Source: Halosimplex litoreum | GTDB lineage: Archaea > Halobacteriota > Halobacteria > Halobacteriales > Haloarculaceae | Reading direction: 5' to 3' | Assembly (NCBI RefSeq): GCF_016065055.1 | Contig: NZ_CP065856.1 | Location: 3,347,836 to 3,411,835, forward strand | Length of the DNA: 64,000 nucleotides | Shown: piece by piece, positions 1-64,000 of the stretch | Position numbering within the stretch: position 1 is the first letter of the stretch | Layout of the letters: every line of letters starts with the position of its first letter | The notes under the pieces: model-generated | What the model was told of the DNA's origin: nothing | The model's database searches: none | What the model saw: the letters and a program-made list of their open reading frames with translations, nothing else | Position numbers and translations under genes: made by a program

Positions 1-3000
1 GTCGAGTTGCGACCGGCAGGAGGCGCCGGGGGCGACGACTTCGTCCCCGGGACTGTCGTCGACCTGGTCGTAGAGGATCGACGCGATAGCCTTGCTCATC
101 GAGTAGTGTTCGGCCTCGTAGCCGAAGCTGCCGGCCATGCCGCAACAGCCCGAATCCAGGGCGTCCACCTCGTAGCCCGCGCGTCGGAGGGCGCCGACGG
201 CGTGGTGGTCCTTCTTGATGGCTTTCTGGTGGCAGTGGCCGTGGTAGGTGAGCGACTCGGCGGGGGCGTCGAAGTCGATCGACTCGTCGAGGCGGAAGCG
301 GTCGACGTACTCGCAGACGCCGTAGGCGTTGGCCGCGACCGTCTCGACGGCCGCGCCCGAGAGCAGATCCAGGTAGTCGTGCTGGAACATCACCGCGTCT
401 GACGGTTCGACGACGACCAGATCCCAGCCGTCGGCGATCCGCGGGGCGAGTTCGTCGACGTTGCGGTCGGCGCGCTCGCGGGCGGTGTCGAGAAAGCCCT
501 TCGAGTGGGCGGCGCGGCCGCTGGCGGCCACGTCGTCGGGGACGTCGACGTGGACGCCGGCCGCTTCGAGGACGCGAACGGCCGCCTTCCCCGCTTCGGG
601 GTGGCTGTAGTTGGTGTACGTGTCGGGGAAGACCAGCGCCTTGCGCTCGGCGTCGGCCTCGGGGACGCCCGCGTCGCGGCCGGCGAACCAGTCGACGAAC
701 GACTCGCGTTCGAACGTCGGGAGCGTCCGCTCGCGGGCGATCCCCAGCACGCGCTCGGCGACGAGACCGCTCCCGGGGAGCTTCTGCAGCCAGTTCGAGA
801 CGGGCGCGGTGGCGGACCCCAGCGCGCTCAGCCGGTCGACGTTGGCGAAGACGCGCTCGCGGAGGCTCGTGCCGTGCTCTTCGTGGTGGGCGTGTTCGAC
901 CTCCGCCTTGAGCTTCGCCATGTCGACCTCGCTCGGGCAGTCTTTCGCACAGCCCTTGCAGCCGATACACAGGTCCATCACCTCGCTGACGAACTCGTCG
1001 TCGGTCGGGTCCTCGGGGAGGTCGCCGCTCATGGCTTGACGAAGCATGTTCGCCCGGCCTCGCGTGGCGGTCACCTCCTCGTCGGCCGCGCGGTAGGTCG
1101 GGCACATCACGCCGCCGGTGGTGTCCTGGCTGCCGCGACAGCCGCCGCAGCCGTGGCAGAGCTCGACCATGCCCTGCATGCCGTTGTCGTTGTCCCAGTT
1201 GAGGTCGGGCTCGAAGCCAGCATCGAAGCCGTAGTCGGGGTCGAACCGCAGGTCCTCGGTCATGTCGACGGTCCGGGCGCGGTCGGGCGCCTCGCCAGCC
1301 GCCACGTCGGCCGCGTCGACGCCGACGACCTGCCCAGGGTTCAGGAGCCAGTCGGGGTCGAAGGTGGCCTTGATGTCGCGGAACAGGTCCCACACCTCCT
1401 CGCCGTAGAGTTTCCGGTTCCACTGGGTCCGGGCGCGGCCGTCGCCGTGCTCGCCAGAGACCGACCCGTCGTACTCGACGACGAGGTCGGTCACCGCGTC
1501 GGCGATGGACTCCATCGCGGCCACGCCGTCGACGCTCTTCGTGTCGATCAGCGGCCGGATGTGCAGACAGCCCGGCCCCGCGTGGGCGTAGAAACTCGCG
1601 TAGGTGTCGTGGTCCTCCAGGACCGCCTGGAAGTCGGCGACGAACTCCGCGAGGTTCGCCGGCGGGACGGCGGTGTCCTCGATGAAACTGCCGTGTTTCG
1701 CGTCGGTCGTCCGCGAGAGCAGGATCGGCAGGCCGCTCTTGCGCAGTTTCCAGAAGCGAGCGCGGTCGGCTTCGTCGTGGGCCTCGCGGGCCGCGAACGC
1801 CCGAATCGGCGCGTCGGTCACGTCGGCTGCCCCCTCGGTCGGGCCGGTCTCGGTGGTCGCCGCGCCGACCAGGGCGTCGCCGAGCCGCTCGGCGTCCACC
1901 GTGTCGCCCACTCGGTCGGCGATCAGGTCGGCGACCCGCTGGCGCCCCTCCTCGTCGGTCTCGGCGTAGAACTCCACGAGCAGGACCGAGCCCGTGCCCT
2001 CGGGGAGCACCGAGTCGACCAGGTCGCCGAACTCCTCGGTGTCCGCGGCCAGATCCAGCAACACGTCGTCGAGCACTTCGACGGCGGCGGGGTCGTGTTC
2101 GAGGATCGGCTGGACGTCCTCCAGCGCGTCGAGCAGGTCGTCGTAGGTGAGCAGCGCCAATCCCTTCGTCTCGGGGACCGGCTCTAGCGAGACGGTCGCC
2201 TCGGTGACGATCGCGAGGGTGCCCTCGCTGCCGGCGAGCAGACGGGCGACGTTGACGGTCGCCGGAGGTCCCTCGGGAGCATCGGCGCCCTCTGCGTCCA
2301 GTGCTTCGCGGGCCTCGGCGACGAACGTGTCGAGGTTGTAGCCCGAGACGTTGCGCTTCAGCTCGGGAAACGCCGCTTCGACGGCGTCGATCTCCTCGTC
2401 GACGACCCTGGCGAGGACGGTATAGATGCGAGCTTCGAGGTCTCCGTCGGGGTCCGCGCGCTCGCGGAGTTCGTCCAGTGTCACCGCGCCGAAGCGAGTG
2501 ACGGTCCCGTCGGCGAGGACGACTTCACATTCCTCGACGTAGGCGTCGGTCTTGCCGTACTGCAGCGAGTGGGCGCCCGTGGAGTTGTTACCGATGGCAC
2601 CGCCGAGTGCGGACTTGTCTCCCCAGGCGGGGTCGGGCGCGAACTTCAGGCCGTGGGCGGCCAGCTCGGCGTTCAGCTCGCCGAGGATGGCGCCCGGCTC
2701 GGCGCGAGCCGACCGCCCGTCGGGGTCGACCGCGAGAACCCCGTCCATGTGGCGAGTGAAATCGAGGACGACGGCCTCGTTGACGCTCTGGCCCGCGAGT
2801 GACGTGCCGCCGCCCCGGGGGAGTACCGGGATGGCCCGCTCGGCGCAGTAGGAGACGACGGCTGCCACGTCGGCGGTCGACTCCGGGTAGACGACGCCGA
2901 CGGGCGTCACTTCGTAGATGCTCGCGTCCGTCGCGTACAGCTGCCGCGAGTAGTCGTCGAACCGCACCTCGCCCGCGACCCTGTCGTCTAAGTCCGCGAC

Positions 3001-3093
3001 CAGTCCCGGTCGTGCCACCGCGTCGGCCGCGTAGTCGTAGTCCGCTCGTGGGTCGCCCGCCGGGTCGGACTCCGACCGGTCGCTCGTTCCCAT
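1..3093 (-). CDS. FAD-linked oxidase fused to 4Fe-4S and CCG domains (D-lactate/glycolate dehydrogenase type); C-terminus cut by window edge
   Basis: The frame runs open from ATG at 3093 to base 1, giving 1031 visible residues. Near residue 91 is the PCMH-type FAD-binding motif RGGGTSLAGQ, followed by an FAD-oxidase C-terminal domain. Two cysteine clusters for 4Fe-4S centres follow, CHGCGGC near residue 643 and CIGCKGCAKDCP near 707. Close to the cut end is a GlpC/HdrD-type CCG motif (SGCCGMAGSFGYE near 978) and then GASCRSQ, so probably only a few tens of residues are missing. This architecture is typical of membrane-associated D-lactate or glycolate dehydrogenases that pass electrons to quinone. 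The substrate cannot be read from sequence. A TATA-like block lies about 30 bases upstream of the ATG. It is a single gene with no operon partner visible. Confidence 0.88.
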   Translation of the reverse strand, partial: MGTSDRSESDPAGDPRADYDYAADAVARPGLVADLDDRVAGEVRFDDYSRQLYATDASIYEVTPVGVVYPESTADVAAVVSYCAERAIPVLPRGGGTSLAGQSVNEAVVLDFTRHMDGVLAVDPDGRSARAEPGAILGELNAELAAHGLKFAPDPAWGDKSALGGAIGNNSTGAHSLQYGKTDAYVEECEVVLADGTVTRFGAVTLDELRERADPDGDLEARIYTVLARVVDEEIDAVEAAFPELKRNVSGYNLDTFVAEAREALDAEGADAPEGPPATVNVARLLAGSEGTLAIVTEATVSLEPVPETKGLALLTYDDLLDALEDVQPILEHDPAAVEVLDDVLLDLAADTEEFGDLVDSVLPEGTGSVLLVEFYAETDEEGRQRVADLIADRVGDTVDAERLGDALVGAATTETGPTEGAADVTDAPIRAFAAREAHDEADRARFWKLRKSGLPILLSRTTDAKHGSFIEDTAVPPANLAEFVADFQAVLEDHDTYASFYAHAGPGCLHIRPLIDTKSVDGVAAMESIADAVTDLVVEYDGSVSGEHGDGRARTQWNRKLYGEEVWDLFRDIKATFDPDWLLNPGQVVGVDAADVAAGEAPDRARTVDMTEDLRFDPDYGFDAGFEPDLNWDNDNGMQGMVELCHGCGGCRGSQDTTGGVMCPTYRAADEEVTATRGRANMLRQAMSGDLPEDPTDDEFVSEVMDLCIGCKGCAKDCPSEVDMAKLKAEVEHAHHEEHGTSLRERVFANVDRLSALGSATAPVSNWLQKLPGSGLVAERVLGIARERTLPTFERESFVDWFAGRDAGVPEADAERKALVFPDTYTNYSHPEAGKAAVRVLEAAGVHVDVPDDVAASGRAAHSKGFLDTARERADRNVDELAPRIADGWDLVVVEPSDAVMFQHDYLDLLSGAAVETVAANAYGVCEYVDRFRLDESIDFDAPAESLTYHGHCHQKAIKKDHHAVGALRRAGYEVDALDSGCCGMAGSFGYEAEHYSMSKAIASILYDQVDDSPGDEVVAPGASCRSQLD

Positions 3094-3556
3094 GCTCCAT
3101 GGCTACGCGACTCGGTGGATTAAACCCCAGCCATCGCTAGCGGGGGCGGTTCGGTCGACGGGAGAGTGGCGGCCGGAGGCCGCCGCCCGTCGCGATGTCA
3201 AAAAGCTACCCGTAGCCGAGTAGCCGTTCCGATGACAGCACCACGGTAGTGGGCCAGTGGTGGTGGTGGCTGCAGTGGCTGGCAGTGGCTAGTTCGCGTG
3301 CGATACTCGTCGGCTCGGGGTCGTCCCCCGACGGCTCGAACGTGCTCGGCCGGACGCTGTTTCACTCCGACCGTTGCATTTCCACATCTGGCGCTTTCGG
3401 ACATAAGTCTTGTCTACAATGAAGTGGTGTGGTCCTAATATCGATTATCCGTACACGAATTCTCGGAACGATCGATCGCGACTGGTTCGCGAAGGGAGCC
3501 GAACGGCGGAGTTCGAACGGGAGCGCCGCCACCGTGGTGGCGGGTGCGAGAACCGA
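3094..3556. other. 463-base intergenic region with no convincing gene
   Basis: This stretch lies between the start of the dehydrogenase and the stop of the KaiC-like gene, both on the minus strand. It holds the dehydrogenase promoter, a GT/GGC-rich low-complexity patch near 3245-3295 (runs such as CAGTGGTGGTGGTGGC) and two CTAG tetramers (near 3137 and 3289). A 68-codon minus-strand frame at 3198-3404 has no family-like features and is probably chance. I see no RNA gene. Confidence 0.5.
3117..3128 (-). promoter_or_regulatory. TATA-like promoter of the FAD/Fe-S dehydrogenase
   Basis: On the minus strand the block GGTTTAATCC lies about 25-33 bases before the ATG at 3093, the usual place for a haloarchaeal leaderless or short-leader promoter. 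Inferred from spacing and AT content only. Confidence 0.4.
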
Positions 3557-4243
3557 TCAGAACTCCTGCCAGTCGGTGGGCTGGCCGGCGAGGCCGAGGA
3601 CGCGAGCCTCGCGGCGGCCGTCTTCCTCGCGGATCTCGATCATGCCGTCGAAGGCCTGTTTGATGACCTGCAGGGTCTGGTCGTCGTGGGCCGAGGAGTC
3701 GATGGTGAACAGGCCGAGGTAGCCGGCGGAGTCGAACCGCGAGGAGAGGACGTGGCAGAACTTGAAGACGGTCTTGCGGTCCGTGTAGGTGAGCATCGTC
3801 GACAGCGAGGTGAGCGCGAAGCGCCCGTTGTCGGCGCCGTTGTTGTGGAGGTACTCGAGGCACTCGGTGATCCCGATACCGATGCCGGTGAGATCGCCGG
3901 GCGAGGAGACGTGGTAGACGTAGCTGCCGGCGGCGGTGGCCTCGCCGCGGCGGCTGCCGTCGCCGCGGCAGTCGACGACGCTGATCCTCGATTCGTCCGC
4001 TCGGGGCGCGCGATCGAGGAAGTCTTCGAGGACGTTCTCGGCGCGGTCGCCCGTGGTGACGACGAGCGAGCCCTGGTCGCGCTCGGCACCGTCGGCCAGC
4101 ACCGACAGCGCCAGGTCCTCTTTGCCGCTCATGGCGGGGCCGGAGACGAGGATGTTCGACCCCGGGCGGACCGACTCCAACGCCTCGAAGTCGAGCACGT
4201 CGGTCAGATCGTACATCGTCTCGGAATCACTACTCCTCGACAT
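3557..4243 (-). CDS. KaiC/RAD55-like ATPase with degenerate P-loop, paired with response regulator
   Basis: A 228-residue protein resembling the haloarchaeal RAD55/KaiC-like family found next to signal-transduction genes. The P-loop is GPAMSGKE (residues about 35-42), with Glu where a Ser or Thr normally binds the Mg-nucleotide, so ATP hydrolysis may be weak or absent. The body alternates hydrophobic strands and helices as in a RecA fold. The ATG at 4243 lies inside the response-regulator gene (14-base overlap), implying translational coupling. Such proteins probably act as output or partner modules for a two-component regulator; this is inference from the gene pair. Confidence 0.7.
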   Translation of the reverse strand: MSRSSDSETMYDLTDVLDFEALESVRPGSNILVSGPAMSGKEDLALSVLADGAERDQGSLVVTTGDRAENVLEDFLDRAPRADESRISVVDCRGDGSRRGEATAAGSYVYHVSSPGDLTGIGIGITECLEYLHNNGADNGRFALTSLSTMLTYTDRKTVFKFCHVLSSRFDSAGYLGLFTIDSSAHDDQTLQVIKQAFDGMIEIREEDGRREARVLGLAGQPTDWQEF

Positions 4244-4811
4244 CGCTCAGTCCCCGCAGGGTCGCGATGAAGTCTTCGTCGTCGTCGATACCACCCAACG
4301 TGTCCGACAGGTCCTCCTGCAGTTCGTCCACCCGTTCGCGGAGTCCGAGATACTCCTCGTTGTCGGCGAGTTCGGCGCTGCTCTTGGTCGCTTCGAGCGT
4401 CGCCTGTTTCTCGACCAGCGAGTAGTACTCCTGTAGCATGTCGTCGTAAGCCGACCGTTCCAGCAGGTTCTCGACCGTCTCGTGGAGCTGCTGGCTCCGG
4501 ATCGGCTTGCAGAGATACGCGTCGAACCCCATCTCCAGGATGTCGAAGTCGGGCTCGACCGCCGTCACCATCGCCACCCTGCAGTCGAGCTCACGCTCTC
4601 GGATCCGCGCTAACACCTCGTCACCGGAGAGCCCCGGCATCATCCGGTCGAGGAGGACCACGTCGACCTCGTCGTCGAGTTCGGCCAGTCCCTCGTCGCC
4701 GCTCCCGGCCATCCGGACCGCGTAGTCGTCGGCGAGCCAGAGGTTGTACGTCTCCGCGACGTCGGGCTCGTCCTCGACGATGAGCACGACTGGCGTTTCC
4801 GATCCTGTCAT
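4230..4811 (-). CDS. HalX-domain response regulator
   Basis: A 193-residue two-domain protein. Residues about 7-120 form a receiver domain with acidic pocket E13/D14, phospho-acceptor Asp55 in VVLLDRMMP, a conserved Thr in AMVTAVEP and Lys in CKPIRS. Residues about 125-185 match the helical HalX domain, which follows receiver domains in haloarchaea. No DNA-binding domain is evident, so output is probably through protein partners; the overlapping KaiC-like gene is the obvious candidate. No histidine kinase is adjacent. The start is ATG at 4811; the MBL-fold gene is divergent. Confidence 0.9.
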   Translation of the reverse strand: MTGSETPVVLIVEDEPDVAETYNLWLADDYAVRMAGSGDEGLAELDDEVDVVLLDRMMPGLSGDEVLARIRERELDCRVAMVTAVEPDFDILEMGFDAYLCKPIRSQQLHETVENLLERSAYDDMLQEYYSLVEKQATLEATKSSAELADNEEYLGLRERVDELQEDLSDTLGGIDDDEDFIATLRGLSDVEE

Positions 4812-5034
4812 CTGCTCTCTACGGCGTCGTTATCGTTCATCACACATAGCCCTGTGGGTCCGAGTCGTTCGCGTGATAGCGCCACGTGACGGGTTTTCCT
4901 CCGTCTCGCCGACCTCGCGGAACCCCCGATGGTCGCCCCGACCGCGGCGGTCGTGGCACGGAGCCCCGACCCCGGTCGCGCCGGGCCAGTCGCGAACCGG
5001 TACCCTCACCGCTCCGGCGCGAGTATCGACGGCC

Positions 5035-5610
5035 GTGATCGAAAACGTCGCCCGCGGCCAGCAGGTCTTCACCAGCAACGCCTTCCTCGTCACCGGCGAG
5101 CGCACCGTCCTCGTCGACGCCGGCAGCGAGTTCGACGCCGCCGCCGAAGTCCGCGACCGCGACACTGCCCTCGACGCCGTCGTCCTCACCCACACCCATC
5201 CCGACCACGTCGGCAACACTGGTGCCCTCGTCGAGGCGTTCGACTGCGACGTGTGGGGCTTCGACCCCGACCACGAACTCGTCGACCACGCCATCGCCGA
5301 CGGCGACTCCGTCCAGATAGGCGACCACAGCTACGAGGCGTTGCACACCCCCGGTCACAAGGACGACCACCTCTGTCTCTACGCCGCCGGCCCCGAGGTC
5401 CTGTTCGCGGGTGACCTCGTGTTCGCCAACGGGAGCTTCGGCCGGACGGACCTCCCCGAGGGCGACCGCGGAGTCCTGATCGACAACATCGAGTACCTCC
5501 GCGACGCCGTCTCGCCGGAACTGGCCGAGATGCACACCGGCCACGGCCCCAGCGTCACAGAGGACCCCTACGACCACGTCGAGGCTGCGCTCCGGGCCGC
5601 GAAGTTCTGA
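5035..5610 (+). CDS. MBL-fold metallo-hydrolase
   Basis: I chose GTG at 5035 because the protein then begins VIENVARGQQVFTSN, matching the N-terminus of short haloarchaeal MBL hydrolases; the open frame further upstream is low-complexity and overlaps the divergent gene. The 191-residue product has the metal motif HTHPDH, a second-shell His in LHTPGHKDDH, the Asp of FAGDLVF and a final metal His in HTGHGP. This is the glyoxalase II/beta-lactamase superfamily: a small Zn-dependent hydrolase, often acting on thioesters such as hydroxyacyl-glutathione analogues. The substrate is unknown. Confidence 0.88.
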   Translation: MIENVARGQQVFTSNAFLVTGERTVLVDAGSEFDAAAEVRDRDTALDAVVLTHTHPDHVGNTGALVEAFDCDVWGFDPDHELVDHAIADGDSVQIGDHSYEALHTPGHKDDHLCLYAAGPEVLFAGDLVFANGSFGRTDLPEGDRGVLIDNIEYLRDAVSPELAEMHTGHGPSVTEDPYDHVEAALRAAKF

Positions 5611-5733
5611 GACGGCGGCGGGGTCCGAGGTCTCGTGACCGAACGCCTCCAGTACGGCAAATAGCGGTGCGGCGGTCCGGGCCGTCGTGCGTGTCCTCAC
5701 GAGACCCGGACCGGGCGGGACGGCTCCCCGTCG

Positions 5734-6903
5734 TCAGAACGAGTCTTTGATCTTCTCGAAGAAGCCCTGGCCGACGTCGACCTCCTCGCCGCCGGCCTCG
5801 GCGAAAGCCTCGAGGGCTTCGCGCTGTTCGGCGTTGAGGTCGTCGGGCGTGACGACCTGGACCTGGACGTACAGGTCGCCGTCACCGCGCCGTCGGAGGC
5901 GGGGCATGCCCTTGCCGGAGAGCCGGAACGTCTCGCCGCTCTGGGTGCCGGCGGGCACGTCGAGTTCGACGGCGCCGTCGACGGTCGACACCTCGACGGT
6001 GTCGCCGAAGACAGCCTGCGGGAAGGAGATGGGCTCCTGGTGGTGCAGGTCGGCGCCCTCGCGGTCGAAGTCCGGATGCTCCCGCACCGAGACCTCGATC
6101 AGCAGGTCGCCTTTGGGGCCGCCGCGCTCCCCGGGGGCGCCTTCACGCTCCATGCGGAGGGTCTGGCCGTCCTCGATACCGGCGGGGATCTCGACGGAGA
6201 GGCTGGCGTCCTCGCGGACGACGCCGTCGCCGCGACAGGTCGAACAGGTCTCCTCGTAGACGGTGCCCTCGCCCTCGCAGCGCCGGCAGGTCTGGCGTTG
6301 CTGGACTCGGCCCATCGGCGTCTGCTGGGTGGTCGTGGTCTGGCCGCGCCCGTTGCACTCGGGACACTGCCGGGAGTCGGTATCGGGTGGGTGGCCCTGG
6401 CCGTTGCAGTCGGGACAGCTGTCCGGGCGGGTGACGTTCAGTTCCTTCTCGACGCCGTGGTAGGCGTCTTCGAGGTCGATCTCGAGGGTCGTTCGGAGGT
6501 CCCGGCCTTGTCGAGGCCTGTTCGAGTCGCCGCGGCCGCCGCCCCCACCGAAGAACGTCTCGAAGATGTCGGACATGTCGCCGAAGGGCCCTTGGCCGCC
6601 GCCACCGCCCATGCCCCCCATACCGCCCATCCCCCCCACGCCGCCGGCACCGCCGTTGTCGGTGGCGCCGTGTTTGTCTGCCTCGACGTAGCGGTCGTGG
6701 CCGAGCTGGTCGTACATCTGCCGTTGTTCCTCGTCGGTGAGGACCTCCTTGGCTTTCTTGACCTGCTTGAACTTCTCCTCGGCGTCGTCCTCGTCGCTCA
6801 CGTCGGGGTGATACTCCCGGGCTTTCTCCCGGTAGGCCTCCTGGATATCCTCCTCGCTGGCGTCTCGGGAAACCCCCAGCACCTCGTAGAAGTCCTCGCT
6901 CAT
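5734..6903 (-). CDS. dnaJ: Chaperone DnaJ (Hsp40)
   Basis: A 389-residue class I DnaJ. The J domain covers residues 1-70 with the DnaK-activating HPD motif at 32-34. A Gly/Phe-rich linker follows, here very Met/Gly-rich (repeated GGMGG). Then comes a complete zinc domain with four CxxCxGxG motifs (CPDCNGQG, CPECNGRG, CRRCEGEG, CSTCRGDG) and the beta-rich substrate-binding C-terminal domains. It presents unfolded proteins to DnaK and stimulates its ATPase. DnaK and GrpE are not in the window. The gene starts 31 bases after the stop of the lipoprotein gene, so the two may be co-transcribed. Confidence 0.97.
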   Translation of the reverse strand: MSEDFYEVLGVSRDASEEDIQEAYREKAREYHPDVSDEDDAEEKFKQVKKAKEVLTDEEQRQMYDQLGHDRYVEADKHGATDNGGAGGVGGMGGMGGMGGGGGQGPFGDMSDIFETFFGGGGGRGDSNRPRQGRDLRTTLEIDLEDAYHGVEKELNVTRPDSCPDCNGQGHPPDTDSRQCPECNGRGQTTTTQQTPMGRVQQRQTCRRCEGEGTVYEETCSTCRGDGVVREDASLSVEIPAGIEDGQTLRMEREGAPGERGGPKGDLLIEVSVREHPDFDREGADLHHQEPISFPQAVFGDTVEVSTVDGAVELDVPAGTQSGETFRLSGKGMPRLRRRGDGDLYVQVQVVTPDDLNAEQREALEAFAEAGGEEVDVGQGFFEKIKDSF

Positions 6904-6934
6904 CGCTTGTGCCGGTGTAGTCGATTGAGGTACT

Positions 6935-7831
6935 TCAATAGAACGGGTCTCGACTCGCGGCGGTCTCGACCGGAGTGTCGTCGGTCTCGGGCGGCATCGA
7001 GGCCGTCTCGGACGGCGTCGAGGCTGGCTCGATCGCTACTTCGTAGTCCCGGTCGTCGCCGGGGTAGTCGAACGCGAAGGACATCGACCCCTCGTCGTAG
7101 AACACGTCGTAGCGGACGGAGTTCGAGGCCGTCTCGCCGGGCGGGACCGTCACGTCGACCCGCTTCGGGAGGCCGCTGTGACGGAAGCCCGCGAGGAAGC
7201 GCCCCTCGCGGTCGCCGTCGTTGGTAGCGGTCACGCCGAGTTCGATCGAGCCGTCAGCGGGGATGGGCTCGGGGATCGACACGCTCGATAGCGAGAGGTC
7301 GGGCGCCGAGGCCAGCTCCGTCACGTCCGACCCCGACAGCGGGTAACGACGACCGTCCACCGCGAGCGCGGCGCTCTCGGTCTCGACGGTCGGCACGTCG
7401 AATCGGAGAGCGCCCTCTCGTCGCTCGTCCGTGTACACCGACGATACGCCGGGCGTCCGGTTGTGTATCCCCTCGACGGATCGCGCCGGCTCGAACCGCC
7501 GGTCCACGAGTTCGAGCGCGAACGCCTCGGGCGGTCGACCGAGTTCGCCGGCCGGCAGGGAGACGAACGCGAACTGGGAACGGGTCGGCTCGGTCACGCC
7601 GATGCCGTCCACGTTCACGATGTGACGGTACGACGCCCGGAGGACCGTCGGGACCGTCGGGAGCGACTCGGTGGCGGTAGACTCCGCCGTCGCTGTGGAA
7701 GTGGCCGTCTCGCTCGTTGCAGGCGGAGTATCTCGGCCCGGAGAGTCCGTTTCGGGCGAATCGGGTCCGCCGGCACAGCCGGCGAAGCCGGTCGCGAGCG
7801 GCAGGGCGGCGAGGAACTGGCGGCGACGTAT
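6935..7831 (-). CDS. Tat-exported lipoprotein of unknown function, apparent ATA start
   Basis: The frame can be followed upstream of an internal GTG (7618) to 7831 and there encodes a textbook signal: RRRQFLAALPLATGFAGC, i.e. a Tat-type twin arginine and a lipobox (GFAGC). No ATG, GTG or TTG precedes the arginines before the stop; the codon in the expected start position is ATA (7831-7829). A TATA-like box TTACTATA lies 20-27 bases upstream, as expected of a leaderless transcript starting there. The mature part (about 275 residues) begins with a Ser/Thr/Pro-rich spacer, as in haloarchaeal lipoproteins, followed by beta-rich sequence and an acidic Thr/Pro-rich tail. Function unknown. Starting at GTG 7618 would remove the export signal, so I prefer the long form. 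Confidence 0.65.
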   Translation of the reverse strand: MRRRQFLAALPLATGFAGCAGGPDSPETDSPGRDTPPATSETATSTATAESTATESLPTVPTVLRASYRHIVNVDGIGVTEPTRSQFAFVSLPAGELGRPPEAFALELVDRRFEPARSVEGIHNRTPGVSSVYTDERREGALRFDVPTVETESAALAVDGRRYPLSGSDVTELASAPDLSLSSVSIPEPIPADGSIELGVTATNDGDREGRFLAGFRHSGLPKRVDVTVPPGETASNSVRYDVFYDEGSMSFAFDYPGDDRDYEVAIEPASTPSETASMPPETDDTPVETAASRDPFY

Positions 7832-7850
7832 GCCGAAGCGTCCCGCGCCC

Positions 7851-7858
7851 TATAGTAA
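7851..7858 (-). promoter_or_regulatory. TATA box of the lipoprotein gene
   Basis: Minus-strand TTACTATA, 20-27 bases upstream of the ATA at 7831. It supports initiation at or very near that codon. Confidence 0.5.
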
Positions 7859-7890
7859 GTGTCTTCTGTCCGGAACGAACCCGTTCGGAC

Positions 7891-8511
7891 TCAGTCTCGA
7901 TACGGCGGCTCGTCGAATGCCGCGCTGCAGCCGTCGCAGACGGCGACGATACCCCCGTCGTCCAGCGTCAGCGTCAGCGCGTCGCTCCCGCAGTCGGGAC
8001 ACGGTGCCGGGACGCGCTCGGTGTCGCAGCCCGGACAGACGAACGCGAGTTCGTCCCCGCTGGCGTCGAGCGCGAAATCGGCCTCGCCGCAGCCGAGACA
8101 GCGAACGGGCACGCGAACGTCGGCTGTTTCGCGGGGCGCACCGACGGCGAGTGCGACCAGATCCGATTCGCCGCGGTTGTACCCCGACTGGTACTCCTCG
8201 GGGGCGAACCGGACCGCCTCGGCCGCCTCGACGGTGATCTCGCGGGCGGTCTGAAGAGCGCCAGCGTCGTCGGGGTCGTCAGGGTCGCGACCGGGGAGCG
8301 TCTCGAAGGTCGCGGTTCCGTCGAGGACGACGAAGACCTCCTCTTGGTCGACGTGAGCGTGGAGGCCGCTCGGGAACCCCTCACCCGGGGGGACTCGGTA
8401 GCGGTTGATCGACACGCCGTCGGTGCCCAGCGGGCCGGAGAGCCCGCGGCGGTCGGTACCCGCCGCCGATACGTCGGTCGGCTCGTCGTCGTCGAACGCG
8501 ACGCGTTCCAT
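7891..8511 (-). CDS. Cupin domain protein with C-terminal double zinc ribbon
   Basis: A 206-residue protein. Residues about 35-130 form a single cupin barrel with the metal-binding pattern HAHVDQEEVFVV (His, His, Glu) and a later strand motif. Residues about 140-200 contain four CxxC pairs (CLGC, CPGC, CPDC, CDGC), enough for two zinc sites. Cupins include isomerases, dioxygenases and sugar-binding sensors, and I cannot tell which applies here. The zinc ribbons suggest nucleic-acid or protein contact. The gene stands alone on the minus strand between the lipoprotein and the DUF5789-like gene. Confidence 0.75.
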   Translation of the reverse strand: MERVAFDDDEPTDVSAAGTDRRGLSGPLGTDGVSINRYRVPPGEGFPSGLHAHVDQEEVFVVLDGTATFETLPGRDPDDPDDAGALQTAREITVEAAEAVRFAPEEYQSGYNRGESDLVALAVGAPRETADVRVPVRCLGCGEADFALDASGDELAFVCPGCDTERVPAPCPDCGSDALTLTLDDGGIVAVCDGCSAAFDEPPYRD

Positions 8512-8578
8512 GTCGGCCAGTCAGGTTCGACCGAGAAATTTCTGTGGGCGGATGCCCCGATGGCCGGTGAACTCCGTC

Positions 8579-9178
8579 CTACACCCCGAGCCACTCGTCG
8601 TTGCGGACTTCGTAGTCGTTCGACCGGCAGAAGTCGGCGGCGCGGCGGCGCACGTCACGTGACCCCGGAAGTGTCTCCCGCTCGCGGATCCGTTCGACGA
8701 GCCAGTCGGCGATCACTTCGACGCCCTCGTCGTCGTCGTCGGCGTCGATCGCTTTCAGCTCCCGGAGCGTCCGCTCGTAGGCCTCGTACTGCGAACTCCC
8801 GAACTCGGCGGACTGGTGGTCGTCGGCCGCCTCGACTACCCGTTTCATCGCCGCGGCGACGGTCGGTCGCTGGACCCGTGCGCGGACCGCTTCGGGGCCT
8901 TCGTAGGTGTCGGTCTCCGTCCGCGGAACCAGTTCGGCGACGTCGTGGGTCCCTTCCGCGGAGTCGATCGCTCGGTCGCCGACCGCCTCGACGACGTCGG
9001 CTCCGGTCGCGGGGAAGGTCACCGACGCCAGCTCCGCGTCGAGCTCGTCGAGCTCGCTGTCGTCGAGCGGTGGCTCGGTCTCCTCCCATCGCTCCAGCTC
9101 CTCTATGATCTCACGCCGCCGCTGTCGGTTCTCCCGGTCGCGCGCCTGTTTGTCTCGTCCCTCCTTTCTGTCTGGCAT
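8579..9178 (-). CDS. Haloarchaeal DUF5789-like protein
   Basis: A 199-residue protein starting MPDRKEGRDK at 9178; the frame is open further upstream but that part is Arg/Pro-rich and unlikely. The N-terminus is strongly charged (about residues 1-45, KQARDRENRQRRR then acidic). The middle, with ATGADVV, GTHDVAELVP and VRARVQRPTVAAAM, resembles the haloarchaeal DUF5789 family as I remember it. The C-terminus is a small helical region ending NDEWLGV. No catalytic motif is visible and the function is unknown. DUF number from memory. Confidence 0.65.
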   Translation of the reverse strand: MPDRKEGRDKQARDRENRQRRREIIEELERWEETEPPLDDSELDELDAELASVTFPATGADVVEAVGDRAIDSAEGTHDVAELVPRTETDTYEGPEAVRARVQRPTVAAAMKRVVEAADDHQSAEFGSSQYEAYERTLRELKAIDADDDDEGVEVIADWLVERIRERETLPGSRDVRRRAADFCRSNDYEVRNDEWLGV

Positions 9179-9271
9179 CCCCGCGAAGTTGGTCCGTCGC
9201 CGACCTAACGGTGGACCCGGCACTCGCCGGTAGCGTCGTGACAATCCCGGTTCAAAAATCGAGTTCAGCGA

Positions 9272-9283
9272 ACCCCTTTACCG
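9272..9283 (+). promoter_or_regulatory. TATA-like promoter of the Rieske gene
   Basis: The block CCCTTTACC lies about 25-30 bases before the ATG at 9305, fitting a leaderless haloarchaeal promoter. Confidence 0.4.
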
Positions 9284-9304
9284 ACGGCGACCGATCGTTG
9301 TGCC

Positions 9305-11068
9305 ATGGCAACGGAGCCCACAGACGGGCCGGACGGCTACGAAGAGGCCGCGGACGTCGAGACACTGCGGGAAGACGGCCGCGCGGTGACGACGGTCGGC
9401 GGCCACAGCGTCGCGCTCTTTCACCACGAGGGCGAGGTGTACGGGGTCGACAACCGCTGTCCGCATATGGGCTTCCCGCTCGCGAAGGGGAGCGTCGAGG
9501 ACGGCCTGCTGACCTGTCACTGGCACCACGCGCGGTTCGAACTCTCCTGTGGGGACACCTTCGACATCTGGGCCGACGACGTGCAGACGTTCCCGACGGC
9601 GGTCCGCGACGGCATCGTCTACGTCGACCCCGATCCGGAGACGGACGTGGCGCCGGAGGTCCACTGGCGCAACCGTCTGGTCGACGGTCTCTCGGAGAAC
9701 CTCTCGCTCGTGCTCGCCAAGAGCGCGATCCACCTCGACCACCACGACGAGGGCTTTTCGACGCCGCTGGAGACGGCGGTCGACTTCGGGACGACGTACC
9801 GGGTCGACGGCTGGGGTCGGGGCCTGACGACGCTGGGCGCGATGGCGAACCTCTACGACGAGGTCGACCACGACGAGAAACGACGGGCGATGTTCCTCGG
9901 TCTCCGCGAGGTGGCGAGCAACTGCGCGGGCGAGCCACCCAGATTCGACCAGTACGCGCTGAGCAACGAGGACCTCGGCAAGGACCGACTCAAGTCGTGG
10001 TTCCGCGAGACCTGCGAGGTGCGGGACTCGGACGGTGCCGAGCGCTGCCTGCGGGCGGCGACGGCGACCCTGCCGCCCGAGGATCTGGCGGAGATCCTCG
10101 TCGCCGCCGCGACCGACCACCTCTACATGAACAGCAGCCACACGGTCGACTTCGTCAACAAGGCCTTCGAGACGCTGGACCACGTCGGCTGGGACCGGGC
10201 GCCGGACGTGCTCGCCGCGACGGTCGACACGATCACCGGCGGCTCCCGGGCCGAGGAGAGCAGTTCCTGGCGCCAGCCGGTCGACGTGGCGCAGCTCTGT
10301 TTCGACGCTGACGACGACGTCCCCGACCTCGCCGCAGCGGGCGACGGGAAGACCTGGGACCGCCCCGACGACTTCGTCGACCGACTGCTGGGCGACGACG
10401 CCCGCGCCATCGACGAGGCGCTCCGGGAGGCGGTCGCCGCGGGCGCGACGACCGAGCAACTCGCTCACGCCGTCGCCGTCGCGGCGCTCCGGCGGGTCGC
10501 GGGGTTCGCCACCAGCAACGAGTTCGGCGACTGGAACACGGTCCATCACACCTTCTCCTTCGCCAACGCGAGCGAACGGCTGGCGAGTCGTACCGACGCC
10601 GACGACCTGTACCGTGCCTGCTGGCAGGGCGCGATGTCGGTCTACCTCGACCGCTTCCTCAACCAGCCCGCCGCGCCGCTACCCGAAGTCGGCGCCGGTG
10701 AGGACGAGGAGCCCGCCGAGCTGCGCGAGCGGCTGCTCTCGACGTTCGACGAGCAGGGCCGCGTCGACGAGGCCGGGCGGATCGTCTCCCGGCACTTCGA
10801 CGCCGGCGGCGATCCCGACGCCCTGAAGCGGACGATGGCCGAGGGACTCCTCCGAGAGGACGCGGGCTTTCACACCCTCCAGAACGTCGAGGGCGGGTTC
10901 GCGCAGTTCGCGGCCGCCGAGAGCGATAGCGAGCGTCGGTTGGCGTTGATCGCGCCCGCCAGGTACATGGCCGCGCACTTCCCGACCCGACGGGAGAACG
11001 AGCAGACGTTCGCCATCGCCGAGCGACTGTATCGAGGCGAGGCGATCCACGAGGCCGCGGACGACTGA
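9305..11068 (+). CDS. Rieske [2Fe-2S] protein with long uncharacterised C-terminal domain
   Basis: A 587-residue protein. Residues about 15-110 form a Rieske domain with ligands C52/H54 (RCPHMG) and C71/H74 (TCHWHH), like the ferredoxin-type Rieske domain of oxygenases. The remaining roughly 470 residues are predominantly alpha-helical and rich in His (HLDHHDEGF, TDHLYMNSSHTVDFV, WNTVHHTFSFANAS, TLQNVEGGF). They do not look like the catalytic domain of ring-hydroxylating oxygenases, since I do not see its D/N-x2-H-x3-4-H iron motif with confidence. It probably uses the Rieske cluster to feed or sense electrons for a second domain of unknown chemistry. It is a single gene with its own promoter. 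Confidence 0.8.
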   Translation: MATEPTDGPDGYEEAADVETLREDGRAVTTVGGHSVALFHHEGEVYGVDNRCPHMGFPLAKGSVEDGLLTCHWHHARFELSCGDTFDIWADDVQTFPTAVRDGIVYVDPDPETDVAPEVHWRNRLVDGLSENLSLVLAKSAIHLDHHDEGFSTPLETAVDFGTTYRVDGWGRGLTTLGAMANLYDEVDHDEKRRAMFLGLREVASNCAGEPPRFDQYALSNEDLGKDRLKSWFRETCEVRDSDGAERCLRAATATLPPEDLAEILVAAATDHLYMNSSHTVDFVNKAFETLDHVGWDRAPDVLAATVDTITGGSRAEESSSWRQPVDVAQLCFDADDDVPDLAAAGDGKTWDRPDDFVDRLLGDDARAIDEALREAVAAGATTEQLAHAVAVAALRRVAGFATSNEFGDWNTVHHTFSFANASERLASRTDADDLYRACWQGAMSVYLDRFLNQPAAPLPEVGAGEDEEPAELRERLLSTFDEQGRVDEAGRIVSRHFDAGGDPDALKRTMAEGLLREDAGFHTLQNVEGGFAQFAAAESDSERRLALIAPARYMAAHFPTRRENEQTFAIAERLYRGEAIHEAADD

Positions 11069-11244
11069 CGCGGCCGGTCGACTCGCTCCCCGCCGCCGGC
11101 GCCGACCGCCGCTGGCCTTGAGAGCGCCTGCAATACGCTGATTCGGTTCGCGGTCGCAGTCGTGTGCGTGCGTTCACACGTCTCGGGCCGAACGCGGCGA
11201 CCCGCGGCCGGGGCCGTGATAGCCGGGCGGCGGGAGGTCGGGCG

Positions 11245-11853
11245 ATGAGCTTCCTCACGATACTGCCGCTCGCGATCGTGATGGTCGCCGGTCCGCAGAT
11301 CCTCTCGGCGATCTTCCTGGCGACGAGTCGGGATTGGCGGCGCAACTCCGCGCTGTTCGTCTCCGGGGCGGCGCTCTCTATCTCGACGGTGGTCGCGCTG
11401 GCGTACTTCCTCGGCATCGGGTCGCGAAGGGCCGGCGACGACTCGAACGGACTCCTCTCGACGGTGGTGCTCGTCCTGATCCTCGCGGCGATGATCTCGA
11501 CGTTCCTCGGGCGCGAGGAGTCCGAGCCGCCGAAGTGGATGGGGAAACTGGAGCGGGCCACGCCGCGATTCTCCTTCCGACTCGGATTCCTGCTGCTCGG
11601 CGTGTTCCCGACCGACATCATCACGTCGGTCGCTGTCGGGTCGTACCTCGCTTCGAACGACCTCCCGCTGGTCGACGCCGCGCCGTTCGTCGCGCTGACC
11701 CTGCTGTTGCTCGCGCTGCCCTCGCTCGGTGTCCTCCTGCTCGGTGACCGCGCGGAGACGGCCCTGCCGCGGATCCGCGACTGGATGAACGACAACGCCT
11801 GGCTCGTCAACGAGGTCGTCCTCGCCTTCTTCTTCGTGTTGACGGTCACGTGA
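11245..11853 (+). CDS. GAP-family (Sap-like) integral membrane protein
   Basis: ATG at 11245 is preceded by GGAGG at 11232-11236, which fixes this start. The 202-residue product has about six hydrophobic segments with the helix-rich pattern of the GAP/Sap family (PF11139-like; members are proposed transporters of lipids or peptides). Between helices 3 and 4 is a short charged cytoplasmic loop (REESEPPKWMGKLERATPRF) typical of that family. Substrate unknown. It stands alone, 176 bases after the Rieske gene. Confidence 0.65.
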   Translation: MSFLTILPLAIVMVAGPQILSAIFLATSRDWRRNSALFVSGAALSISTVVALAYFLGIGSRRAGDDSNGLLSTVVLVLILAAMISTFLGREESEPPKWMGKLERATPRFSFRLGFLLLGVFPTDIITSVAVGSYLASNDLPLVDAAPFVALTLLLLALPSLGVLLLGDRAETALPRIRDWMNDNAWLVNEVVLAFFFVLTVT

Positions 11854-11935
11854 GCGCCGCTCCACCGAGGAGTCAGTTCGGTCGCCAGCCGCGGGACCCC
11901 GACACCTAACTACCAGGCGCGAGTTGCGTCGGGTA

Positions 11936-12463
11936 ATGACGAGAGGGTCGTCCCGGCTGGTCGGCGACGAGCGCGGCGGGGTCGAGCGATGGGTCGTCTG
12001 GCTGGTCGCGCTCGCCGTCGTTGGCGGGCTCGTCGGCTCGGTGGTCTACCTCGACGACGAACTCCGCCGGGACAGCCCCGGCGCCGACTTCTCCGTGTCG
12101 TTCGATTCGCAGACGGGAACGATGACCGTCGAACACGCCGGCGGCGACCCGATCGTCGACCGGACGACCGAACGGCTCTCCCTCGTCGTCCTCGACGGCT
12201 CGACCGGGACGACCGAGGAGGTCGTCTGGGTGAGCGATGCACCCGGCGCGACCAAGCGCGGGGTGGGGTATCCGGTCCGGCCCGGCGACTCGCTGACGAT
12301 CGACGACCCGCGCGTCGACAGCGACGGCGACGGGAGCTACCTCGACGCCGAGCGCAGCGTGGGGGTCTACCTGGAGTCCGGCGATTCGGTGCGGGTCGTC
12401 TGGACCGGGTCGATGCGCGGGACGACCCAGACCGTGACGCTCGCCAACGCGACGCTGGCGTGA
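11936..12463 (+). CDS. Type IV pilin-like membrane-anchored secreted protein
   Basis: A 175-residue protein beginning MTRGSSRLVGDERGGVERW, then one hydrophobic helix (about residues 20-40) and an extracellular beta-rich domain. The charge-then-helix N-terminus and the C-terminal pattern (DGDGSYLDAE, SGDSVRVVWTG, ending TVTLANATLA) resemble archaeal adhesion-pilin-like proteins with a DUF1628-type fold. The canonical class III prepilin cleavage motif is not clear, so it may be a pseudopilin or simply a membrane-anchored protein. A CCTAACTA box lies about 30 bases upstream. Repeat element A follows it. Confidence 0.55.
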   Translation: MTRGSSRLVGDERGGVERWVVWLVALAVVGGLVGSVVYLDDELRRDSPGADFSVSFDSQTGTMTVEHAGGDPIVDRTTERLSLVVLDGSTGTTEEVVWVSDAPGATKRGVGYPVRPGDSLTIDDPRVDSDGDGSYLDAERSVGVYLESGDSVRVVWTGSMRGTTQTVTLANATLA

Positions 12464-12507
12464 TTCGGTTGCGTTCTCCGAGTGGACGAACGTGCGAGAG
12501 ACAACGA

Positions 12508-12815
12508 CTGATGAAAGCCCTCGACCCGCTCGCGGTCGCTGCGCGCCATATCCGCGCTCTCCGCACCGCCCGCGCGAATAGGGGTCGCGCAGACGACTGA
12601 ACTGCACGCGAGCAGGGCGGTCGGCGGAGCCGACCGCCGCAAGCCGTGGCGGCTTCGCCGCCACGCGCGCCTCGCCCGTTCAGTCCACCAGGCGACCCGC
12701 ACAGCGCCATACCACACACCTCCCCAGCCGATTCGCTCACTGTGTTCGCTCATCCCTCGCGCGGCTACGGTCGCGCGCACGAGAGCGCGCGACAGCGCGC
12801 GCCGTCCGGACGTTT
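12508..12815 (+). repeat. Dispersed modular hairpin element, copy A
   Basis: This fills the gap between two convergent genes and is one of three related copies (others near 43320-43860 and 56458-56740). Conserved blocks: head at about 12513-12568 (GAAAGCCCTCG... then CCGCTCGCGGTCGCTG and ATATCCGCGCTCTCCGCACC), middle at 12670-12692 (CTCGCCCGTTCAGTCCACCA), tail at 12718-12770 (CCTCCCCAGC ... GCTCATCCCTCGCGCGGCTA). Between head and middle sit two perfect hairpins: 12616-12638 (arm GGCGGTCGGC, loop GGA) and 12646-12664 (arm GTGGCGGC, loop TTC). The head begins with a short frame (MKALDPLAVAARHIR), but it is not kept in the other copies, so I treat the element as non-coding. Confidence 0.8.
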
Positions 12816-12832
12816 CACCGTTCTCGACCGCT

Positions 12833-14029
12833 TCAGACCCCTTTCCGCATCAGGTGGCTGCGGAGCACGTCGTTCTCCTTGGACCCCGCGACGGGGTTGA
12901 CGAGCACGACGACGTCGTCGCCCCCGAGGTGGCCGCCGTCGGCCAGTTCCTGGGCCGCCGCGGCGCCGACGCCGCCGGTGGCGCTGACCTCGATGCCTTC
13001 CTCGTTCAGCTGAACTGCGGCTTCGAGCGCGTCGTCGTCGCTGGCGCCGACGGCCCAGCCGCCGGTGTCCCGGACGGCGTCGAGCGCGAGCGCGCCGCCG
13101 GCCGGGTCGGGGACCTCCAGCGAACCGATCAGCGTATCGGGCCGCTCCCAGAGTTCGGTGTCGTCCGCCCCCTCGTCGTCGGCAGCGACGACGGGCGCAC
13201 AGTGTTCGGGCTGGCCGACGTGGAGCGCGGGCGACTCCTCGACGAGGCCCGCCGCCTGCAGTTGCTCGGCGGCGAGGTGGCTGCCGACGACGCCGAGGCC
13301 GTGGCCGGTCGGGTGGACGACGGCGTCGGGGACCGCCCAGTCGAGCTGCTCGACGACCTCGAACAACAGCGTCTTGGCACCTTCGTGGCGGTAGGGAGTG
13401 TCGAAGGGCGCCAGCGAGTGCCAGTCGGCGTCGTCGTCGTCGGCCATCGCGGACTCGAAGGCGTCGACGGCGTCGGGGTAGCGCCCCTCGACGACGCTCA
13501 TGTCGCCGCCGTGGACGTTGGTCATCGCCTTGGCGACGAACGTCGAGCGCGTCGGAACGAACGCCTCCGAGTCGAGGCCGGTGCGGGCGGCGTAGGCGGC
13601 GGCGCTCTGGCCGGCGTCGCCCGTCGTCGGGAGCGCGACCTCCTCGGCGCCGTGGTCGCGCGCGGCGGTCACGGCGAGGGCGGTCCCCCGGTCGGCGGTC
13701 GTGCCGGTCGGGTTCGCACCCTCGTCTTTGAGGTAGACGGCCCCGACGCCCAGCTCGTCGGCGAACTCGGGTGCGGCGACCAGCGGTGTCGTCCCCTCGT
13801 CGAGCGTCGCGAGGGCGTCGCCGGGGAACGGGAGCAGGTCGGCGAAACGGGCGATCCCGTCGAAGCGCTCGTCGGCGAGCGACTCGCGGGTCACGTCGAC
13901 GGTTGCGTGGTCGTAGCTCGCGCGGAGGACGCCCTCGCAGTCCGGGCACCGGCGCGGGGCGGTCGCGGGGTCGTGGGTCGCCGCGCAGTCGACGCAGACG
14001 AGGCCGTCGAGCGACGTGGTCGTATCCAT
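12833..14029 (-). CDS. Threonine synthase-like fold-type II PLP protein lacking the catalytic lysine
   Basis: A 398-residue protein with an N-terminal zinc ribbon (CVDC, CPDC within residues 1-32) followed by a fold-type II PLP domain resembling threonine synthase: EGTTPLV, YLKDEGANPTGT, TGDAGQSAAAYAA and a C-terminal ATGGVGAAAAQELA. In true threonine synthases the NPTGS is followed by FKDRG, whose Lys forms the Schiff base with PLP. Here the sequence reads NPTGTTADRG, so Ala112 replaces that Lys; the DNA at 13698-13720 confirms it. Conversion of O-phosphohomoserine to threonine by the normal mechanism is therefore unlikely. It may be a degenerate paralogue, a regulatory protein or an enzyme with different chemistry. 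Confidence 0.75.
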   Translation of the reverse strand: MDTTTSLDGLVCVDCAATHDPATAPRRCPDCEGVLRASYDHATVDVTRESLADERFDGIARFADLLPFPGDALATLDEGTTPLVAAPEFADELGVGAVYLKDEGANPTGTTADRGTALAVTAARDHGAEEVALPTTGDAGQSAAAYAARTGLDSEAFVPTRSTFVAKAMTNVHGGDMSVVEGRYPDAVDAFESAMADDDDADWHSLAPFDTPYRHEGAKTLLFEVVEQLDWAVPDAVVHPTGHGLGVVGSHLAAEQLQAAGLVEESPALHVGQPEHCAPVVAADDEGADDTELWERPDTLIGSLEVPDPAGGALALDAVRDTGGWAVGASDDDALEAAVQLNEEGIEVSATGGVGAAAAQELADGGHLGGDDVVVLVNPVAGSKENDVLRSHLMRKGV

Positions 14030-14168
14030 ATCGGGCTCGCAGGCTCGGACCGACTAAGCACTGTTCGTTCGTGGCTGGGGGAGCGGCGAACGCGTTCGCC
14101 TCGTGGGGCGGCGCCCGACGGCGACCGGAGACAGGGGGCGTTTAGTGGGTCGGGCCGAAGGGGAGGGT

Positions 14169-15431
14169 ATGAGTGAGGTCGTCATCGTCGGCGGAGGACT
14201 GGCTGGCCTGGTCGCCGCGCGGCGCCTGGCCCGGGACGGCGCGGACGTGACGCTGTTCGAACGCCGCGACGAGCTGGGTGGGCGCGTTCGTTCGCGCGAG
14301 GTCGATGGGTTCACGCTCGACCGCGGGTTCCAGGTGATGTTCACCGCCTATCCCGCCGTCCGCGAGGAACTCGACCTCGACGCGCTGGACCTTCGCACCT
14401 TCGCCCCCGGTGCGACCATCGCCCGCCCGGACCACCGTTCGACGCTCGCCGACCCGTTTCGGGCCCCGCTCTCCGCCATCGAATCGGCACTCAACCCCGA
14501 CGTGACCCTGATGGACAAGCTCCGCGTCCTCCAGCTCCGCCGCGAACTCGGCAACGCCGACCCCGACGCCCTCCTCGACGGGCCGACCGAGAGCATCCGC
14601 GAGTACCTCGACAGGAAGGGGTTCTCCGAGAAGTTCGTCGAGAACTTCGCCGCGCCGTTCTACGGTGGTATCACGCTCGACCGCTCGCTGTCGACCGACG
14701 CGGGGATCTTCCGCTACACCTTCTCGATGCTCTCGCGGGGCGCCACCGCCGTCCCCGCCGACGGTATGGGTGCTATCTCCGACCAGCTCGCCGTCCGCGC
14801 CCGCGACGCTGGTGTGTCCATCGAGACCGGAACCGAGGTCACCGCCGTCGACGGTGGCGCGGGCGAGGCGACCGTCGAAGCCGGGTCGGAGACGGTCGAC
14901 GCCGACGCCGCGGTCGTCGCGACCGACCCCAAGCGCGCCCGAGAACTGACCGGTGTCGAGTCGATCCCGACCGACGCGCGCGGCTGTGTCACCCAGTACT
15001 TCCGGACCCGCGAACATCGGTCGCTCGATACCGGCCACCGACTCGTCCTCAACGCGGTCGACAGCTGTCCGAACACGATCGCTCCGCTGTCGACCGTCGC
15101 GCCGGAGTACGCGCCCGACGGCCACGCACTGCTCTCGGCGACGACGCTCGGCGTCCCCGACCGCTCCGACGAGGAACTCGCGACCGCCGTCCGCGACGCC
15201 CTGGTCACCTGGTACCCCGAACACCGATTCGACGAGCTCGAACTTCTCGCCACCGACCGGATCGAGTTCGCCCAGTTCGACCAGCCGCCGGGCTTCCGCG
15301 ACGGTCTCCCCGCCGTCGACGCGCCCGAGGGAGCAGTCTGCCTCGCCGGCGACTACACGCAGTGGTCGTCGATCCAGGGCGCCCTGGAGAGCGGTCAGGT
15401 CGCGGCCGAGGCCGTCTCGGACACGGTCTGA
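14169..15431 (+). CDS. FAD-dependent amine oxidase/phytoene desaturase-like oxidoreductase
   Basis: ATG at 14169 follows GGAGGGT, a Shine-Dalgarno match. The 420-residue product opens with the dinucleotide-binding motif VIVGGGLAGLVAARRL and an ERRDELGGRVRS segment typical of the flavin amine oxidase/desaturase superfamily. It closes with the second FAD motif, CLAGDYTQWSSIQGALESG. It resembles haloarchaeal carotenoid-desaturase or protoporphyrinogen-oxidase paralogues, but substrate-specific motifs are not decisive. A GTTTAG box lies about 30 bases upstream. No carotenoid gene is adjacent; the cyclase-like gene is 12 kb away. Confidence 0.82.
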   Translation: MSEVVIVGGGLAGLVAARRLARDGADVTLFERRDELGGRVRSREVDGFTLDRGFQVMFTAYPAVREELDLDALDLRTFAPGATIARPDHRSTLADPFRAPLSAIESALNPDVTLMDKLRVLQLRRELGNADPDALLDGPTESIREYLDRKGFSEKFVENFAAPFYGGITLDRSLSTDAGIFRYTFSMLSRGATAVPADGMGAISDQLAVRARDAGVSIETGTEVTAVDGGAGEATVEAGSETVDADAAVVATDPKRARELTGVESIPTDARGCVTQYFRTREHRSLDTGHRLVLNAVDSCPNTIAPLSTVAPEYAPDGHALLSATTLGVPDRSDEELATAVRDALVTWYPEHRFDELELLATDRIEFAQFDQPPGFRDGLPAVDAPEGAVCLAGDYTQWSSIQGALESGQVAAEAVSDTV

Positions 15432-15452
15432 GTCGCCGACGGCCGACTCGGC

Positions 15453-15902
15453 TCAGTCGCCAGCGGTCACGCCGGTCGTACCGGACCCGTCGAAGCGCAG
15501 TGGGTCGTCGGTCCAGTCCACGTCGGTGTTCTGCCGCGAGCAGTACGGCGCCAGCGACGACGCCGAGACCAGTCCGCGGAACACGCCGTCGTCGACGACA
15601 GGCAGGTGTTTCACGCCGACGGTCCGCATCCGCTCGGCGGCCTCGTACACAGACGTCCCCGGAGTGATCGTCGTCACCGGCGCGGACATGATCGCCCGAA
15701 CCGGCGGTCGCTCGTCGGTCTCGGCGACCATCGCGACGATGTCGCCCTCGGTGACGACGCCGAGGACCGCCTCCGCGTCGAGCACGACCAGCGCCGACGC
15801 GTCGGGCGCCCGCAGCTGCTCGGCCGCCTCGGTCACGGGCGTCTCGGGCGTGATCGTCCGCGCGCTCGGAGTCGTTACGGTCTCGATAGTCGTCTCGATC
15901 AT
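15453..15902 (-). CDS. Tandem CBS-domain protein
   Basis: A 149-residue soluble protein made of two CBS modules. Module 1 (about residues 5-65) includes ARTITPETPVTEAAEQL and GVVTEGDIVAMV; module 2 (about 67-125) includes VTTITPGTSVYEAAERM and HLPVVDDGVFRGLVSAS. A Cys- and Asp-containing tail follows. CBS pairs bind adenine nucleotides and sense energy status. As a stand-alone protein it probably regulates a partner in trans. It is convergent with the oxidoreductase gene and has an AT-rich promoter region (15905-16010) upstream. Confidence 0.88.
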   Translation of the reverse strand: MIETTIETVTTPSARTITPETPVTEAAEQLRAPDASALVVLDAEAVLGVVTEGDIVAMVAETDERPPVRAIMSAPVTTITPGTSVYEAAERMRTVGVKHLPVVDDGVFRGLVSASSLAPYCSRQNTDVDWTDDPLRFDGSGTTGVTAGD

Positions 15903-16061
15903 CTGTGGTCATTGCTACCAACCTACAGTACTTAATCGTCATGGACATACATTCTAGACAGCCTAGTATTGTTCGTAGATTTTCGTTATAAACGCCAGTG
16001 AAATGCCTCTTCGATCAGTCAGGCTTTGTGAAACTGGACGTCGATACGCTCGCCGGTCCCG

Positions 16062-16763
16062 TCACAGCATTCGCGAGAACTGACCGAGCGGCGGAAACGT
16101 GAGCGTCTCCTCGCTCTCTTCGTCGAAGACGACCGGTCGGTACTGCGAGACGCCGGTGACGACGGGCGACAGTTCCGGCCGCGCCGTCCCGACGCGGCCG
16201 TTGACCGAGACGCCTTCGACGAGGCGGTTGAACGACGGGAGCACGAGCACGTCCGAGCGGCGATAGGCGCCGTCGCCGACGAGAAAGCAGGGGCGTTTCT
16301 GGCCCTCGATCTCGATGGCCGGGTGGTCGTGGCCGACGACGTAGGCGTCGGCCGCGGCGTCGGGCTCCTCGTGGCCGTGGGTCACCACGACAGTCTCCTC
16401 GCCGTCCGTGTCGAGTTCGTACTCGTCGTGGAGTTCCCCCGAATAGGCCGCGCCGAGCATCGTGTCGTGGTTACCCTCCACGACGACGAGGCGCGCGCCC
16501 GCCTCCCGGACCGCCCGGACCACGCCCGACAGCGCCTCGTCGGCCGAATCGGGCACGTAGTCGAACGAGTGGAACACGTCGCCGGCGAGGACGACTTCGT
16601 CGGGCTCGAAGCGGTCGAGCAACCCCGCCAGGCGCTCGACGCAGTCCTCGCCGGCGCCGATCGGGAACTCGACGGTCGAGGCCTCGACCTTCCCGAAGTG
16701 GGTGTCCGCGAGGACGAGCGTGCCGTCGATGTACGCCGCCCGGTCGCGATACTCGGGGTCCAT
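16062..16763 (-). CDS. Metallophosphoesterase of the COG1407 family
   Basis: A 233-residue calcineurin-like phosphoesterase. Metal-binding motifs are visible in order: LADTHFG (residues 18-24), LAGDVFHSFD, VVEGNHDTM, VTHGHEEP and VVGHDHPAIE. The pattern with GHDHP and a short C-terminal extension matches archaeal COG1407 proteins, related to the bacterial ligase-associated nuclease PdeM. The likely activity is a Mn-dependent phosphodiesterase or endonuclease on nucleic acid; the substrate is not established by sequence. It stands alone on the minus strand. Confidence 0.85.
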   Translation of the reverse strand: MDPEYRDRAAYIDGTLVLADTHFGKVEASTVEFPIGAGEDCVERLAGLLDRFEPDEVVLAGDVFHSFDYVPDSADEALSGVVRAVREAGARLVVVEGNHDTMLGAAYSGELHDEYELDTDGEETVVVTHGHEEPDAAADAYVVGHDHPAIEIEGQKRPCFLVGDGAYRRSDVLVLPSFNRLVEGVSVNGRVGTARPELSPVVTGVSQYRPVVFDEESEETLTFPPLGQFSRML

Positions 16764-16832
16764 CGCCCGACTCTCGGTACCCGGTCGGCAAATGCCTGAC
16801 GCACCGCCGGGACGGTCGACCGCGTTCGCCCC

Positions 16833-17447
16833 CTACTCGTCGTCCGCCGTCGTCGCCCGGTACTCGGCGGCGGTAACGGTGAACCGATGTACGTCGGCGA
16901 CCGAGCCGTCCACGTTCACCTCGAAGTTCCGCAGGAGACCCTCGCGGCGGCCGCCGTGGGCTTCGACGTACCGTGAGACGGCTTTTCGGGACTTCTCGTT
17001 ACCGTCGTGGACGGTCACGACCACCGTTTCGAGGTCGAGCCGGTCGAAAGCCACCTCCATGAACGCGGCCGCGCGCTCGCCGGAGTAGCCGCGGCCCCAG
17101 AACGGCTTTCGGAGCCACGCGCCGAACGTCGCGGTCTTCGCGTCCCAGTCGACGGCGAGACCGGTGAGGCCCGCGAACTCGCCCGCGCCGTCCTCACCCG
17201 GTTTCGGGCGGATCACGTAGGTCGCGCCCTCCCCGCCCTGGCGTTCGTCGGTGACCAGTTCGAGGAACTCCGCGCTCTCTCTCGGCGTCTCGTGCGGGTC
17301 CCAGGTGACGTATTCGGTGATCTCGTCGATATGGGGCGCGCCCTCGCGGACGTGTTCGTACAGTGCGAGCGGGTCGACGGTCTCCGTCGTCGCCGCTTCG
17401 AGGACCAGCCGCTCGGTCTCGACGCGCTCGGGGAACAGGTCGGACAC
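16833..17447 (-). CDS. GNAT acetyltransferase (RimJ/RimL type)
   Basis: I place the start at GTG 17447 (VSDLFPERVETERL), because RimJ/RimL-like proteins begin just before such an ETERLVL strand; the open frame upstream is shadow sequence. The 204-residue product shows the GNAT acetyl-CoA loop WLRKPFWGRGYSGERAAAFM and the following strand LETVVVTVHDGNEKSRKAV, where the N-x3-S motif caps the fold. It probably acetylates a protein N-terminus or a small amine; the target is unknown. It is divergent from the winged-helix regulator. Confidence 0.85.
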   Translation of the reverse strand: MSDLFPERVETERLVLEAATTETVDPLALYEHVREGAPHIDEITEYVTWDPHETPRESAEFLELVTDERQGGEGATYVIRPKPGEDGAGEFAGLTGLAVDWDAKTATFGAWLRKPFWGRGYSGERAAAFMEVAFDRLDLETVVVTVHDGNEKSRKAVSRYVEAHGGRREGLLRNFEVNVDGSVADVHRFTVTAAEYRATTADDE

Positions 17448-17524
17448 ACTTCGACGCGGGCGGGCCAGCAAAAAAGCGCTTTCCCGGGGATGACACGGCG
17501 TCGCAGGGGCCGACCCACGGCGGG

Positions 17525-17536
17525 GAGATTTATACC
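17525..17536 (+). promoter_or_regulatory. TATA box of the winged-helix regulator
   Basis: AGATTTATACC lies about 25-30 bases before the ATG at 17559. A GGGAG just before the ATG could also serve as ribosome-binding site. Confidence 0.5.
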
Positions 17537-17558
17537 GGCGGGGTCCCCAGACGGGAGT

Positions 17559-18353
17559 ATGGTCGACGTCCTCGCGAACAAGCGCGCGGCGACGCGGTTT
17601 CGCGTCCTCGTGGAGATCGCCGAGCGCCAGCCGGCGGTCAGCCAGGGCGAGATCGCCGAGGCCGTCGGCGTGACCAGCCAGGCCGTCAGCGAGTACATCC
17701 GCGACCTCGTCGAGGACGGCCTCGTCGAGAAACAGGGCCGCTCGCGCTACCGCGTCACCACCGAGGGCGTCGACTGGACGCTCCAGGCCGCCGCGGACGT
17801 GCGCCGCTTCGCCGAGCACGTCACCGACGACGTGCTGGGTTCAGTTCAGGAGGACGCCGCCGTCGCCACCGACGCCATCGAGGAGGGCGACACGGTCTCG
17901 CTGTCGATGCGCGAGGGGCTCCAGCACGCGACGCCGCTCGATCCCGACGGCGGAGCGGCCCAGACCGAAGCTGCCACCGGCGTCGCCACGACCGACGCCG
18001 CCGCGGGCGCGGTCGTCGGTGTCACCGGCTTCGAAGGGGTCATCGATCTGGACCCCGGTGAGGTCCGGGTTCTCCAGGTGCCGTCGATCCGCTCGGGCCG
18101 CCCCGACGACGACCGACTCGACGACCTGGCCGACGCCTGCGACGGTGCCGATCTGGTCGTCGCCTCGGGGGTCGAGGCCGTCGGCGCGCTGCGTTCCGTC
18201 GACGTGGATCCGGCGACGTACTTCGCCGCCGGCGAAGTTGCCGCCGACGCCGCCTCTCGCGGTCTCTCGGTCGTCGTCGTGGCCATGGCCGACGGGGTCG
18301 GCCGGGTGACCGACGCCCTCCGCGACACCGGCGTCTCCTACGAGGTGCGATGA
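17559..18353 (+). CDS. Winged-helix transcriptional regulator with C-terminal sensor-like domain
   Basis: A 264-residue protein. Residues about 10-75 are a MarR/TrmB-like winged helix (QPAVSQGEIAEAVGVTSQAVSEYIRDLVEDGLVEKQG), fitting DNA binding. After a linker helix the C-terminal domain (about 95-260) contains Ala/Thr-rich sequence and Rossmann-like segments (VVVASGVEAVGAL, GLSVVVVAMADGVGRVTDAL), perhaps ligand binding. It resembles a haloarchaea-specific regulator family (DUF7839-like, from memory). Its stop overlaps the start of the next small gene, so they form an operon. Confidence 0.75.
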   Translation: MVDVLANKRAATRFRVLVEIAERQPAVSQGEIAEAVGVTSQAVSEYIRDLVEDGLVEKQGRSRYRVTTEGVDWTLQAAADVRRFAEHVTDDVLGSVQEDAAVATDAIEEGDTVSLSMREGLQHATPLDPDGGAAQTEAATGVATTDAAAGAVVGVTGFEGVIDLDPGEVRVLQVPSIRSGRPDDDRLDDLADACDGADLVVASGVEAVGALRSVDVDPATYFAAGEVAADAASRGLSVVVVAMADGVGRVTDALRDTGVSYEVR

Positions 18354-18505
18354 TGACCGACGAACTGGACACAGCAGTCGAGGACTTTCTCGACAAGACC
18401 GACGCAGCGCTCTCCGAATACGACGACGGCTACGCCGACGCCGACGCGACGCTCCGCGTCGTTCGCAGCCACCTCGCCGACCTGCGCGAGGCCGCCGAGG
18501 AGTGA
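18350..18505 (+). CDS. Small acidic protein (51 aa) coupled to the regulator gene
   Basis: Two adjacent ATG codons (18350, 18353) overlap the TGA of the regulator, so translation is very likely coupled. The product (MMTDELDTAVEDFLDKTDAA...) is about 50 residues, highly acidic and amphipathic-helical, ending LADLREAAEE. It has no catalytic motif. It may be a small partner of the regulator. The overlap and helical periodicity support it as a real gene; the function is unknown. Confidence 0.6.
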   Translation: MMTDELDTAVEDFLDKTDAALSEYDDGYADADATLRVVRSHLADLREAAEE

Positions 18506-18556
18506 ACCGCTCCCGAACGCTTCCCGTCGAACCGTCGATGTGCTCGACCGTTCGGC

Positions 18557-18784
18557 TTAGGTTCCGCCGTTCTGTGCGATGAAGAACAGGACCAGAACGA
18601 CGACGATGGCGAGCATCAGCAGTCCGCCGCCGCTGCTCTCCTCCGCCTCGTCGTACTCGTTCCGGGTCTGGTTGACGTAACTCGCCGAACAGCCGAGCTC
18701 GGCGGCGATTTCGGCGTCGGACTGCGAACTGTCCCGTCGATGCTCCGAGATGATGTCCTCCTGTAGGTCGCTCCAGTCACTCAT
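18557..18784 (-). CDS. Small protein with HTH-like N-terminus and one membrane helix
   Basis: A 75-residue protein starting MSDWSDLQEDIISEH at 18784. Residues about 1-45 look like a short helix-turn-helix (SQSDAEIAAELGCSASYVNQTRNEYD). Residues 52-70 are one hydrophobic helix (LLMLAIVVVLVLFFIA), and the protein ends QNGGT. This is a tail-anchored arrangement: a DNA- or protein-binding head held at the membrane. Function unknown. Confidence 0.65.
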   Translation of the reverse strand: MSDWSDLQEDIISEHRRDSSQSDAEIAAELGCSASYVNQTRNEYDEAEESSGGGLLMLAIVVVLVLFFIAQNGGT

Positions 18785-18932
18785 GTTCACACGGCCACGC
18801 TGGGTGGCAACGAGCGAATACGTCTCTCGTACCCACACTTAGTTCCTGCCATCGGTGACCCGGTGCGCCTCCACGGTGTTCGAGGACTTGCGGGGGCAAC
18901 ACCGATAACGGAGCCACGCGAACGATTCGCAC

Positions 18933-20096
<1,164 letters not shown>

Positions 20097-20388
20097 CGGT
20101 TCGACCGCCGGCGTCGTCGCGAGTGAGCGTCGGCGGCGGCGGGGCAGTGATGGCGTTGCTGTCGCGGTAGCGGTTCGACCGCCGGCGTCGTCGCGAGTGA
20201 GCGTCGGCGGCGGCGGGGCAGTGATGGCGTTGCTGTCGCGGTAGCGGTTCGACCGCCGGCGTCGTCGCGAGTGAGCGTCGGCGGCGGCGGGGCAGTGATG
20301 GCGTTGCTGTCGCGGTAGCGTGGTGGTGTCGCGGTAGCGGTTCACCGCCGGCGGAATCTCTTTGTCGCCGACGGCTGTCGGTTCGACC

Positions 20389-21093
20389 ATGACACTGACA
20401 GCGGTGATCGCCGGTGTCGGTCCCGGCCTCGGTGAATCGCTCGCGCGCAAGTTCGCCGCCGAAGGCTGTCGAGTCGCGCTGTTGGCGCGGTCTGGGGAGT
20501 ATATCGACGGTCTCGCCGATGACCTGCCCGGTCCAGGGGGACTCGCCGTCCCGACCGACCTCGCAGAACCCCACGAGATCCGGGCGGCGTTCGAGACGGT
20601 CCGTGCGGAACTCGGGCCCGTCGACGTGCTGGTCAACCACGCCAGCGCGGGCTCGTGGTCGGGACTGCTCGACGCGTCGGTCGAGGACGTCGACCGGGCG
20701 TGGGCGGTCAACGGCCGCGGGGCGTTCGTCGCCTCGCAGGAGGCGGCCGAAGACATGGTCGACGGCGACGGTGGGACCATCGTCTTCACGGGTGCCACGT
20801 CGGCGCTCCGGGGGCGCGACGGCGCGATCGGTTTCTCCGCGGCGAAGTTCGCCGCCCGTGGGATGGCCGAGAGCATGGCGCGGGAACTCGGGCCCGAGGG
20901 CGTCCACGTCGCCCACGTCGTGATCGACGGGCAGATCCTGCCACCCGGGGCGAGCGAGGGCGACACCGACCGCGACGCGGAGTCGTACCTCGACCCCGAC
21001 GAGATCGCCGAGAACTACTGGCACCTCGTCGAACAGGACCGCTCGGCGTGGACGCTGGAGCTGGATCTACGGCCCCACGTCGAGGCGTTCTGA
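20389..21093 (+). CDS. Short-chain dehydrogenase/reductase-like protein with Phe at the catalytic Tyr
   Basis: A 234-residue SDR fold beginning MTLTAVIAGVGPGLGESLAR, with the cofactor loop GVGPGLG at residues 9-15. The mid motif VNHASAG and the strand GGTIVFTGATSAL (active-site Ser region) are present. The catalytic YxxxK is FSAAK: Phe149 and Lys153. The tail AHVVIDGQILPPG is typical of an SDR subgroup with this F-x-AAKFA-R pattern. Without the Tyr hydroxyl, classical hydride-transfer acid-base chemistry is doubtful. The role is unknown. It follows the tandem repeat and precedes the DoxX gene. Confidence 0.8.
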   Translation: MTLTAVIAGVGPGLGESLARKFAAEGCRVALLARSGEYIDGLADDLPGPGGLAVPTDLAEPHEIRAAFETVRAELGPVDVLVNHASAGSWSGLLDASVEDVDRAWAVNGRGAFVASQEAAEDMVDGDGGTIVFTGATSALRGRDGAIGFSAAKFAARGMAESMARELGPEGVHVAHVVIDGQILPPGASEGDTDRDAESYLDPDEIAENYWHLVEQDRSAWTLELDLRPHVEAF

Positions 21094-21146
21094 CCCTCTC
21101 GCCGGACCCGGTGTCGTTTTGAGCGCGACTCCCTAACCACGGGTCG

Positions 21147-21584
21147 ATGGACATCCGCAGGCGCCTCGTCGACGCCGAAACGGTCGACCGACTCGTCGAC
21201 CGCACGCCAGCGCCGCTGTCGGTCGCCCGGGTCGGGCTCGGTGCGATGGTGTTGCTCGCCGGCGTCCACAAGCTGTTCGCGCCGGGCGTCTGGGCGACGT
21301 ACGTCACCGACTGGCTGGCACCGTGGCTGGTCGTCTCGCCGGTCGCGTTCATGCTGATCAACGGCGTCCTCGAGGTGGGGTTCGGTGCGGCGATCGTCGC
21401 CGACCGGGCGACCGCGGTCGCAGCCGGCGTCGCCGCCGTCTCGTTGTCGGGGACGACCGCCTACCTCGCCGTCGCTGCGGTCGTCGAGGGGGGCTTCTTC
21501 GTCGACGTGTTCGTCCGCGACGTGGGCCTGTCGGCGCTGGCGTGGGCCGTACTCGTCGACGCGCTCCGGCGGTCCCGTCGATGA
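21147..21584 (+). CDS. DoxX-like four-helix membrane protein
   Basis: A 145-residue protein with four hydrophobic helices. The first contains LSVARVGLGAMVLLAGVHKLFAPG, the DoxX/DoxD-like signature (arginine, then a helix ending in HK and FxP). The others are near residues 65-85, 88-110 and 120-140. DoxX proteins are often linked to quinone or thiol redox systems, but the activity of this subgroup is unproven. It lies 53 bases after the SDR gene on the same strand, so the two may form one transcript. Confidence 0.78.
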   Translation: MDIRRRLVDAETVDRLVDRTPAPLSVARVGLGAMVLLAGVHKLFAPGVWATYVTDWLAPWLVVSPVAFMLINGVLEVGFGAAIVADRATAVAAGVAAVSLSGTTAYLAVAAVVEGGFFVDVFVRDVGLSALAWAVLVDALRRSRR

Positions 21585-21645
21585 GCGGGCTGCGTCGCGA
21601 CCGAGCGGCGAATCCGAACTGCGCAGAACGAGCGGCCGCAGTCGG

Positions 21646-22293
21646 TCAGTCCTCGCCGTCGTGTTCGAGGCCCTCGGTGAGCGCGACGACGTTCTCGGTC
21701 TCGCCGTCGAGCCGTTGCGGGTGGACCCCGACGGCGACGACGTAGTCGCCTTCGTGCTGGAACTTCGTGGCGTGGACGTACACGTCGACCTCTGTGCCCG
21801 AGAGCGCCGCCGTTCCCTCGAACTGCTGGAGGGTGCGCTGGCTGCCTAGCGTCTGCACGCTCCGGTTCTGGACGCGATCGCCGACGCGCAGCCCCTCGTA
21901 CTGAGACTCGAACTGTGCGAGGACTTCCTGGGTAGACATGTCAGCGATGGGATTGAACGTCTGGCCGACGACGTCCACTTCCGGGCTGGCGAAGGTGACG
22001 AACACCGCCGCTCGCTGGGAGCCCAGCGGGCCGAGGTCCACGGCGCGCTCGTATCTGGCTTGCTGGTTGGTCACTTCGACCTGTCGGGTCTGGCCGGCGG
22101 CGCTGAAGTTGCGCGTGACCGTCGAGTTCTCGACGGCGAGCTCCTCGTAGCCCGTCTCCGAGATGGCATCGTCGCTCGCCGTCGCCGGCGACGCGCCGAA
22201 CGCCAGCGCGCTCTGCCCGGTGATGAACCCACAGCCCGCCGTCGCCGTCACGAGGACGACCGCCAGTGCCGCGAGCAGCTGCCGTGTGTGCAT
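21646..22293 (-). CDS. DUF6517-like lipoprotein
   Basis: A 215-residue protein with a short signal peptide and lipobox (MHTRQLLAALAVVLVTATAGC, Cys21), so it is probably lipid-anchored outside the membrane. The mature domain is beta-rich with repeated polar strands (ARYERAVDLGPLGSQRAAVFV, EVDVYVHATKFQHEGDYVVAVG) and resembles the haloarchaeal DUF6517 family as I remember it. There is no catalytic motif. It is a single gene on the minus strand. Confidence 0.72.
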   Translation of the reverse strand: MHTRQLLAALAVVLVTATAGCGFITGQSALAFGASPATASDDAISETGYEELAVENSTVTRNFSAAGQTRQVEVTNQQARYERAVDLGPLGSQRAAVFVTFASPEVDVVGQTFNPIADMSTQEVLAQFESQYEGLRVGDRVQNRSVQTLGSQRTLQQFEGTAALSGTEVDVYVHATKFQHEGDYVVAVGVHPQRLDGETENVVALTEGLEHDGED

Positions 22294-22431
22294 ACTCCGA
22301 CGTTTCGTCAGACCACGGGTAAGTGTGGTGATCCCTCGAAGTGACCGATATCGTCGGTATAATCGGTTCCAGCGCCGGCTGATACCGCGACCCGACTCGT
22401 AATTATTGGTTTATTTATGTCTAGAGGAGAG

Positions 22432-23211
22432 TCAGTTCTCGTGGATGAGCCCGAGGATCCGTTCCTGGTACTCGCCGAATGCGGCGTCGGTCCGGCTGCG
22501 CGGCCGGTCGAGGTCCACGTCGACTACCTCGGCGACGGTACCTGGGCCACTGGAGAGGACGACGACGCGGTCGGCGAGCGTGACGGCTTCCTCCACGTCG
22601 TGGGTGACGAACAACACGGTCTTTTCGGTCTCGGCCCAGATATCGAGCAGTTCGTCGTGGAGCATGGTGCGGGTCTGGGCGTCGACGCTACCGAACGGTT
22701 CGTCCATCAGGAGCAAGGCGGGGTCGACGGCGAGCGCGCGGGCGATGCCGACGCGCTGTTTCATCCCGCCGGAGAGCGCGTTCGGGTAGGCGTCCTCGAA
22801 GCCGTCGAGCCCGACGAGGTCGATCATCTCCTGGGACTGCTCCAGGCGTTCGCTGGCGGTCGTGTCCTGCTGTTCGAGGCCGAAGGCGACGTTCTCGAGG
22901 ACCGTGCGCCAGGGGAACAGGCCGTACTCCTGGAAGACCATCCCGCGGTCCATCGCCGGGCCGGTGACCGGCTCGCCGTCGAGGCGGACCTCGCCGTCAG
23001 TCGCTCCTTCGAGCCCGGCGATGATCCGGAACAGCGTCGTCTTCCCGCAGCCCGAGGGGCCGACGAGACAGACGAACTCCCCCTCCTCGACGGAGAAGGA
23101 GACCCCGTCGAGAGCGCGGACCGGGTCGTCGTCCTCGGTGCCGAAGACCTTCGTCACGCCGTCGACGGTGACGCGGCGGTCGCCCTCGGCGGCGCCGTCT
23201 ACTCGCGCCAC
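22432..23211 (-). CDS. ABC transporter ATP-binding protein (nitrate/sulfonate/taurine type)
   Basis: I chose GTG at 23211 ([18 protein letters not shown]), which overlaps the end of the permease gene by 13 bases; the open frame beyond is shadow of the permease. The 259-residue ATPase has Walker [12 protein letters not shown]-loop FQEYGLFPW, signature [15 protein letters not shown], Walker [17 protein letters not shown] and the switch His in VTHDVEEA. The [10 protein letters not shown] after the Q-loop is typical of SsuB/TauB/NrtD. It energises import with the two genes upstream. Confidence 0.95.
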
Positions 23212-24062
23212 GCCAACACCCTCCCTTCGACGCGGCGAAACAGGGCGTCGCTCGTCAGGAAGACGAGGCTGATGACGAGCATGTAGACGACGCTGACCTG
23301 CGTGTCGAGGTTCTGCGAGGCGTTGATGATCTGGTAGCCGACGCCCGGCGCACCGAACAGTTCGGCGGCGACGACGATCATCCAGCACTGCCCGATGCTG
23401 GTCCTGATCCCGGTTAGGATCTCCGGCGAGGCGCTGGGCAGGACGACTTTTCGGATCATCCCCCAGTCGCTGTGGACGCCCAGCGACGCGGCGACCTCGC
23501 GCTGACCCTGCGGGACGCCCTCGACGCCGCTGTAGGCGTTGTAGAAGTTGATCCAGAACGCGCCGATGGCGACGATGAAGATGGCGCCGCCGTGGCCGAT
23601 ACCGATCCAGACGATTGCGAAGGCGATCCACGCCAGCGGCGGGATCGGACGGAGCACGCGAGTCACAGGCGTGAACAGGTCGTCGAGCGTCTCGCTCCAG
23701 GCCATCGCGACCCCGAGCGCGACTCCGAGGACGGTCCCGATCAGGAGGCCCGGGACGTAGTGGACGAGGCTCTGGAACAGCTTGACGACGAGTTTGCTCC
23801 CGGTCAACTCGCCGAGAAGCGGGAGCGTGACCGTTTCGGTCTTTGCGAGTTCGCCCCCGAACGCTGCCGCGACCGCGACCGGCGACGGGAGGAGGTAGGT
23901 CCGCCCGATCGCCATCGCGCCGGCCTGCCAGACCGCGAGAAAGGCCAGTGACCCGACGAGTCCGAGCAGGATCGAACGGCGGTCGAACCGCTCGGCGAGC
24001 GAGGCGCGTGCCCCGGTCGCGGCGGTCTCGGTCTCCCCGTCGGCCGCCGTCTCGACGCTCAT
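23199..24062 (-). CDS. ABC transporter permease (nitrate/sulfonate/taurine type)
   Basis: A 287-residue membrane protein starting [12 protein letters not shown], with a polar N-terminal tail of about 30 residues and then about six membrane helices. The cytoplasmic coupling motif [23 protein letters not shown] (EAA loop) contacts the ATPase. The [17 protein letters not shown] segment is typical of the SsuC/TauC family. Its start overlaps the binding-protein stop by four bases (ATGA) and its end overlaps the ATPase start, so the three genes are tightly coupled. Confidence 0.94.
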
Positions 24063-25105
24063 AGGGAGTCGTACACCTCGAAGTCGAACATCGCGGACTT
24101 CGAGAGGTTCTGATCGGTCTTGCCGAGGCGGTTCGCGTACTCGCTGAACGTGACGGCGTGCTCCTCGATCGCGTGGGGGTCGCTGACGAAGGCGCTGGCT
24201 CTCGAGTCCATCGCGGCCTGGGCCGTCGACTCCTCCAGCGAGTCGATGAACGACGCGGCGTGGCCCGCGGCCGTCTCCGGCTCGTTCACGGCGAGGTCGG
24301 TCGCCTTCCGGTGCTGGCGCAGGAACTCGACGGCGATCTCGGTGTTGTCTTCGCGCAGGCGGTCGTGCATGAGCGTCACCGCCGCCGGCTGGCCGGGCAT
24401 GAAGTCGCCGGCCCACGCGATGGACTGAAACGGTGCGTCCTCTTGCTCGACGATCGTCGGCACCGGCTCCATGATGCTCGTCCCGTCGACCTCGCCGGCC
24501 AGCAGCGCCTGCTGGACGGCCGACGCGCCGCCCAGGCCCGTGATGTTCACGTCTTTCTCGGGGTCGAGTCCGAGTTCCTGGTCGATCCAGTAGCGCAGCA
24601 GGATGTCCGGGACCGACCCCGGCGGGAAGGTGCCGAAGGTGAACTTCCGTCCGTGCTGTTCTTCGAACTTCGCGAAGGCGTCTTTGCCGTGTTCGTCCCA
24701 CAGCGCCGCGAACTCGTCGCTCGCGAGGACTTTCATCGCGTTCTCGATGTTGGCGGCGGTGATCTTCGAAGGGATCCCCTTGTCCATGATGATCATCGCG
24801 GGGACGACCCCGAACATCATCACGTCGAAGTTCCCCTTCGCGGAGGCCTGGACGATGCTCGGCCCGTCGGGGAACTGCTCGCCGGTGACGGGAACCGACA
24901 GCTCGTCGAAATAGCCCTCCTCCTCCATCACGAAGTACTGCATGTCCGGGTAGATAGGCATGTAGGCCACCCGCAGCTCGTCGAGACCACTCGACGACCC
25001 CGTCACGCCGCTACAGCCCGCCAGACCCGTACTCCCCAGGAGTGTCGTGCCACCGATGCCTTTCAGATACGCCCGCCGCGAGACGCCCGCGTCGTCGCCA
25101 GTCAT
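24059..25105 (-). CDS. ABC transporter substrate-binding lipoprotein (SsuA/TauA/NMT1-like)
   Basis: A 348-residue protein with a Tat-type signal ([11 protein letters not shown]) and lipobox STGLAGC, so it is exported folded and lipid-anchored, as usual in haloarchaea. The mature part is a two-lobed binding protein of the SsuA/NMT1 type: [25 protein letters not shown], then [13 protein letters not shown] and [16 protein letters not shown]. Substrates of this family include sulfonates, taurine, nitrate and pyrimidine precursors; the sequence alone does not choose. It is the first gene of the importer operon. Confidence 0.92.
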
Positions 25106-25366
25106 TGTACAGGAGTAACGGACAGAACCACTTCGAGCATCCGATACCCGTAAGTAGAGCCGTCAGCCCGGCCGTAGTGGAACCTCCTCGAGAGCCGCTG
25201 AGACTCGGAGATACGCCGAAAGAAGCGTGCCACAGGCAGCATCGGCGTCCGAGATAGCGGCAGATACTGCACGGTCCGGCGAGTCGATCAGCCCGAGCGG
25301 GCGGACGTGGAGAGAGTGCGAGTCGGACCCTCAACAGTTATCGGGGAGCGCGCCCGCGAGTGAGGT
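25106..25366. promoter_or_regulatory. Divergent intergenic region between ABC importer and aminotransferase
   Basis: 261 bases between two divergent starts. It must hold both promoters, but no clear TATA box stands out. The only AT-richer patches are near 25105-25120 and 25155-25165 on the importer side and TTATCG near 25336 on the aminotransferase side, about 28 bases before its ATG. No ORF or RNA structure is evident. Confidence 0.4.
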
Positions 25367-26488
25367 ATGACGGAGTTCTCTCGACGCGTCGAACAGGTGT
25401 CGATAAGCGGGATCCGGGAGGTCTTCGAGGCCGCCGGCGAGGACGCGATCAACCTCGGGCTGGGCCAGCCGGACTTCCCGACGCCAGAGCACGCCCGCGA
25501 AGGCGCTATCGAGGCCATCCGCGCCGGCGAGGCCGACGAGTACACCTCGAACAAGGGCACCGAGTCGCTCCGGGAAGCCATCTCACACCGCTACGCCGAG
25601 GACCGCGGGATGGAGGTCGATCCGAACGATGTCATCGCCACCGCCGGCGGCAGCGAGGCGCTGCATATCGCCATGGAGGCCCACGTCGACCCCGGCGAGG
25701 AAGTGATCTTCCCCGATCCCGGGTTCGTCTCCTACGACGCGCTTACCCACATCGCCGGCGGCGAGCCGAAGCCCGTCCCGCTGCGCGAGGACCTGACGAT
25801 GGCCCCCGAGACCGTCGAGGAGGCCATCACCGACGACACCGCCGCGTTCGTCGTCAACAGCCCCGCCAACCCCACCGGTGCGGTCCAGTCGCCCGAGGAT
25901 ATGCGCGAGTTCGCCCGCATCGCCGACGAGCACGACGTGCTCTGTATCTCCGACGAGGTGTACGAACACATCGTCTTCGAGGGCGAACACCGCTCGCCCC
26001 TAGAGTTCGCCGAGAGCGACAACGTCGTCGTCGTTGGCGCCTGCTCGAAGACCTACTCGATGACGGGCTGGCGGCTGGGCTGGGTCACCGGCTCGAACCG
26101 CCGGATCGAGCGGATGCTGCGGGTCCACCAGTACGGCCAGGCCTGTGCCACCGCCGCCGCCCAGCACGCCGCCGAGGCCGCGCTGACCGGGCCGCAGGAC
26201 CCAGTCGACAAGATGGTCGCGGCCTTCGAGGAACGGCGCGACGTGTTGCTGGACGGCCTCGCCGACATCGGCCTGGACTGTCCCACGCCGAAGGGCGCCT
26301 TCTACGCGATGCTGAAGGTCCCCGAGGGTTTCGTCGACGAGGTGATCGACCGCGGGGTCGTGGTCGTCCCCGGCGAGGCCTTCGGCGACCACGGCGAGGG
26401 CTACGCCCGCATCTCCTACGCCGTGAACGTCGAGACGCTGAAGGAGGCGCTGGCGGTCATGGGCGAGGCCTACGACGCGGTGGCCTGA
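25367..26488 (+). CDS. Class I/II aminotransferase (aspartate-aminotransferase-like)
   Basis: A 373-residue fold-type I PLP enzyme. Visible motifs: LGLGQPDFPTP, YTSNKGTESLREAI, NSPANPTGAV, SDEVYEHIVFEG, the PLP lysine in SKTYSMTGWRLGW (near residue 230) and the substrate-carboxylate arginine in GYARISYAVN. It transfers amino groups between an amino acid and a 2-oxo acid. Haloarchaeal relatives are annotated as aspartate or aromatic aminotransferases, and specificity cannot be settled here. It is monocistronic or paired with the small gene 75 bases downstream. Confidence 0.93.
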   Translation: MTEFSRRVEQVSISGIREVFEAAGEDAINLGLGQPDFPTPEHAREGAIEAIRAGEADEYTSNKGTESLREAISHRYAEDRGMEVDPNDVIATAGGSEALHIAMEAHVDPGEEVIFPDPGFVSYDALTHIAGGEPKPVPLREDLTMAPETVEEAITDDTAAFVVNSPANPTGAVQSPEDMREFARIADEHDVLCISDEVYEHIVFEGEHRSPLEFAESDNVVVVGACSKTYSMTGWRLGWVTGSNRRIERMLRVHQYGQACATAAAQHAAEAALTGPQDPVDKMVAAFEERRDVLLDGLADIGLDCPTPKGAFYAMLKVPEGFVDEVIDRGVVVVPGEAFGDHGEGYARISYAVNVETLKEALAVMGEAYDAVA

Positions 26489-26563
26489 GCGACTGGCCGA
26501 GGCGGTCGCGGCCGACATTCGCGTGCGGAACGTAGAAACGTCTCGCGGTCGTACCTGCGGTCA

Positions 26564-26935
26564 ATGGACCAACTGACGCCGTCGAACGTCCCCACCTACG
26601 AGACCAAGGCGGAGGGACGGTCGCTGTGGGACCGCTGCGCAGACCGCGGGCTCCCGGTGGTCGCCGTCCGCGAGGGCGAGCGCGGCTACGTCGTCCGCTA
26701 CGACCTCCAGCACCTCGACGGCCAGCTCTCCGAGCGAGCCCTCCGGAGGCTCCGCGAACACGTGCGCTCGCTGCGGTCGTACTCCGTCCGCGTCGACCCC
26801 GACTCACAGACCGAAGGCGTCGGCGGCGAGACCGGTCACGTCGCGGGCGAACTCCACGCCGAAACGGAGGACGACGCCCGCAGGCTCGCCTCCCACGTCT
26901 CCTCGTTCGTCTTCGACGACGACAACCTCGTCTGA
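26564..26935 (+). CDS. Conserved haloarchaeal small protein, function unknown
   Basis: A 123-residue soluble, acidic protein: MDQLTPSNVPTYETKAEG..., with alternating strand/helix segments (LPVVAVREGERGYVVRYDLQHL; LRRLREHVRSLRSYSVRVDP; AETEDDARRLASHVSSFVF). I do not recognise a catalytic motif. The balanced composition and third-base bias (almost all G/C) support it as a real gene. It is on the same strand as the aminotransferase and ends 28 bases from the convergent cyclase-like gene. Confidence 0.6.
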   Translation: MDQLTPSNVPTYETKAEGRSLWDRCADRGLPVVAVREGERGYVVRYDLQHLDGQLSERALRRLREHVRSLRSYSVRVDPDSQTEGVGGETGHVAGELHAETEDDARRLASHVSSFVFDDDNLV

Positions 26936-26962
26936 GCGGCCACTGCGTCGCGTCTCCACGCG

Positions 26963-27526
26963 CTACGTAGATTCCCGTCGCCCGTGTAGCGTCTCGTGGA
27001 CGCCGAGCACCAGCGCCGGCACGACGACCATGAAGATGTGTTCCTCCAGGGGGATGCCGACGAACTCGACGCCGGTTCGCAGCGGGATGGCGAACACGCC
27101 GACTTCGAGCGTGTACCAGTCCCAGACGTACGCGAGCGGGTAGACGACGGCGACGGTCACTGCTGTCCGCCGGAGCGCCCCACGGCCGGCCCGGACGAGC
27201 AACCCGAGTGCGAACGACCCGAAGACGACCTCCGTCGCGAGGTAGGTGTACGGCCCCAGGACGCCGATGTCGGGGAGCGGGACCGCTGCGAGCGGTTCGA
27301 CGACGGCCGCGACCCCCAGCACGACTCCGCCGACGGCGCCCCCGAGCGCGAGACGGCCCGAGGCTCGGTCCGTGGGGCCCGCCGCGACCGCGAGCGCGGT
27401 CGCGATCCAGACGACCGCGGCGAGGCCGGCGCTCGGCGGGACGACGCCCGCGACGGTCGCCCAGAGCGCGAGGACACCGAGAGCGAAGGTGGCGGCGACG
27501 AGCCGCGCCGCGCGGTCGCTGTCCAT
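26963..27526 (-). CDS. Lycopene-cyclase-domain membrane protein
   Basis: A 187-residue integral membrane protein with about six helices. It carries the heterodimeric-type lycopene cyclase signature: YPLAYVWDWYTLEVGVFAI and VGIPLEEHIFMVVVPAL (PxEE motif). It corresponds to roughly one CrtYc/CrtYd half with extra helices. Known members cyclise lycopene ends to beta-rings, giving beta-carotene for retinal. I place the start at ATG 27526; an in-frame GTG at 27550 would add eight residues. A UbiA gene is divergent 400 bases away, which suggests a terpenoid locus. Confidence 0.75.
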   Translation of the reverse strand: MDSDRAARLVAATFALGVLALWATVAGVVPPSAGLAAVVWIATALAVAAGPTDRASGRLALGGAVGGVVLGVAAVVEPLAAVPLPDIGVLGPYTYLATEVVFGSFALGLLVRAGRGALRRTAVTVAVVYPLAYVWDWYTLEVGVFAIPLRTGVEFVGIPLEEHIFMVVVPALVLGVHETLHGRREST

Positions 27527-27550
27527 ACCGTCGTATGAGGTCGCACTCAC

Positions 27551-27948
27551 ATGAGCGGTCGGGTGCGCTCCCGAGCGTCGTTCGATCCGTGTCACCACCG
27601 CGTCGACGTCGGAGCGGGAACGGCGCGAGCAGCGCGGCTCCGAACGCTCGCCGACGCAGTGCCGCCGGACGAGGAGAACGGACGCGTCGTCGCCCGCTTC
27701 CCCAGAGAGAGTTCCCCTCCCAGCACCCCCGCCCAGAAGCGGAGGATGAGGGGAACAGAGACCAACTCGGCCAGGCCGAGAAGCAACGGGGTCCCGAACA
27801 TCGTCCGTCTGAAACGTGCCCCAGGGCCACGTATGCTTTCGGAGTGTCGAGCGGCCGATGCTGGTGTCCGTGATCGACACCGCTGCCGCTTCGGTCCGAG
27901 ACCTAATCCTGCGAAAGAACGTTGTCGCTCCCGGCCGAACGGGATCCC
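27551..27948. other. 398-base divergent region with a doubtful 69-codon frame
   Basis: This lies between the cyclase-like and UbiA genes. On the minus strand 27592-27801 is a frame starting MFGTPLLLGLAELVSVP, whose first 35 residues could be a membrane helix but whose second half is Arg/Ser-rich and looks random. It may be a small membrane protein or a degraded gene end. A CCTAATCCT box near 27902 may be the UbiA promoter. Nothing else is evident. Confidence 0.35.
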
Positions 27949-28803
27949 ATGGCGGAGGCAACGCACGCCAGCGAGGAAGTGCCGGTCGTTCGAGCGCTGC
28001 TTTCGCAGGTGCACCCAGTGTTCATGCTGCCGCCGCTTTCGGCGTCGCTGTTCGGCGGCGTCTTCGCCGGATCGGTCGACCCGGTAGCCGCGGGGGCACA
28101 CGTCGCCGCCCTCTTTTTCGCCGTCTACACCGCCCACGTCAAGGACGGCTACGTCGACTTCCACGTCCGCGGCGAGGACGACAGCCATCCCCTCTCGGCG
28201 CCGGCCTGCCGGCGTGCGCTCGCCGGATCGACCGTGGGGTTCCTGGGGGCACTGGCAGCAGTCTGGGCGCTCGCGGGACCGGGCGCGGCCGCGCTGACCG
28301 CGCCGACGTGGGCGCTGGGATACTTCCACGCCCCGCAGCTGGATACCGACACCGTCGGCGCCACGATGGGCTACCCGACCGGGATCGCGCTCGGACTGCT
28401 CGGCGGGTTCTACGTCCAGGCCGGCCGGCTCACGCCCGCCGTCGTCGGGCTCGCCGGCGTCTTCCTCCTGTTTCTCTCGGGAATCAAAGTGATCGACGAC
28501 GCCCAGGACTTCGAGTACGACCGCTCGATCGACAAGCGAACGGTCGCGGTCGTGCTCGGCGAACGCGGCGCCTACCGGGCCGCGTACGCGCTCATGGCGA
28601 CGGGGATGGTCGCCGTCGTCGCGCTGGCGCTGGGGCTCCGTGCGATCCCGCCCACCGCCGGACTGGCCGCGGTCGTCTTCGGCGCGGTCGCGCTACTCGC
28701 TCGTCGCGCCGACCCGGAACTCGCGACCATGCTGCTCATCCGCGGCTCCTACCTCTTCCTCGCCGTCCTCGTCGCAGCGGTGTGGTTCCGACCGCTGAGC
28801 TGA
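27949..28803 (+). CDS. UbiA-family prenyltransferase
   Basis: A 284-residue membrane protein starting MAEATHASEEVP; an in-frame TTG at 27922 is a less likely start. About eight hydrophobic helices alternate with two Asp-rich cytoplasmic loops, KDGYVDFHVRGEDD and IDDAQDFEYDRSIDKRT, which bind the Mg-diphosphate of an isoprenoid donor. The first loop lacks the standard NDxxD Asn. The family makes quinones, archaeal lipids, haems and C50 carotenoids (lycopene elongase). The divergent cyclase-like neighbour suggests carotenoid chemistry, but this is inference. Confidence 0.82.
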   Translation: MAEATHASEEVPVVRALLSQVHPVFMLPPLSASLFGGVFAGSVDPVAAGAHVAALFFAVYTAHVKDGYVDFHVRGEDDSHPLSAPACRRALAGSTVGFLGALAAVWALAGPGAAALTAPTWALGYFHAPQLDTDTVGATMGYPTGIALGLLGGFYVQAGRLTPAVVGLAGVFLLFLSGIKVIDDAQDFEYDRSIDKRTVAVVLGERGAYRAAYALMATGMVAVVALALGLRAIPPTAGLAAVVFGAVALLARRADPELATMLLIRGSYLFLAVLVAAVWFRPLS

Positions 28804-28930
28804 GCGGAGTGGATCGACGGCCGACCAACCGCGTTCGTTCGACCGGTCGCGCTCGACCGGAGTAGGCACCGGATACGCTCTCCGCGGACCGCCACCGATT
28901 TAGGGTCGGACGCGGTACCTTAGTGGCGGT

Positions 28931-29995
28931 ATGGACGACCTCCGAACCGGACTCTCGTACGGCGACGTTCTGCTGGTTCCCCAGCGGTCGCCCGTCGACA
29001 GCCGAAGCGACGTCGACCTCTCGACGCGGCTGACCGACGACGTCGAACTCGACACCCCCCTACTGTCGGCCCCCATGGACACCGTGACGGGCCCCGACGC
29101 GGCGATCGCGATCGGCCGTGCCGGCGGGTTCGGCACGATCCACCGGTTCATGACCGTCGACGAACAGGCCGCCGCCGTCGAACGCGTGGTCGACGCCGAC
29201 CAGCAGGTCGGCGCCGCCGTCGGCATCGCCGAGGACGCCGTCGCCCGCACGGCCGCCCTCGTCGACGCCGGCGTCGACTGCGTGATGGTCGACGTGGCCC
29301 ACGGCCACCTCGACCGCTGTCTCGACACGGTCGAACGCCTCCGCGCGGAGTTCCCCGACACCGACCTGGTCGTCGGCAACGTCGCGACGCCCGAGGGCGT
29401 TCGCGATCTGGCGGCCGCCGGCGCCGACTGCGTGAAGGTCGGCATCGGTCCCGGCTCGCACTGCACGACCCGCCGGGTCGCGGGCGCGGGCGTCCCGCAG
29501 CTCACCGCCGTCGACGACTGCGCCGACGCGGCCGACGACCTCGATATCCCCATCGTCGCCGACGGCGGCATCCGCTCGTCGGGCGACGCCGTCAAGGCGC
29601 TGATGGCCGGCGCCGACACGGTGATGATGGGGAGTCTCTTCGCCGGCACGGAGGAGACGCCACCCGGGATCGTCGAGGTCGACGGCGAGCGCTACAAGAA
29701 ATCCCGCGGCATGGCGACGACCGCCGCCGCCGAGGACCGATCGGACAAGGAAGGCGCCGGCGAGGCGGTCGACGCCGACGAGGGCGTCGAAGGCTTCACC
29801 GAGTACAAGGGTCCGCTCGGCGACGTGGCCGCGGAGTTCTGCGCCGGCATCAAGTCCGGTCTCTCCTACTGCGGCGGCCACACGATCGAGGCGGCCCGCG
29901 AAACGGCCGAGTTCATCCGCGTCGAACAGGCCGCCAAGGAACGGGAGGGCGCCCACGGCGACCACGACTGGGAGACCGTCGTCGTCGACGACTGA
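28931..29995 (+). CDS. IMP dehydrogenase/GMP reductase-family enzyme without CBS domains
   Basis: A 354-residue TIM-barrel protein beginning [18 protein letters not shown]. The catalytic loop is [11 protein letters not shown] (Cys near residue 181), followed by [17 protein letters not shown] and the phosphate-binding [11 protein letters not shown], then [12 protein letters not shown]. There are no CBS domains between barrel halves, and the length and the GIGPGS loop favour GMP reductase over IMP dehydrogenase. It would convert GMP to IMP with NADPH in purine salvage. It is a single gene. Confidence 0.88.
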
Positions 29996-30059
29996 GGTCC
30001 CGGTGGGACGGCGAGCGGACCGGCGCGGTTGTTTTCACCGAGGCCGTCGAACCCAGAGT

Positions 30060-30500
30060 ATGAGCATCGCCGCGGACGGCGTACGGTCCGGCGAGATGAC
30101 CCTGGCGTTCGAACTCGACGCCATCCGCGCCTTCGACGACCCCGGGGTGGTGGTCGCCGACGCCCGCGAGTGGAGCCGCTCCGTCGGCGTCGTCGCCAAC
30201 GACACCGAGGCGGTTCGCGCCTTCGTCGACGAACGGGACCTCCGGCAGGACTTCGAACTCGGGGATCGGGACATCTGGCTGATCATGGAGGGGATCCGCG
30301 AGGACAGCGACGCGCCGCGGCACGTCTTCGTCGGCACGACCCCCGAGGACAGTCGGATCGCCGACGCGACCGGCTGGGAGTACCGCACGCCCGCCGAGGT
30401 GGCCGACGCCGCCGGGTGGTCGCTCGCCGCCCGCGACGGCCGTTCCGGGTCGTCCGATCCGGGACTGTTGGCACGCCTCTGGGCGCGTCTCTCTCGGTGA
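30060..30500 (+). CDS. DUF7124-like haloarchaeal protein
   Basis: A 146-residue protein starting MSIAADGVRSGEMTLAF at 30060. Its core (MTLAFELDAIRAFDDPGVVVADAREWSRSVGVVAND; RQDFELGDRDIWLIMEGI; HVFVGTTPEDSRIADATGWEY) matches a conserved haloarchaeal family that I remember as DUF7124. The pattern is alpha/beta and no catalytic residues are obvious. It lies 64 bases after the GMPR-like gene on the same strand. Confidence 0.68.
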   Translation: MSIAADGVRSGEMTLAFELDAIRAFDDPGVVVADAREWSRSVGVVANDTEAVRAFVDERDLRQDFELGDRDIWLIMEGIREDSDAPRHVFVGTTPEDSRIADATGWEYRTPAEVADAAGWSLAARDGRSGSSDPGLLARLWARLSR

Positions 30501-30524
30501 GAAGTCACCCGGACCGCTGCCCCA

Positions 30525-31706
30525 TCAGTTCGCCGTCGAGACGATCTTGATCACGTCGCCCTCGTCGAGTTCCTCCTCGTCGCTGACCCGCATGTTCTTC
30601 CGGGCGTCGACGGCGTGGAGGTAGCCGTCGCCGATGTCGGAGTGGACGGCGTAAGCCAGGTCCTTCGGCGTCGAGCCCTCACCGAGGAGGAACGCGTCGG
30701 GGAGGGTATTCCCCTGCCCGTCGGTCCAGTGGGTCTCGTCCTGGACCGGGTAGGCCGTGATCTGGTCGAGCACGTCGTAGACGGCCGTGTCGAGCGCCCC
30801 CTGGACGCCGGTGCCGCCGTGGTCGGCCATCACGTCGCGGATCTGCTCCAGTCCCTGGGCCTGCTGGTCGCTCACGTCGCCGACGATCTCGAAATCGGCG
30901 TCGCCGGGGTCGTAGTCGACGACGCCCGCCTCGGCGGCCTTCCGCAGAGCGAGTTCGCCGTCCGCGGTGGTCGGGATTGTCGCCTCGTTGCGCTCCTTGA
31001 GCGCCTGAACGTTCTCCGGCGGCGCCACGTCGGCCTTGTTGGCGACGACGACGATCGGTTTCGTGCGTGCCCGGATCTCGCTCGCCAGTTCCTCGCGATG
31101 GGCGTCGGTCCACTGGATCGGGTCCGACGGGTAGTCCAGATCCCGCAGCGTGCGGGCCACGTCCAGCTCGGTCGCACCGACGCCGGTCAACAGCTCCGTC
31201 AGTTCCTCGTCGATGTCGAAGTCGGGCGAACGCGAGGCCCGCTCGACGCCCTCCCAGTTGCGGTCGACGATGCTCGCCAGCCACAGGTCCATCTCCTCCT
31301 CGATGAACTGGAGGTCCTCGACGGGGTCGTGCTCGCCCACCTCGACGGGTTCGCCCTCCTCGTCGGTCCCGCCGGACGCGTCGACGACGTGGAGGATGGC
31401 GTCGGCGTTCGACAGCTCGTCGAGGAACTGGTTGCCCAGGCCGCGGCCCTCGTGGGCGCCGGGGACGAGGCCGGCCACGTCCAGCAGTTCGACGGGAACG
31501 AACCGCTTGCCGTCGTGGCAGTTCTCCTGCCCGCAGCGCTCCTCGCGGTCGAGACAGGGGCAGTCGGTGCGGACGTGGGTGACGCCGCGGTTGGCGTCGA
31601 TGGTCGTGAAGGGGTAGTTGCCCACGTCCACGTCGGCCATCGTCGCCGCCTTGTAGAAGGTCGACTTGCCGGCGTTGGGCTTGCCGGCGAGCGCGACAGA
31701 GAGCAT
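30525..31706 (-). CDS. ychF: YchF/Ygr210-type OBG-like GTPase
   Basis: A 393-residue P-loop NTPase starting MLSVALAGKPNAGKSTFY (G1). G3 is LLDVAGLVPGAHEGRGLG, the G4 region is VVVANKADV, and a C-terminal TGS domain ends the protein (KDLAYAVHSDIGDGYLHAVDARKNMRVSDEEEL...). Between G1 and G3 are four cysteines (CPCLDREERCGQENC) that may bind zinc, as in the archaeal/eukaryotic Ygr210 branch. The family binds ribosomes and is tied to translation and stress control. It is a single gene, convergent with the DUF7124-like gene. Confidence 0.92.
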   Translation of the reverse strand: MLSVALAGKPNAGKSTFYKAATMADVDVGNYPFTTIDANRGVTHVRTDCPCLDREERCGQENCHDGKRFVPVELLDVAGLVPGAHEGRGLGNQFLDELSNADAILHVVDASGGTDEEGEPVEVGEHDPVEDLQFIEEEMDLWLASIVDRNWEGVERASRSPDFDIDEELTELLTGVGATELDVARTLRDLDYPSDPIQWTDAHREELASEIRARTKPIVVVANKADVAPPENVQALKERNEATIPTTADGELALRKAAEAGVVDYDPGDADFEIVGDVSDQQAQGLEQIRDVMADHGGTGVQGALDTAVYDVLDQITAYPVQDETHWTDGQGNTLPDAFLLGEGSTPKDLAYAVHSDIGDGYLHAVDARKNMRVSDEEELDEGDVIKIVSTAN

Positions 31707-31857
31707 GCGACCGAGTACCGTCGGCCGGGAGAAGCCGCTTTCGGTCCCCGCTATCCGTTCGACGGCCCCTCGGTCGGATTCCTCTCACGGCTCGACCCGT
31801 GGGCTTCCCCCTCGACTCTCCGTGATTCGCCCTCGACCGACAGCCCCCACGGGATCG

Positions 31858-32058
31858 CTACTCCGAACCGACATCCAGGACGACGTTGATCAGCCCCCAA
31901 GAACCGACCGCGACGACCAGGAGCACGACGCCGACCCAGCCGGGAATCTGTGACTCGACGGTCGTTCGCGACGCCCGCCGCCCCATACCGAACGCTGCCA
32001 GTCCCATCAGCAGGAAAAACAGCGGTACTCTCTGTACGAGCCGTTCGACGTAACTCAT
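31858..32058 (-). CDS. Small two-helix membrane protein
   Basis: A 66-residue protein: MSYVERLVQRVPLFFLLMGL..., with two hydrophobic segments (about residues 11-28 and 42-60) joined by a basic loop GRRASRTT. It ends DVGSE. A strong TATA-like block 24-34 bases upstream supports expression. The function is unknown. Confidence 0.6.
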   Translation of the reverse strand: MSYVERLVQRVPLFFLLMGLAAFGMGRRASRTTVESQIPGWVGVVLLVVAVGSWGLINVVLDVGSE

Positions 32059-32081
32059 AGAATATCTTTTTTGCCAATATG

Positions 32082-32094
32082 TTATAAATTTATC
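32082..32094 (-). promoter_or_regulatory. TATA box of the small membrane protein gene
   Basis: Minus-strand TAAATTTATAAC at 24-34 bases before the ATG at 32058, one of the most AT-rich spots in the window. Confidence 0.5.
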
Positions 32095-32165
32095 TACTAC
32101 TGGTGCTCCTCGGTAGCGTCGGGTTCGTGGGGGCGTCGATCGGACGTCGGCAGTGTGTCGGCGAG

Positions 32166-33314
32166 TCAGTCCGCGTCGGGGACGACTTCGGCGTCGTCGT
32201 GACCGGTCTCGCCGTGACCCGTATCGGACCCCATCATCGGAACGACGCCGTCTAGATCCGCCTCGACCGCCTCGCGGCTCTCGACGGCGGACGGGTCCTC
32301 CGTCCCCTCACCGCCGACGCTGTCTTCGGGGTCTGCCCCCTCGTCGGTCGCTTCGTCGTCGGCAGCCGTCGGCTCGTCGTCGGTCGCTCCGGCGTTGTCC
32401 GACTCGGTCGCGTCGTCCTCCGTCTCGACCGCTCCGTCGCCGTCCTCCCTTGCGGGAGCGGGGCCGAGCGCGTCGCGAACCTGCGTGAGTTCGCCGCTGA
32501 CGCGGATCTTCCCCTCGACGACGGCGTGTTCGTGGAGCTCGACGTCCGCGGCGGAGATGTCGCCCCAGACGGTCGCGCCCTTCGCGACGGACACGTCCCC
32601 GCCGCGGGTGGTCACGTCGCCTTTGATCTCGGTGTCCGGACCGACGACCACGTCGCCGCGGGCGCGGAGGCTACCGAAGATCGTGTTGTCGCCGCCGACC
32701 TCCAACGACTCGGCGCGGACGTTCCCGTGGAGGCGGCAGTCGTCGCCGACGGTGGCCGGCGTCGAGACGCGCCAGGCGTCGTCGCTGACGCGGGCGCCTC
32801 GCGGGATCACGACCGGCTGGGCCTCGTCGTCGTCGGCGTCGACGAGTTCGCTCGCCAGGTCTTCGGCGGCCTCCTCCTCGCCGATACGCAACAACTGCGA
32901 GAGGTAGACGACGAGGAAGACGACCGTCGGCATCGGGTTGCGGATCTTGATGTGGCCGTTGGCCTCGAAGCTCTGCTCGATGTCGACGTCGTCGCCGATG
33001 TCGACGTTGCCGGCGACCTTGAGTTCGCCGCCGACGCGTGTTCGCTCGCCGAGATAGGCGTCGCCACCGACGAGCACGTCTTCCTCGACTTCGCTCCACA
33101 TGTCCAGCCGGCAGTCGCCTGCGGCCTCGATGTGGCCGTCGAAGGTGACCCGCTCGCCCGCCATGACGTCGTCGCCGCGGACGCCGAACTCGACGGTGCT
33201 CTGCCCGCCGACGATCACGTCCCCCTCGGTCACCAGGTCGTGCTCCTCGACCGTGGTTCCGTCGGGGATCGCGAGTTCGTCGAGCGGGTCCGAGCGGATC
33301 GGCACACCCGACAT
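32166..33314 (-). CDS. Bactofilin/halofilin-like polymer-forming protein with acidic tail
   Basis: A 382-residue protein. Residues about 10-260 are made of short beta-helix repeats (GDVIVGGQSTVEFGVRGDD, GDAYLGERTRVGGELKVAG, RARGDVVVGPDTEIKGDV), the pattern of bactofilins that polymerise into filaments. A helical insert at about 130-165 (VVFLVVYLSQLLRIGEEEAAEDL) interrupts the repeats. The last 110 residues are a disordered Asp/Glu/Thr-rich tail. Archaeal bactofilin homologues (halofilins) control haloarchaeal cell shape, so a cytoskeletal role is a reasonable inference. It is a single gene on the minus strand. Confidence 0.75.
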   Translation of the reverse strand: MSGVPIRSDPLDELAIPDGTTVEEHDLVTEGDVIVGGQSTVEFGVRGDDVMAGERVTFDGHIEAAGDCRLDMWSEVEEDVLVGGDAYLGERTRVGGELKVAGNVDIGDDVDIEQSFEANGHIKIRNPMPTVVFLVVYLSQLLRIGEEEAAEDLASELVDADDDEAQPVVIPRGARVSDDAWRVSTPATVGDDCRLHGNVRAESLEVGGDNTIFGSLRARGDVVVGPDTEIKGDVTTRGGDVSVAKGATVWGDISAADVELHEHAVVEGKIRVSGELTQVRDALGPAPAREDGDGAVETEDDATESDNAGATDDEPTAADDEATDEGADPEDSVGGEGTEDPSAVESREAVEADLDGVVPMMGSDTGHGETGHDDAEVVPDAD

Positions 33315-33433
33315 AGCGATTTCGGTCGTAATAAACCCTCACACCGCGCACGACGGGCGTCTGACGCGTGTCTGACGGTGCCGGTGTGGGTAGGGGGCGC
33401 CCCGCCGTGGCGCAGCGCGGCGCGCGGATCTCC

Positions 33434-33444
33434 AGATATTTATC
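33434..33444 (+). promoter_or_regulatory. TATA box of the DUF5800-like gene
   Basis: GATATTTATCC lies 25-32 bases before the ATG at 33467. Confidence 0.5.
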
Positions 33445-33466
33445 CGGCGGCGGTATACGAGTGGAC

Positions 33467-33664
33467 ATGACGGTACTTTCCTTCGACGAGCAGGGAGTCG
33501 ACGTGGTGTACGAGGGTCACGACTTCCGCCTGGAGAAGTCGCTCATCGAGGACGCTACGGAGAAACCCTACCCGGAGGTCACCGACCACGAGGTGCTCAG
33601 ACTGGTGGAGAAAGACGCCGCGCCGTCGGGCGAAGCCCGCCGGATAGCCGACATCGTGGAGTGA
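33467..33664 (+). CDS. DUF5800-like small haloarchaeal protein
   Basis: A 65-residue protein, MTVLSFDEQGVDVVYEGHDF... to ...ARRIADIVE. I recognise it as resembling the conserved haloarchaeal DUF5800 family (name from memory). It is a compact alpha/beta polypeptide without cysteines or catalytic motif. The TATA box at the right distance fixes the start at 33467; upstream sequence in frame is Arg/Gly-rich and not coding. Confidence 0.75.
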   Translation: MTVLSFDEQGVDVVYEGHDFRLEKSLIEDATEKPYPEVTDHEVLRLVEKDAAPSGEARRIADIVE

Positions 33665-33676
33665 CCACGGCCCGTC

Positions 33677-34114
33677 TCAGGTCCCGGTCTCGACGCGGGT
33701 CTTCACGTTCGCCAACGTCGTCCGCAGCTCTCGCTCGTTGTACCGCCGGACGAACGGCGCGGCGACGGCCGACAGCACTCGTCCGGGCACCTCGTACCGA
33801 CCGGTGTACGTGAGCCGGGTCCGACCCTCGAGGGACTCGAACGCGAGGTCGATCTCGCCGGTCAGCTGACCGCGCATCTCCAAGACGATCCGCTCGTCCG
33901 GTTCGTGGGTCGTCTCGACGAGTTCCCCGTCGAGCGCGACTCCGGCCATCCGAAACGTGTAGTCGAGACGTTTGCCACCGTTGGCCAGCGACTCGACGTT
34001 CCGGGCCTCGGCGAGGCTCGGCGTCACCGTCACGTGGTTGTGCGGGTCGTCCATGAACGCGAACACGACGTCGACCGGCGCGTCGACCACCGTCGATTCG
34101 CTGACTTCGATCAT
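33677..34114 (-). CDS. SRPBCC (START-like) family protein
   Basis: A 145-residue protein starting MIEVSESTVVDAPVDVVFAFM at 34114. The opening strand-helix (APxDVVFxFMDDPHNH) and the beta-grasp pattern (LDYTFRMAGVALDGELVETTHEPDERIVLEM; FESLEGRTRLTYTGRYEV) are those of polyketide-cyclase/CoxG-like SRPBCC proteins, which hold a hydrophobic ligand. The ligand is unknown. It is convergent with the DUF5800-like gene, with 12 bases between stops. Confidence 0.83.
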   Translation of the reverse strand: MIEVSESTVVDAPVDVVFAFMDDPHNHVTVTPSLAEARNVESLANGGKRLDYTFRMAGVALDGELVETTHEPDERIVLEMRGQLTGEIDLAFESLEGRTRLTYTGRYEVPGRVLSAVAAPFVRRYNERELRTTLANVKTRVETGT

Positions 34115-34156
34115 GACCCATCGTCGGGGACCCAGCACCGAAAAGGGACGCCCGAC

Positions 34157-34294
34157 TCAGAGCGGTCCCGAGAACGCGAAGAACGGGACGACGAACAGCA
34201 GCGCGAACAGCACCGCGAGGACGAGGCCGTAACTCGCCAGTGTCGCCGCGGCCGCGACCCACGCGGGGCCGTCGAAGCGGTCGAGCGCGTTCAC
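34157..34294 (-). CDS. Small single-helix membrane protein (45 aa)
   Basis: Starts at GTG 34294 and encodes VNALDRFDGPAWVAAAATLA, then a long hydrophobic stretch to SGPL and a TGA stop. Third codon positions are nearly all G/C and the first 15 residues are amphipathic, as in other tiny haloarchaeal membrane proteins. It lies 42 bases upstream of the SRPBCC gene on the same strand, so the two may share a transcript. Function unknown. Confidence 0.55.
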   Translation of the reverse strand: MNALDRFDGPAWVAAAATLASYGLVLAVLFALLFVVPFFAFSGPL

Positions 34295-34443
34295 GGTCGG
34301 AGAACGGCGCCCGCGGACTTAGTCGTTCGGTCGGGATCGAGTGTAGATCTCCCGATCGATCCCGTCGCTGTCCCGCGATCGCAACCACGAGCCAAATTCT
34401 TTAGGCCTGCTCGGTAACCGACTGGAGTCAAAACGATCGGGTA

Positions 34444-35493
34444 ATGAGTGTGCTCCGGGCAGTAACGCTGCCGTCGGCGTTCGACGACTTGGACGTCGGG
34501 GTCGCCCTCCACGACGCCGAGAGCGGTGGGGTTCTGGACGCGAACGAGAGTCTGGAGCGACTGTATGGCTACTCGACGGCGGAGCTCCGTGAGATGACCG
34601 TGGGGGAGTACACGGCGCCGTCGACGAAGTACACGCAGGCGGAGGCCACCGAGCGGATCCGGGCGGCCGCCGAGGGGGAGCGCCAGTCCTTCGAGTGGCA
34701 GGTCGAACGGGCGACGGGTGAGCTGCTCTGGGTCCGCGTGCGGCTCAGTCCGACGACGATCGACGGTCGGACGTGCGTCCTGGCGGAAGTCGACGATATC
34801 ACGGAGTACCGAACCCGCGAGCGGCGGTTGCGACTGCTCTCTCGGATCGTCCGCCACAACCTCCGCAACAGGATGAACCTCGTGCAGGGTCGGGCCGGTC
34901 ACCTCCGGCAGGCGATCGACGACGAACGATTGGCCGCCGAGGTCGAGGCGATCGAGTCGGTCGCCGACGAGGTCGGCGGGCTCAGCGATTCGGTCTCCCA
35001 GATCGAGGAGATGGCCGAACCCGACGCGACCGAGCGGGAGCCGACGAACGTCCGCGCGGTCGTCGGGCCCGTCGTCCAGGCTGCACGCGAGGCCTACTCC
35101 GATGCGGACCTCTCTCTCGCTATCGACGAGAACGCCTGGCTCATGGCCGACGACGGGTTGCGGTACGCGCTCGAACACGCCGTCGAGAACGCGCTCGAGC
35201 ACAACGACCGCGACGCGCCGACGGTCGAGGTGAGCGTGACCGCGGACGACCACGGTCAGTGTGTGATCCGGATCGTCGACGACGGGCCACCGATCCCCGA
35301 CGTGGAGACCGACGTGCTCGACGGGACCGTCGCGGCCAGCAGCACCTACCACGGCACCGGTGTCGGCCTCTGGGTGATGCAGTGGTGCGTCAACTCGCTG
35401 GGCGGCGAACTCTCCTTCCGGGAGACCGACCCGCGCGGGAACGTGGTCGAGATCGCGCTGCCGAGAGTCGACGACGACCACGGGCGTCGCTGA
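34444..35493 (+). CDS. PAS-domain sensor histidine kinase
   Basis: A 349-residue soluble kinase. Residues about 10-120 form one PAS domain (GVALHDAESGGVLDANESLERLYGY ... VLAEVDDITEYRTRER). The dimerisation helix carries the phospho-acceptor His138 in RIVRHNLRNRMN, the haloarchaeal H-box. The ATPase domain has N box ALEHAVENALEHND, G1 IVDDGPPIP and G2 STYHGTGVGLWVM. There are no membrane helices, so it senses a cytoplasmic cue through PAS. No cognate regulator is adjacent. Confidence 0.93.
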   Translation: MSVLRAVTLPSAFDDLDVGVALHDAESGGVLDANESLERLYGYSTAELREMTVGEYTAPSTKYTQAEATERIRAAAEGERQSFEWQVERATGELLWVRVRLSPTTIDGRTCVLAEVDDITEYRTRERRLRLLSRIVRHNLRNRMNLVQGRAGHLRQAIDDERLAAEVEAIESVADEVGGLSDSVSQIEEMAEPDATEREPTNVRAVVGPVVQAAREAYSDADLSLAIDENAWLMADDGLRYALEHAVENALEHNDRDAPTVEVSVTADDHGQCVIRIVDDGPPIPDVETDVLDGTVAASSTYHGTGVGLWVMQWCVNSLGGELSFRETDPRGNVVEIALPRVDDDHGRR

Positions 35494-35571
35494 CGGGAAC
35501 GAGCGTCGGTCCCGGTCGGCGCCGACTCGTCGACCGGAACGGGGGAGAAGGTGGACGCGGTGGCGGTCGTC

Positions 35572-36783
35572 TCAGGCGAAGGTGCGCGAGACGTCCTCGT
35601 CTTCCTCCTCGGCCTGGATCTTGTCCCAGGCGTCGAGGAAGTCCTGCATGCGGACCTCGGTGCGGTCGTCGCGGATGGCGAACATCCCGGCCTCGGTGCA
35701 GACGGCCTTCACGTCGGCGCCGGAGGCCTCGCCGGTCATGTCGGCCAGCTCCGTGAAGTCCAGCTCCTCGTCGAGGTTCATCGAGCGGGTGTGGATCTTG
35801 AAGATCTGCTCGCGGCCCGCGACGTCCGGTTTGGGCACTTCGATCAGGCGGTCGAAGCGACCAGGGCGGAGGATGGCGCGGTCGAGCATGTCGAAGCGGT
35901 TGGTGGCGGCGATGATGCGGATCTCCCCGCGCTCCTCGAAGCCGTCCATCTCCGAGAGCAGCTGCATCATCGTCCGCTGGACCTCGGCGTCGCCGGAGGT
36001 CTTCGAGTCCGTCCGCTTGGCTGCGATGGCGTCGATCTCGTCGATGAACAGGACCGACGGCTCGTGCTGACGGGCGAGTTCGAACAGGTCGCGAACGAGC
36101 TTGGCGCCCTCGCCGATGAACTTGTGGACGAGCTCGGAGCCGGCCATCTTGATGAAGGTGGCGTCGGTCTGGTTGGCGACGGCCTTGGCGAGCATCGTCT
36201 TGCCGGTGCCGGGCGGGCCGTGCAGGAGGACGCCGCTCGGCGGCTCGATGCCGACCTCCTCGAACATATCGGGGTTCTTCAGCGGCATCTCGACGGTCTC
36301 GCGGACCTCTTCGAGCTGGTCCTCGATACCACCGATGTCCTGATAGGTCACGTCCGGCGACTGCTCGACCTCCATAACGCGAGCGCGCACGTCGGTCTCG
36401 TCTTCGAGACTCTTGACGATCGAGAGGGAGTTGTTGACCGCGACTCTCGAGTCGGGTTCGAGGTCGTCGCGCATCTCGTCGGTGACCTCGGTGATGGCCT
36501 CCTGGTTGTTGCCGTGCTGTTTGATGATGACGCCGTCGTCGGTCAGCTCCTGCACCGTGGCGACGAACAGCGGCGACTGCTTGAGCTTCTTGTTCTCGTG
36601 GGTGAGCCGCTCTAATTTCTGCTGGTACTTGTTGTTCTCCGCGTTGGCGTCCAGCAGCTTGTCCCGCATCTCCTCGTTCTGTGATTCGAGCACCTCGAGG
36701 CGCTCCTCCAGTGCCTCGATTTTGTCCTGTTGGGAGGCGTCGTCGTCGTACGGCAGGTCCACCTCGTCCACGGTGTCGGTCAT
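35572..36783 (-). CDS. pan: Proteasome-activating nucleotidase (PAN)
   Basis: A 403-residue AAA ATPase starting [15 protein letters not shown] at 36783. Residues about 15-75 form a coiled coil, followed by an OB-like domain (about 80-150). The AAA core has Walker A GPPGTGKT, Walker [15 protein letters not shown], sensor AATNRFD, Arg fingers RPGRFDR and the C-terminal helical lid. It unfolds substrates for the 20S proteasome. The extreme C-terminus is TFA rather than the canonical hydrophobic-Tyr-X docking motif. It is divergent from the winged-helix gene across a 250-base promoter region. Confidence 0.97.
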
Positions 36784-37033
36784 TACACCCCTGCTAGCGG
36801 ATGGGATAATAAGAGGTTTCGGGTCCGACGGGTCACTTGCCGATCGGAGACGTCTCCGGAACGTCCGACGCCGTCTGCCGATTCTTCCGGTACGACTGTG
36901 TGATATGTTACCGTAGATATCTAAGACCTCGACCGGCACGGTGTGGGCGACGCGGTTCTTGCCGATAGATTCACGGAGGTAATTATTCGAAACGGGAAAT
37001 ATTATTAGTCTGTATCCAGAAGCGGGAGACACG
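36784..37033. promoter_or_regulatory. Divergent promoter region between pan and a winged-helix gene
   Basis: A 250-base region with two AT-rich islands: near 36805-36815 (minus side, upstream of pan) and 36988-37010 (AAATATTATTAG, about 30 bases before the ATG at 37034). Around 36901-36925 is a further AT-rich tract, ATATGTTACCGTAGATATC. No ORF is credible here. Confidence 0.45.
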
Positions 37034-37300
37034 ATGAGCACGTCCGAAACTACGGAAGCGGAATCGGCGGCCGGAGAGGGCTGGGACGCCGTTCGCGACC
37101 TGCCGCCCAGCGCCAAACTCGTGGCCAAGACCCTGGAGTACAACGACGCGCTGACCCAGAGCCAGCTCGCCGAGGAGACGCTGCTGCCGCCACGGACCGT
37201 CCGCTACGCCCTGAACCGGCTCGAAGACGTCGACGTGGTCAGTTCGCGCTTCTCCTTCGCCGACGCCCGCAAGCGCATCTACACGCTCGATATCGAATAG
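37034..37300 (+). CDS. MarR-like winged-helix protein
   Basis: An 88-residue protein. After a short acidic leader, residues 24-85 are a winged helix: [20 protein letters not shown], then [23 protein letters not shown], and a wing ending [10 protein letters not shown]. It is essentially only a DNA-binding domain, similar to small haloarchaeal MarR/TrmB-type regulators. Being divergent from pan it may regulate that gene or itself, but this is only inferred from position. Confidence 0.82.
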
Positions 37301-37454
37301 GCCCGACCCTCGGCCGGCCCGCAGCCCTCACCTTCTCGCCGTCCGCAGGTTTCTAATTCGCCGTACTCCGGGAGTAGGTCGACCGTACCCGCCGGGAGCA
37401 CTTTCACCGCGCTCGCGACACCTCTTTAGGTCGGGGTTTCGTACGCTGTCGTAG

Positions 37455-38807
37455 ATGACGCGTGTGATACACACGGGGGACACTCACCTCGGCTACCGGC
37501 AGTATCACCGACCGGAGCGCAAGCGGGACTATCTGAACGCGTTCCGGCAGGTGGCCGACGACGCCGTGGCCGAAGACGTCGCCGCGGTCGTCCACGCCGG
37601 CGACCTGTTCCACGACCGGCGGCCGACCCTGGACGACATCATGGGAGCCCTCTCGGTCCTGCGGACGCTCGACGACGCCGGCGTGCCCTTCCTCGCCGTC
37701 GTCGGCAACCACGAGGCCAAACGCGAGGGCCAGTGGCTCGATCTGTTCGAGTCGCTCGGGCTCGCCACCCGACTCGGCCCCGAGCCCGTCGAGGTGGGTT
37801 CGACGGCGTTCTACGGGCTGGATTTCGTCCCGCGCTCGAAGCGCGAGGGCTTCGAACTCGACCTCGAACCACACGACGCCGACCACGCCGCCCTGGTCAC
37901 CCACGGCCTGTTCGAGCCGTTCGACTTCGGCGAGTGGGACCCGGCGGAGATCTTCGCGACGACCGATATCGAGTTCGACGCGCTCCTGCTGGGGGACAAC
38001 CACCACCCCGAGACCGCGCAGGTCGACGACACCTGGGTCACCTACTGCGGGTCGACCGAGCGCACCAGCGCCAGCGAACGCGACGAACGGGGGTACAACG
38101 TCGTCGCCTTCGACGGCGACGTGGACGTGCGTCGACGCGGCCTCGACACCCGCGAGTTCGTCTTCGTCGACCTCGAACTCGGCGAGGGCGAGGGCGTCGA
38201 CCGCGTCCGCAAGCGCGTCGGCGAGTACGACCTCGACGACGCGGTCGTCGTCGTCACCGTCGACGGCGAGGGCGAACCGGTCACACCCGCGGCCGTGGAG
38301 GAGTTCGCGCTCGACCACGGGGCGCTGGTCGCCCGCGTCACCGACCGTCGGGAGACGGCCGAGGAGGGCGAGCGGGAGATCTCTTTCGCCGACCCCGACG
38401 ACGCCGTCCGCGAGCGGGTCCGCGAGCTGGGTCTCAGCGACGCGGCCCGCTCGATCGACGAGACGGTCCGGGCCAGCAAGGTCGCCGACTCGAACGTCGA
38501 CGACGTGGTCGAAGACCGGGTCGCCGACCTCGTCGAGGACGGCGACCTCGCGGCGTTCGAAGCGGTCGATCTAGCGGGCGACAGCGACGAATCGGAACCC
38601 ACCGACGCCGGCGCCAACGGGCACGAAACCACTGAATCCGACGGCGAAGCCGAAGCCGCCGAACCCGGCGACGGAGCCGTCACCGCAGGCGCTGCGGCCG
38701 ACGGCGGGGCCGACGCACCTCCCGAGAGCGAAGGCGAGGACGGAGCCGACGGGGAGAGCCCCGCGGAGGACGGCGACGGCCAGGCGACCTGGGGTGAGTT
38801 CCAGTGA
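37455..38807 (+). CDS. mre11: DNA double-strand break repair nuclease Mre11
   Basis: A 450-residue protein with calcineurin-like metal motifs in order: HTGDTHLG (residues 6-13), [27 protein letters not shown] and LLGDNHHPE. The capping domain follows, then a Rad50-binding region (about 310-370). The last 80 residues are an acidic, Ala/Gly-rich disordered tail. With Rad50 it trims DNA ends in recombination repair. Its TGA overlaps the GTG start of rad50, so the two subunits are co-translated. Confidence 0.95.
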
Positions 38808-41503
38808 GGTTCGAGCGCGTCAGACTCTCGAACTTCAAGTGTTACGACGACGCGGACGTGCGGCTGGACCGCGGGGTGACGGTCATCCACGGCCTCAACG
38901 GCAGCGGCAAGTCCTCGTTGCTCGAGGCCTGTTTTTTCGCCCTCTACGGCTCGAAGGCGCTGGACAACACCCTCGACGAGGTCGTCACTATCGGGGCGGA
39001 CGACGCCGAGGTAGAGCTGTGGTTCACACACGACGGCGACTCGTATCACGTCGGGCGTCGCGTGCGCGCGACCGGCGAGCAGGCCCAGACCGCCAAGTGC
39101 GTCCTCGAAGGCCCGGACGTGACCATCGAGGGGGCTCGGGACGTACGGGCGCACGTCGAGGAGCTGTTGCGCATGGACGCCGAGGCGTTCGTCAACTGCG
39201 CGTACGTCCGCCAGGGCGAAGTGAACAAGCTCATCAACGCCACACCCGGCGAGCGCCAGGACATGCTCGACTCGCTGCTCCAGCTCGGCAAGCTGGAGGA
39301 GTACCGCGAGCGCGCCAGCGACGCCCGCGTCGGCGTCGACCGCGTCCGCCGGGACAAGCGCGGTTCGCTCTCCCAGCTCGACGACCAGATCGAGGACAAA
39401 GAAGACGAGAACCTCCACGCGCGGCTCAACGACCACCGGACCGAACTGGAGGAGGTGACCGCCGAGATCGACCGGTTCGAAGGCCAGCGCGAGAAAGCCG
39501 TCGAGACGCGCGATCGGGCGGCGGAGATCCTCGACTCCTACGAGGAGAAACACGCGGAACTCGACGACGTCGAATCGGATATCGAGGAACTCCGGGAAGC
39601 CATCTCGGAGACCGAGCGCGACCGGGAACAACTGGCCGAGCAGGTATCAGACCACCGCGAGACCCGCGAGGACCACCGCGCGGAACTGGGCGACCTGCTC
39701 CCCGAAACCGAGCTGGAGGGCAGCGCCGACGACCCGCCCGAACCGGCCACCGTCGAGTCGCTGCTCGAGGACCTCGCCGAGCGTGACGACGAACTGCAGG
39801 AGACGCTGCAGGACGTGACCGCGGCGGTGTCCGAACACAGTACGAAAGCCGAGAATTTTCGCGAGGCGGCCGCCGACCTCGAATCGCAGGCCGAGTCGAA
39901 GCGCGAGCAGGCCGCCGACCTCGAATCGGACGTGGCCGAGACGCGCGAGTCGCTCGCCGACCGTCGCGAGAAGATCGAGGATCTGGCCGAGCGAATCGAG
40001 TCCTTGGAGAGCGAGTTCGACGACGCGCCCGTCGACTTCGGCGAGGCCGAGTCGTTCCGTGCGGAAGTCGCCGAGGAGCTGAACGAGGTCCGCGAGCGGG
40101 TCGCCAGTCTCGAAGCCGACGCCAAGAATCAGCGAGAGGGGATCGCGGAGGCCGAAGCGCTGCTGGAGGAGGGCAAGTGTCCCGAGTGCGGCCAGGACGT
40201 CGACGGCTCGCCCCACGTCGAGTCGATCGACGACGATCGCGAACGTCTGGCCGACCTCGAGGCCGACCTCGAAGACGCCCGTGAGCGCCGCGACGACCAC
40301 GAAGACCGGATCGAAGAAGCGGAACGGCTCGTCGAGGTCGAGTCCGAGATCCGGGAGTGTCGCACGAACCGCTCGAACGTCGAGCAGCTCGTCGACCAGC
40401 GCGAGGCCACGCTCGAAGAGAAGACCGAGCAGGCCGAGCGGCTCCGCGAGGAGGCCGACGACCTCGACTCGGAGGCGGCGGAGAAGCGGGAGGCGGCGGA
40501 GGAGCAGGCCGACGCCGCACAGGAGTCCCGCGATCGGGTCGGCGAGATCAACGGCGAGCGCGGACGCATCCGCGAGCGCCGCGAGCGCCTGGAGCGCGTC
40601 GACGAACTGCTCGAGGCGATCGCCGACGCGACCGACGCGGTCGAGCGCTTGCGCGACCGGCGCGAGCAACTGGCGGAGACCAACGACGAGCGCCGCGAAC
40701 GGCTCGCGGAGAAACGCGACCGGCGCTCGGACCTGCAGGCGGAGTTCGACGACGAGCGGGTCGAGGAAGCCCGAGAGCAGCGCGACAACGCCGCTGACTA
40801 CGTCGAGAAGGCCGACGCCAAGCTCGAATCGCTGCGCGAACGGCGCGACGAGCTACAGAGCGCGATCGGCGGCGTCGAGGCGGAGATCGAGGAGCTCGAA
40901 TCGCTGCGTGAGCGCCGCGAGGACCTCGCCGAGCGCGTCGAGCGCCTCGACTCGCTGTACGACGAGGCCGAACGCCTCCAGCGGATGTACGGCGACCTCC
41001 GGGCCGAGTTGCGCCAGCGCAACGTCGAGAGCCTGGAGGCGATGCTCAACGAGATATTCGATCTGGTCTACCAGAACGATTCCTACGCCCGGATCGAACT
41101 CTCCGGCGAGTACGAACTCACCGTCTACCAGAAGGACGGCGAGCCGCTCGACCCCGAACAGCTATCGGGCGGCGAGCGCGCCCTCTTCAACCTCAGCCTC
41201 CGGTGTGCGATCTACCGGCTGCTCGCCGAGGGCATCGAGGGCGCGGCGCCGATGCCGCCGCTCATCCTCGACGAGCCGACCGTCTTCCTCGACTCCGGCC
41301 ACGTCTCCCAGCTCGTGGAACTCGTCGAGGCGATGCGCGAGTACGGCGTCGAGCAGATCCTCGTCGTCTCCCACGACGACGAACTCGTCGGCGCCGCCGA
41401 CGATCTGGTCCGCGTCGAGAAGGACTCGACGACGAACCGCTCGTCGGTTCGGCGGGAGCGTCCGGAGGACCGGCTCGCCGAGGCCGTCGAAGCCGACGAT
41501 TGA
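38804..41503 (+). CDS. rad50: DNA double-strand break repair ATPase Rad50
   Basis: An 899-residue SMC-like protein. Walker A is [15 protein letters not shown] (near residue 30). Long heptad-rich coiled coils run from about 170 to 450 and 475 to 730, separated by the zinc hook CPEC (Cys459 and Cys462). The C-terminal lobe has signature [21 protein letters not shown], Walker [16 protein letters not shown] and the switch VVSHDDELV. The start is GTG at 38804, overlapping the mre11 stop; the first residues [18 protein letters not shown] match the family. Confidence 0.96.
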
Positions 41504-41660
41504 GGCCGGACCGGGTGCAACGCTCGGATAGGTCCGGGGTTCTGGCGACCCGTGTTACCGAGCGGGCCGCGCGAGCGAGTCGCCGGGCGGCGTCAGAAGC
41601 CCGATTCCGAGTACGTACCACACGGTCCCGACACCGAGTGTGTACGCGACCCCCGGACCA

Positions 41661-41858
41661 TCAGAACACGAGGCGGGTCAGTCCCGCGGTACCGATGACG
41701 TAGCTGACGACGGTCACCACTGCGAATCCGCCGCCCGCCCCCAGTATCGCGAGGAACAGCTCCAGCGCGACGGCGGCGGCGACGCCGACCGCGAACGCGA
41801 CCGGGGTCCGCTTCGGACGCTCGCCGACGAGGTGTGTCCGCAGTCGCGCCCCGTTCAT
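41661..41858 (-). CDS. Small two-helix membrane protein
   Basis: A 65-residue protein, MNGARLRTHLVGERPKRTP, then two hydrophobic helices (about residues 19-40 and 43-62, VAFAVGVAAAVALELFLAIL and GGFAVVTVVSYVIGTAGL). The N-terminus is basic, so positive-inside topology predicts a cytoplasmic N-terminus. No family is recognised. It is convergent with rad50 and lies upstream of no obvious partner. Confidence 0.55.
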   Translation of the reverse strand: MNGARLRTHLVGERPKRTPVAFAVGVAAAVALELFLAILGAGGGFAVVTVVSYVIGTAGLTRLVF

Positions 41859-41893
41859 ATCCCTCCGTCGCGAGCGCTGACGTGAATGTTTTG

Positions 41894-42382
41894 TCAGGAT
41901 TCGCCGGTGGTCGGGTCGTCGCCGGTCGCCTGGCTGTCCGCGCTTTCGCTGCCCGCACCGTGACCGCGCATCGCGGCCAGCCCGGCGCTCGCTCGCTCGG
42001 TCGTCTCGTAGCCGCGGACGCCGGTCGCGTCGGTCTCGGCCACCAGCCCGGCGGCCCGGTACTCCGAGAGCAGGCCGTGCAGGTCGCTCTCGCAGAGGTC
42101 TACCGCGCCCGTCAGCGTCCGCACGTCGACGGGCGAGCGGGCGTCGATCTCGAGCAGGAGCCCGAGCGAGCGGTCGTCGTGGACGGCGCTCGCCACGGCC
42201 CGGACCGGTTCGGGAACGGCGCGGCTGGCCGTCTCCAGCGGCGACTCGCCGTCGACCGGTTCCAGTTCGTCGTTGGCGACGTGGCGGCGCTCCCCCGTCT
42301 CGGGGTCGCGGACGAGCGACGAGTCGCTCGACTCCTTCAGCAGGATCAGGCGGCGACCGGCGTCGTCGCGGACCGTTCGCAT
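41894..42382 (-). CDS. DUF7346-like haloarchaeal protein
   Basis: A 162-residue protein. The first 40 residues form a small beta domain (RLILLKESSDSSLVRDPETGERRHVANDEL), followed by a winged-helix-like region (AVPEPVRAVASAVHDDRSLG; SPVDVRTLTGAVDLCESDLHGLLSEYRAAGLVAET) and a disordered acidic tail. It resembles a conserved haloarchaeal family (DUF7346-like, from memory). It may bind nucleic acid, but no evidence beyond fold impression supports this. Confidence 0.65.
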   Translation of the reverse strand: MRTVRDDAGRRLILLKESSDSSLVRDPETGERRHVANDELEPVDGESPLETASRAVPEPVRAVASAVHDDRSLGLLLEIDARSPVDVRTLTGAVDLCESDLHGLLSEYRAAGLVAETDATGVRGYETTERASAGLAAMRGHGAGSESADSQATGDDPTTGES

Positions 42383-42456
42383 AGCTGCTCGTAGCGACCT
42401 CGCGGGGTTAGCGGTTCCGGTCGCGGCGGCGAGCGGTCGGGCCCGGTCCGCCGCTC

Positions 42457-42915
42457 TCAGTCCTCGGTGGCTTCGGAGTCGGTGGCTCCGCCCTCGGTCC
42501 CGCCGTCGGCGGCGGCCTCGGGCGATTCGGACGCTCTGGAGCGACGGAACGCGCGGTACTCGCGGACGCCGTAGAGGAACGAGACCACACCGAGGGCGAC
42601 CAGCGGGCCGCCGACGTTCCAGTCACCCTCGAAGTAGATGAACATCGGCCCGAGCGCGAGCGCGAGGAAGGCCACGTCGAAGACGACGACCAGCCGCCAG
42701 AACGTCCGGCTCACCTCGGGGTCCACGTCGGTGTCGAACGCGTCGGCGTCGTCGACTTCACCGTCGTCGGCCCCCTCGCCACTGCTCTCGCCGTCGTCCT
42801 CGCCGGGAATCGAGACGGACGGGACGTCGACCTCGGGCACGTCCGGACCGAGCGAGTGCTCGAAGCGCTCGGGGTCGCCCAGCAGGCCGCTCTCGTCGTC
42901 CGCACCGTCCTCGGA
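42457..42915 (-). CDS. DUF7322-like membrane protein with acidic N-terminus
   Basis: I place the start at GTG 42915 (VSEDGADDESGLLGDPERF); an in-frame GTG at 42957 would add 14 hydrophobic residues. The 152-residue product has an acidic N-terminal half (residues 1-80) with PDVPEVDVPSVSIPG, then two membrane helices (RLVVVFDVAFLALALGPMFI; VGGPLVALGVVSFLYGVREY) and a Ser/Ala/Glu tail. It resembles a haloarchaeal DUF7322-type protein (name from memory). Function unknown. Confidence 0.6.
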   Translation of the reverse strand, partial: SEDGADDESGLLGDPERFEHSLGPDVPEVDVPSVSIPGEDDGESSGEGADDGEVDDADAFDTDVDPEVSRTFWRLVVVFDVAFLALALGPMFIYFEGDWNVGGPLVALGVVSFLYGVREYRAFRRSRASESPEAAADGGTEGGATDSEATED

Positions 42916-42986
42916 CACAGCCGCGAGTAGCGCGCTGACCGGCAAAAGGGTTCCCACTCGGTCAGGGTCGGAGGGTCGAGCGAGTT

Positions 42987-43193
42987 TCAGACCATCCGCC
43001 CGAGCGAGACGGCGTCGTCGGACTCGACCCAGGCGAGCGGGTTGTCGGTGTCGAAGAGGACCACGCCGCCGTCGACCTCGTAGGCGTCTGTGGCGGCGAC
43101 GCCCTCGGGGTCGGCGGGTGCGACTCGCACGTCCACGGACGGCTGGCTCTCGGCACTGTCCGCCTCGTCGGGTCGCGTCGCGTGGTCCGTCAT
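42987..43193 (-). CDS. DUF7331-like small haloarchaeal protein
   Basis: A 68-residue protein starting MTDHATRPDEADSAESQ at 43193. The C-terminal half, ATDAYEVDGGVVLFDTDNPL then AWVESDDAVSLGRMV, is the recognisable part of a conserved haloarchaeal family (DUF7331-like, from memory). The N-terminus is disordered and acidic. No motif suggests function. Confidence 0.65.
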   Translation of the reverse strand: MTDHATRPDEADSAESQPSVDVRVAPADPEGVAATDAYEVDGGVVLFDTDNPLAWVESDDAVSLGRMV

Positions 43194-43319
43194 GGCTTCA
43201 CGCCCGGGTTTGGTACACCGTGACAAGTATCTTCTGCCTGTACCAACACTGGCCGGTCCAGCGCTCTCCCGCGTTCGGTGCAGCGGAAGGCTATCGCGGA
43301 TGCGGTTGGCGGTGCTGTC

Positions 43320-43860
43320 GGCGCGTGCTGTCGAGCGGTGCGAGGGCGACTGGAAGGAGCCCCCGATGCGAGCGGGGAGCGAAGCGACCCGCGAGCGTGC
43401 CCGCCTCTTGGCGGACCGCTCGAAATAGCCGCGCGAGGGATGAGCGACGACAGGAGTGAATCAGCTGGGGAGGCTCGTGGCCGTCTGCGGTTGCTGTGTG
43501 GTGGCGGTGCTGTCCCTGGTGTCCGCGCGACAGCGTTCGCGCGGGGTCGGGAGAGCTTGCTCTCCCGGTGGACTGAACGGGCGAGACGCGCGTGGCGGCG
43601 TAGCCGCCACGGACTGTGGCGGTCGGCGGAGCCGACCGCCCGCTCGCGCTTGTGTAGTCGCCTGAGCGGGCACTATCCGCGCGGTGCGAGGCGCGCAGCG
43701 CCTCGAAGCGAATAGCGTGGGAGCGAAGCTCCCACGGACCGTGCGAGCGGGCCAGTGGCCCGCGAGCAGACGGCCCTGCCGTGAGCGGGCGGTGTCGGGA
43801 GCGCGGATATCCCGTCTCAGCGACCGCGAGCGGGTCGAGGTCGTTCGACGCCTGCTGTCT
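43320..43860 (-). repeat. Dispersed modular hairpin element, copy B (reverse orientation, longest)
   Basis: It fills most of the 807-base gap between the DUF7331-like gene and polB, which are divergent. Read on the minus strand it has the same block order as copies A and C: head (43795-43845, ATATCCCG/CGCTCGCGGTCGCTGAG region), middle (43566-43590, CGCGTCTCGCCCGTTCAGTC) and tail (43425-43475, GCTCATCCCTCGCGCGGCTA). Extra hairpins are inserted between blocks: 43717-43735 (arm GTGGGAGC), 43687-43705 (arm CGAGGCG), 43617-43639 (arm GGCGGTCGGC), 43591-43609 (arm GTGGCGGC), 43549-43566 (arm GGGAGAGC) and 43524-43543. Short frames through it are not conserved between copies. It seems non-coding. 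Confidence 0.8.
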
Positions 43861-43963
43861 CCGTCGAGTGCGGTCGCGGCTGTTCGAGTTCAGTCCGCGA
43901 CTCGTCCGCCAGAACAACTCCTCGACTCGCACCCGAATCTCTCGCTCCTGATCCCCGATACCG

Positions 43964-43978
43964 CGACTATTTTAGTCG
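43964..43978 (+). promoter_or_regulatory. polB: polB promoter: TATA-like box inside a palindrome
   Basis: CGACTATTTTAGTCG is a perfect inverted repeat (6-base arms) whose centre is a TATA-like tract 25-33 bases before the ATG at 44001. A dimeric repressor could compete with TBP at this site. Inference from sequence only. Confidence 0.5.
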
Positions 43979-44000
43979 GGCCCCGCCAAGCCCGACCAAC

Positions 44001-47000
44001 ATGGAGCAAACGGAGTTCGGGGACTTCGGGGCCGGAGCGGATCGGCCCGCCGACGAGGCCGAGGCCGTCGCCGGGAACGACACCGGCGGCGAGGTCGCGA
44101 CAGTCGTCGACGCCGACTCGGCACGGTTCCCCGACGCCCAGGGCACGGTCACGCTGACCGTCACACAGGTTGACTACACCGTCGAGTACAGCGGTGACGA
44201 CGAGTTCCCAGTCGTCCACGTCTTCGGCCGTCGAGAGCCAGGCCCGGACGACGATCACCCGCCCCTCGAACACGTCGAGGTGTACGACTTCGAGCCGTAC
44301 TTCTACGCGCCCATCGAGAACGTCGACGACCAGCGCATCGCGGGGTACGACGGCCTCGTCGACTACCGCGAGACCGACGAGCAGGGCGAACCGTTCGAGT
44401 CCATCCGCGGCGACCGCCTCGCGAAGATCGTCGGCCGCACGCCCCGCGACGTGGGGCAGATCCGCGACGACTTCGAGCACTACGAGGCGGACATCCTCTT
44501 CCCCAATCGCCTGCTCATCGACAAGGACATCGAGAGCGGCGTCCGCGTGCCCGAACGGCGCACCGACGACGGCACCATCCGCGTCCCTCATCAGGAGGTC
44601 GAGGCCGTCGACGACAACGCCACGCCGCGGGTCAACACCTTCGACATCGAGGTCGACGACCGCAACGGCTTCCCCGAGGACGGCGAGCAGACCATCGTCT
44701 GTCTCACCTCCCACGACTCCTACGACGACAAGTACATCAACTGGCTCTACGAGTCGCCCGACGGCGTCGACGGGCCCGCCGCGCTGGGGGCGTACGACCC
44801 GATCGAGGCCGATATCGACGCCGAGGTTCGCGTCTTCGACTCCGAACCGGAGATGCTCGACGCGTTCATCGAGTACATCGAGGAGACCGACCCGGACCTG
44901 CTCACTGGCTGGAACTTCGCCGACTTCGACGCGCCCTATTTCCTCGACCGCGTCGAGGAACTGGCGGGGCCGAACCACGACTACGACCTCGACATCGACC
45001 GACTCTCCCGGGTAAACGAGGTGTGGCGCTCGGACTGGAACGGCCCGGACATCAAGGGCCGGGTCGTCTTCGACCTCCTGCGGGCGTACAAGAGCACGCA
45101 GTTCACCGAACTGGAGTCCTACCGCCTGGACGCCGTCGGCGAGATGGAACTCGACGTGGGCAAGGAGCGCTACCCCGGCGACATCGGCGACCTCTGGGAG
45201 GACGACCCCGAGCGCCTGCTGGAGTACAACCTCCGGGACGTGGAGCTGTGCGTCGAACTGGACCGCAAGCAGGACATCATCGCCTTCTGGGACGAGGCGC
45301 GCAAGCTCGTGGGCTGTAAGATCGAGGACGCCCCCACCGCCGGCGACGCCGTCGACATGTACGTCCTCCACAAGGCCTACGGCGAGTTCGCGCTCCCCTC
45401 GAAGGGCCAACAGGAGGCCACCGACGAGTTCGAGGGCGGCGCCGTCTTCGACCCGATCACCGGGGTCCGCGAGAACGTCTCGGTGCTGGACCTCAAATCG
45501 CTCTACCCGATGTCGATGACGACCATCAACGCCTCGCCGGAGACGAAGGTCGACCCCGAGACCTACGGCGGCGAGACCTACCACACGCCCAGCGGCGTCC
45601 ACTTCCGGAAGGAACCGGACGGCATCATCCGGGAGATGGTCGACGAACTCCTCGAAGAACGGGAGGAGAAGAAGTCCCTGCGAAACGACAACGCCCCCGG
45701 ATCTGAGGACTACGAACGCTACGACCGGCAGCAGGCCGCGGTGAAGGTGATCATGAACTGCTTCACGCCGGACACCGACGTGCTCACACCGGACGGCGTC
45801 CGCAACATCCGGGACCTCGACGTGGGAGACTCCGTCTACTCGCTGGACCCGGAGACGATGGAGATGGAGGTCAAGCCGGTCGTCGAGACGCACGCCTATC
45901 CCGACTACCGGGGCGAACTCGTCGACGTCGAGACGAGCAAGACGGACTTCCGCGTGACGCCGAACCACCGGATGCTCGTCCGGAAGAACGAGCGAAACGG
46001 GATCTCCTGGGATCAGGACGACTACCGGTTCGTCGAGGCCGGCGACCTCGATCGGGCGACGAACTACGAACTCCCGCACGGCTGGGACGGCCCGGACGGT
46101 GAGCGGATCGACGAGGTCGACTTGACCGAACTACTCGACGACTACGAGGTGTGGGTGCGTCCGGAGGTCCACGGCCACACGTTCGCCGCCGAGATCGGAT
46201 ACTACCCCGACAAAGTGCTCAAAAACGACGTCGGGCAGGAGGGGTACGTCTTCTCCGCCGAGGAGTTCGAGGCCCACAGGGAGTACATCGACAGCGTCGC
46301 CGAACGATGCTTCGTCCACGCCGAAGCGAACAGGAAGTGGATCCCGAGAACCTACGGCGGTGACGACTTCCTCGAACTGCTGGCCTGGTTCGTCACCGAG
46401 GGGAACGTCTACACGTCCGAAGAGAAGCAGTTCGGCGACAACCTTCGTGGGTCCGCGACTACGGTCAAGATCGCACAGGACGCTCCCGTGGCGACCGACG
46501 GAGGCGAAGGCGGCGCGGCTGCCATCGAAGACGATCACCACGCCGCCATCGGCGATCTGCTCGACAGGATGGGCTTCGACTACTACGTCGACGACCAGTC
46601 CTACCAGTTCACGTCGCGGCTCCTCGGTCGGTATCTCGAAGACGCCTGCGGTGACGACAGCTTCGCCAAGCGGGTCCCGGAGTTCGTGTTCGATGCATCA
46701 CGCGAACAGAAGCGACGGTTCCTGGACGTGTTGCTCGACGGCGACGGTGACCGTCAAGAGAACTCCTGGCGGTATTCGACGGCCAGCGAGGAACTGCGCG
46801 ACGACGTGCTCCGTCTGTGCGCCCATCTCGGCCTCACCGCGAATTACCGGAAAGACAGCGGCAGCTGGCGGATCTACGCCACCGAGAACGCGAAGAACAC
46901 GCTCCGGATGCACCGCAGCGGCTCGCGCAGCGAGGCCGAAGACGGCGTCTACTGCGTCACGGTCGAAGACAACCACACGCTGATGGCGGGCCGCAACGGG

Positions 47001-47990
47001 AAGTTCCAGTTCGTCGGCCAGTCGCTCTACGGCGTCTTCGGCTGGGACCGCTTCCGCCTCTACGACCGGGAAATGAGTGCCGGCGTCACCTCCACGAACC
47101 GGGAGGTCATCAGCTTCACCGAGCAGGCGGCGAACGAACTTGACAAAGAAGTTATATATGGAGATACTGACAGTGTCATGCTCGAACTCGGCGGAGAGAC
47201 GCCGAAAGAGGAGGCTATCGAGCGCTCGTTCGAGATAGAGGATCACATCAACGACCGCTACGACGAGTTCGCGATCGAGGAGCTCAACGCCGAGCTCCAC
47301 CGCTTCCAGATCGAGTTCGAGAAGCTCTATCGGCGCTTCTTCCAGGCGGGCAAGAAGAAACGGTACGCCGGGCACATCATCTGGAGCGAGGGGAAAGACG
47401 TCGACGACATCGATATCACGGGCTTCGAGTACCAGCGCTCGGACATCGCGCCGATCACGAAGGAAGTCCAGCTGCAGGTCATCGAGATGATCGTCCACGG
47501 GGAAGACCTCGAGGACGTGAAAGACTACGTTCACGACGTCATCGAGGACTTCCAGAACGGCGAGGCCAGCCTCGACGACATCGGGATCCCCGGCGGTATC
47601 GGGAAGAAGCTCGACAACTACGACACCGACACCGCGCAGGTCCGCGGCGCGAAGTACGCCAACCTCCTGCTGGACACCAACTTCGCGAGCGGGTCGAAGC
47701 CCAAGCGGGTCTACCTGAAGAAGGTCCACCCCGAGTTCTTCCGGGAGATCGAAGCCGAGATGGATCTCGACCCCGCGGAGGACCCGCTGTACGGCGAGTT
47801 CAAGCGTGACCCGGACGTGATCTGCTTCGAGTACGCCGACCAGGTACCCGACGCCTTCGAGGTCGACTGGGACAAGATGCTCGACAAGACGCTGAAAGGC
47901 CCCATCGCCCGCGTTCTCGAAGCGCTCGACATCTCCTGGGAGGAGGTCAAAAGCGGCCAAGAGCAGACGGGCCTCGAGAGTTTCATGTGA
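44001..47990 (+). CDS. polB: Family B DNA polymerase with an intein at motif B
   Basis: A 1329-residue precursor; removing the 421-residue intein (587-1007) leaves about 908 residues, normal for archaeal PolB. The proofreading domain has Exo I FDIEVD near residue 215. Polymerase motif A is LDLKSLYP (Asp497), motif B is split by the intein (KVIMN / SLYGVFGW) and motif C is YGDTDS (Asp1055 and Asp1057). It is the replicative or repair B-type polymerase of the cell. Codons 47139-47174, exactly over YGDTDS, are AT-rich and unlike the rest of the gene (see findings). The gene follows repeat element B and its own TATA box. Confidence 0.97.
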   Translation: MEQTEFGDFGAGADRPADEAEAVAGNDTGGEVATVVDADSARFPDAQGTVTLTVTQVDYTVEYSGDDEFPVVHVFGRREPGPDDDHPPLEHVEVYDFEPYFYAPIENVDDQRIAGYDGLVDYRETDEQGEPFESIRGDRLAKIVGRTPRDVGQIRDDFEHYEADILFPNRLLIDKDIESGVRVPERRTDDGTIRVPHQEVEAVDDNATPRVNTFDIEVDDRNGFPEDGEQTIVCLTSHDSYDDKYINWLYESPDGVDGPAALGAYDPIEADIDAEVRVFDSEPEMLDAFIEYIEETDPDLLTGWNFADFDAPYFLDRVEELAGPNHDYDLDIDRLSRVNEVWRSDWNGPDIKGRVVFDLLRAYKSTQFTELESYRLDAVGEMELDVGKERYPGDIGDLWEDDPERLLEYNLRDVELCVELDRKQDIIAFWDEARKLVGCKIEDAPTAGDAVDMYVLHKAYGEFALPSKGQQEATDEFEGGAVFDPITGVRENVSVLDLKSLYPMSMTTINASPETKVDPETYGGETYHTPSGVHFRKEPDGIIREMVDELLEEREEKKSLRNDNAPGSEDYERYDRQQAAVKVIMNCFTPDTDVLTPDGVRNIRDLDVGDSVYSLDPETMEMEVKPVVETHAYPDYRGELVDVETSKTDFRVTPNHRMLVRKNERNGISWDQDDYRFVEAGDLDRATNYELPHGWDGPDGERIDEVDLTELLDDYEVWVRPEVHGHTFAAEIGYYPDKVLKNDVGQEGYVFSAEEFEAHREYIDSVAERCFVHAEANRKWIPRTYGGDDFLELLAWFVTEGNVYTSEEKQFGDNLRGSATTVKIAQDAPVATDGGEGGAAAIEDDHHAAIGDLLDRMGFDYYVDDQSYQFTSRLLGRYLEDACGDDSFAKRVPEFVFDASREQKRRFLDVLLDGDGDRQENSWRYSTASEELRDDVLRLCAHLGLTANYRKDSGSWRIYATENAKNTLRMHRSGSRSEAEDGVYCVTVEDNHTLMAGRNGKFQFVGQSLYGVFGWDRFRLYDREMSAGVTSTNREVISFTEQAANELDKEVIYGDTDSVMLELGGETPKEEAIERSFEIEDHINDRYDEFAIEELNAELHRFQIEFEKLYRRFFQAGKKKRYAGHIIWSEGKDVDDIDITGFEYQRSDIAPITKEVQLQVIEMIVHGEDLEDVKDYVHDVIEDFQNGEASLDDIGIPGGIGKKLDNYDTDTAQVRGAKYANLLLDTNFASGSKPKRVYLKKVHPEFFREIEAEMDLDPAEDPLYGEFKRDPDVICFEYADQVPDAFEVDWDKMLDKTLKGPIARVLEALDISWEEVKSGQEQTGLESFM
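45759..47021 (+). mobile_element. PolB intein (421 residues) with LAGLIDADG-type endonuclease
   Basis: Inserted between Asn586 and the Ser that starts SLYG of motif B. The N-terminal splice residue is Cys587 (CFTPDTDVLTPDG, block A). Block B is VTPNHRMLV with the TxxH pattern. Endonuclease motifs are LLAWFVTEG and LLDGDGD, both with acidic residues kept, so the homing enzyme may be active. Block F is VYCVTVEDNHTLMAGRNG. The C-terminus is FVGQ followed by extein Ser: Gln replaces the usual Asn and Gly the usual penultimate His. Gln-ending inteins can still splice, more slowly. The boundary codons look like the host gene. Confidence 0.93.
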
Positions 47991-48036
47991 GTGCCGGGTG
48001 CCCGTCCGTCCGAGCGTCGAATCGGCGGGGCTCCGC

Positions 48037-48777
48037 CTAAGCGGAGTCTACACCTCGGGCGCGCTCCCGGGGCCGTGGTTCGGGTTCGTCGCGGGTCCTG
48101 GTCGGAGCGTTCCGTCGCGAGTCGACCGCCCGGTAGAGCGCGGCGGCGAGACCCAGTCCTGCGAGCGCGAACGCGGCCCGGCGGCCGGACCGGCCGGCTC
48201 TCGGCACCCGTTCGGTCGCCCGTGCCGTCAGCGAGTGCTGTGCTTCGACGAGGTCGCCGAACTCGCGGGCGAAGCGTACGACCTCCTCCCAGTCGGTGTA
48301 CTCGTAGTCGCGAGAGGTATCGGTGTCGCCCGTCGTCACTGCCGCGGCGAGTTCGAAGAACCACTGCACCGGGCGGCTGTACCGTGTGTAGTTGATGGCT
48401 CCGGCGAAGTTCCCGACACGGTCGGGATGCCAGCCAGTGTCCGCGAAGAGGTCCTCGGCCCACTGGAGCGAGCCCGACTGCGCCGACTCCCACGGCACGG
48501 CGGCGGCGAAGGATAGCTGGAAGAAGGCCGACGGCCGCGACGACAGCGCCGCGCGATGCTCCGCGACGAACTCGACCACGGCCCGCTGGTGTCGGTTGTT
48601 GTTCACCGAAGCGCCGACCACCACGCCGTCGAACGAGTCGACCGACTCGGCCGGCGGGTTCGAGACGTGCCGGGTCGTCACCTCGTGGCCGCGGTCGACG
48701 AGCACGTCGTCGATACGTCTCGCGACCACCGCGGTCTGGCCGGTGGTAGTCCCGTAGATGACGAGGATCGAGGCCAT
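48037..48777 (-). CDS. Flavodoxin-domain protein (HemG-like protoporphyrinogen oxidase family)
   Basis: A 246-residue protein. Residues 1-170 form a flavodoxin fold with the FMN phosphate loop YGTTTGQTAVVA and the segment FDGVVVGASVNNNRHQRAVVEF, as in menaquinone-dependent protoporphyrinogen oxidase HemG. The later INYTRYSRPVQWFFELAA and DYEYTDWEEVVRFA also fit that family. An extra C-terminal stretch has one weak hydrophobic helix (AAFALAGLGLAAALY) and an Arg-rich tail. It may act in haem synthesis or as a general flavodoxin-type reductase. Convergent with polB. Confidence 0.8.
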   Translation of the reverse strand: MASILVIYGTTTGQTAVVARRIDDVLVDRGHEVTTRHVSNPPAESVDSFDGVVVGASVNNNRHQRAVVEFVAEHRAALSSRPSAFFQLSFAAAVPWESAQSGSLQWAEDLFADTGWHPDRVGNFAGAINYTRYSRPVQWFFELAAAVTTGDTDTSRDYEYTDWEEVVRFAREFGDLVEAQHSLTARATERVPRAGRSGRRAAFALAGLGLAAALYRAVDSRRNAPTRTRDEPEPRPRERARGVDSA

Positions 48778-48982
48778 ACCGATCGAACGATCGCCGGAGA
48801 GAAAGCTTCATTTGCCGTCTGGCGCGGACTGTTCGTCGACTGTATGCGTGCAGTTCCGTCGGGTTCGATGCGACCACGGAGTTTCCAATACCCTAAACTC
48901 GATTTACGAATCGCAAACGTCGGTCGTGGAAACTCGAAACTATTATCAGCGATAGCCCCGTGATTTAGGATGACCGAAATAT
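48778..48982. promoter_or_regulatory. Divergent region upstream of sufC
   Basis: A 205-base gap. AT-rich boxes at about 48895-48915 (CCCTAAACTCGATTTACG) and 48935-48950 (CGAAACTATTATCAG) are candidate promoters for the sufCBD operon. The segment directly before the ATG at 48983 is unusually AT-rich (GAAATAT). No ORF is credible. Confidence 0.4.
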
Positions 48983-49918
48983 ATGGCTGTACTCGAAATA
49001 GACAACCTGCAGGCGAAGGTCGCAGAGGACGGCGGTGAACAGATCCTCGAGGGTGTGGACCTGGACGTCGAGTCGGGCGAGATCCACGCGCTGATGGGTC
49101 CGAACGGGTCGGGCAAGTCCACACTGGCGAAGGTCATCGCGGGCCACCCGGCCTACGAGGTCACTGGCGGCGAAGTGCGCTTCCACATCGAAGAGGACGA
49201 GTTCGAGGACATCGAGGTCCCCGCGGATCTGCAGACGTGGGACCTGCTCGATCTGGAACCGAACGAGCGCGCGGCGCTGGGTATCTTCCTGGCGTTCCAG
49301 TACCCCGCCGAGATCGAGGGCGTGACGATGGTGAACTTCCTGCGGACGGCGCTCAACGCGAAGCTCGAGGAGCGCGAGGAGCTGTTCGAGGACGAGGACG
49401 AGGAGGATGAAGCCGAAGCCGACGAGGGCGGTGACACCAAAGAAGACGCCGCGGGCTACGACACCTCTCCGATGGAGGGGCCCGCCGACGAGGGCGAGGT
49501 CGGCGTCGCGGAGTTTCAGGAGATCCTCCAGGCAAAGATGGAGCAACTCGACATGGACGAGAAGTTCGCGAACCGCTATCTCAACGCGGGCTTCTCCGGC
49601 GGCGAGAAGAAGCAAAACGAGGTCCTCCAGGCGGCGATCCTCGAGCCGTCGGTCGCGGTGCTCGACGAGATCGACTCCGGGCTGGACATCGACCGCCTGC
49701 AGGACGTCTCCCAGGGTATCAACGCGCTGCGCGACGAGCAGGGCGCGGGCATCCTGCAGATCACCCACTACCAGCGCATCCTCGACTACGTGGAGCCGGA
49801 CCACGTCCACGTGATGCTCGACGGCGAGATCGCCAAATCCGGCGGCGCGGAGCTGGCCGAGACCCTCGAGGACGAGGGCTACGACTGGGTCCGCGAGGAA
49901 GTCTACGAGGCGGCCTGA
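48983..49918 (+). CDS. sufC: Fe-S cluster assembly ATPase SufC
   Basis: A 311-residue ABC ATPase: Walker [19 protein letters not shown]-loop [11 protein letters not shown], signature [12 protein letters not shown], Walker [15 protein letters not shown] and switch ITHYQRIL. Its length exceeds the usual 250 because of a roughly 50-residue very acidic insert (about residues 130-180, [19 protein letters not shown]...) before the signature. SufC powers the SufBCD scaffold that builds Fe-S clusters. It starts the operon; sufB follows after 45 bases. Confidence 0.96.
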
Positions 49919-49963
49919 CGTGCATAGCCTGATACGGCTACAGACCATACACACGATACAACA

Positions 49964-51394
49964 ATGAGCTCAGATCAAGACCATCTCAAGGAGACCGACA
50001 CCGAGGCCCGCTTCGAGTTCAAGAAGGAGGAAAAGTCCGCCTTCGAAGCCGAGAAGGGGTTGACGGAGGAGACCATCCGGGTCATCTCCGAGGACAAGGA
50101 CGAACCGGAGTGGATGCTCGAGCGGCGCCTGCGCGCGCTGGAGCAGTACCACGAGATGCCGATGCCCGACGACTGGCCGGGCGCACCCGACATCTCGGAG
50201 GTCGACGTCGACGAGATCGTTCCCTACATCCGCCCGGACATCGAAACGCGCGGCGGGGTCGACGACTGGAACGACCTCCCCGAGGAGATCCAGGACACCT
50301 TCGACAAGCTCGGTATCCCCGAGGCCGAGAAGAACGCCCTCTCGGGCGTCGGCGCCCAGTACGAGTCCGAAATCGTCTACCAGAACATGCAGGAGCGCTG
50401 GGAGGAGAAGGGCGTCATCTTCTGCGACATGGACAAGGCGGTCCAGGAACACGAAGAGATCGTCGAGGAGTACTTCATGACGAAGGCCGTGCCGCCGAGC
50501 GACAACAAGTTCGCGGCGCTGCACGGCGCCATCTGGTCCGGTGGGTCGTTCGTCTACGTCCCCGAGGACACGACGGTCGACATGCCCGTCCAGGCGTACT
50601 TCCGGATGAACTCCGACGGCATGGGCCAGTTCGAGCACACGCTCATCATCGCCGAGGAGGGCTCGGAAGTCCACTACATCGAGGGCTGTTCCGCCCCGAA
50701 GTACTCGGAGTTCAACCTCCACAGCGGGGGCGTCGAAGTGTTCGTCAAGGAAGGTGCCCACGTCCAGTACTCGACGGTGCAGAACTGGTCGAAAAACACC
50801 TACAACCTCAACACCAAGCGCGCCATCGCCGAGGCCGACGCCACGATGGAGTGGGTCTCCGGCAGCATGGGTTCGAAGGCGACGATGCTCTACCCGAGCA
50901 CCATCCTCAAAGGGCCCGGCGCGACGGACAACCACATCACCATCGCCATGGCCGGCGAGGGCCAGGACATCGACACCGGCGCGAAGGTCTACCACAACGC
51001 GCCCGACACGAAGTCGACCATCGAGTCCAAGTCCATCGCCAAGGACGGCGGCCGCACCAACTACCGCGGTTTGGTCCACATGGCCAACGGCGCCGAAGGC
51101 GCGTCGACGTCCGTCGAATGTGACGCGCTGATGTTCGACAACGACTCGACGTCGGACACGATGCCGTACATGGAGATTCAGGAGAACGAGGTCGACGTGG
51201 CTCACGAGGCGACCGTCGGCAAGATCGGTGACGAGGACGTGTTCTACCTCCAGAGCCGCGGCCTGGACGACGACGACGCAAAGCAGATGATCGTCGCCGG
51301 CTTCATCGAGCCGATCACCGAGGAACTGCCCATCGAGTACGCGGTCGAGCTCAACCGCCTCATCGAACTGGAGATGGAGGGCTCGCTCGGGTAA
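49964..51394 (+). CDS. sufB: Fe-S cluster assembly scaffold SufB
   Basis: A 476-residue protein with the SufB N-terminal helical part (LTEETIRVISEDKDEPEWML), the conserved DMDKAVQEHEEIVEEYFMTK and the right-handed beta-helix core (EGCSAPKYSEFNLHSGGVEVFV; MEWVSGSMGSKATMLYPSTI; the C-terminal region ending ELPIEYAVELNRLIELEMEG). It binds SufC and SufD and assembles the nascent cluster. It starts at ATG 49964; sufD follows 15 bases after the stop. Confidence 0.96.
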   Translation: MSSDQDHLKETDTEARFEFKKEEKSAFEAEKGLTEETIRVISEDKDEPEWMLERRLRALEQYHEMPMPDDWPGAPDISEVDVDEIVPYIRPDIETRGGVDDWNDLPEEIQDTFDKLGIPEAEKNALSGVGAQYESEIVYQNMQERWEEKGVIFCDMDKAVQEHEEIVEEYFMTKAVPPSDNKFAALHGAIWSGGSFVYVPEDTTVDMPVQAYFRMNSDGMGQFEHTLIIAEEGSEVHYIEGCSAPKYSEFNLHSGGVEVFVKEGAHVQYSTVQNWSKNTYNLNTKRAIAEADATMEWVSGSMGSKATMLYPSTILKGPGATDNHITIAMAGEGQDIDTGAKVYHNAPDTKSTIESKSIAKDGGRTNYRGLVHMANGAEGASTSVECDALMFDNDSTSDTMPYMEIQENEVDVAHEATVGKIGDEDVFYLQSRGLDDDDAKQMIVAGFIEPITEELPIEYAVELNRLIELEMEGSLG

Positions 51395-51409
51395 CCCCCG
51401 GTGATCACC

Positions 51410-52624
51410 ATGAGTACGCAGGTACACGCGAACCTCACAGAGGCACAGGTAACGGAGATCAGCGAACAGCTCGACGAGCCCGAGTGGCTCCTCGAGACCC
51501 GTCTGGACGCGCTGGCCGCGCTCGACGAGCTGGACATGCCGGACGTCATCACGACGCCCGGTCCGCGCCACTGGACGAACCTCGTCGACCTCGACTACGA
51601 GTCACTCGTAGACCCGCTGGAGTGGGAGCAGGAGAAAGACCGCGTCGAAGCCGAAGGCGCCGACGTGCTGGCGTGGGACGAGGCCCTGGCCGAGCACGGC
51701 GACCTGATCGAGGAGCAGTTCGGGAGCGTCGTCGACCCCCAGCGTGACTTCCTGACGGCGCTGTCGACGGCGCTGTTCTCGGCGGGCACGCTCGTCTACG
51801 TTCCCGAAGGCGTCGCCGCCGAGGACGTGAAGATCCGGACGACACAGAACAGCCGCTCGCTGTTCAACTACACGCTGGTCGTCGTCGAGGAGTCGGCCTC
51901 GGCCACGATCCTCGAACGACAGAGCATCGGCGCCGACGTCGAGGGCGACCAGTACTACTCGGGCGTCGTCGAGGTCGTCGCCGGCGAGAACGCGAACGTC
52001 CAGTACGGGGCGCTCCAGAACCTCGGCGAGGACACCTACAACTTTCAGGTCAAGCGCGGCCACGCCGCCGACCACGCCTCAGTCGACTGGATCGAGGGCA
52101 ACATCGGCTCGCGGCTCACGAAGTCCAGCGTCGAGACCCGACTCCTGGGCGAGGGCTCGGAGAGCCAGATCGTCGGCGCCTTCTTCGGCCACGACGACCA
52201 GCACTTCGACATCAACAGCCGCGTCTGGCACGAGCACGAGCACACCACCGCCGACCTCGTGACCCGCGGCGTCCTCGACGACGAGGCTCGCTCGGTGTAC
52301 GAGGGGGTCCAAGACGTTGGTACCGACGCCTGGGACACCAGCTCTTACCAGCGCGAGAACACGCTGATGCTCAGCGACGACAGCGAGGCCGACGCCTCGC
52401 CGAAGCTGATCATCAACAACCACGACACCGAGGCCAGCCACTCCGCGACCGTCGGCCAGGTCGACGCCGAGGAACTGTTCTACATGACCTCCCGCGGCGT
52501 CGACGAGGAGCGCGCGAAGAACATGCTCGTCGAGGGCTTCTTCGTGCCCGTCCTCGAGGAGGTCGCCGTCGACGAACTCCGCGAGGACATGGACGAGTTG
52601 ATCGTCGAGCGGCTGACCGAGTAA
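51410..52624 (+). CDS. sufD: Fe-S cluster assembly protein SufD
   Basis: A 404-residue paralogue of SufB, starting MSTQVHANLTEAQVTEI at 51410 (a GTG at 51401 would add three residues). The N-terminal LDEPEWLLETRLDALAALDEL mirrors SufB. The beta-helix core has SSATILERQS-like repeats, and the C-terminal SHSATVGQVDAEELFYMTSRGVDEERAKNMLVEGFF is the SufB/D signature containing the conserved His. It partners SufB and SufC in the scaffold. It is the last gene of the operon. Confidence 0.95.
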   Translation: MSTQVHANLTEAQVTEISEQLDEPEWLLETRLDALAALDELDMPDVITTPGPRHWTNLVDLDYESLVDPLEWEQEKDRVEAEGADVLAWDEALAEHGDLIEEQFGSVVDPQRDFLTALSTALFSAGTLVYVPEGVAAEDVKIRTTQNSRSLFNYTLVVVEESASATILERQSIGADVEGDQYYSGVVEVVAGENANVQYGALQNLGEDTYNFQVKRGHAADHASVDWIEGNIGSRLTKSSVETRLLGEGSESQIVGAFFGHDDQHFDINSRVWHEHEHTTADLVTRGVLDDEARSVYEGVQDVGTDAWDTSSYQRENTLMLSDDSEADASPKLIINNHDTEASHSATVGQVDAEELFYMTSRGVDEERAKNMLVEGFFVPVLEEVAVDELREDMDELIVERLTE

Positions 52625-52695
52625 TTCCCTCCCGTTTTCGCCCGTCCTGGCGACGTTCCACTCCCGTTCCCGGGTCTCGAAAACGCGCCCGTCGG

Positions 52696-52705
52696 TTAAG
52701 TATCG
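52696..52705 (+). promoter_or_regulatory. TATA box of a small membrane protein gene
   Basis: GTTAAGTATC lies 25-34 bases before the ATG at 52730. Confidence 0.45.
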
Positions 52706-52729
52706 TGATGACGTTAGACACACCAACGC

Positions 52730-52942
52730 ATGCGTCCACTGCACCTCTTGCCCCTCGTGGTCGCCCCGGTCGTCCCGCTGCACACGGGCCACCTGCATCT
52801 GGTGACGGACTCGGTCCTCGGGGTGGCGGTCGGGGTCGCCGTCGTCGGGCTGTACGTGCTCGCGCTCCGCTGGGCCGGTGACGACCGGACGGGCGGCCGC
52901 GACCACGGGCCCCAGGACAGGGAGAGTCGTTCGAATCGGTGA
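52730..52942 (+). CDS. Small His-rich membrane protein
   Basis: A 70-residue protein: MRPLHLLPLVVAPVVPLHTG, then HLHLV and a second hydrophobic helix VLGVAVGVAVVGLYVLALRW, with a polar charged tail ending ESRSNR. Three histidines lie near the start of the second helix, a possible metal site. The TATA box at the right distance supports it as a gene. No family is recognised. Confidence 0.5.
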   Translation: MRPLHLLPLVVAPVVPLHTGHLHLVTDSVLGVAVGVAVVGLYVLALRWAGDDRTGGRDHGPQDRESRSNR

Positions 52943-53033
52943 GCCCGTGGTGGCCGGCGAGTGCGCCGACTGCGTCCTTACAGTCGCAGTGGCGAGGGAA
53001 GGACTTACGTCCCCGCCTGCCTGACCACTGTCT

Positions 53034-53078
53034 ATGAATCACGCGACGGGCGTCGACCACCAGGGGGGCCCGCGATGA
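53034..53078 (+). CDS. Possible 14-residue leader ORF of the ferritin-like gene
   Basis: MNHATGVDHQGGPR followed by TGA. The stop overlaps the ATG of the ferritin-like gene at 53075 (ATGA). If translated it would couple initiation of the downstream gene. Evidence is the overlap alone, but a second such mini-ORF follows in the same operon. Confidence 0.3.
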   Translation: MNHATGVDHQGGPR

Positions 53079-53557
53079 GTCTCACCGTGCCCGTCGGGTC
53101 CGACCACCAGCTGGCCCGCCTGCTCCAGATCGGTATCGTCCTGGAAGAAGTCGTCGAGGCGCGGGCGTCGAAACACGCCAGCGACAGCGGAGCGGACCTG
53201 ACCGACGACGTGCGAGCGATGCTCGAAGACGCCGCCGAGGAGTCCGCCCGCCACCGCGACCGCCTGGAGGACCTGATCGGAGAACTCGACGCCGAGACGG
53301 TCGCCTACGAGGAGATCGAGGCGCTCGTCGAGGCCCAGTACGAGGCCGACGAGGACTTCGACGGCGTCCTCTACGACCAGCTGTGTAACGAGGAGACGGC
53401 CTACAAGTTCTACGACGACCTCATCGAGGCCGTCGAGGCCTCGGACGTACAGTTCGGTATCGACCGCGGCCGACTGCTCGACACCCTCGCAACCATCCGC
53501 GAGGAGGAGGCCGAGGGCGTCGAAGAAGTGACCGAACTCATGGAGGAGCGACGATGA
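53075..53557 (+). CDS. Ferritin-like (rubrerythrin/DPS-type) domain protein
   Basis: A 160-residue all-helical protein: MSLTVPVGSDHQLARLLQIG, then helices with regularly placed Glu/His (ILEEVVEARASKHASDSG; AEESARHRDRLEDLIGELDAE; CNEETAYKFYDDLIEAVEAS; IREEEAEGVEEVTELMEERR). The pattern E...ExxH suggests a di-iron four-helix bundle, though ligands cannot be assigned with certainty. Just downstream is a DtxR-family metal regulator, so iron or manganese handling is likely. The start is ATG 53075; the stop overlaps another mini-ORF. Confidence 0.78.
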   Translation: MSLTVPVGSDHQLARLLQIGIVLEEVVEARASKHASDSGADLTDDVRAMLEDAAEESARHRDRLEDLIGELDAETVAYEEIEALVEAQYEADEDFDGVLYDQLCNEETAYKFYDDLIEAVEASDVQFGIDRGRLLDTLATIREEEAEGVEEVTELMEERR

Positions 53558-53613
53558 CCGCCGACGGCCCGGTGTGCCGCCGGCAACCCACTCGAACGGA
53601 GGGATTCCTGTGA
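53554..53613 (+). CDS. Possible 19-residue linker ORF between ferritin-like and DtxR genes
   Basis: MTADGPVCRRQPTRTEGFL, with its ATG overlapping the TGA of the ferritin-like gene (ATGA at 53554-53557) and its own TGA overlapping the GTG start of the DtxR gene (GTGA at 53610-53613). It contains GGAGG within its last codons, positioned as a ribosome-binding site for the regulator. It probably serves coupling rather than making a functional peptide. Confidence 0.35.
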   Translation: MTADGPVCRRQPTRTEGFL

Positions 53614-54041
53614 ACACGGCCGACCAGTACCTGAAAGCCATCTACCTGATCCAGCAGATCGAGGACGGCCCCGCGTCGACCGGTGACCTCGCCGACCGAC
53701 TCGACGTGAGCCCCGCGAGCGCCAACGAGATGATCGGCAAGCTCGAAGACCAGGGGCTGGCCGAACACGAGAAGTACAAGGGCGTCTCCCTCTCGGACGA
53801 GGGCATCGTCCGCGCCCGCGACGCGCTCCAGAACTACTGCATCATCGAGCGGTTCCTCGTCGAGGTCCTCGAAGTCGAGGAGTTCCGCGGTGAGGCCCGC
53901 CAGCTCGAGAGCGTCATCGACGAGACCGTCGCCGACCGACTCGACACCATCATCGACCGCGACCCCGCCTGTCCCGACTGCTTCGACTCCGAAGACGACG
54001 TCTGTGGCCTACTCGAAGTCCCCGCGACCGCCGACGACTGA
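53610..54041 (+). CDS. DtxR/MntR-family metal-dependent transcriptional regulator
   Basis: A 143-residue regulator starting at GTG 53610 (VNTADQYLKAIYLIQ), fixed by GGAGG eight bases upstream. The winged helix (residues 15-62: TGDLADRLDVSPASANEMIGKL) and the dimerisation/metal domain with the conserved CIIERFLVEVLEVEEF and EARQLESVIDETVADRLD are standard. A late CPDCFDSEDDVCGLL may add a metal site. There is no SH3-like third domain. It would repress metal-uptake or storage genes with Fe(II)/Mn(II), including possibly its own operon. Confidence 0.92.
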   Translation: MNTADQYLKAIYLIQQIEDGPASTGDLADRLDVSPASANEMIGKLEDQGLAEHEKYKGVSLSDEGIVRARDALQNYCIIERFLVEVLEVEEFRGEARQLESVIDETVADRLDTIIDRDPACPDCFDSEDDVCGLLEVPATADD

Positions 54042-54095
54042 CGGTCAGAGCGTCCGGCCGTACGTTTTTGACGGATACCGCGACCACTCCGTGGT

Positions 54096-54824
54096 GTGCC
54101 CGACTGTCCGACCTGCGGGACGTCGCTTTCGAGCGAGGCCGGCAAGCGCCAGCACCACGCGAAAGTCCACGGCGAATACCTCCCGAATCGGACGTGTGAG
54201 GACTGTGGAACAGACTTCTACGACCCGAAGGCGCGGCTCGCCTACTGCGACGACTGCGACCCGAACGCGGGCGAGAACAACGGCAACTGGAAGGATGCGA
54301 CCGAACGGACCGACTGCGAGCGCTGCGGCGACGAGTTCGAGTACTACCCCTCGGACAAGAGAGGCGTCTACTGTCGCGACTGCGTCCGCGAGGCCGACGA
54401 GTTCCTCGGGGACAGCTACGCCGAAGTGCACGATATCGAGCGCGTCGAACGGGAGTGCGAGTACTGTGGCGATTCGTTCTCGGTTCTGCCCTGTGCGATA
54501 CGTGACGGTGGCGTGCGCTTTTATAGTCGGGACTGTCTGAGTGACGCACTCTACGACGGCGGAAGCAATTCTGGAGCGTACAGCGGTGACTGGTACCGAG
54601 TGAGGCGCCGGGCGCTCGACCGTGACGACCATCGATGTCAGCACTGCGGGAAAGAGCGCGAGGAGATCGGTCGCGAACCGGACGTCCATCACATTACACC
54701 GATCCGTACGTTCGACGACCCACAGAGGGCGCATTCGGTCGATAACGTCGTGGCGCTCTGTCGGAGTTGTCACCTACGCGCCGAGTCAGGAGAGATTTCG
54801 GCCACGGAAATCCGACCGGAGTGA
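54096..54824 (+). CDS. HNH endonuclease with N-terminal zinc fingers
   Basis: A 242-residue protein from GTG 54096. Four cysteine-rich modules come first: CPTC...HHAKVH (C2H2-like), CEDC...CDDC, CERC...CRDC and CEYC...C. The C-terminal HNH domain has RCQHCGKEREEIG, DVHHITPIRTFDD and NVVALCRSCHLR. It probably cuts DNA in a metal-dependent way, with zinc fingers choosing the site. It ends 53 bases before tRNA-Gln. It could be a free-standing homing nuclease, or a nuclease partner of the nearby DNA methyltransferase; neither is shown. Confidence 0.85.
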   Translation: MPDCPTCGTSLSSEAGKRQHHAKVHGEYLPNRTCEDCGTDFYDPKARLAYCDDCDPNAGENNGNWKDATERTDCERCGDEFEYYPSDKRGVYCRDCVREADEFLGDSYAEVHDIERVERECEYCGDSFSVLPCAIRDGGVRFYSRDCLSDALYDGGSNSGAYSGDWYRVRRRALDRDDHRCQHCGKEREEIGREPDVHHITPIRTFDDPQRAHSVDNVVALCRSCHLRAESGEISATEIRPE

Positions 54825-54877
54825 CCGTCGCACGATGCCGGAACGAATAAAATGACTCGGCGATAATGGTGAATCGA

Positions 54878-54996
54878 AGTCCCGTGGTGTAGTGGCCAAT
54901 CATATGGGCCTTTGGAGCGACACGGCGTACGCGACCCATTCATACGCCGTGTTGCGGAGCGAGCCTATGACAGCGGTTCGAATCCGCTCGGGACTA
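54878..54996 (+). tRNA. tRNA-Gln(UUG) with a 46-nt intron
   Basis: The acceptor arms AGTCCCG (54878-54884) and CGGGACT (54989-54995) pair perfectly, and the T arm is AGCGG-TTCGAAT-CCGCT. The anticodon loop CTTTGGA places TTG at 54912-54914 (Gln). The sequence is broken after position 37 by an intron, 54916-54961, which folds into a long hairpin (arms ACACGGCGTA/TACGCCGTGT). Removing it gives a normal 73-nt tRNA with anticodon stem TGGGC/GCCTA. Haloarchaea such as Haloferax are known to carry introns in tRNA-Trp, elongator Met and Gln. I could not fully resolve the bulge-helix-bulge. Confidence 0.93.
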
Positions 54997-55069
54997 TGAC
55001 AAAAAATTACACTTCTTCCGAACCTGAGTCTTGAGGTGCGACGGGTCACTCTGGTAGCGTTCGTGCCGC

Positions 55070-56107
55070 TCAGACCGGTTCGTGCGTCGCCCGATACCCT
55101 TCGTCGGTCGACTCGACGGACTCGACTTCGTAGAAGCGGATCTCGCGTTCCTGCTTCGTCCTGACCGGGAAGTCGTAGTGGACGGCGTCGTAGCCGAGGT
55201 CGTCGCCTTCGGCTCGAACGTCGGCGACGAACTGGCGGTGTCGGTCGAGGCGTTCGGCGACGACCGACCGGGACAGTGCGGACGCGTCGGCCACCGCGTC
55301 GTCGAACACCTCGGCGAAGGCGGCTTCGCGCTCGTAGCCGACGGAGTCGCGGCCGGCGACGAGTGCGGCCAGCGAGGTGGTGCCGGTGCCCCAGAACGGA
55401 TCGAGGACGGTGTCGCCGTAGGCCGAATACATGTTGACGAGGCGGTAGGGGATCTCGAAGGGGAACGCGGCGGAGCGCTCGCGCAGGTCGTCGTGGTCGA
55501 GGCTCTGGAGTTCGCCGCTCACGTCGGTCCACACGTCGGAGAACCAGCGGTTGCGCTCCTCCCAGAAGTAGGCGGCCTCGTAGCGCCGGTCCGCGCCGGG
55601 CTCGAACGACCGGGAGTCGCCGCCGTTGCGGAAGAGGAGGACGTACTCGTGTTCCAGCGTGACGTAGGCGTTCGGTGGGAGCATCCCCGAGCCCATAAAC
55701 TTCGCCGCGCTGTTGGTGGGCTTGCGCCAGAGCACGTCCGGTAGCGGGTCGAACCCCAGCGACTGGAACGCTTCGAGCACGCGAGCGTGGTTGGGGTAGA
55801 CCCGGAAGCTCCCGTCGACGGTCCGAGTCGCGTCGCCGACGTTGACGCAGGCGATCCCGCCGTCGACGAGCACCCGCTCCAGTTCCGCCCACACCTCGTC
55901 GAGGACCCCGTGCATCGCCTCGAAGGCGCGCTGGCCGTCGCCGTCGGCCAGTGCGTCCCCGACGGCGGGATCGAGCGCGCCGAAGGTGTCGTCCCACATC
56001 TCGATCATCGGGTACGGCGGCGAAGTCACGACCAGGTCGACGCTGTCGTCGGCCAGCGTATCGAGTTCGCGCGCGTCGTCGACGACCACCCGATGACTCG
56101 TCTCCAT
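55070..56107 (-). CDS. zim: Probable CTAG-specific N4-cytosine DNA methyltransferase
   Basis: A 345-residue beta-class methyltransferase starting METSHRVVVDDARELD at 56107, with GGAGGTG upstream. The catalytic motif IV is TSPPYP (m4C/m6A amino-methylation), followed by MIEMWDDTFG; the AdoMet motif is LDPFWGTGTTSLAAL near residue 265. The pattern matches the conserved haloarchaeal orphan methylase annotated zim, related to M.MthZI, which modifies CTAG. I make the CTAG assignment from this resemblance. A 57-bp array whose units each contain CTAG lies just upstream. It is convergent with tRNA-Gln. Confidence 0.82.
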   Translation of the reverse strand: METSHRVVVDDARELDTLADDSVDLVVTSPPYPMIEMWDDTFGALDPAVGDALADGDGQRAFEAMHGVLDEVWAELERVLVDGGIACVNVGDATRTVDGSFRVYPNHARVLEAFQSLGFDPLPDVLWRKPTNSAAKFMGSGMLPPNAYVTLEHEYVLLFRNGGDSRSFEPGADRRYEAAYFWEERNRWFSDVWTDVSGELQSLDHDDLRERSAAFPFEIPYRLVNMYSAYGDTVLDPFWGTGTTSLAALVAGRDSVGYEREAAFAEVFDDAVADASALSRSVVAERLDRHRQFVADVRAEGDDLGYDAVHYDFPVRTKQEREIRFYEVESVESTDEGYRATHEPV

Positions 56108-56223
56108 CGTCTCCCACCTCCCGCCCGCGGTCCTTGAGTCTCCCGGCATCGGACCGCCCCTCGATGTCCCTTCTCGGAGCTGTTCGCGGCGAGTTGGAGT
56201 AGTCGCACGCGGCAACGAGCGCC

Positions 56224-56473
56224 GAAAAGCCCTCAGCGCGCTCGCTAGCTGTCGATTTTACCGCACTCGACGGTGGGTGTTGAAAGCCCTCGCCGCGCTC
56301 GCTAGCTGTCGATTTTACCGCACTCGACGGTGGGTGCTGAAAGCCCTCGCCGCGCTCGCTAGCTGTCGATTTTACCGCACTCGACGGTGGGTGCTGAAAG
56401 CCCTCGCCGCGCTCGCTAGCTGTCGATTTTACCGCACTCGACGGTGGGTGCTGAAAGCCCTCGCCGCGCTCGC
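56224..56473 (+). repeat. 57-bp tandem array (four units plus partial fifth), one CTAG per unit
   Basis: Units start at 56224, 56281, 56338 and 56395, with a fifth beginning at 56452 that passes into element C. Each unit is GAAAGCCCTCGCCGCGCTCG + CTAGC + TGTCGATTTTACC + GCACTCGACGGTGGGTGC. The first 22 bases of the unit equal the head of the dispersed element; the other 35 are specific to this place. CTAG sits at 56245, 56302, 56359 and 56416. On the minus strand each unit offers GGTAAAATCG, a TATA-like box pointing towards the methyltransferase, with CTAG about 12 bases after it. No unique spacers, so not CRISPR. The whole 56108-56767 gap holds this array, element C and nothing else I can name. 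Confidence 0.92.
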
Positions 56474-56740
56474 GGTCGCTGAGACGGGATATCCGCGCTC
56501 TCCGCACGGCCCGCGCGGATAGTGGCCCGCTCAGACGACCACGCGAACGCGAGCGCGTCTCGCCCTTTCAGTCCGCCAGGACCGCCCCGCACAGCACCGC
56601 AGACGGCCTCGTGCCTCCCCAGCCTCTTGCGCTCCGCGCGCCTGCGGCGTGCGGTGCTCATCCCTCGCGCGGCTAGTTCGAGCGGCCCGCCACGAGGCGG
56701 GCACGCTCGACAGCACGCGCCACCGCGACTGTTCCGTACT
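56458..56740 (+). repeat. Dispersed modular hairpin element, copy C
   Basis: Same block order and orientation as copy A: head 56457-56525 (CGCTCGCGGTCGCTGAGACG, GATATCCGCGCTCTCCGCAC), middle 56558-56582 (CTCGCCCTTTCAGTCCGCCA), tail 56611-56673 (GCCTCCCCAGCC ... GCTCATCCCTCGCGCGGCTA) and an end that matches copy B closely (GCCCGCCACGAGGCGGGCAC, then GCTCGACAGCACGCGCC). Fewer inserted hairpins than A or B, so it is the most compact copy. It lies between the 57-bp array and the stop of the GNAT gene. Confidence 0.8.
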
Positions 56741-56767
56741 GGCTCGATCCGAACGCTGACGACCCGA

Positions 56768-57493
56768 TCAGAGATACGCGGCGTCCCACCGGGTCGGTTT
56801 GCGGGCGTTGCCGCAGCTGTCGCACTCGATGCGGCCCATCGCGTCCATGGCGTTGGCGAGGCGGTTGCAGTTGCTGCAGAAGTAGCCGTAGTGGTCGGTT
56901 CCGTCCTCGTCGCTGTAGACGGTGTAGAACTTCGCGGCGGAGCCGTCGTCCCAGTCGGTCTCGTCGACGTAGACGGTCGCGCCGTCGGCGCTCTTGATGG
57001 CCTGGAGGCCGTCGTCACCGGACTCGGCCCAGACGTTCTCGACGTGGTGGTGACCGGCGATCTCGAGGCCGGCCTCGTCGACCCGCTCGAAGCCCTGGGC
57101 CTCGTAGAACCCGTTGCCGTCGATGTTGTCGGCGAGGACGCGGCCGACCATCCGGTCCGCGCCGGCATCGGTCAACCGCTCGCGGGTCTCCTCGAACAGC
57201 GCCGTGCCGACCCCCTCGCCGCGGTAGGCCGGGTCGACGTGGAGCCACAGCAGCGTCGCGTCCCCGCCGGCGAGTTCGCTCTCGGCGAACCCGACGACCT
57301 GTCCCTCGCGGTCGGCGACGAGCAGGTGCCGGTCCTCGTCGTTCGTCGCCTCGTCCAGCGCCGCCTCGTCGTACCACTCGGAGACGGCGCCGGTGATCGC
57401 CTCCGGACTCAGCGAGTACGACGCCTGCAGCGACCGCCGCGCCACGTCCCGGATCGCCGGTCGGTCCCCCCGCTTTGCGGTGCGTACGTTCAT
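56768..57493 (-). CDS. GNAT acetyltransferase fused to a zinc ribbon (DUF5816-like)
   Basis: A 241-residue protein. Residues 1-155 are a GNAT domain with the acetyl-CoA loop VDPAYRGEGVGTALFEETRERL and a later NIDGNGFYEAQGFERV. Residues 165-241 form a small domain with C...C (YFCSNCN) and CDSC pairs for one zinc, resembling the haloarchaeal DUF5816 ribbon (name from memory). The target is unknown; the ribbon may recognise it. A TATA-like TTTTATCG lies 25-32 bases upstream of the ATG at 57493. Confidence 0.82.
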   Translation of the reverse strand: MNVRTAKRGDRPAIRDVARRSLQASYSLSPEAITGAVSEWYDEAALDEATNDEDRHLLVADREGQVVGFAESELAGGDATLLWLHVDPAYRGEGVGTALFEETRERLTDAGADRMVGRVLADNIDGNGFYEAQGFERVDEAGLEIAGHHHVENVWAESGDDGLQAIKSADGATVYVDETDWDDGSAAKFYTVYSDEDGTDHYGYFCSNCNRLANAMDAMGRIECDSCGNARKPTRWDAAYL

Positions 57494-57828
57494 ACGTCAA
57501 ACGTTGACACGCACCACGATAAAACCACGCCACACCACCGATCGCGTTCCGAATCGAGAATCGTTCCGGCCGCACGCTGGACGCGCGTCGAGATCGACGG
57601 GGGATACGGAGTGGCACCGGGGCGGCGTTCGGGTTCGCCGAACGACGGATCGGCCGACTGTGCGTGGTTCGTCGGCCATAGATCGGACGTATAGGATTCA
57701 AAACCGCTGTTTTCGCCGGTTTCAGCGGGGTCGAAACCGGCGGGCCACGGGTGTCGTAACGCCTAAGAGTCGAACGCGCCTTTCTATCCGTAAGATGACT
57801 AACGCACGTATCTCTTGGAGGTGGTTCC
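57494..57828. other. 335-base divergent region with a hairpin and a mini-ORF
   Basis: Between the GNAT gene and the HD hydrolase. It contains the GNAT TATA box, a 9-bp inverted repeat at 57715-57741 (arms GCCGGTTTC/GAAACCGGC, loop of nine) and the mini-ORF 57795-57845 (MTNARISWRWFRGRRN) that runs into the HD gene. GGAGGTGG at 57817-57824 is the HD ribosome-binding site. No longer gene is seen. Confidence 0.55.
57517..57525 (-). promoter_or_regulatory. TATA box of the GNAT/zinc-ribbon gene
   Basis: Minus-strand GGTTTTATC located 25-32 bases before the ATG at 57493. Confidence 0.5.
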
Positions 57829-57845
57829 GTGGGCGTCGAAATTAG
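57795..57845 (+). CDS. Possible 16-residue leader ORF overlapping the HD hydrolase start
   Basis: MTNARISWRWFRGRRN then TAG, overlapping the HD gene by 17 bases. An AT-rich TTTCTATCC lies shortly before it. The last half encodes the Shine-Dalgarno of the HD gene. It may affect HD translation, or be chance. Confidence 0.25.
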   Translation: MTNARISWRWFRGRRN

Positions 57846-58536
57846 GGAGTCGCCCGTCTCGGCCGAGGCGTTCGCGGAGATGGAGGCCTTCGTCCACGAC
57901 TACCTGGCGGCCAGCGTCGAGAGCGAAGACGACGGCGGTCGCATGCGGTGGTACCCCTGGCACTCCGCGGAGTACCGGTTCAACCACATCCTCAACGTGG
58001 TCGAACTCTCCGAGGAGATCGCCGAGGCGGAAGGCGCGAACGTCGACGTGACTCGCGTCGCCGCCCTCTTCCACGACATCGCGAAGCTAGAGGTCGACCA
58101 GGATCTTCACGCGGAAGAGGGCGCCCGCGTCACCCGCGAGTACCTCACCAGCCACGGCGACTACCCGGCGTCGTTCGTCGACGAGGTCTGCGCCGCCGTT
58201 CGCGACCACTCCTATCAGGGCGAGCTGACCGACCTGCCGCTGGAGACCCAGTGTCTCATCGAGGCCGACCTCCTCGACAAGGTCGGCGCCAACGGTACGG
58301 CGCTGATGCTGTTGCGGATGGGCTACGAGTCCCGCACGCACATCGACGCCGCCGAGATGGTCGGACGCGTCCTCGAACGAGGCGTCGACGCCCGCGACCG
58401 CGTCCGCAGCGACGCCGCCGAGAGCATCTGCCACCGGCGGCTCAAGCGCGTCAGGTGGTTCAAGGAGTGGCTCGAAGGCGAAGTCGCCGACGTCGAGCCC
58501 GAAGAGCAGCCCGGACCGCCCGGCGGGTCGGACTGA
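57829..58536 (+). CDS. HD-domain phosphohydrolase
   Basis: A 235-residue protein from GTG 57829, set by the GGAGGTGG just upstream. The HD metal motif is complete: H...HD...D in the order FNHILNVVELSEEIAE, VAALFHDIAKLEVDQD, and a later VRDHSYQGELTDLP plus the Asp of EADLLDKVGANG. HD proteins hydrolyse phosphate esters of nucleotides. The substrate (dNTP, 2',3'-cyclic or ppGpp-like) cannot be read. The C-terminal 40 residues are basic then acidic. Single gene. Confidence 0.88.
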   Translation: MGVEIRESPVSAEAFAEMEAFVHDYLAASVESEDDGGRMRWYPWHSAEYRFNHILNVVELSEEIAEAEGANVDVTRVAALFHDIAKLEVDQDLHAEEGARVTREYLTSHGDYPASFVDEVCAAVRDHSYQGELTDLPLETQCLIEADLLDKVGANGTALMLLRMGYESRTHIDAAEMVGRVLERGVDARDRVRSDAAESICHRRLKRVRWFKEWLEGEVADVEPEEQPGPPGGSD

Positions 58537-58611
58537 CGGGCCGAACGGCGAGCGACTCCGGCGGTCGATCGCCCGAGGACGGCCGACTGCTCCTCGGATG
58601 GCAACCGCAGT

Positions 58612-59316
58612 TCACAGGCCGGCCAGCGTCCGGACCGCCGTCCAGCAGAAGGTGACGCCGAAGCCCGCCAGCACCAGCGCCGAGACGACCGCGGCGGCGG
58701 CTGCGAACGCGTCGACTCGTCGCCCGACGCTCACCAGCGCCGCCGGAAAGGCGGTGATCCAGACGACGATGCCGCCGAACAGCCCCGCCAGCAGCGCCGG
58801 GCTCCCCGTGCGCACGACGAGCGTGCCCGTCAGGTCCGCGCCGACGACGGGCAGGTACGACAGCACGTCGACGGTTCCCGGTTCGAGCAGACCGACGCCG
58901 ACGGTCAGCCAGAACAGGATCTGGTAGGGGTTCGTCAGCGCGAGGACGAAGGCCTTCGTGAACCCGCGGGCGTCGGCGTCGTCGGCGTCCGGGCCCGAAT
59001 CACCCGACAGAAAGTCCGAGCGGGCGTCCCGCGCGGCGCCGGCTGCGAAGTACAGCATCAGCAGGCCGCCGACGCCGACCATCGCCGCGCGGACGGTCTC
59101 GGCGCCCTGCAGGAAGGCGACGACGCCCGCGAGCGACAGGACGAAGAAGACGAGGTCGGCGGTCATCGCACCGAGCCCAGCGGTGAAGCCCGCGATCCAT
59201 CCGCGGAGGGCGCTCTCCTCGGCGATGACGGCGTTCATCGGCCCTGGCGGTGCCGCTAGCGCGAGACCGAAGACGACGCCGACGCCGAACGTTCCCGCGG
59301 CGGTCGCGACGCTCAT
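58612..59316 (-). CDS. LysE-family exporter
   Basis: A 234-residue membrane protein with six helices and the LysE signature near the start (GLALAAPPGPMNAVIAEESALRGW). It also has the conserved FVLALTNPYQILFWLTVGVGLL. A polar cytoplasmic loop (about residues 110-135, DARSDFLSGDSGPDADDADAR) separates the halves. The family exports amino acids or related cations; specificity is unknown. Its start is seven bases after the stop of the PAC2 gene, so they are one operon. Confidence 0.9.
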   Translation of the reverse strand: MSVATAAGTFGVGVVFGLALAAPPGPMNAVIAEESALRGWIAGFTAGLGAMTADLVFFVLSLAGVVAFLQGAETVRAAMVGVGGLLMLYFAAGAARDARSDFLSGDSGPDADDADARGFTKAFVLALTNPYQILFWLTVGVGLLEPGTVDVLSYLPVVGADLTGTLVVRTGSPALLAGLFGGIVVWITAFPAALVSVGRRVDAFAAAAAVVSALVLAGFGVTFCWTAVRTLAGL

Positions 59317-59323
59317 CGGAGCG

Positions 59324-60061
59324 CTACTGATACATGCCCATCGGCTGGGCTCTCGAACTCTCGTCCTGTGCTTCCTGCATCCGCCTGGCGAGGTTCTCCC
59401 GAGCCTGGCTGATCTCCTCGGCCTGTTCGACGAGGTGGTCGGTGTCCACGTCGACGCCGCCGATCGGGCCGATGCCGTCCAGCAGGACGACCCGCGCCGC
59501 CTCGGGGTCGGGGAAGTTGCGGTTGGCCTCGACGACGAGTCCGAGCGCGTCGAGGCCGCTCCGTTCGGCCTCGTACAGCAACGCGCCGGTCGGGCCGCTG
59601 ATGACGCCGCTCTCGGCGGGCGCCGCGATGTCGTGCTCGTCGAGTAGCCGGGTCGCGTCGCCGCTGGCGACGCCGTAGAGGCTCGGGACGCCCTCTTTGT
59701 CCGCAGGGAGCCCGGAGACGTACAGCCCCGTCGCGTCGCGTTCGTCGAGCCAGCCGGTCAGACAGGTCGCGAAGTCCTCGGCGGCGTTCGGCGAGACCGG
59801 CACGTCGCTCTGGAGCACGAGCAGATCCCGGTCCTCGTCGGCGTAGAGCCGCACCGGCGGCTGGTAGGTCGGGTCGTCCTCCCCGAAGACGGCGACCTCG
59901 GGGAGCCCCTCGCAGCGACACGAGCCGTAATGCGTCATCTCGAGCGCGTCGACGAGGTGGTCCGCGGCGATCTTGCCGACGAGACCGACGCCGGGGAGCC
60001 CCTCGATCAGCGTCGGCTCGTCGAGTTCGATGTCCTCGCGGTGTACGTCGATCTGCGCCAT
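59324..60061 (-). CDS. PAC2-family protein (proteasome-assembly-chaperone-like)
   Basis: A 245-residue protein with the PAC2/COG2047 pattern: LIEGLPGVGLVGKIAADHLVDAL near residue 20, then LQSDVPVSPNAAEDFA, VSGLPADKEGVPSLYGVAS and SGPTGALLYEAERSGLDALGLVVEAN. Archaeal PAC2 proteins resemble eukaryotic proteasome assembly chaperones; a role in proteasome assembly or nucleotide-linked quality control is inferred, not shown. The C-terminus is a long Glu/Gln/Arg helix. Upstream gene of the LysE operon. Confidence 0.87.
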   Translation of the reverse strand: MAQIDVHREDIELDEPTLIEGLPGVGLVGKIAADHLVDALEMTHYGSCRCEGLPEVAVFGEDDPTYQPPVRLYADEDRDLLVLQSDVPVSPNAAEDFATCLTGWLDERDATGLYVSGLPADKEGVPSLYGVASGDATRLLDEHDIAAPAESGVISGPTGALLYEAERSGLDALGLVVEANRNFPDPEAARVVLLDGIGPIGGVDVDTDHLVEQAEEISQARENLARRMQEAQDESSRAQPMGMYQ

Positions 60062-60193
60062 ACCGTTGTCCCGCCCGCCAGCGGCTTAAAACCGAGCGCG
60101 GACGGGCCGACTTCGGGCCCGCGTTCGGTCGCGACCGGCCGCGTCGGGTCCGAGCCGAGGGGGTTAACACGGGCGACAGCGAAGGGAGCGCCA

Positions 60194-61129
60194 ATGGACG
60201 TACTGGAGCGCTACGAGTCGCTCGTCGACGATTTCGACGCCTTTCGCGCGGCCTGTGACCGCCCGCTCCCGTCGGTCGTCCGCGTCAACACGCTGAAGAC
60301 GACCGTCGAGCGGGCGAAGGCCGCCCTGACGGAGGCCGATATCGCCCACGAACCCGTCGGGTGGCACGACGGCCTGTTCGCCCTCCCCGACGACCAGCCC
60401 GGGACGAACTGGCCGTACGTGCTCGGGTGGATCCACGGTCAGGAGGAGGTCTCGGCCGTCCCCGCCGCCGTGCTCGACCCCCAACCCGGCGAGCGCGTGT
60501 GGGACGCCTGCGCCGCGCCGGGCAGCAAGACGACTCAGCTCGCCGCGCTGATGGACGACCGCGGCCTGCTGGTCGCCACCGACAACAACCTCGGGCGGAT
60601 CTCCGCGCTCCGGTCGAACGCCGAGCGCGCCGGCGCCACGAACGTCGCCGTCACCCACGAGGACGCCCGCAATCACTCGCTCAAACCGTTTCGCGCCCCC
60701 GATTCGGACGTGCGCGAGGGAGCGCCCTACGACCGCGCGCTCGTGGACGTGCCGTGTTCCTGCGAGGGGACCATCCGCAAGAACCCCGACGCGCTGGACG
60801 ACTGGGAACTGGACCACGTCGAGGGCATCTCGGGCGTCCAGAAGGGCGTCCTCCGCCGCGCGATCCAGACCACCCGCGAGGGTGGGACGGTGGTCTACTC
60901 CACCTGCACGTTCGCCCCCGAGGAGAACGAGGCCGTCCTCGACCACGCCCTGGCCGAGGAGGCCTGCGAGCTGGTCGAGTTCGACCTCCCGCTCGATTCG
61001 ACTCCCGGCGTCACCGAGTGGCAGGACGAGCGGTTCGACGACTCGGTCGAGCGGGCCAAGCGCATCTACCCCCACCACAACGACACCGGCGGCTTCTTCT
61101 GCGCGAAACTGGAGGTGACCGCCGAATGA
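60194..61129 (+). CDS. NSUN-type RNA m5C methyltransferase
   Basis: A 311-residue Rossmann-fold methyltransferase of the NOL1/NOP2/Sun family starting MDVLERYESLVDDFDAF at 60194. AdoMet motif I is WDACAAPGSKTTQLAALM. The two catalytic cysteines are present: PCSCEGT and STCTFAPEENE (TC motif). An N-terminal RNA-binding part (VVRVNTLKTTVERAKAAL) precedes it. The target is probably a tRNA or 16S/23S cytosine. Its TGA overlaps the ATG of the next gene (ATGA), so they are one operon. Confidence 0.93.
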   Translation: MDVLERYESLVDDFDAFRAACDRPLPSVVRVNTLKTTVERAKAALTEADIAHEPVGWHDGLFALPDDQPGTNWPYVLGWIHGQEEVSAVPAAVLDPQPGERVWDACAAPGSKTTQLAALMDDRGLLVATDNNLGRISALRSNAERAGATNVAVTHEDARNHSLKPFRAPDSDVREGAPYDRALVDVPCSCEGTIRKNPDALDDWELDHVEGISGVQKGVLRRAIQTTREGGTVVYSTCTFAPEENEAVLDHALAEEACELVEFDLPLDSTPGVTEWQDERFDDSVERAKRIYPHHNDTGGFFCAKLEVTAE

Positions 61130-61665
61130 GCGACGGAGACGACGCGAGCAGTGCCGAGTCGACGCCCGCGAACGACGGGACGCGCTTCGATCGGCTGCCC
61201 GCGACCGCCGACGAGCGGGTCGTGGAGGGCCGCCCCACTCGCGAGGAGGTTCTGGACTGGTGGGACGAGCGGTTCGCGATCCCGCCGGAGACGTTCGACG
61301 GCCACACGTTCTGGGAGCGCGGCTCGGGCAAGATCTGGGCGTTCGCCGACGACGTGGACTCGCCCGTGGCCGTCGAGGGGCTCGGCCTCGCGTTCCTGCG
61401 GACGCGTCGCGAGCACTGGAAGCCGACGCTGGAGGCGGTCCAGCGGTTCGGCGACAGCGCCGACGAGTGTGTGATCTATCTCTCTCGGGAGGCAGCCGCC
61501 ACCTTCGTCGCCGGCGACGACCAGGAACTGGACTGGGACGGCGACTGGGGCTACCTGATCGTCGCGACGGAGATCGCCGGCGAATCCGAACCCGTCGGCG
61601 TCGGCCTCTACGTCCACGGCGAACTCCGCTCGCAGGTCCCGAAGGGTCGCCGCCGGGAGCTGTAG
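61126..61665 (+). CDS. PUA-like partner of the RNA methyltransferase (DUF7122-like)
   Basis: A 179-residue protein beginning MSDGDDASSAESTPANDG at 61126, with a disordered head. The core GRPTREEVLDWWDERFAIPPETFDGHTFWERGSGKIWAFADDVDSP and the end GVGLYVHGELRSQVPKGRRREL are reminiscent of the PUA-like C-terminus of NOL1/Nip7 proteins. The RSQVPKGRRREL terminus would contact RNA. The four-base overlap with the methyltransferase suggests a two-part enzyme. DUF name is from memory. Confidence 0.72.
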   Translation: MSDGDDASSAESTPANDGTRFDRLPATADERVVEGRPTREEVLDWWDERFAIPPETFDGHTFWERGSGKIWAFADDVDSPVAVEGLGLAFLRTRREHWKPTLEAVQRFGDSADECVIYLSREAAATFVAGDDQELDWDGDWGYLIVATEIAGESEPVGVGLYVHGELRSQVPKGRRREL

Positions 61666-61685
61666 GGGCCGAACGACACTGCCGC

Positions 61686-63197
61686 CTACGCCTCGCACTC
61701 GCGCTCGCGGACGGTCCCGCCGCTTAGCCCCTCCCACTCGACGCGATAGCCGAGCGCCGACAGCGCCGCACCGGCGTCGTCGAGGCCGTACTCGTCGAGG
61801 ATATCCTCCGCTTCGCTCAGAGTCATCCCGGCCTCGATCCGCTCGCCGAGGGCCGCGAGTACCGCGGGTCTGACGAGCGTTCGACCGACGCGCTCGTGCT
61901 CGGGGAACGACTTGCCGTCGACGGCGTCCTCGCTGACGCCGTACTCGGTCGCCAGCGACTCGATGGTCACCACGTCGGCCTCGGGCCGGAGTTCCTCGGG
62001 CAGGTCGGCGGCGTGTTCGGCGACGAGGTCGTCCTCGTAGCGCCGGAGCGCGTCGCGAACGTCCTTGACGCGGACGGTGCCGGAGTAGGGGATCGCGCGG
62101 TGGTCGCGCGCTTCGATGGCCTCGCCGGCGCCGAGGCTCTCGTCGACGGCCACCAGCAGTTCCACGTCGTCGATCGCGTCCAGCTGAGCGAGTTTCTTCT
62201 CGACGTACTCGGGCGTCCAGAAGCCCATGATCTCGAAGAACACGCGGAAGTCGGCGTGGCGGTAGTCGAAGGCGAAGTCGGGGATGGCGACGCTGGCGCC
62301 CGCTTCGAGCGGTTCGGGCTCGCGCACGAGGTCCCAGTCGAGCCCCAGCGACTCGAAGCGGGTCGCGAAGTCGGCCTCGACGCCGCTGTCGTAGCTCACC
62401 TCCGTGACGGGTTCGACGCCCGGGACCGCCACGTCCGAGTCGGTCAGGACCATCTCGCGGTCGGTGCCGCGGTCGTCGACGGTCGCCGTCAGCGTCCACT
62501 CCTCGGCCGTGGCGACGGTGCGAAGCAGGCGGGCGAACCGGGTGCCGTAGCGCCGGGTCGCCCGGAACAGGGCGTCCGGGCCGGTGACGACGACCTCGCG
62601 GCCGGCGTCGGTCGTCCGGACCTCGTACATCAGTCGGAGGCGCTTGACGGCCGAGACGAGCGCCTTCGGGTCGGACGAGCGGACGCGCACTTCGGTCGCG
62701 TCGAACAGCGCCGTCTGAGCCAGTGAGAGGTTGTACTGGGCGACCAGCTCTTCTGGGTCCCATCGCGGGTCGATCTCGGCGAGGACCTGTCGGTCGTCGA
62801 GGTCGGCGTACAGCGTCGCGGCGAGATCGTCGGGGTCGGCGTCGAGGCGGTCGGCGGCCCGCCGGAGCGCGCGCTCGCGGTCGTCGGCGGTGACGACGCC
62901 GACGGCTTCGCTCGCGGCGAAGGCGGCCTCGCGGGCACGGCGGGGGTCGACGGGCGCGCGGACCTCGAAGCGGGCCTCCCGATCCAGGAGCTTGGCGAAC
63001 CCGCGGACGAGCTTGAAGTCGTCGGCGTCGCGTTCGAGGTCGGTCAGCGCCGAATCGAGGTCCGAACGGGTGTGGTCGACGTGGCCCTGGTAGACGCCGA
63101 GGACGCGGGCCGCGAGGTCGCGGTGGTCCTCGTCGGCGAACTGCGGGTGGAAACCGCCGCCGGCCCGCGAGACGCGCAGCAGGTCCTTCGTGAGCAC
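61686..63197 (-). CDS. DUF790/Bax1-type nuclease (XPB helicase partner family)
   Basis: A 503-residue protein. I chose GTG 63197 (VLTKDLLRVSRAGGGFHPQF), the usual opening of haloarchaeal homologues and the start best placed relative to the TTTTTAC box at 63221-63227; GTG at 63206 would add three residues. The C-terminal nuclease part has the PD-(D/E)xK-like pattern VAIPDFAFDYRHADFRVFFEIMGFWTPEYVEKKL (Asp/Glu...Lys). Archaeal Bax1 binds XPB and cuts DNA in excision repair. The xpb gene is usually next to it, but nothing recognisable as XPB lies in the window; it may be just beyond a neighbour or elsewhere. Confidence 0.88.
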   Translation of the reverse strand: MLTKDLLRVSRAGGGFHPQFADEDHRDLAARVLGVYQGHVDHTRSDLDSALTDLERDADDFKLVRGFAKLLDREARFEVRAPVDPRRAREAAFAASEAVGVVTADDRERALRRAADRLDADPDDLAATLYADLDDRQVLAEIDPRWDPEELVAQYNLSLAQTALFDATEVRVRSSDPKALVSAVKRLRLMYEVRTTDAGREVVVTGPDALFRATRRYGTRFARLLRTVATAEEWTLTATVDDRGTDREMVLTDSDVAVPGVEPVTEVSYDSGVEADFATRFESLGLDWDLVREPEPLEAGASVAIPDFAFDYRHADFRVFFEIMGFWTPEYVEKKLAQLDAIDDVELLVAVDESLGAGEAIEARDHRAIPYSGTVRVKDVRDALRRYEDDLVAEHAADLPEELRPEADVVTIESLATEYGVSEDAVDGKSFPEHERVGRTLVRPAVLAALGERIEAGMTLSEAEDILDEYGLDDAGAALSALGYRVEWEGLSGGTVRERECEA

Positions 63198-63258
63198 GGC
63201 CGCCACTCGGTCGGCGGACGGTAAAAACGCGACGGGGCGGGCCGACCCATCGCTCGGG

Positions 63259-64000
63259 TTACTCCGGTTCGGCGGCGCCGGAGCCGGGCCCTTCGGAGCC
63301 GCTCGGGACGCTGGTGAACTCGTCGAGCGTCACCTCGCGCTCGGCCGGGGGCAGTTCCCGGTCGGGGTTTGCCAACAGCGGGAGGACGAGTCGCATGAAG
63401 ACGACGACGAACACCAGCAGGACCGGCCCGAGGAAGATACCGTACCAGCCGAACAGCGCCGGGCCGAACAGGTACGCGAACATGACCAGGCCGGTGTTGA
63501 ACATCCGCCCCGAGAGGTACGGTCGGATGTACGTGCGGACGACGTTGTCGAACGCCAGCATCATCACGGCGAGGAAGAGGACCGGGTACCAGAGCAGCCG
63601 CGGGTCGGTCGTCGCGGCCTGGGCGGCCATGACGCCCGCGATGAGGAAGTAGACGATCGACCGGCCGACCAGCGGGACGAGCGTGAACACGCCGGTGACG
63701 ACGGCCAGGAGGACGATCGATGGGATCGCGATGTCGCCGGGCGCGAGCAGGTCGAAGGCCGTGTAGATCACCGAGGTCAGCACGACGATCGCGAGGATGG
63801 TCAGCGTGTAGCCGAAGAAGATGGAGCGCAGTCCCTCGTCGACCGTCGAGAGGTAGCGGACCGCCAGGCTGTCCTCGCCGAACACCTCGGACTCGAACCA
63901 GCCCGCGATCCCGCGGTCGCTGACGAGCAGGAAGAAGCCGATCAGCAGCGAGACGAACACGTTGTACAGCGTCGCGCCGACCGCACCGATCAGGCCGGTG
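63259..64000 (-). CDS. AI-2E/PerM-family permease; N-terminus cut by window edge
   Basis: 247 residues are visible and the frame runs off the right edge without a start. Eight-helix AI-2E-type membrane protein: large soluble loop ESEVFGEDSLAVRYLSTVDEGLRSI, then GVFTLVPLVGRSIVYFLIAG, MMLAFDNVVRTYIRPYLSGR and FGWYGIFLGPVLLVFVVVF, and a polar C-terminus. Members export small molecules or act in ion homeostasis (Na+/H+ antiport is reported for some). An internal GTG at 63960 is not the start, because the sequence upstream (TGLIGAVGATLYN) continues the helix. Confidence 0.85.
   Translation of the reverse strand, partial: TGLIGAVGATLYNVFVSLLIGFFLLVSDRGIAGWFESEVFGEDSLAVRYLSTVDEGLRSIFFGYTLTILAIVVLTSVIYTAFDLLAPGDIAIPSIVLLAVVTGVFTLVPLVGRSIVYFLIAGVMAAQAATTDPRLLWYPVLFLAVMMLAFDNVVRTYIRPYLSGRMFNTGLVMFAYLFGPALFGWYGIFLGPVLLVFVVVFMRLVLPLLANPDRELPPAEREVTLDEFTSVPSGSEGPGSGAAEPE

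What the first reader, a model, noticed from the sequence alone, without database searches (positions are those of the whole stretch)
12508..12815. Copy A of a dispersed, hairpin-rich element that occurs three times in the window
Seen: copies at 12508-12815, 43320-43860 (reversed) and 56458-56740 share head, middle and tail blocks in one order, separated by variable perfect hairpins. The hairpin with arm GGCGGTCGGC occurs in A and B but in opposite orientation relative to the element, so hairpins seem to be inserted or inverted modules. The settings differ: convergent gap (A), divergent gap (B), tandem gap (C), which argues against a simple terminator. Short frames in the blocks are not preserved. 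It could be a structured RNA, a non-autonomous mobile element or a chromosome-organising site.
Basis: partly seen in the sequence, partly recalled or inferred. Interest (0 to 1): 0.75.

Follow-up and report, generated by a model that had tools for sequence, protein, structure and literature searches.

The report
Haloarchaeal hairpin-mosaic dispersed repeat family
The three look-alike stretches are members of a non-coding DNA repeat present in about 60 copies in this Halosimplex genome and in many other salt-loving archaea; the copies hold their places and keep their hairpins while their letters are swapped between copies, much like a large archaeal version of bacterial REP/BIME repeats.

Summary
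A, B and C belong to a family of ~62 intergenic copies in the window's genome (a Halosimplex), with relatives across Halobacteriales (tail pattern in 108/293 genomes, 37/87 genera, reversed-pattern control 0). The element is a mosaic of separable modules: head units with 57-bp period; a long hairpin H (P1/P2); a conserved tail core with a variable terminal hairpin; and in 24 of 99 copies an independent element II. In Halorussus, H occurs alone in at least 43 copies per genome. H arms co-vary massively, almost only as Watson-Crick swaps (169 double against 4 one-sided changes), which fits DNA hairpins better than RNA. Sites are shared between species always in the same orientation (21 same, 0 opposite), yet the element at a shared site is no closer to its counterpart than to random copies: vertical inheritance plus ectopic conversion. 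Near-identical pairs with sharp ends show copying to new sites, without target duplications, inverted repeats or a linked transposase. Best reading: an archaeal REP/BIME-like non-autonomous mosaic repeat. A structured RNA is less likely but not excluded; transcription could not be tested. No Rfam family or paper found.

The parts
12464..12820 (+). Copy A, whole element; fills the gap between two convergent genes (11936-12463 + and 12833-14029 -)
   Evidence: the same site is occupied in G001-G005 and decayed in G006
12510..12692 (+). Copy A, hairpin module H (P1/P2) with two inserted hairpins
   Evidence: cmsearch R1 hit at 12510-12633, 83.7 bits; P1 3' strand CTCGCCCGTTCAGTCC read to 12692
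12616..12638 (.). Inserted perfect palindrome GGCGGTCGGC-GGA-GCCGACCGCC
   Evidence: loop census
12719..12764 (+). Copy A, conserved tail core CCTCCCCAGCC...CTCATCCCTCGCGCGG
12769..12803 (+). Copy A, terminal hairpin ending ACAGCGCGCGCC
43270..43950 (-). Copy B, whole element in a divergent gap; left end TTCGGGTGCGAGTCGAGGAG at about 43950
   Evidence: replaced by about 45 bp in G004 and G005
43567..43849 (-). Copy B, module H with nested hairpins inserted in the P2 loop and in P1
43429..43473 (-). Copy B, tail core
43325..43428 (-). Copy B, enlarged terminal hairpin region
56184..56750 (+). Copy C, whole element
   Evidence: occupied in G003, absent in G004, decayed in G006 and G007
56226..56473 (+). 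Tandem array, period 57 bp, 4.4 copies, each unit carrying the head block GAAAGCCCTCGCCGCGCTCGC
   Evidence: period 57 in 80 of 94 neighbouring head-unit pairs over 99 copies
56450..56580 (+). Copy C, module H (P1/P2), compact form
   Evidence: cmsearch R1 138.2 bits
56614..56672 (+). Copy C, tail core
56680..56722 (+). Copy C, terminal hairpin GAGCGGCCCGCC-ACGA-GGCGGGCACGCTC and ACAGCACGCGCC

Best explanation
A haloarchaeal, non-coding, non-autonomous mosaic repeat built from separable hairpin modules, working like a large archaeal counterpart of bacterial REP/BIME repeats. SHOWN: copies lie between genes; modules combine in fixed order but also occur alone; some copies were recently copied to new places with common ends; many sites and orientations are inherited between species while the sequence at a site is replaced by that of other copies; paired arms change together almost only as Watson-Crick pairs. 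INFERRED: a trans-acting activity that recognises the hairpins, not identified, seeds new copies at intergenic sites; ectopic gene conversion (gene conversion is known to be very active in a polyploid haloarchaeon) then overwrites resident copies with modules from sister copies; the hairpins are kept as DNA structures, by recognition or by hairpin-templated correction, rather than as RNA. Any benefit to the host is unproven.
For: About 62 copies on both strands. None of 99 Halosimplex and none of 40 other copies overlaps a gene. Near-identical pairs in unrelated flanks with sharp ends: 98% over 485 bp, 94% over 508 bp, 94% over 568 bp. 21 shared-site pairs between G000 and H. pelagicum in the same orientation and 0 opposite, 10 of them with both flanks. 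At the 10 two-flank sites the best paralog in the same genome always outscores the orthologous element, whose rank among 49 H. pelagicum copies is 3 to 42, mean about 21. Empty or decayed sites for A, B and C. Element II occurs 41 times, partly fused to element I. Covariation: 21 and 22 pairs with double changes, double-change counts above all 500 shuffles, wobble nearly absent. Very efficient gene conversion is documented in Haloferax volcanii (PMC8223754).
Against: No mobilising enzyme was found: the single Y1 transposase gene in the genome lies 21 kb from the nearest copy and shares no end sequence. No new insertion was caught at strain level. Same-site turnover could also come from conversion by DNA acquired from relatives. 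The lack of wobble partly reflects a few haplotype blocks inherited by many copies.
Confidence: 0.55

Rival explanations
1. A family of structured non-coding RNAs, or cis-regulatory RNA segments, expressed from many intergenic sites; the hairpins are RNA helices.
For: Very strong covariation with conserved unpaired positions; the complementary strand carries GNA triloops (40 TNC against 9 GNA loops in element orientation) and strings of tandem G.A-compatible pairs, which suit a folded strand.
Against: Among non-Watson-Crick cells in well-paired columns G.T is not in excess over A.C: 27 against 39 in Halosimplex and named loci, 3 against 8 in the mainly Halorussus set, while haloarchaeal tRNAs give 11 against 0 (ARAGORN favours wobble, so this control is biased). 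No Rfam match. Folding z-scores are alike on both strands. No fixed gene context.
Confidence: 0.17
2. A PATE-like element: a degenerate IS200/IS605 relative mobilised in trans by a Y1 (HUH) transposase acting on single-stranded hairpins.
For: No inverted ends and no target duplication at three recent copy pairs, hairpins near the ends, strand-specific loops; PATEs are numerous in Haloquadratum (PMC3119063).
Against: The genome's IS605 locus shares no end sequence with the elements. The elements are far more complex and far more divergent than homogeneous PATEs.
Confidence: 0.13
3. A chromosome-organising or nucleoid-protein site, comparable to the protein-binding roles proposed for BIMEs.
For: Many copies, intergenic, conserved places and orientation between species; the 57-bp period is kept across copies with unrelated spacers.
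Against: Spacing CV 1.07 against 0.98 for random placement; strand runs 27 against 32 expected; copy number differs widely within one genus (0 to 57 tail patterns in Halorussus).
Confidence: 0.1
4. Transcription punctuation: bidirectional terminators or mRNA 3' ends.
For: Many copies sit tens of bp from stop codons; element II has T-runs on both sides and abuts stop codons and a tRNA 3' end.
Against: Element I lacks T-runs, occurs in convergent, tandem and divergent gaps alike (25, 45 and 14), and in Halorussus often in divergent gaps.
Confidence: 0.05

Closest known systems
REP sequences and BIMEs of bacteria, mobilised by RAYT transposases (PMC2817692)
   Same: High-copy, extragenic, palindromic, mosaic assemblies of modules; proposed there to be non-autonomous elements, with protein binding and termination roles suggested
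   Different: Much larger (300-800 bp), with tandem head units; archaeal; no RAYT; whole hairpins replaced while pairing is kept
PATEs and SMRs of Haloquadratum walsbyi (PMC3119063)
   Same: Transposase-free mobile repeats of haloarchaea without target duplications; repeats inserted in other repeats
   Different: PATEs resemble IS605 ends and SMRs have inverted ends; neither was found here. No direct sequence comparison with them was made
MITEs
   Same: Short, non-coding, dispersed, intergenic
   Different: No inverted ends, no target duplication and no parent transposon found
Deletion-coupled insertions and switched repeats of Haloquadratum (PMC3119063)
   Same: Different repeats found at an identical position in two genomes
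   Different: Here the replaced sequence is a member of the same family in the same orientation, between species, at many sites

Membership tests
REP/BIME | High-copy extragenic palindromic units | tested here: met
REP/BIME | Composite mosaics of units that also occur singly | tested here: met
   H alone in Halorussus; element II alone or fused
REP/BIME | A RAYT (Y1) gene flanked by two inverted copies | tested here: not met
   single Y1 gene in the genome, no copy within its locus
REP/BIME | GTAG-type tetranucleotide at the foot of each hairpin | not tested
   not examined
MITE | Terminal inverted repeats | tested here: not met
   ends of three recent copy pairs
MITE | Target-site duplication | tested here: not met
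   longest shared word at the ends 0-2 nt in six copies
MITE | Parent transposon with the same ends | tested here: inconclusive
   only the Y1/IS605 locus was examined
PATE (IS200/IS605-derived) | No inverted ends and no target duplication | tested here: met
PATE (IS200/IS605-derived) | Near-terminal palindromes related to IS605 ends | tested here: not met
   no significant match between the genome's IS605 locus and the copies; other IS605 elements not examined
Structured non-coding RNA | Compensatory base changes | tested here: met
Structured non-coding RNA | Wobble pairs tolerated in helices | tested here: not met
   with tRNA control
Structured non-coding RNA | Match to a described RNA family | tested here: not met
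Structured non-coding RNA | Transcribed | not testable with these tools
   no RNA-seq available

The most novel reading that the evidence does not exclude
A Halobacteriales-wide class of DNA hairpin elements whose arms are kept complementary at the DNA level, by a hairpin-templated correction process or a hairpin-reading mobiliser not yet described, so that compensatory change proceeds without wobble intermediates while the positions stay fixed through speciation and the sequences circulate between copies.
Probability: 0.28. Interest if true: 0.75.

Novelty: new variant of a known kind. Interest (0 to 1): 0.6.

Why it matters
Strong covariation is normally read as proof of an RNA. This family shows very strong compensatory change with almost no wobble, in an element that looks like a mobile DNA repeat, so it is a test case for telling DNA-hairpin from RNA selection and a warning for covariation-based RNA discovery. 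It is also a ready natural system to study ectopic gene conversion in archaea: 21 shared-site pairs whose contents have been exchanged. And it suggests that archaea have their own REP/BIME-like systems, with a mobilising enzyme still to be found.

Tried and rejected
Rfam at curated and relaxed thresholds: nothing convincing. Viral contigs and phage records: no match, so no viral carrier was found. The one non-haloarchaeal hit (L160, a Chloroflexi MAG) appears to lie in coding sequence, without the element's other blocks, and was judged chance. Choosing the functional strand by folding energy failed: the complementary strand folds better in raw energy, but z-scores are alike, so that is composition. 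Regular spacing or strand polarity: not found. Preference for convergent gaps: weak in Halosimplex and absent in Halorussus. Y1 transposase as neighbour: rejected for this genome. Element II as an obligate part of the element: rejected, since it occurs alone and is missing from A, B and C. Literature searches for a described haloarchaeal repeat of this kind found only the Haloquadratum PATE/MITE/SMR work; subscription papers and ISfinder could not be searched.

Full report
WHAT IS THERE. The three copies were read directly and share the blocks in the order described. The window lies at 3,347,836-3,411,835 of a 4,158,049-bp, single-contig genome. The genus is Halosimplex: G003 and G005 of the same genus contain contigs with the exact lengths of the H. 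pelagicum R2 and H. aquaticum chromosomes. The tail 16-mer occurs 43 times exactly with no reversed-control match. Copy A gives 95 blastn pieces. Merging these lists and requiring the tail core gives 58 copies, or 62 with a few that lack a strict tail.

ANATOMY. Extra hairpins are inserted in the P2 loop, in the P1 3' strand, in the spacer, among the head units and in the terminal hairpin. In 24 of 99 copies from two species a further structured part follows, with TTTTTCACCCATGTTTTTG and, where complete, AAAAAGATGG at its end. That part is a separate family, element II, with 41 places in the genome, many without element I. A, B and C carry no element II.

MODULES ARE SEPARABLE. A covariance model of H (R1) finds it in 21 of 79 Halobacteriales genomes and 13 of 38 genera, with at least 43 matches (a reporting cap) in three genomes of one genus. 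That genus is Halorussus: the second contig of G104 has the length of the H. salilacus plasmid found. Only 2 of 40 fetched H copies, most of them from Halorussus, have a tail within 450 bp, so H is an element of its own there. Conversely the full tail pattern occurs in 108 of 293 genomes and 37 of 87 genera, control 0, and varies from 0 to 57 copies between species of one genus. Records with the tail include Natrinema, Natronococcus, Haladaptatus, Halococcus, Halogranum and Haloarcula.

STRUCTURE TEST. On 32 hand-picked copies, 91.8% of cells pair, 21 of 36 pairs show double changes, and 0 of 500 shuffles reach the observed values. On 40 other H copies, mostly from Halorussus, 94.8% pair, 22 pairs have double changes and 169 cells have double against 4 one-sided changes. 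That alignment was fitted to the model, which favours the structure, but the pairing does not survive sliding by 1-3 columns. Cells count sequences, not events, and two common stem haplotypes (GCGGGAT..GCCCGC and GCGACAT..GGTCGC) account for part of the double changes. In well-paired columns the non-Watson-Crick cells are G.T 27, A.C 39, other 40, and G.T 3, A.C 8, other 6. An RNA helix should tolerate G.U far more than A.C; ten tRNAs from the same loci give 11 to 0, a control biased by the tRNA finder. Neither strand shows the expected RNA signature. The complementary strand carries the GNA triloops (40 to 9), and its tail segment can be read as alternating Watson-Crick and tandem G.A pairs (for example GAT-GA-GC-GA-AC-GGA-GT-GA-GC-GA-ATC); that reading is mine from inspection and was not tested statistically.

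EVOLUTION. Site A is occupied in five other Halosimplex genomes by elements with different hairpins and is decayed in G006; site B is replaced by about 45 bp in G004 and G005; site C is occupied in G003, absent in G004 and decayed in G006 and G007. Between G000 and G003 there are 21 copy pairs with shared flanks, 10 with both flanks, all in the same orientation and none opposite. A few single-flank pairs may reflect paralogous flanks. Random reinsertion would give about half opposite. The element at a shared site is not preferentially similar to its counterpart: at the 10 two-flank sites its rank among the 49 H. pelagicum copies is 3 to 42 (mean about 21), and the best paralog in G000 always scores higher. 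Sites are therefore inherited and contents exchanged. Very efficient gene conversion with long tracts has been measured in Haloferax volcanii, there between chromosome copies (PMC8223754); ectopic conversion between dispersed copies is my inference. New copies also arise: three pairs of copies are 94-98% identical over 485-568 bp and lose similarity abruptly at common ends (TGC... on the left; GTACTGAGC or similar, or AAAAAGATGG when element II is attached, on the right), without inverted ends or target duplication.

PLACEMENT. None of 99 Halosimplex copies and none of 40 other copies overlaps a predicted gene; the gene finder was a codon-usage model trained on the window. All gap types are used. 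Spacing and strand order are near random.

INTERPRETATION. Best supported is a non-autonomous, hairpin-based mosaic repeat that works like REP/BIME systems. It cannot be filed as REP/BIME in the strict sense, because no RAYT-type gene is associated in this genome, nor as a MITE, because inverted ends and target duplications were tested and not found. The mobiliser and any host function remain unknown. RNA function is disfavoured but not excluded, because transcription could not be examined. Novelty is judged against Rfam 15 and the open-access literature only.

Noticed in passing
G000 genome-wide, e.g. L299-L328; not in A, B or C: Element II, a separate repeat family (TTTTTCACCCATGTTTTTG core, three hairpins, T-runs facing both ways, ending AAAAAGATGG), 41 places in the genome, often abutting stop codons and once a tRNA 3' end; looks like a repeat that could terminate transcription both ways.
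   Followed up: partly
window 44001-47990: Family B DNA polymerase gene with Hint and LAGLIDADG domains, i.e. an intein with a homing endonuclease, directly beside copy B.
   Followed up: no
window 20050-20320: 74-bp tandem repeat, 3.7 copies, 99% identical, starting in the end of a gene, unrelated to the element.
   Followed up: no
window 54878-54996: tRNA gene of 119 bp, long enough to hold an intron.
   Followed up: no
L123 1925-2138, L169 4834-5018: In Natrinema two tail cores face away from each other; in L123 they surround a CCACGATAGCAG inverted repeat, suggesting another composite with a different head.
   Followed up: no
G104 contig 2 (Halorussus salilacus plasmid, 342 kb): The elements also sit on a haloarchaeal megaplasmid, without annotation.
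   Followed up: no
head-unit arrays, e.g. window 56226-56473: The 57-bp period is kept across copies with unrelated spacers, close to the roughly 60-bp DNA length of an archaeal histone particle (from memory, not tested).
   Followed up: no
L329 (G000:C1 51280-51627): Only Y1 (IS200-type) transposase gene found in the genome, lying between two TnpB-like genes; its surroundings do not resemble the element.
   Followed up: yes

Follow-up and report, generated by a model that had tools for sequence, protein, structure and literature searches.

We report a 39-base stretch of polB in Halosimplex litoreum whose synonymous codons appear to come from another lineage and which spans a vacant intein insertion site. 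A scar of AT-ending codons recurs at four sites in three haloarchaeal genes (polB, DP2 and MCM). The best explanation, to which we assign a probability of about 0.58, is recurrent replacement of short allele tracts at homing-endonuclease targets, the tract described here being a fragment of another lineage's polB. Recombination at a site targeted by a homing endonuclease would insert the short foreign piece, and we infer that the endonuclease triggers this recombination. At frequently invaded haloarchaeal sites, endonuclease cutting, homing, loss of the intein and repair with DNA from other cells would repeatedly exchange between a few tens and about 300 extein bases, and the synonymous codons there would cease to follow the host.

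The window, by which we mean the whole 64-kb stretch of DNA analysed, contains the following features of the gene (slashes within motifs mark intein junctions).

44001–47990, + strand: polB, family B DNA polymerase, from its open reading frame and alignment to haloarchaeal PolB
45759–47021, + strand: resident intein of 421 codons at KVIMN/S, recognized as an insertion relative to intein-free PolB
47136–47174, + strand: AT-rich recoded tract, ELDKEVIYGDTDS, 13 codons, 11 of them AT-ending (P = 3.8e-11)
47163–47168, + strand: empty intein insertion site YGD/TDS, junction 47165/47166, placed by the junctions of 44 intein-bearing alleles
47172–47174, + strand: Ser637 codon AGT of the DTDS motif, TCG or TCC in congeners and hence of the other codon family

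The precursor is 1329 aa long, or 908 aa once its one intein is removed; the nearest named relative is Halosimplex pelagicum (98% identity across a 159-residue query). Haloarchaeal polB inteins enter at four positions in our alignments, extein codons ~305, 499, 586 and 634. One of the two frequently invaded sites, KVIMN/S, is occupied here, as it is in about 30 loci, and the resident intein starts with CFTPDTD and ends with VGQ. The other, YGD/TDS, holds an intein in about 55 of the 392 Halobacteriales genomes, spread over 34 of 95 genera, as judged by an intein-start pattern; the homologous site is filled in these relatives and vacant in the polB of the window. A first-pass annotation of this DNA had called it an empty site split as YGDTD/S. 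The kind of site and its emptiness stand, and the split has to be moved, since the haloarchaeal junction, read from the 44 intein-bearing loci, is YGD/TDS.

The tract comprises extein codons 625–637 (GAA CTT GAC AAA GAA GTT ATA TAT GGA GAT ACT GAC AGT). Given the amino acids, the next-base context and polB's own codon bias, 1.41 AT-ending codons would be expected, and the P value listed above is the Poisson-binomial probability of the observed 11. Next-base context was included in the expectation because avoidance of GAGCTC affects Glu codons at EL pairs and accounts for part of the Glu signal there. The polB windows with the strongest AT-ending excess all overlap the tract, and nothing in the rest of the gene, where codons end in G or C, comes near it. 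Among 17,713 windows of 13 codons from GC3-rich open reading frames across the 64 kb, the others with at least nine AT-ending codons were untranslated leaders or extreme 5' ends of reading frames; the tract is the sole such stretch within the coding interior of any gene in the window. The AT-rich synonymous codons at motif C and their contrast with the remainder of polB had both been described in the first-pass annotation, over 47139–47174, and we find them as described in a slightly longer tract. Similar tracts elsewhere in the gene, which would have counted against its reading, are absent, the top windows all overlapping 47136–47174. The earlier observation was, if anything, understated, and its interpretation is right in part.

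Compared with three Halosimplex relatives, the tract is identical in amino acids (100%) and only 69% identical in nucleotides, against 89–93% nucleotide identity elsewhere. Ten of its 13 codons differ from theirs with zero residue changes, so the target has been altered silently only, on an intein-free allele; the background of synonymous difference is 14–20%, and for the relative with a background of 14.5% (L002) the excess has P 7.5e-7. The edges are sharp, and the contiguous foreign stretch of 39 bp spans the YGD/TDS junction. The best matches to the tract are alleles of Halorubrum (L179, L012) and Halobellus (L175, L048), which are 90% identical there and 76–80% elsewhere in the gene, and the three nearest Halosimplex relatives rank only 47–49 of 177 in tract similarity. 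The tract is thus phylogenetically discordant with the surrounding gene, at 90% to other genera and 69% to congeners. Its AT-rich haplotype, defined as a 26-base core with at most two mismatches, occurs in 11 of 392 genomes from five genera (reversed control, 0), and the same codon choices are made across genera: GTT rather than GTA, ATA rather than ATT, and GAC kept at D636. Intein-free relatives sharing these AT-rich codons, which the first-pass annotation had taken as evidence against its view, therefore do exist formally in other genera; the three nearest Halosimplex relatives are not among them. On sequence comparison, the window's allele is best read as a horizontally shared, intein-free, recoded motif C related to the Halorubrum and Halobellus alleles, and it is possibly endonuclease-resistant; poor cutting would then account for its persistence.

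What counts against import is that the supposedly imported piece retains the exact Halosimplex peptide, whereas in the closest-matching alleles one or two residues are different. Neither the 392 genomes of the order nor the 146 of the family yielded a donor identical to the tract, and a close donor within the family was rejected, there being none with three or fewer mismatches among the 146. A viral donor was likewise rejected, as exact patterns had no matches in viral contigs, and the PolB genes of viruses and plasmids have tracts merely 54–74% like the window's.

Across 166 dereplicated haloarchaeal polB genes, the AT-ending excess forms one island at extein codons about 556–655, which falls in the window as two parts.

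45666–45758, + strand: first part of the class-wide island (extein codons 556–586), upstream of KVIMN/S
47022–47228, + strand: second part (extein codons 587–655), including both flanks of YGD/TDS

The peaks reach z 9.1 at codons 625–634 and z 8.3 and 7.7 at codons 579–596, so that the strongest excess lies at the two frequently invaded sites; these and all other z values given here are descriptive and overstate independence, because the genomes are related and the genes few. The next-best windows all fall at codons 559–648, apart from the 5' end of the gene, and the rarely invaded sites at codons 499 and 305 show no AT3 excess. Outside the island, the AT3 of 13-codon windows tracks that of the host (slope 1.00 ± 0.18, intercept 0.00 ± 0.03), whereas at the vacant YGD/TDS site it is decoupled from the host (slope 0.16, intercept 0.27, r 0.05). 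Counts in the tract are overdispersed and block-like (dispersion 3.58 vs 0.99 ± 0.30), and synonymous codon differences between close genome pairs are about twice as frequent in the island as elsewhere. On trees from which the island had been left out, Fitch counting gives more AT/GC changes per taxon there at fourfold columns of polB, 0.176 vs 0.085.

The invariant Ser637 switches codon family 36–37 times on a polB tree of 168 taxa. Switching of this kind is more frequent beside junctions (P 0.003), yet it is present at some distant or control columns too. Frequent switching between TCN and AGY next to the junctions would fit replacement better than point mutation; as lone proof of import we set it aside as too noisy, because some unrelated Ser columns switch too. 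Separately, an invariant Ser at polB codon 500 (DLK/SLYP; 45498–45500), beside a rarer intein site, switches family 18–20 times among 109 taxa and shows no AT3 excess.

The pattern extends to other replication genes. In DP2, the large subunit of PolD, the gene-wide maximum (z 6.9) is found immediately before the AKRR/N intein site and across it, and a second peak (z 3.9) coincides with a further intein site; the top window of MCM (z 4.5) is at the GDPGTGK/S (GK/S) intein site. Both genes have a composition intercept raised by 0.14, and AT/GC changes per taxon at fourfold columns, counted in the same way, are 0.152 vs 0.084 in DP2 and 0.163 vs 0.111 in MCM, compared with 0.131 vs 0.133 at the P-loops of CDC48. 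The controls CDC48, RadA and class I RNR have peaks at the 5' end only, with interior maxima of z 3.7, 3.1 and 3.8, respectively. In nrdJ, where the intein is rarer, the site is only weakly elevated, and we do not count this gene as a further positive. Because polB, DP2 and MCM show the excess at their main intein sites and the control genes have no comparable interior peak, we tie the tract to intein biology, and on these points, foreignness to the gene, position at a frequently invaded site and a link with inteins, the first-pass annotation is borne out.

The AT richness itself would stem either from an AT-rich original source or from selection for departure from the endonuclease target, since silent changes tend to be AT-ending when the starting codons are GC-ending. 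The mean AT3 of replaced codons is about 0.3 and that of typical haloarchaeal donors 0.13; import alone therefore does not explain it. The first of the alternatives, which we take in falling order of probability and which the first-pass annotation had named as its second option, is that silent, target-destroying changes were selected in place, point mutations having built a resistance allele. Such an allele would be AT-ending because preferred codons end in G or C, and the AT richness exceeding the donor pool would be accounted for. Every change is indeed silent and confined to a target-sized stretch. Point mutations by which an MCM target escaped arose in the course of one experiment (PMC10643990), and according to Naor et al. 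endonucleases tolerate single synonymous changes, so that wholesale recoding would be needed (PMC3024317). Halorubrum loci, sampled by position and not by codon content, also fit: the vacant alleles, mostly with ELDREVT-type peptides, average 7.0 of 13 AT-ending codons (n = 21, several near-duplicates), and the intein-bearing ones, with the peptide ELGHDVA, average 2.2 (n = 6). Haloferax, however, has one GC-rich haplotype common to vacant and occupied alleles, the AT-rich form is no commoner on vacant alleles in Halobellus either, and class-wide the difference is small, with an AT3 excess in intein-bearing YGD/TDS alleles as well (0.144 ± 0.027 vs 0.205 ± 0.023). Point mutation in place would, moreover, have to arrive at the same codons in different genera (GTT, ATA and the GAC of D636), and TCN to AGT requires two changes by way of another residue. 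Together with the discordant sharing across genera, which favours import of an already recoded allele, this makes in-place selection unlikely.

The Halorubrum comparison suggests instead that inteins there carry their own GC-rich flank and that the AT-rich form may be an intein-free site lineage travelling between genera. This bears on the next alternative, the one favoured in the first-pass annotation: that the tract is a relic of the lineage's own intein, homing having co-converted the flanks of an AT-rich donor and the intein having later been lost precisely. Such a course has a parallel in plant mitochondrial cox1, where exon sequence is co-converted beside a homing group I intron and, in one reported case, was kept after intron loss (PMC3192709). 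There, as here, short foreign synonymous runs sit beside an endonuclease insertion site; unlike cox1, the present case concerns archaeal inteins, is class-wide, involves several genes and both sides of the site, and has a haplotype that is not linked to the element but found chiefly on alleles lacking an intein. A matching AT-rich 5' flank is found in one of about 55 intein-bearing alleles, G051, a Natronomonas-like member of the same family in which GAACTTGACAAAAATGTTATATATGGGGAC precedes the intein with 26 of 30 bases as in the window. Its 3' side nevertheless reads ACT GAT TCA and lacks the window's ACT GAC AGT, the remaining intein-bearing alleles have GC-rich flanks and mostly different peptides, and the Halosimplex genomes checked contain no YGD/TDS intein. 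With the haplotype lacking on intein-bearing alleles, G051 excepted, co-conversion followed by loss of an own intein is not supported as it was written, and we consider it quite unlikely.

Also improbable, in our judgement, is a nucleotide-level property independent of inteins, such as codon pausing, RNA structure or a mutational hot spot, that would keep catalytic motifs AT-rich; inteins would then coincide with AT-rich motifs because both favour conserved ones. Conserved sites are intein targets (PMC2814812), motif C has a weak excess (0.231 vs 0.168, in the top 8% of windows) in eight betaproteobacterial Pol II genes that show no trace of an intein there, and some haloviral PolB genes have 5–7 of 13 AT-ending codons at this motif. 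Yet the P-loops of CDC48 and RadA are flat, other conserved PolB motifs have no excess in the class-wide profile, many alleles are entirely GC-ending, so that such an element would be dispensable, and the discordant sharing and overdispersion would be left unexplained. That the TATA-like TTATATAT within the tract is an internal promoter is very improbable, as it is restricted to this allele group and lacking in most haloarchaeal alleles, and its letters are fully accounted for by in-frame coding.

Alleles that resist homing endonucleases or gene drives alter the target and leave the protein unaltered. The window's allele is like them in its altered target and intact protein, its resistance being putative. 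More tentatively, we suggest that Haloarchaea may exchange ready-made, synonymously recoded intein targets that are proof against homing endonucleases. This would be a counterpart, arisen in nature and spreading horizontally, of resistance to gene drives, and the codon scars at the main intein sites of several replication genes would be its visible trace.

Intein homing and gene flow among haloarchaea are already well documented (PMC3024317, PMC4071816, PMC10643990). The endonuclease of the Haloferax polB intein is known to drive homing in vivo (PMC3024317), and in homing of haloarchaeal polB and MCM inteins a flanking proline is co-converted at MCM-d (Naor et al. 2011, PMC3024317; PMC10643990). 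These studies share with ours the genes and endonuclease-driven gene conversion; they address how efficiently inteins home and which residues occupy the site, and no analysis of synonymous composition at vacant sites appears in the passages searched. A survey of haloarchaeal inteins reported frequent horizontal transfer between genera for the same intein alleles (Soucy et al. 2014, PMC4071816); it used intein presence and sequence, and the terms codon, flank, synonymous and GC content are absent from it. We found no description of synonymous scars at vacant intein sites in the open-access literature, to which our search was confined, subscription literature lying outside it. Swithers et al. 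argued that target constraint makes host immunity difficult and that inteins choose conserved motifs partly for this reason (PMC2814812); synonymous sites may give hosts an escape route. If vacant targets are swapped and synonymously recoded, hosts have room for escape, vacant genes would preserve traces of past invasion that can still be read, the gain and loss of inteins and immunity to them could be counted from sequence alone, and natural test cases for gene-drive resistance would be at hand. Short stretches in core replication genes could then, as a caution, hold another lineage's history.

Several further observations were made in passing. By open reading frame length compared with intein-free relatives, the PolD large subunit of the same genome (1758 aa) and its nrdJ product (1451 aa) appear to be intein-bearing and its MCM without an intein. 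CDC48 and RadA have a strong AT-ending excess in their first 20 codons, as expected at translation starts, which served as an internal check of the method. The highest non-5' window of class I RNR (z 3.8) is at codon about 524 (RPIGLGMMGF), where the sampled alleles have no intein; this could be another vacant intein site. The haloviral PolB genes mentioned above belong to tailed viruses (L488 and L499, which are HSTV-4 and HRTV-21, and L487) with gene averages of 0.11–0.22, and encounters with intein-bearing hosts might expose such viruses to the same pressure. A plasmid of Salinibaculum sp. KK48 encodes a second family B polymerase (54.5% identity over the query) whose gene AT3, 0.40, is far above that of chromosomal polB genes.
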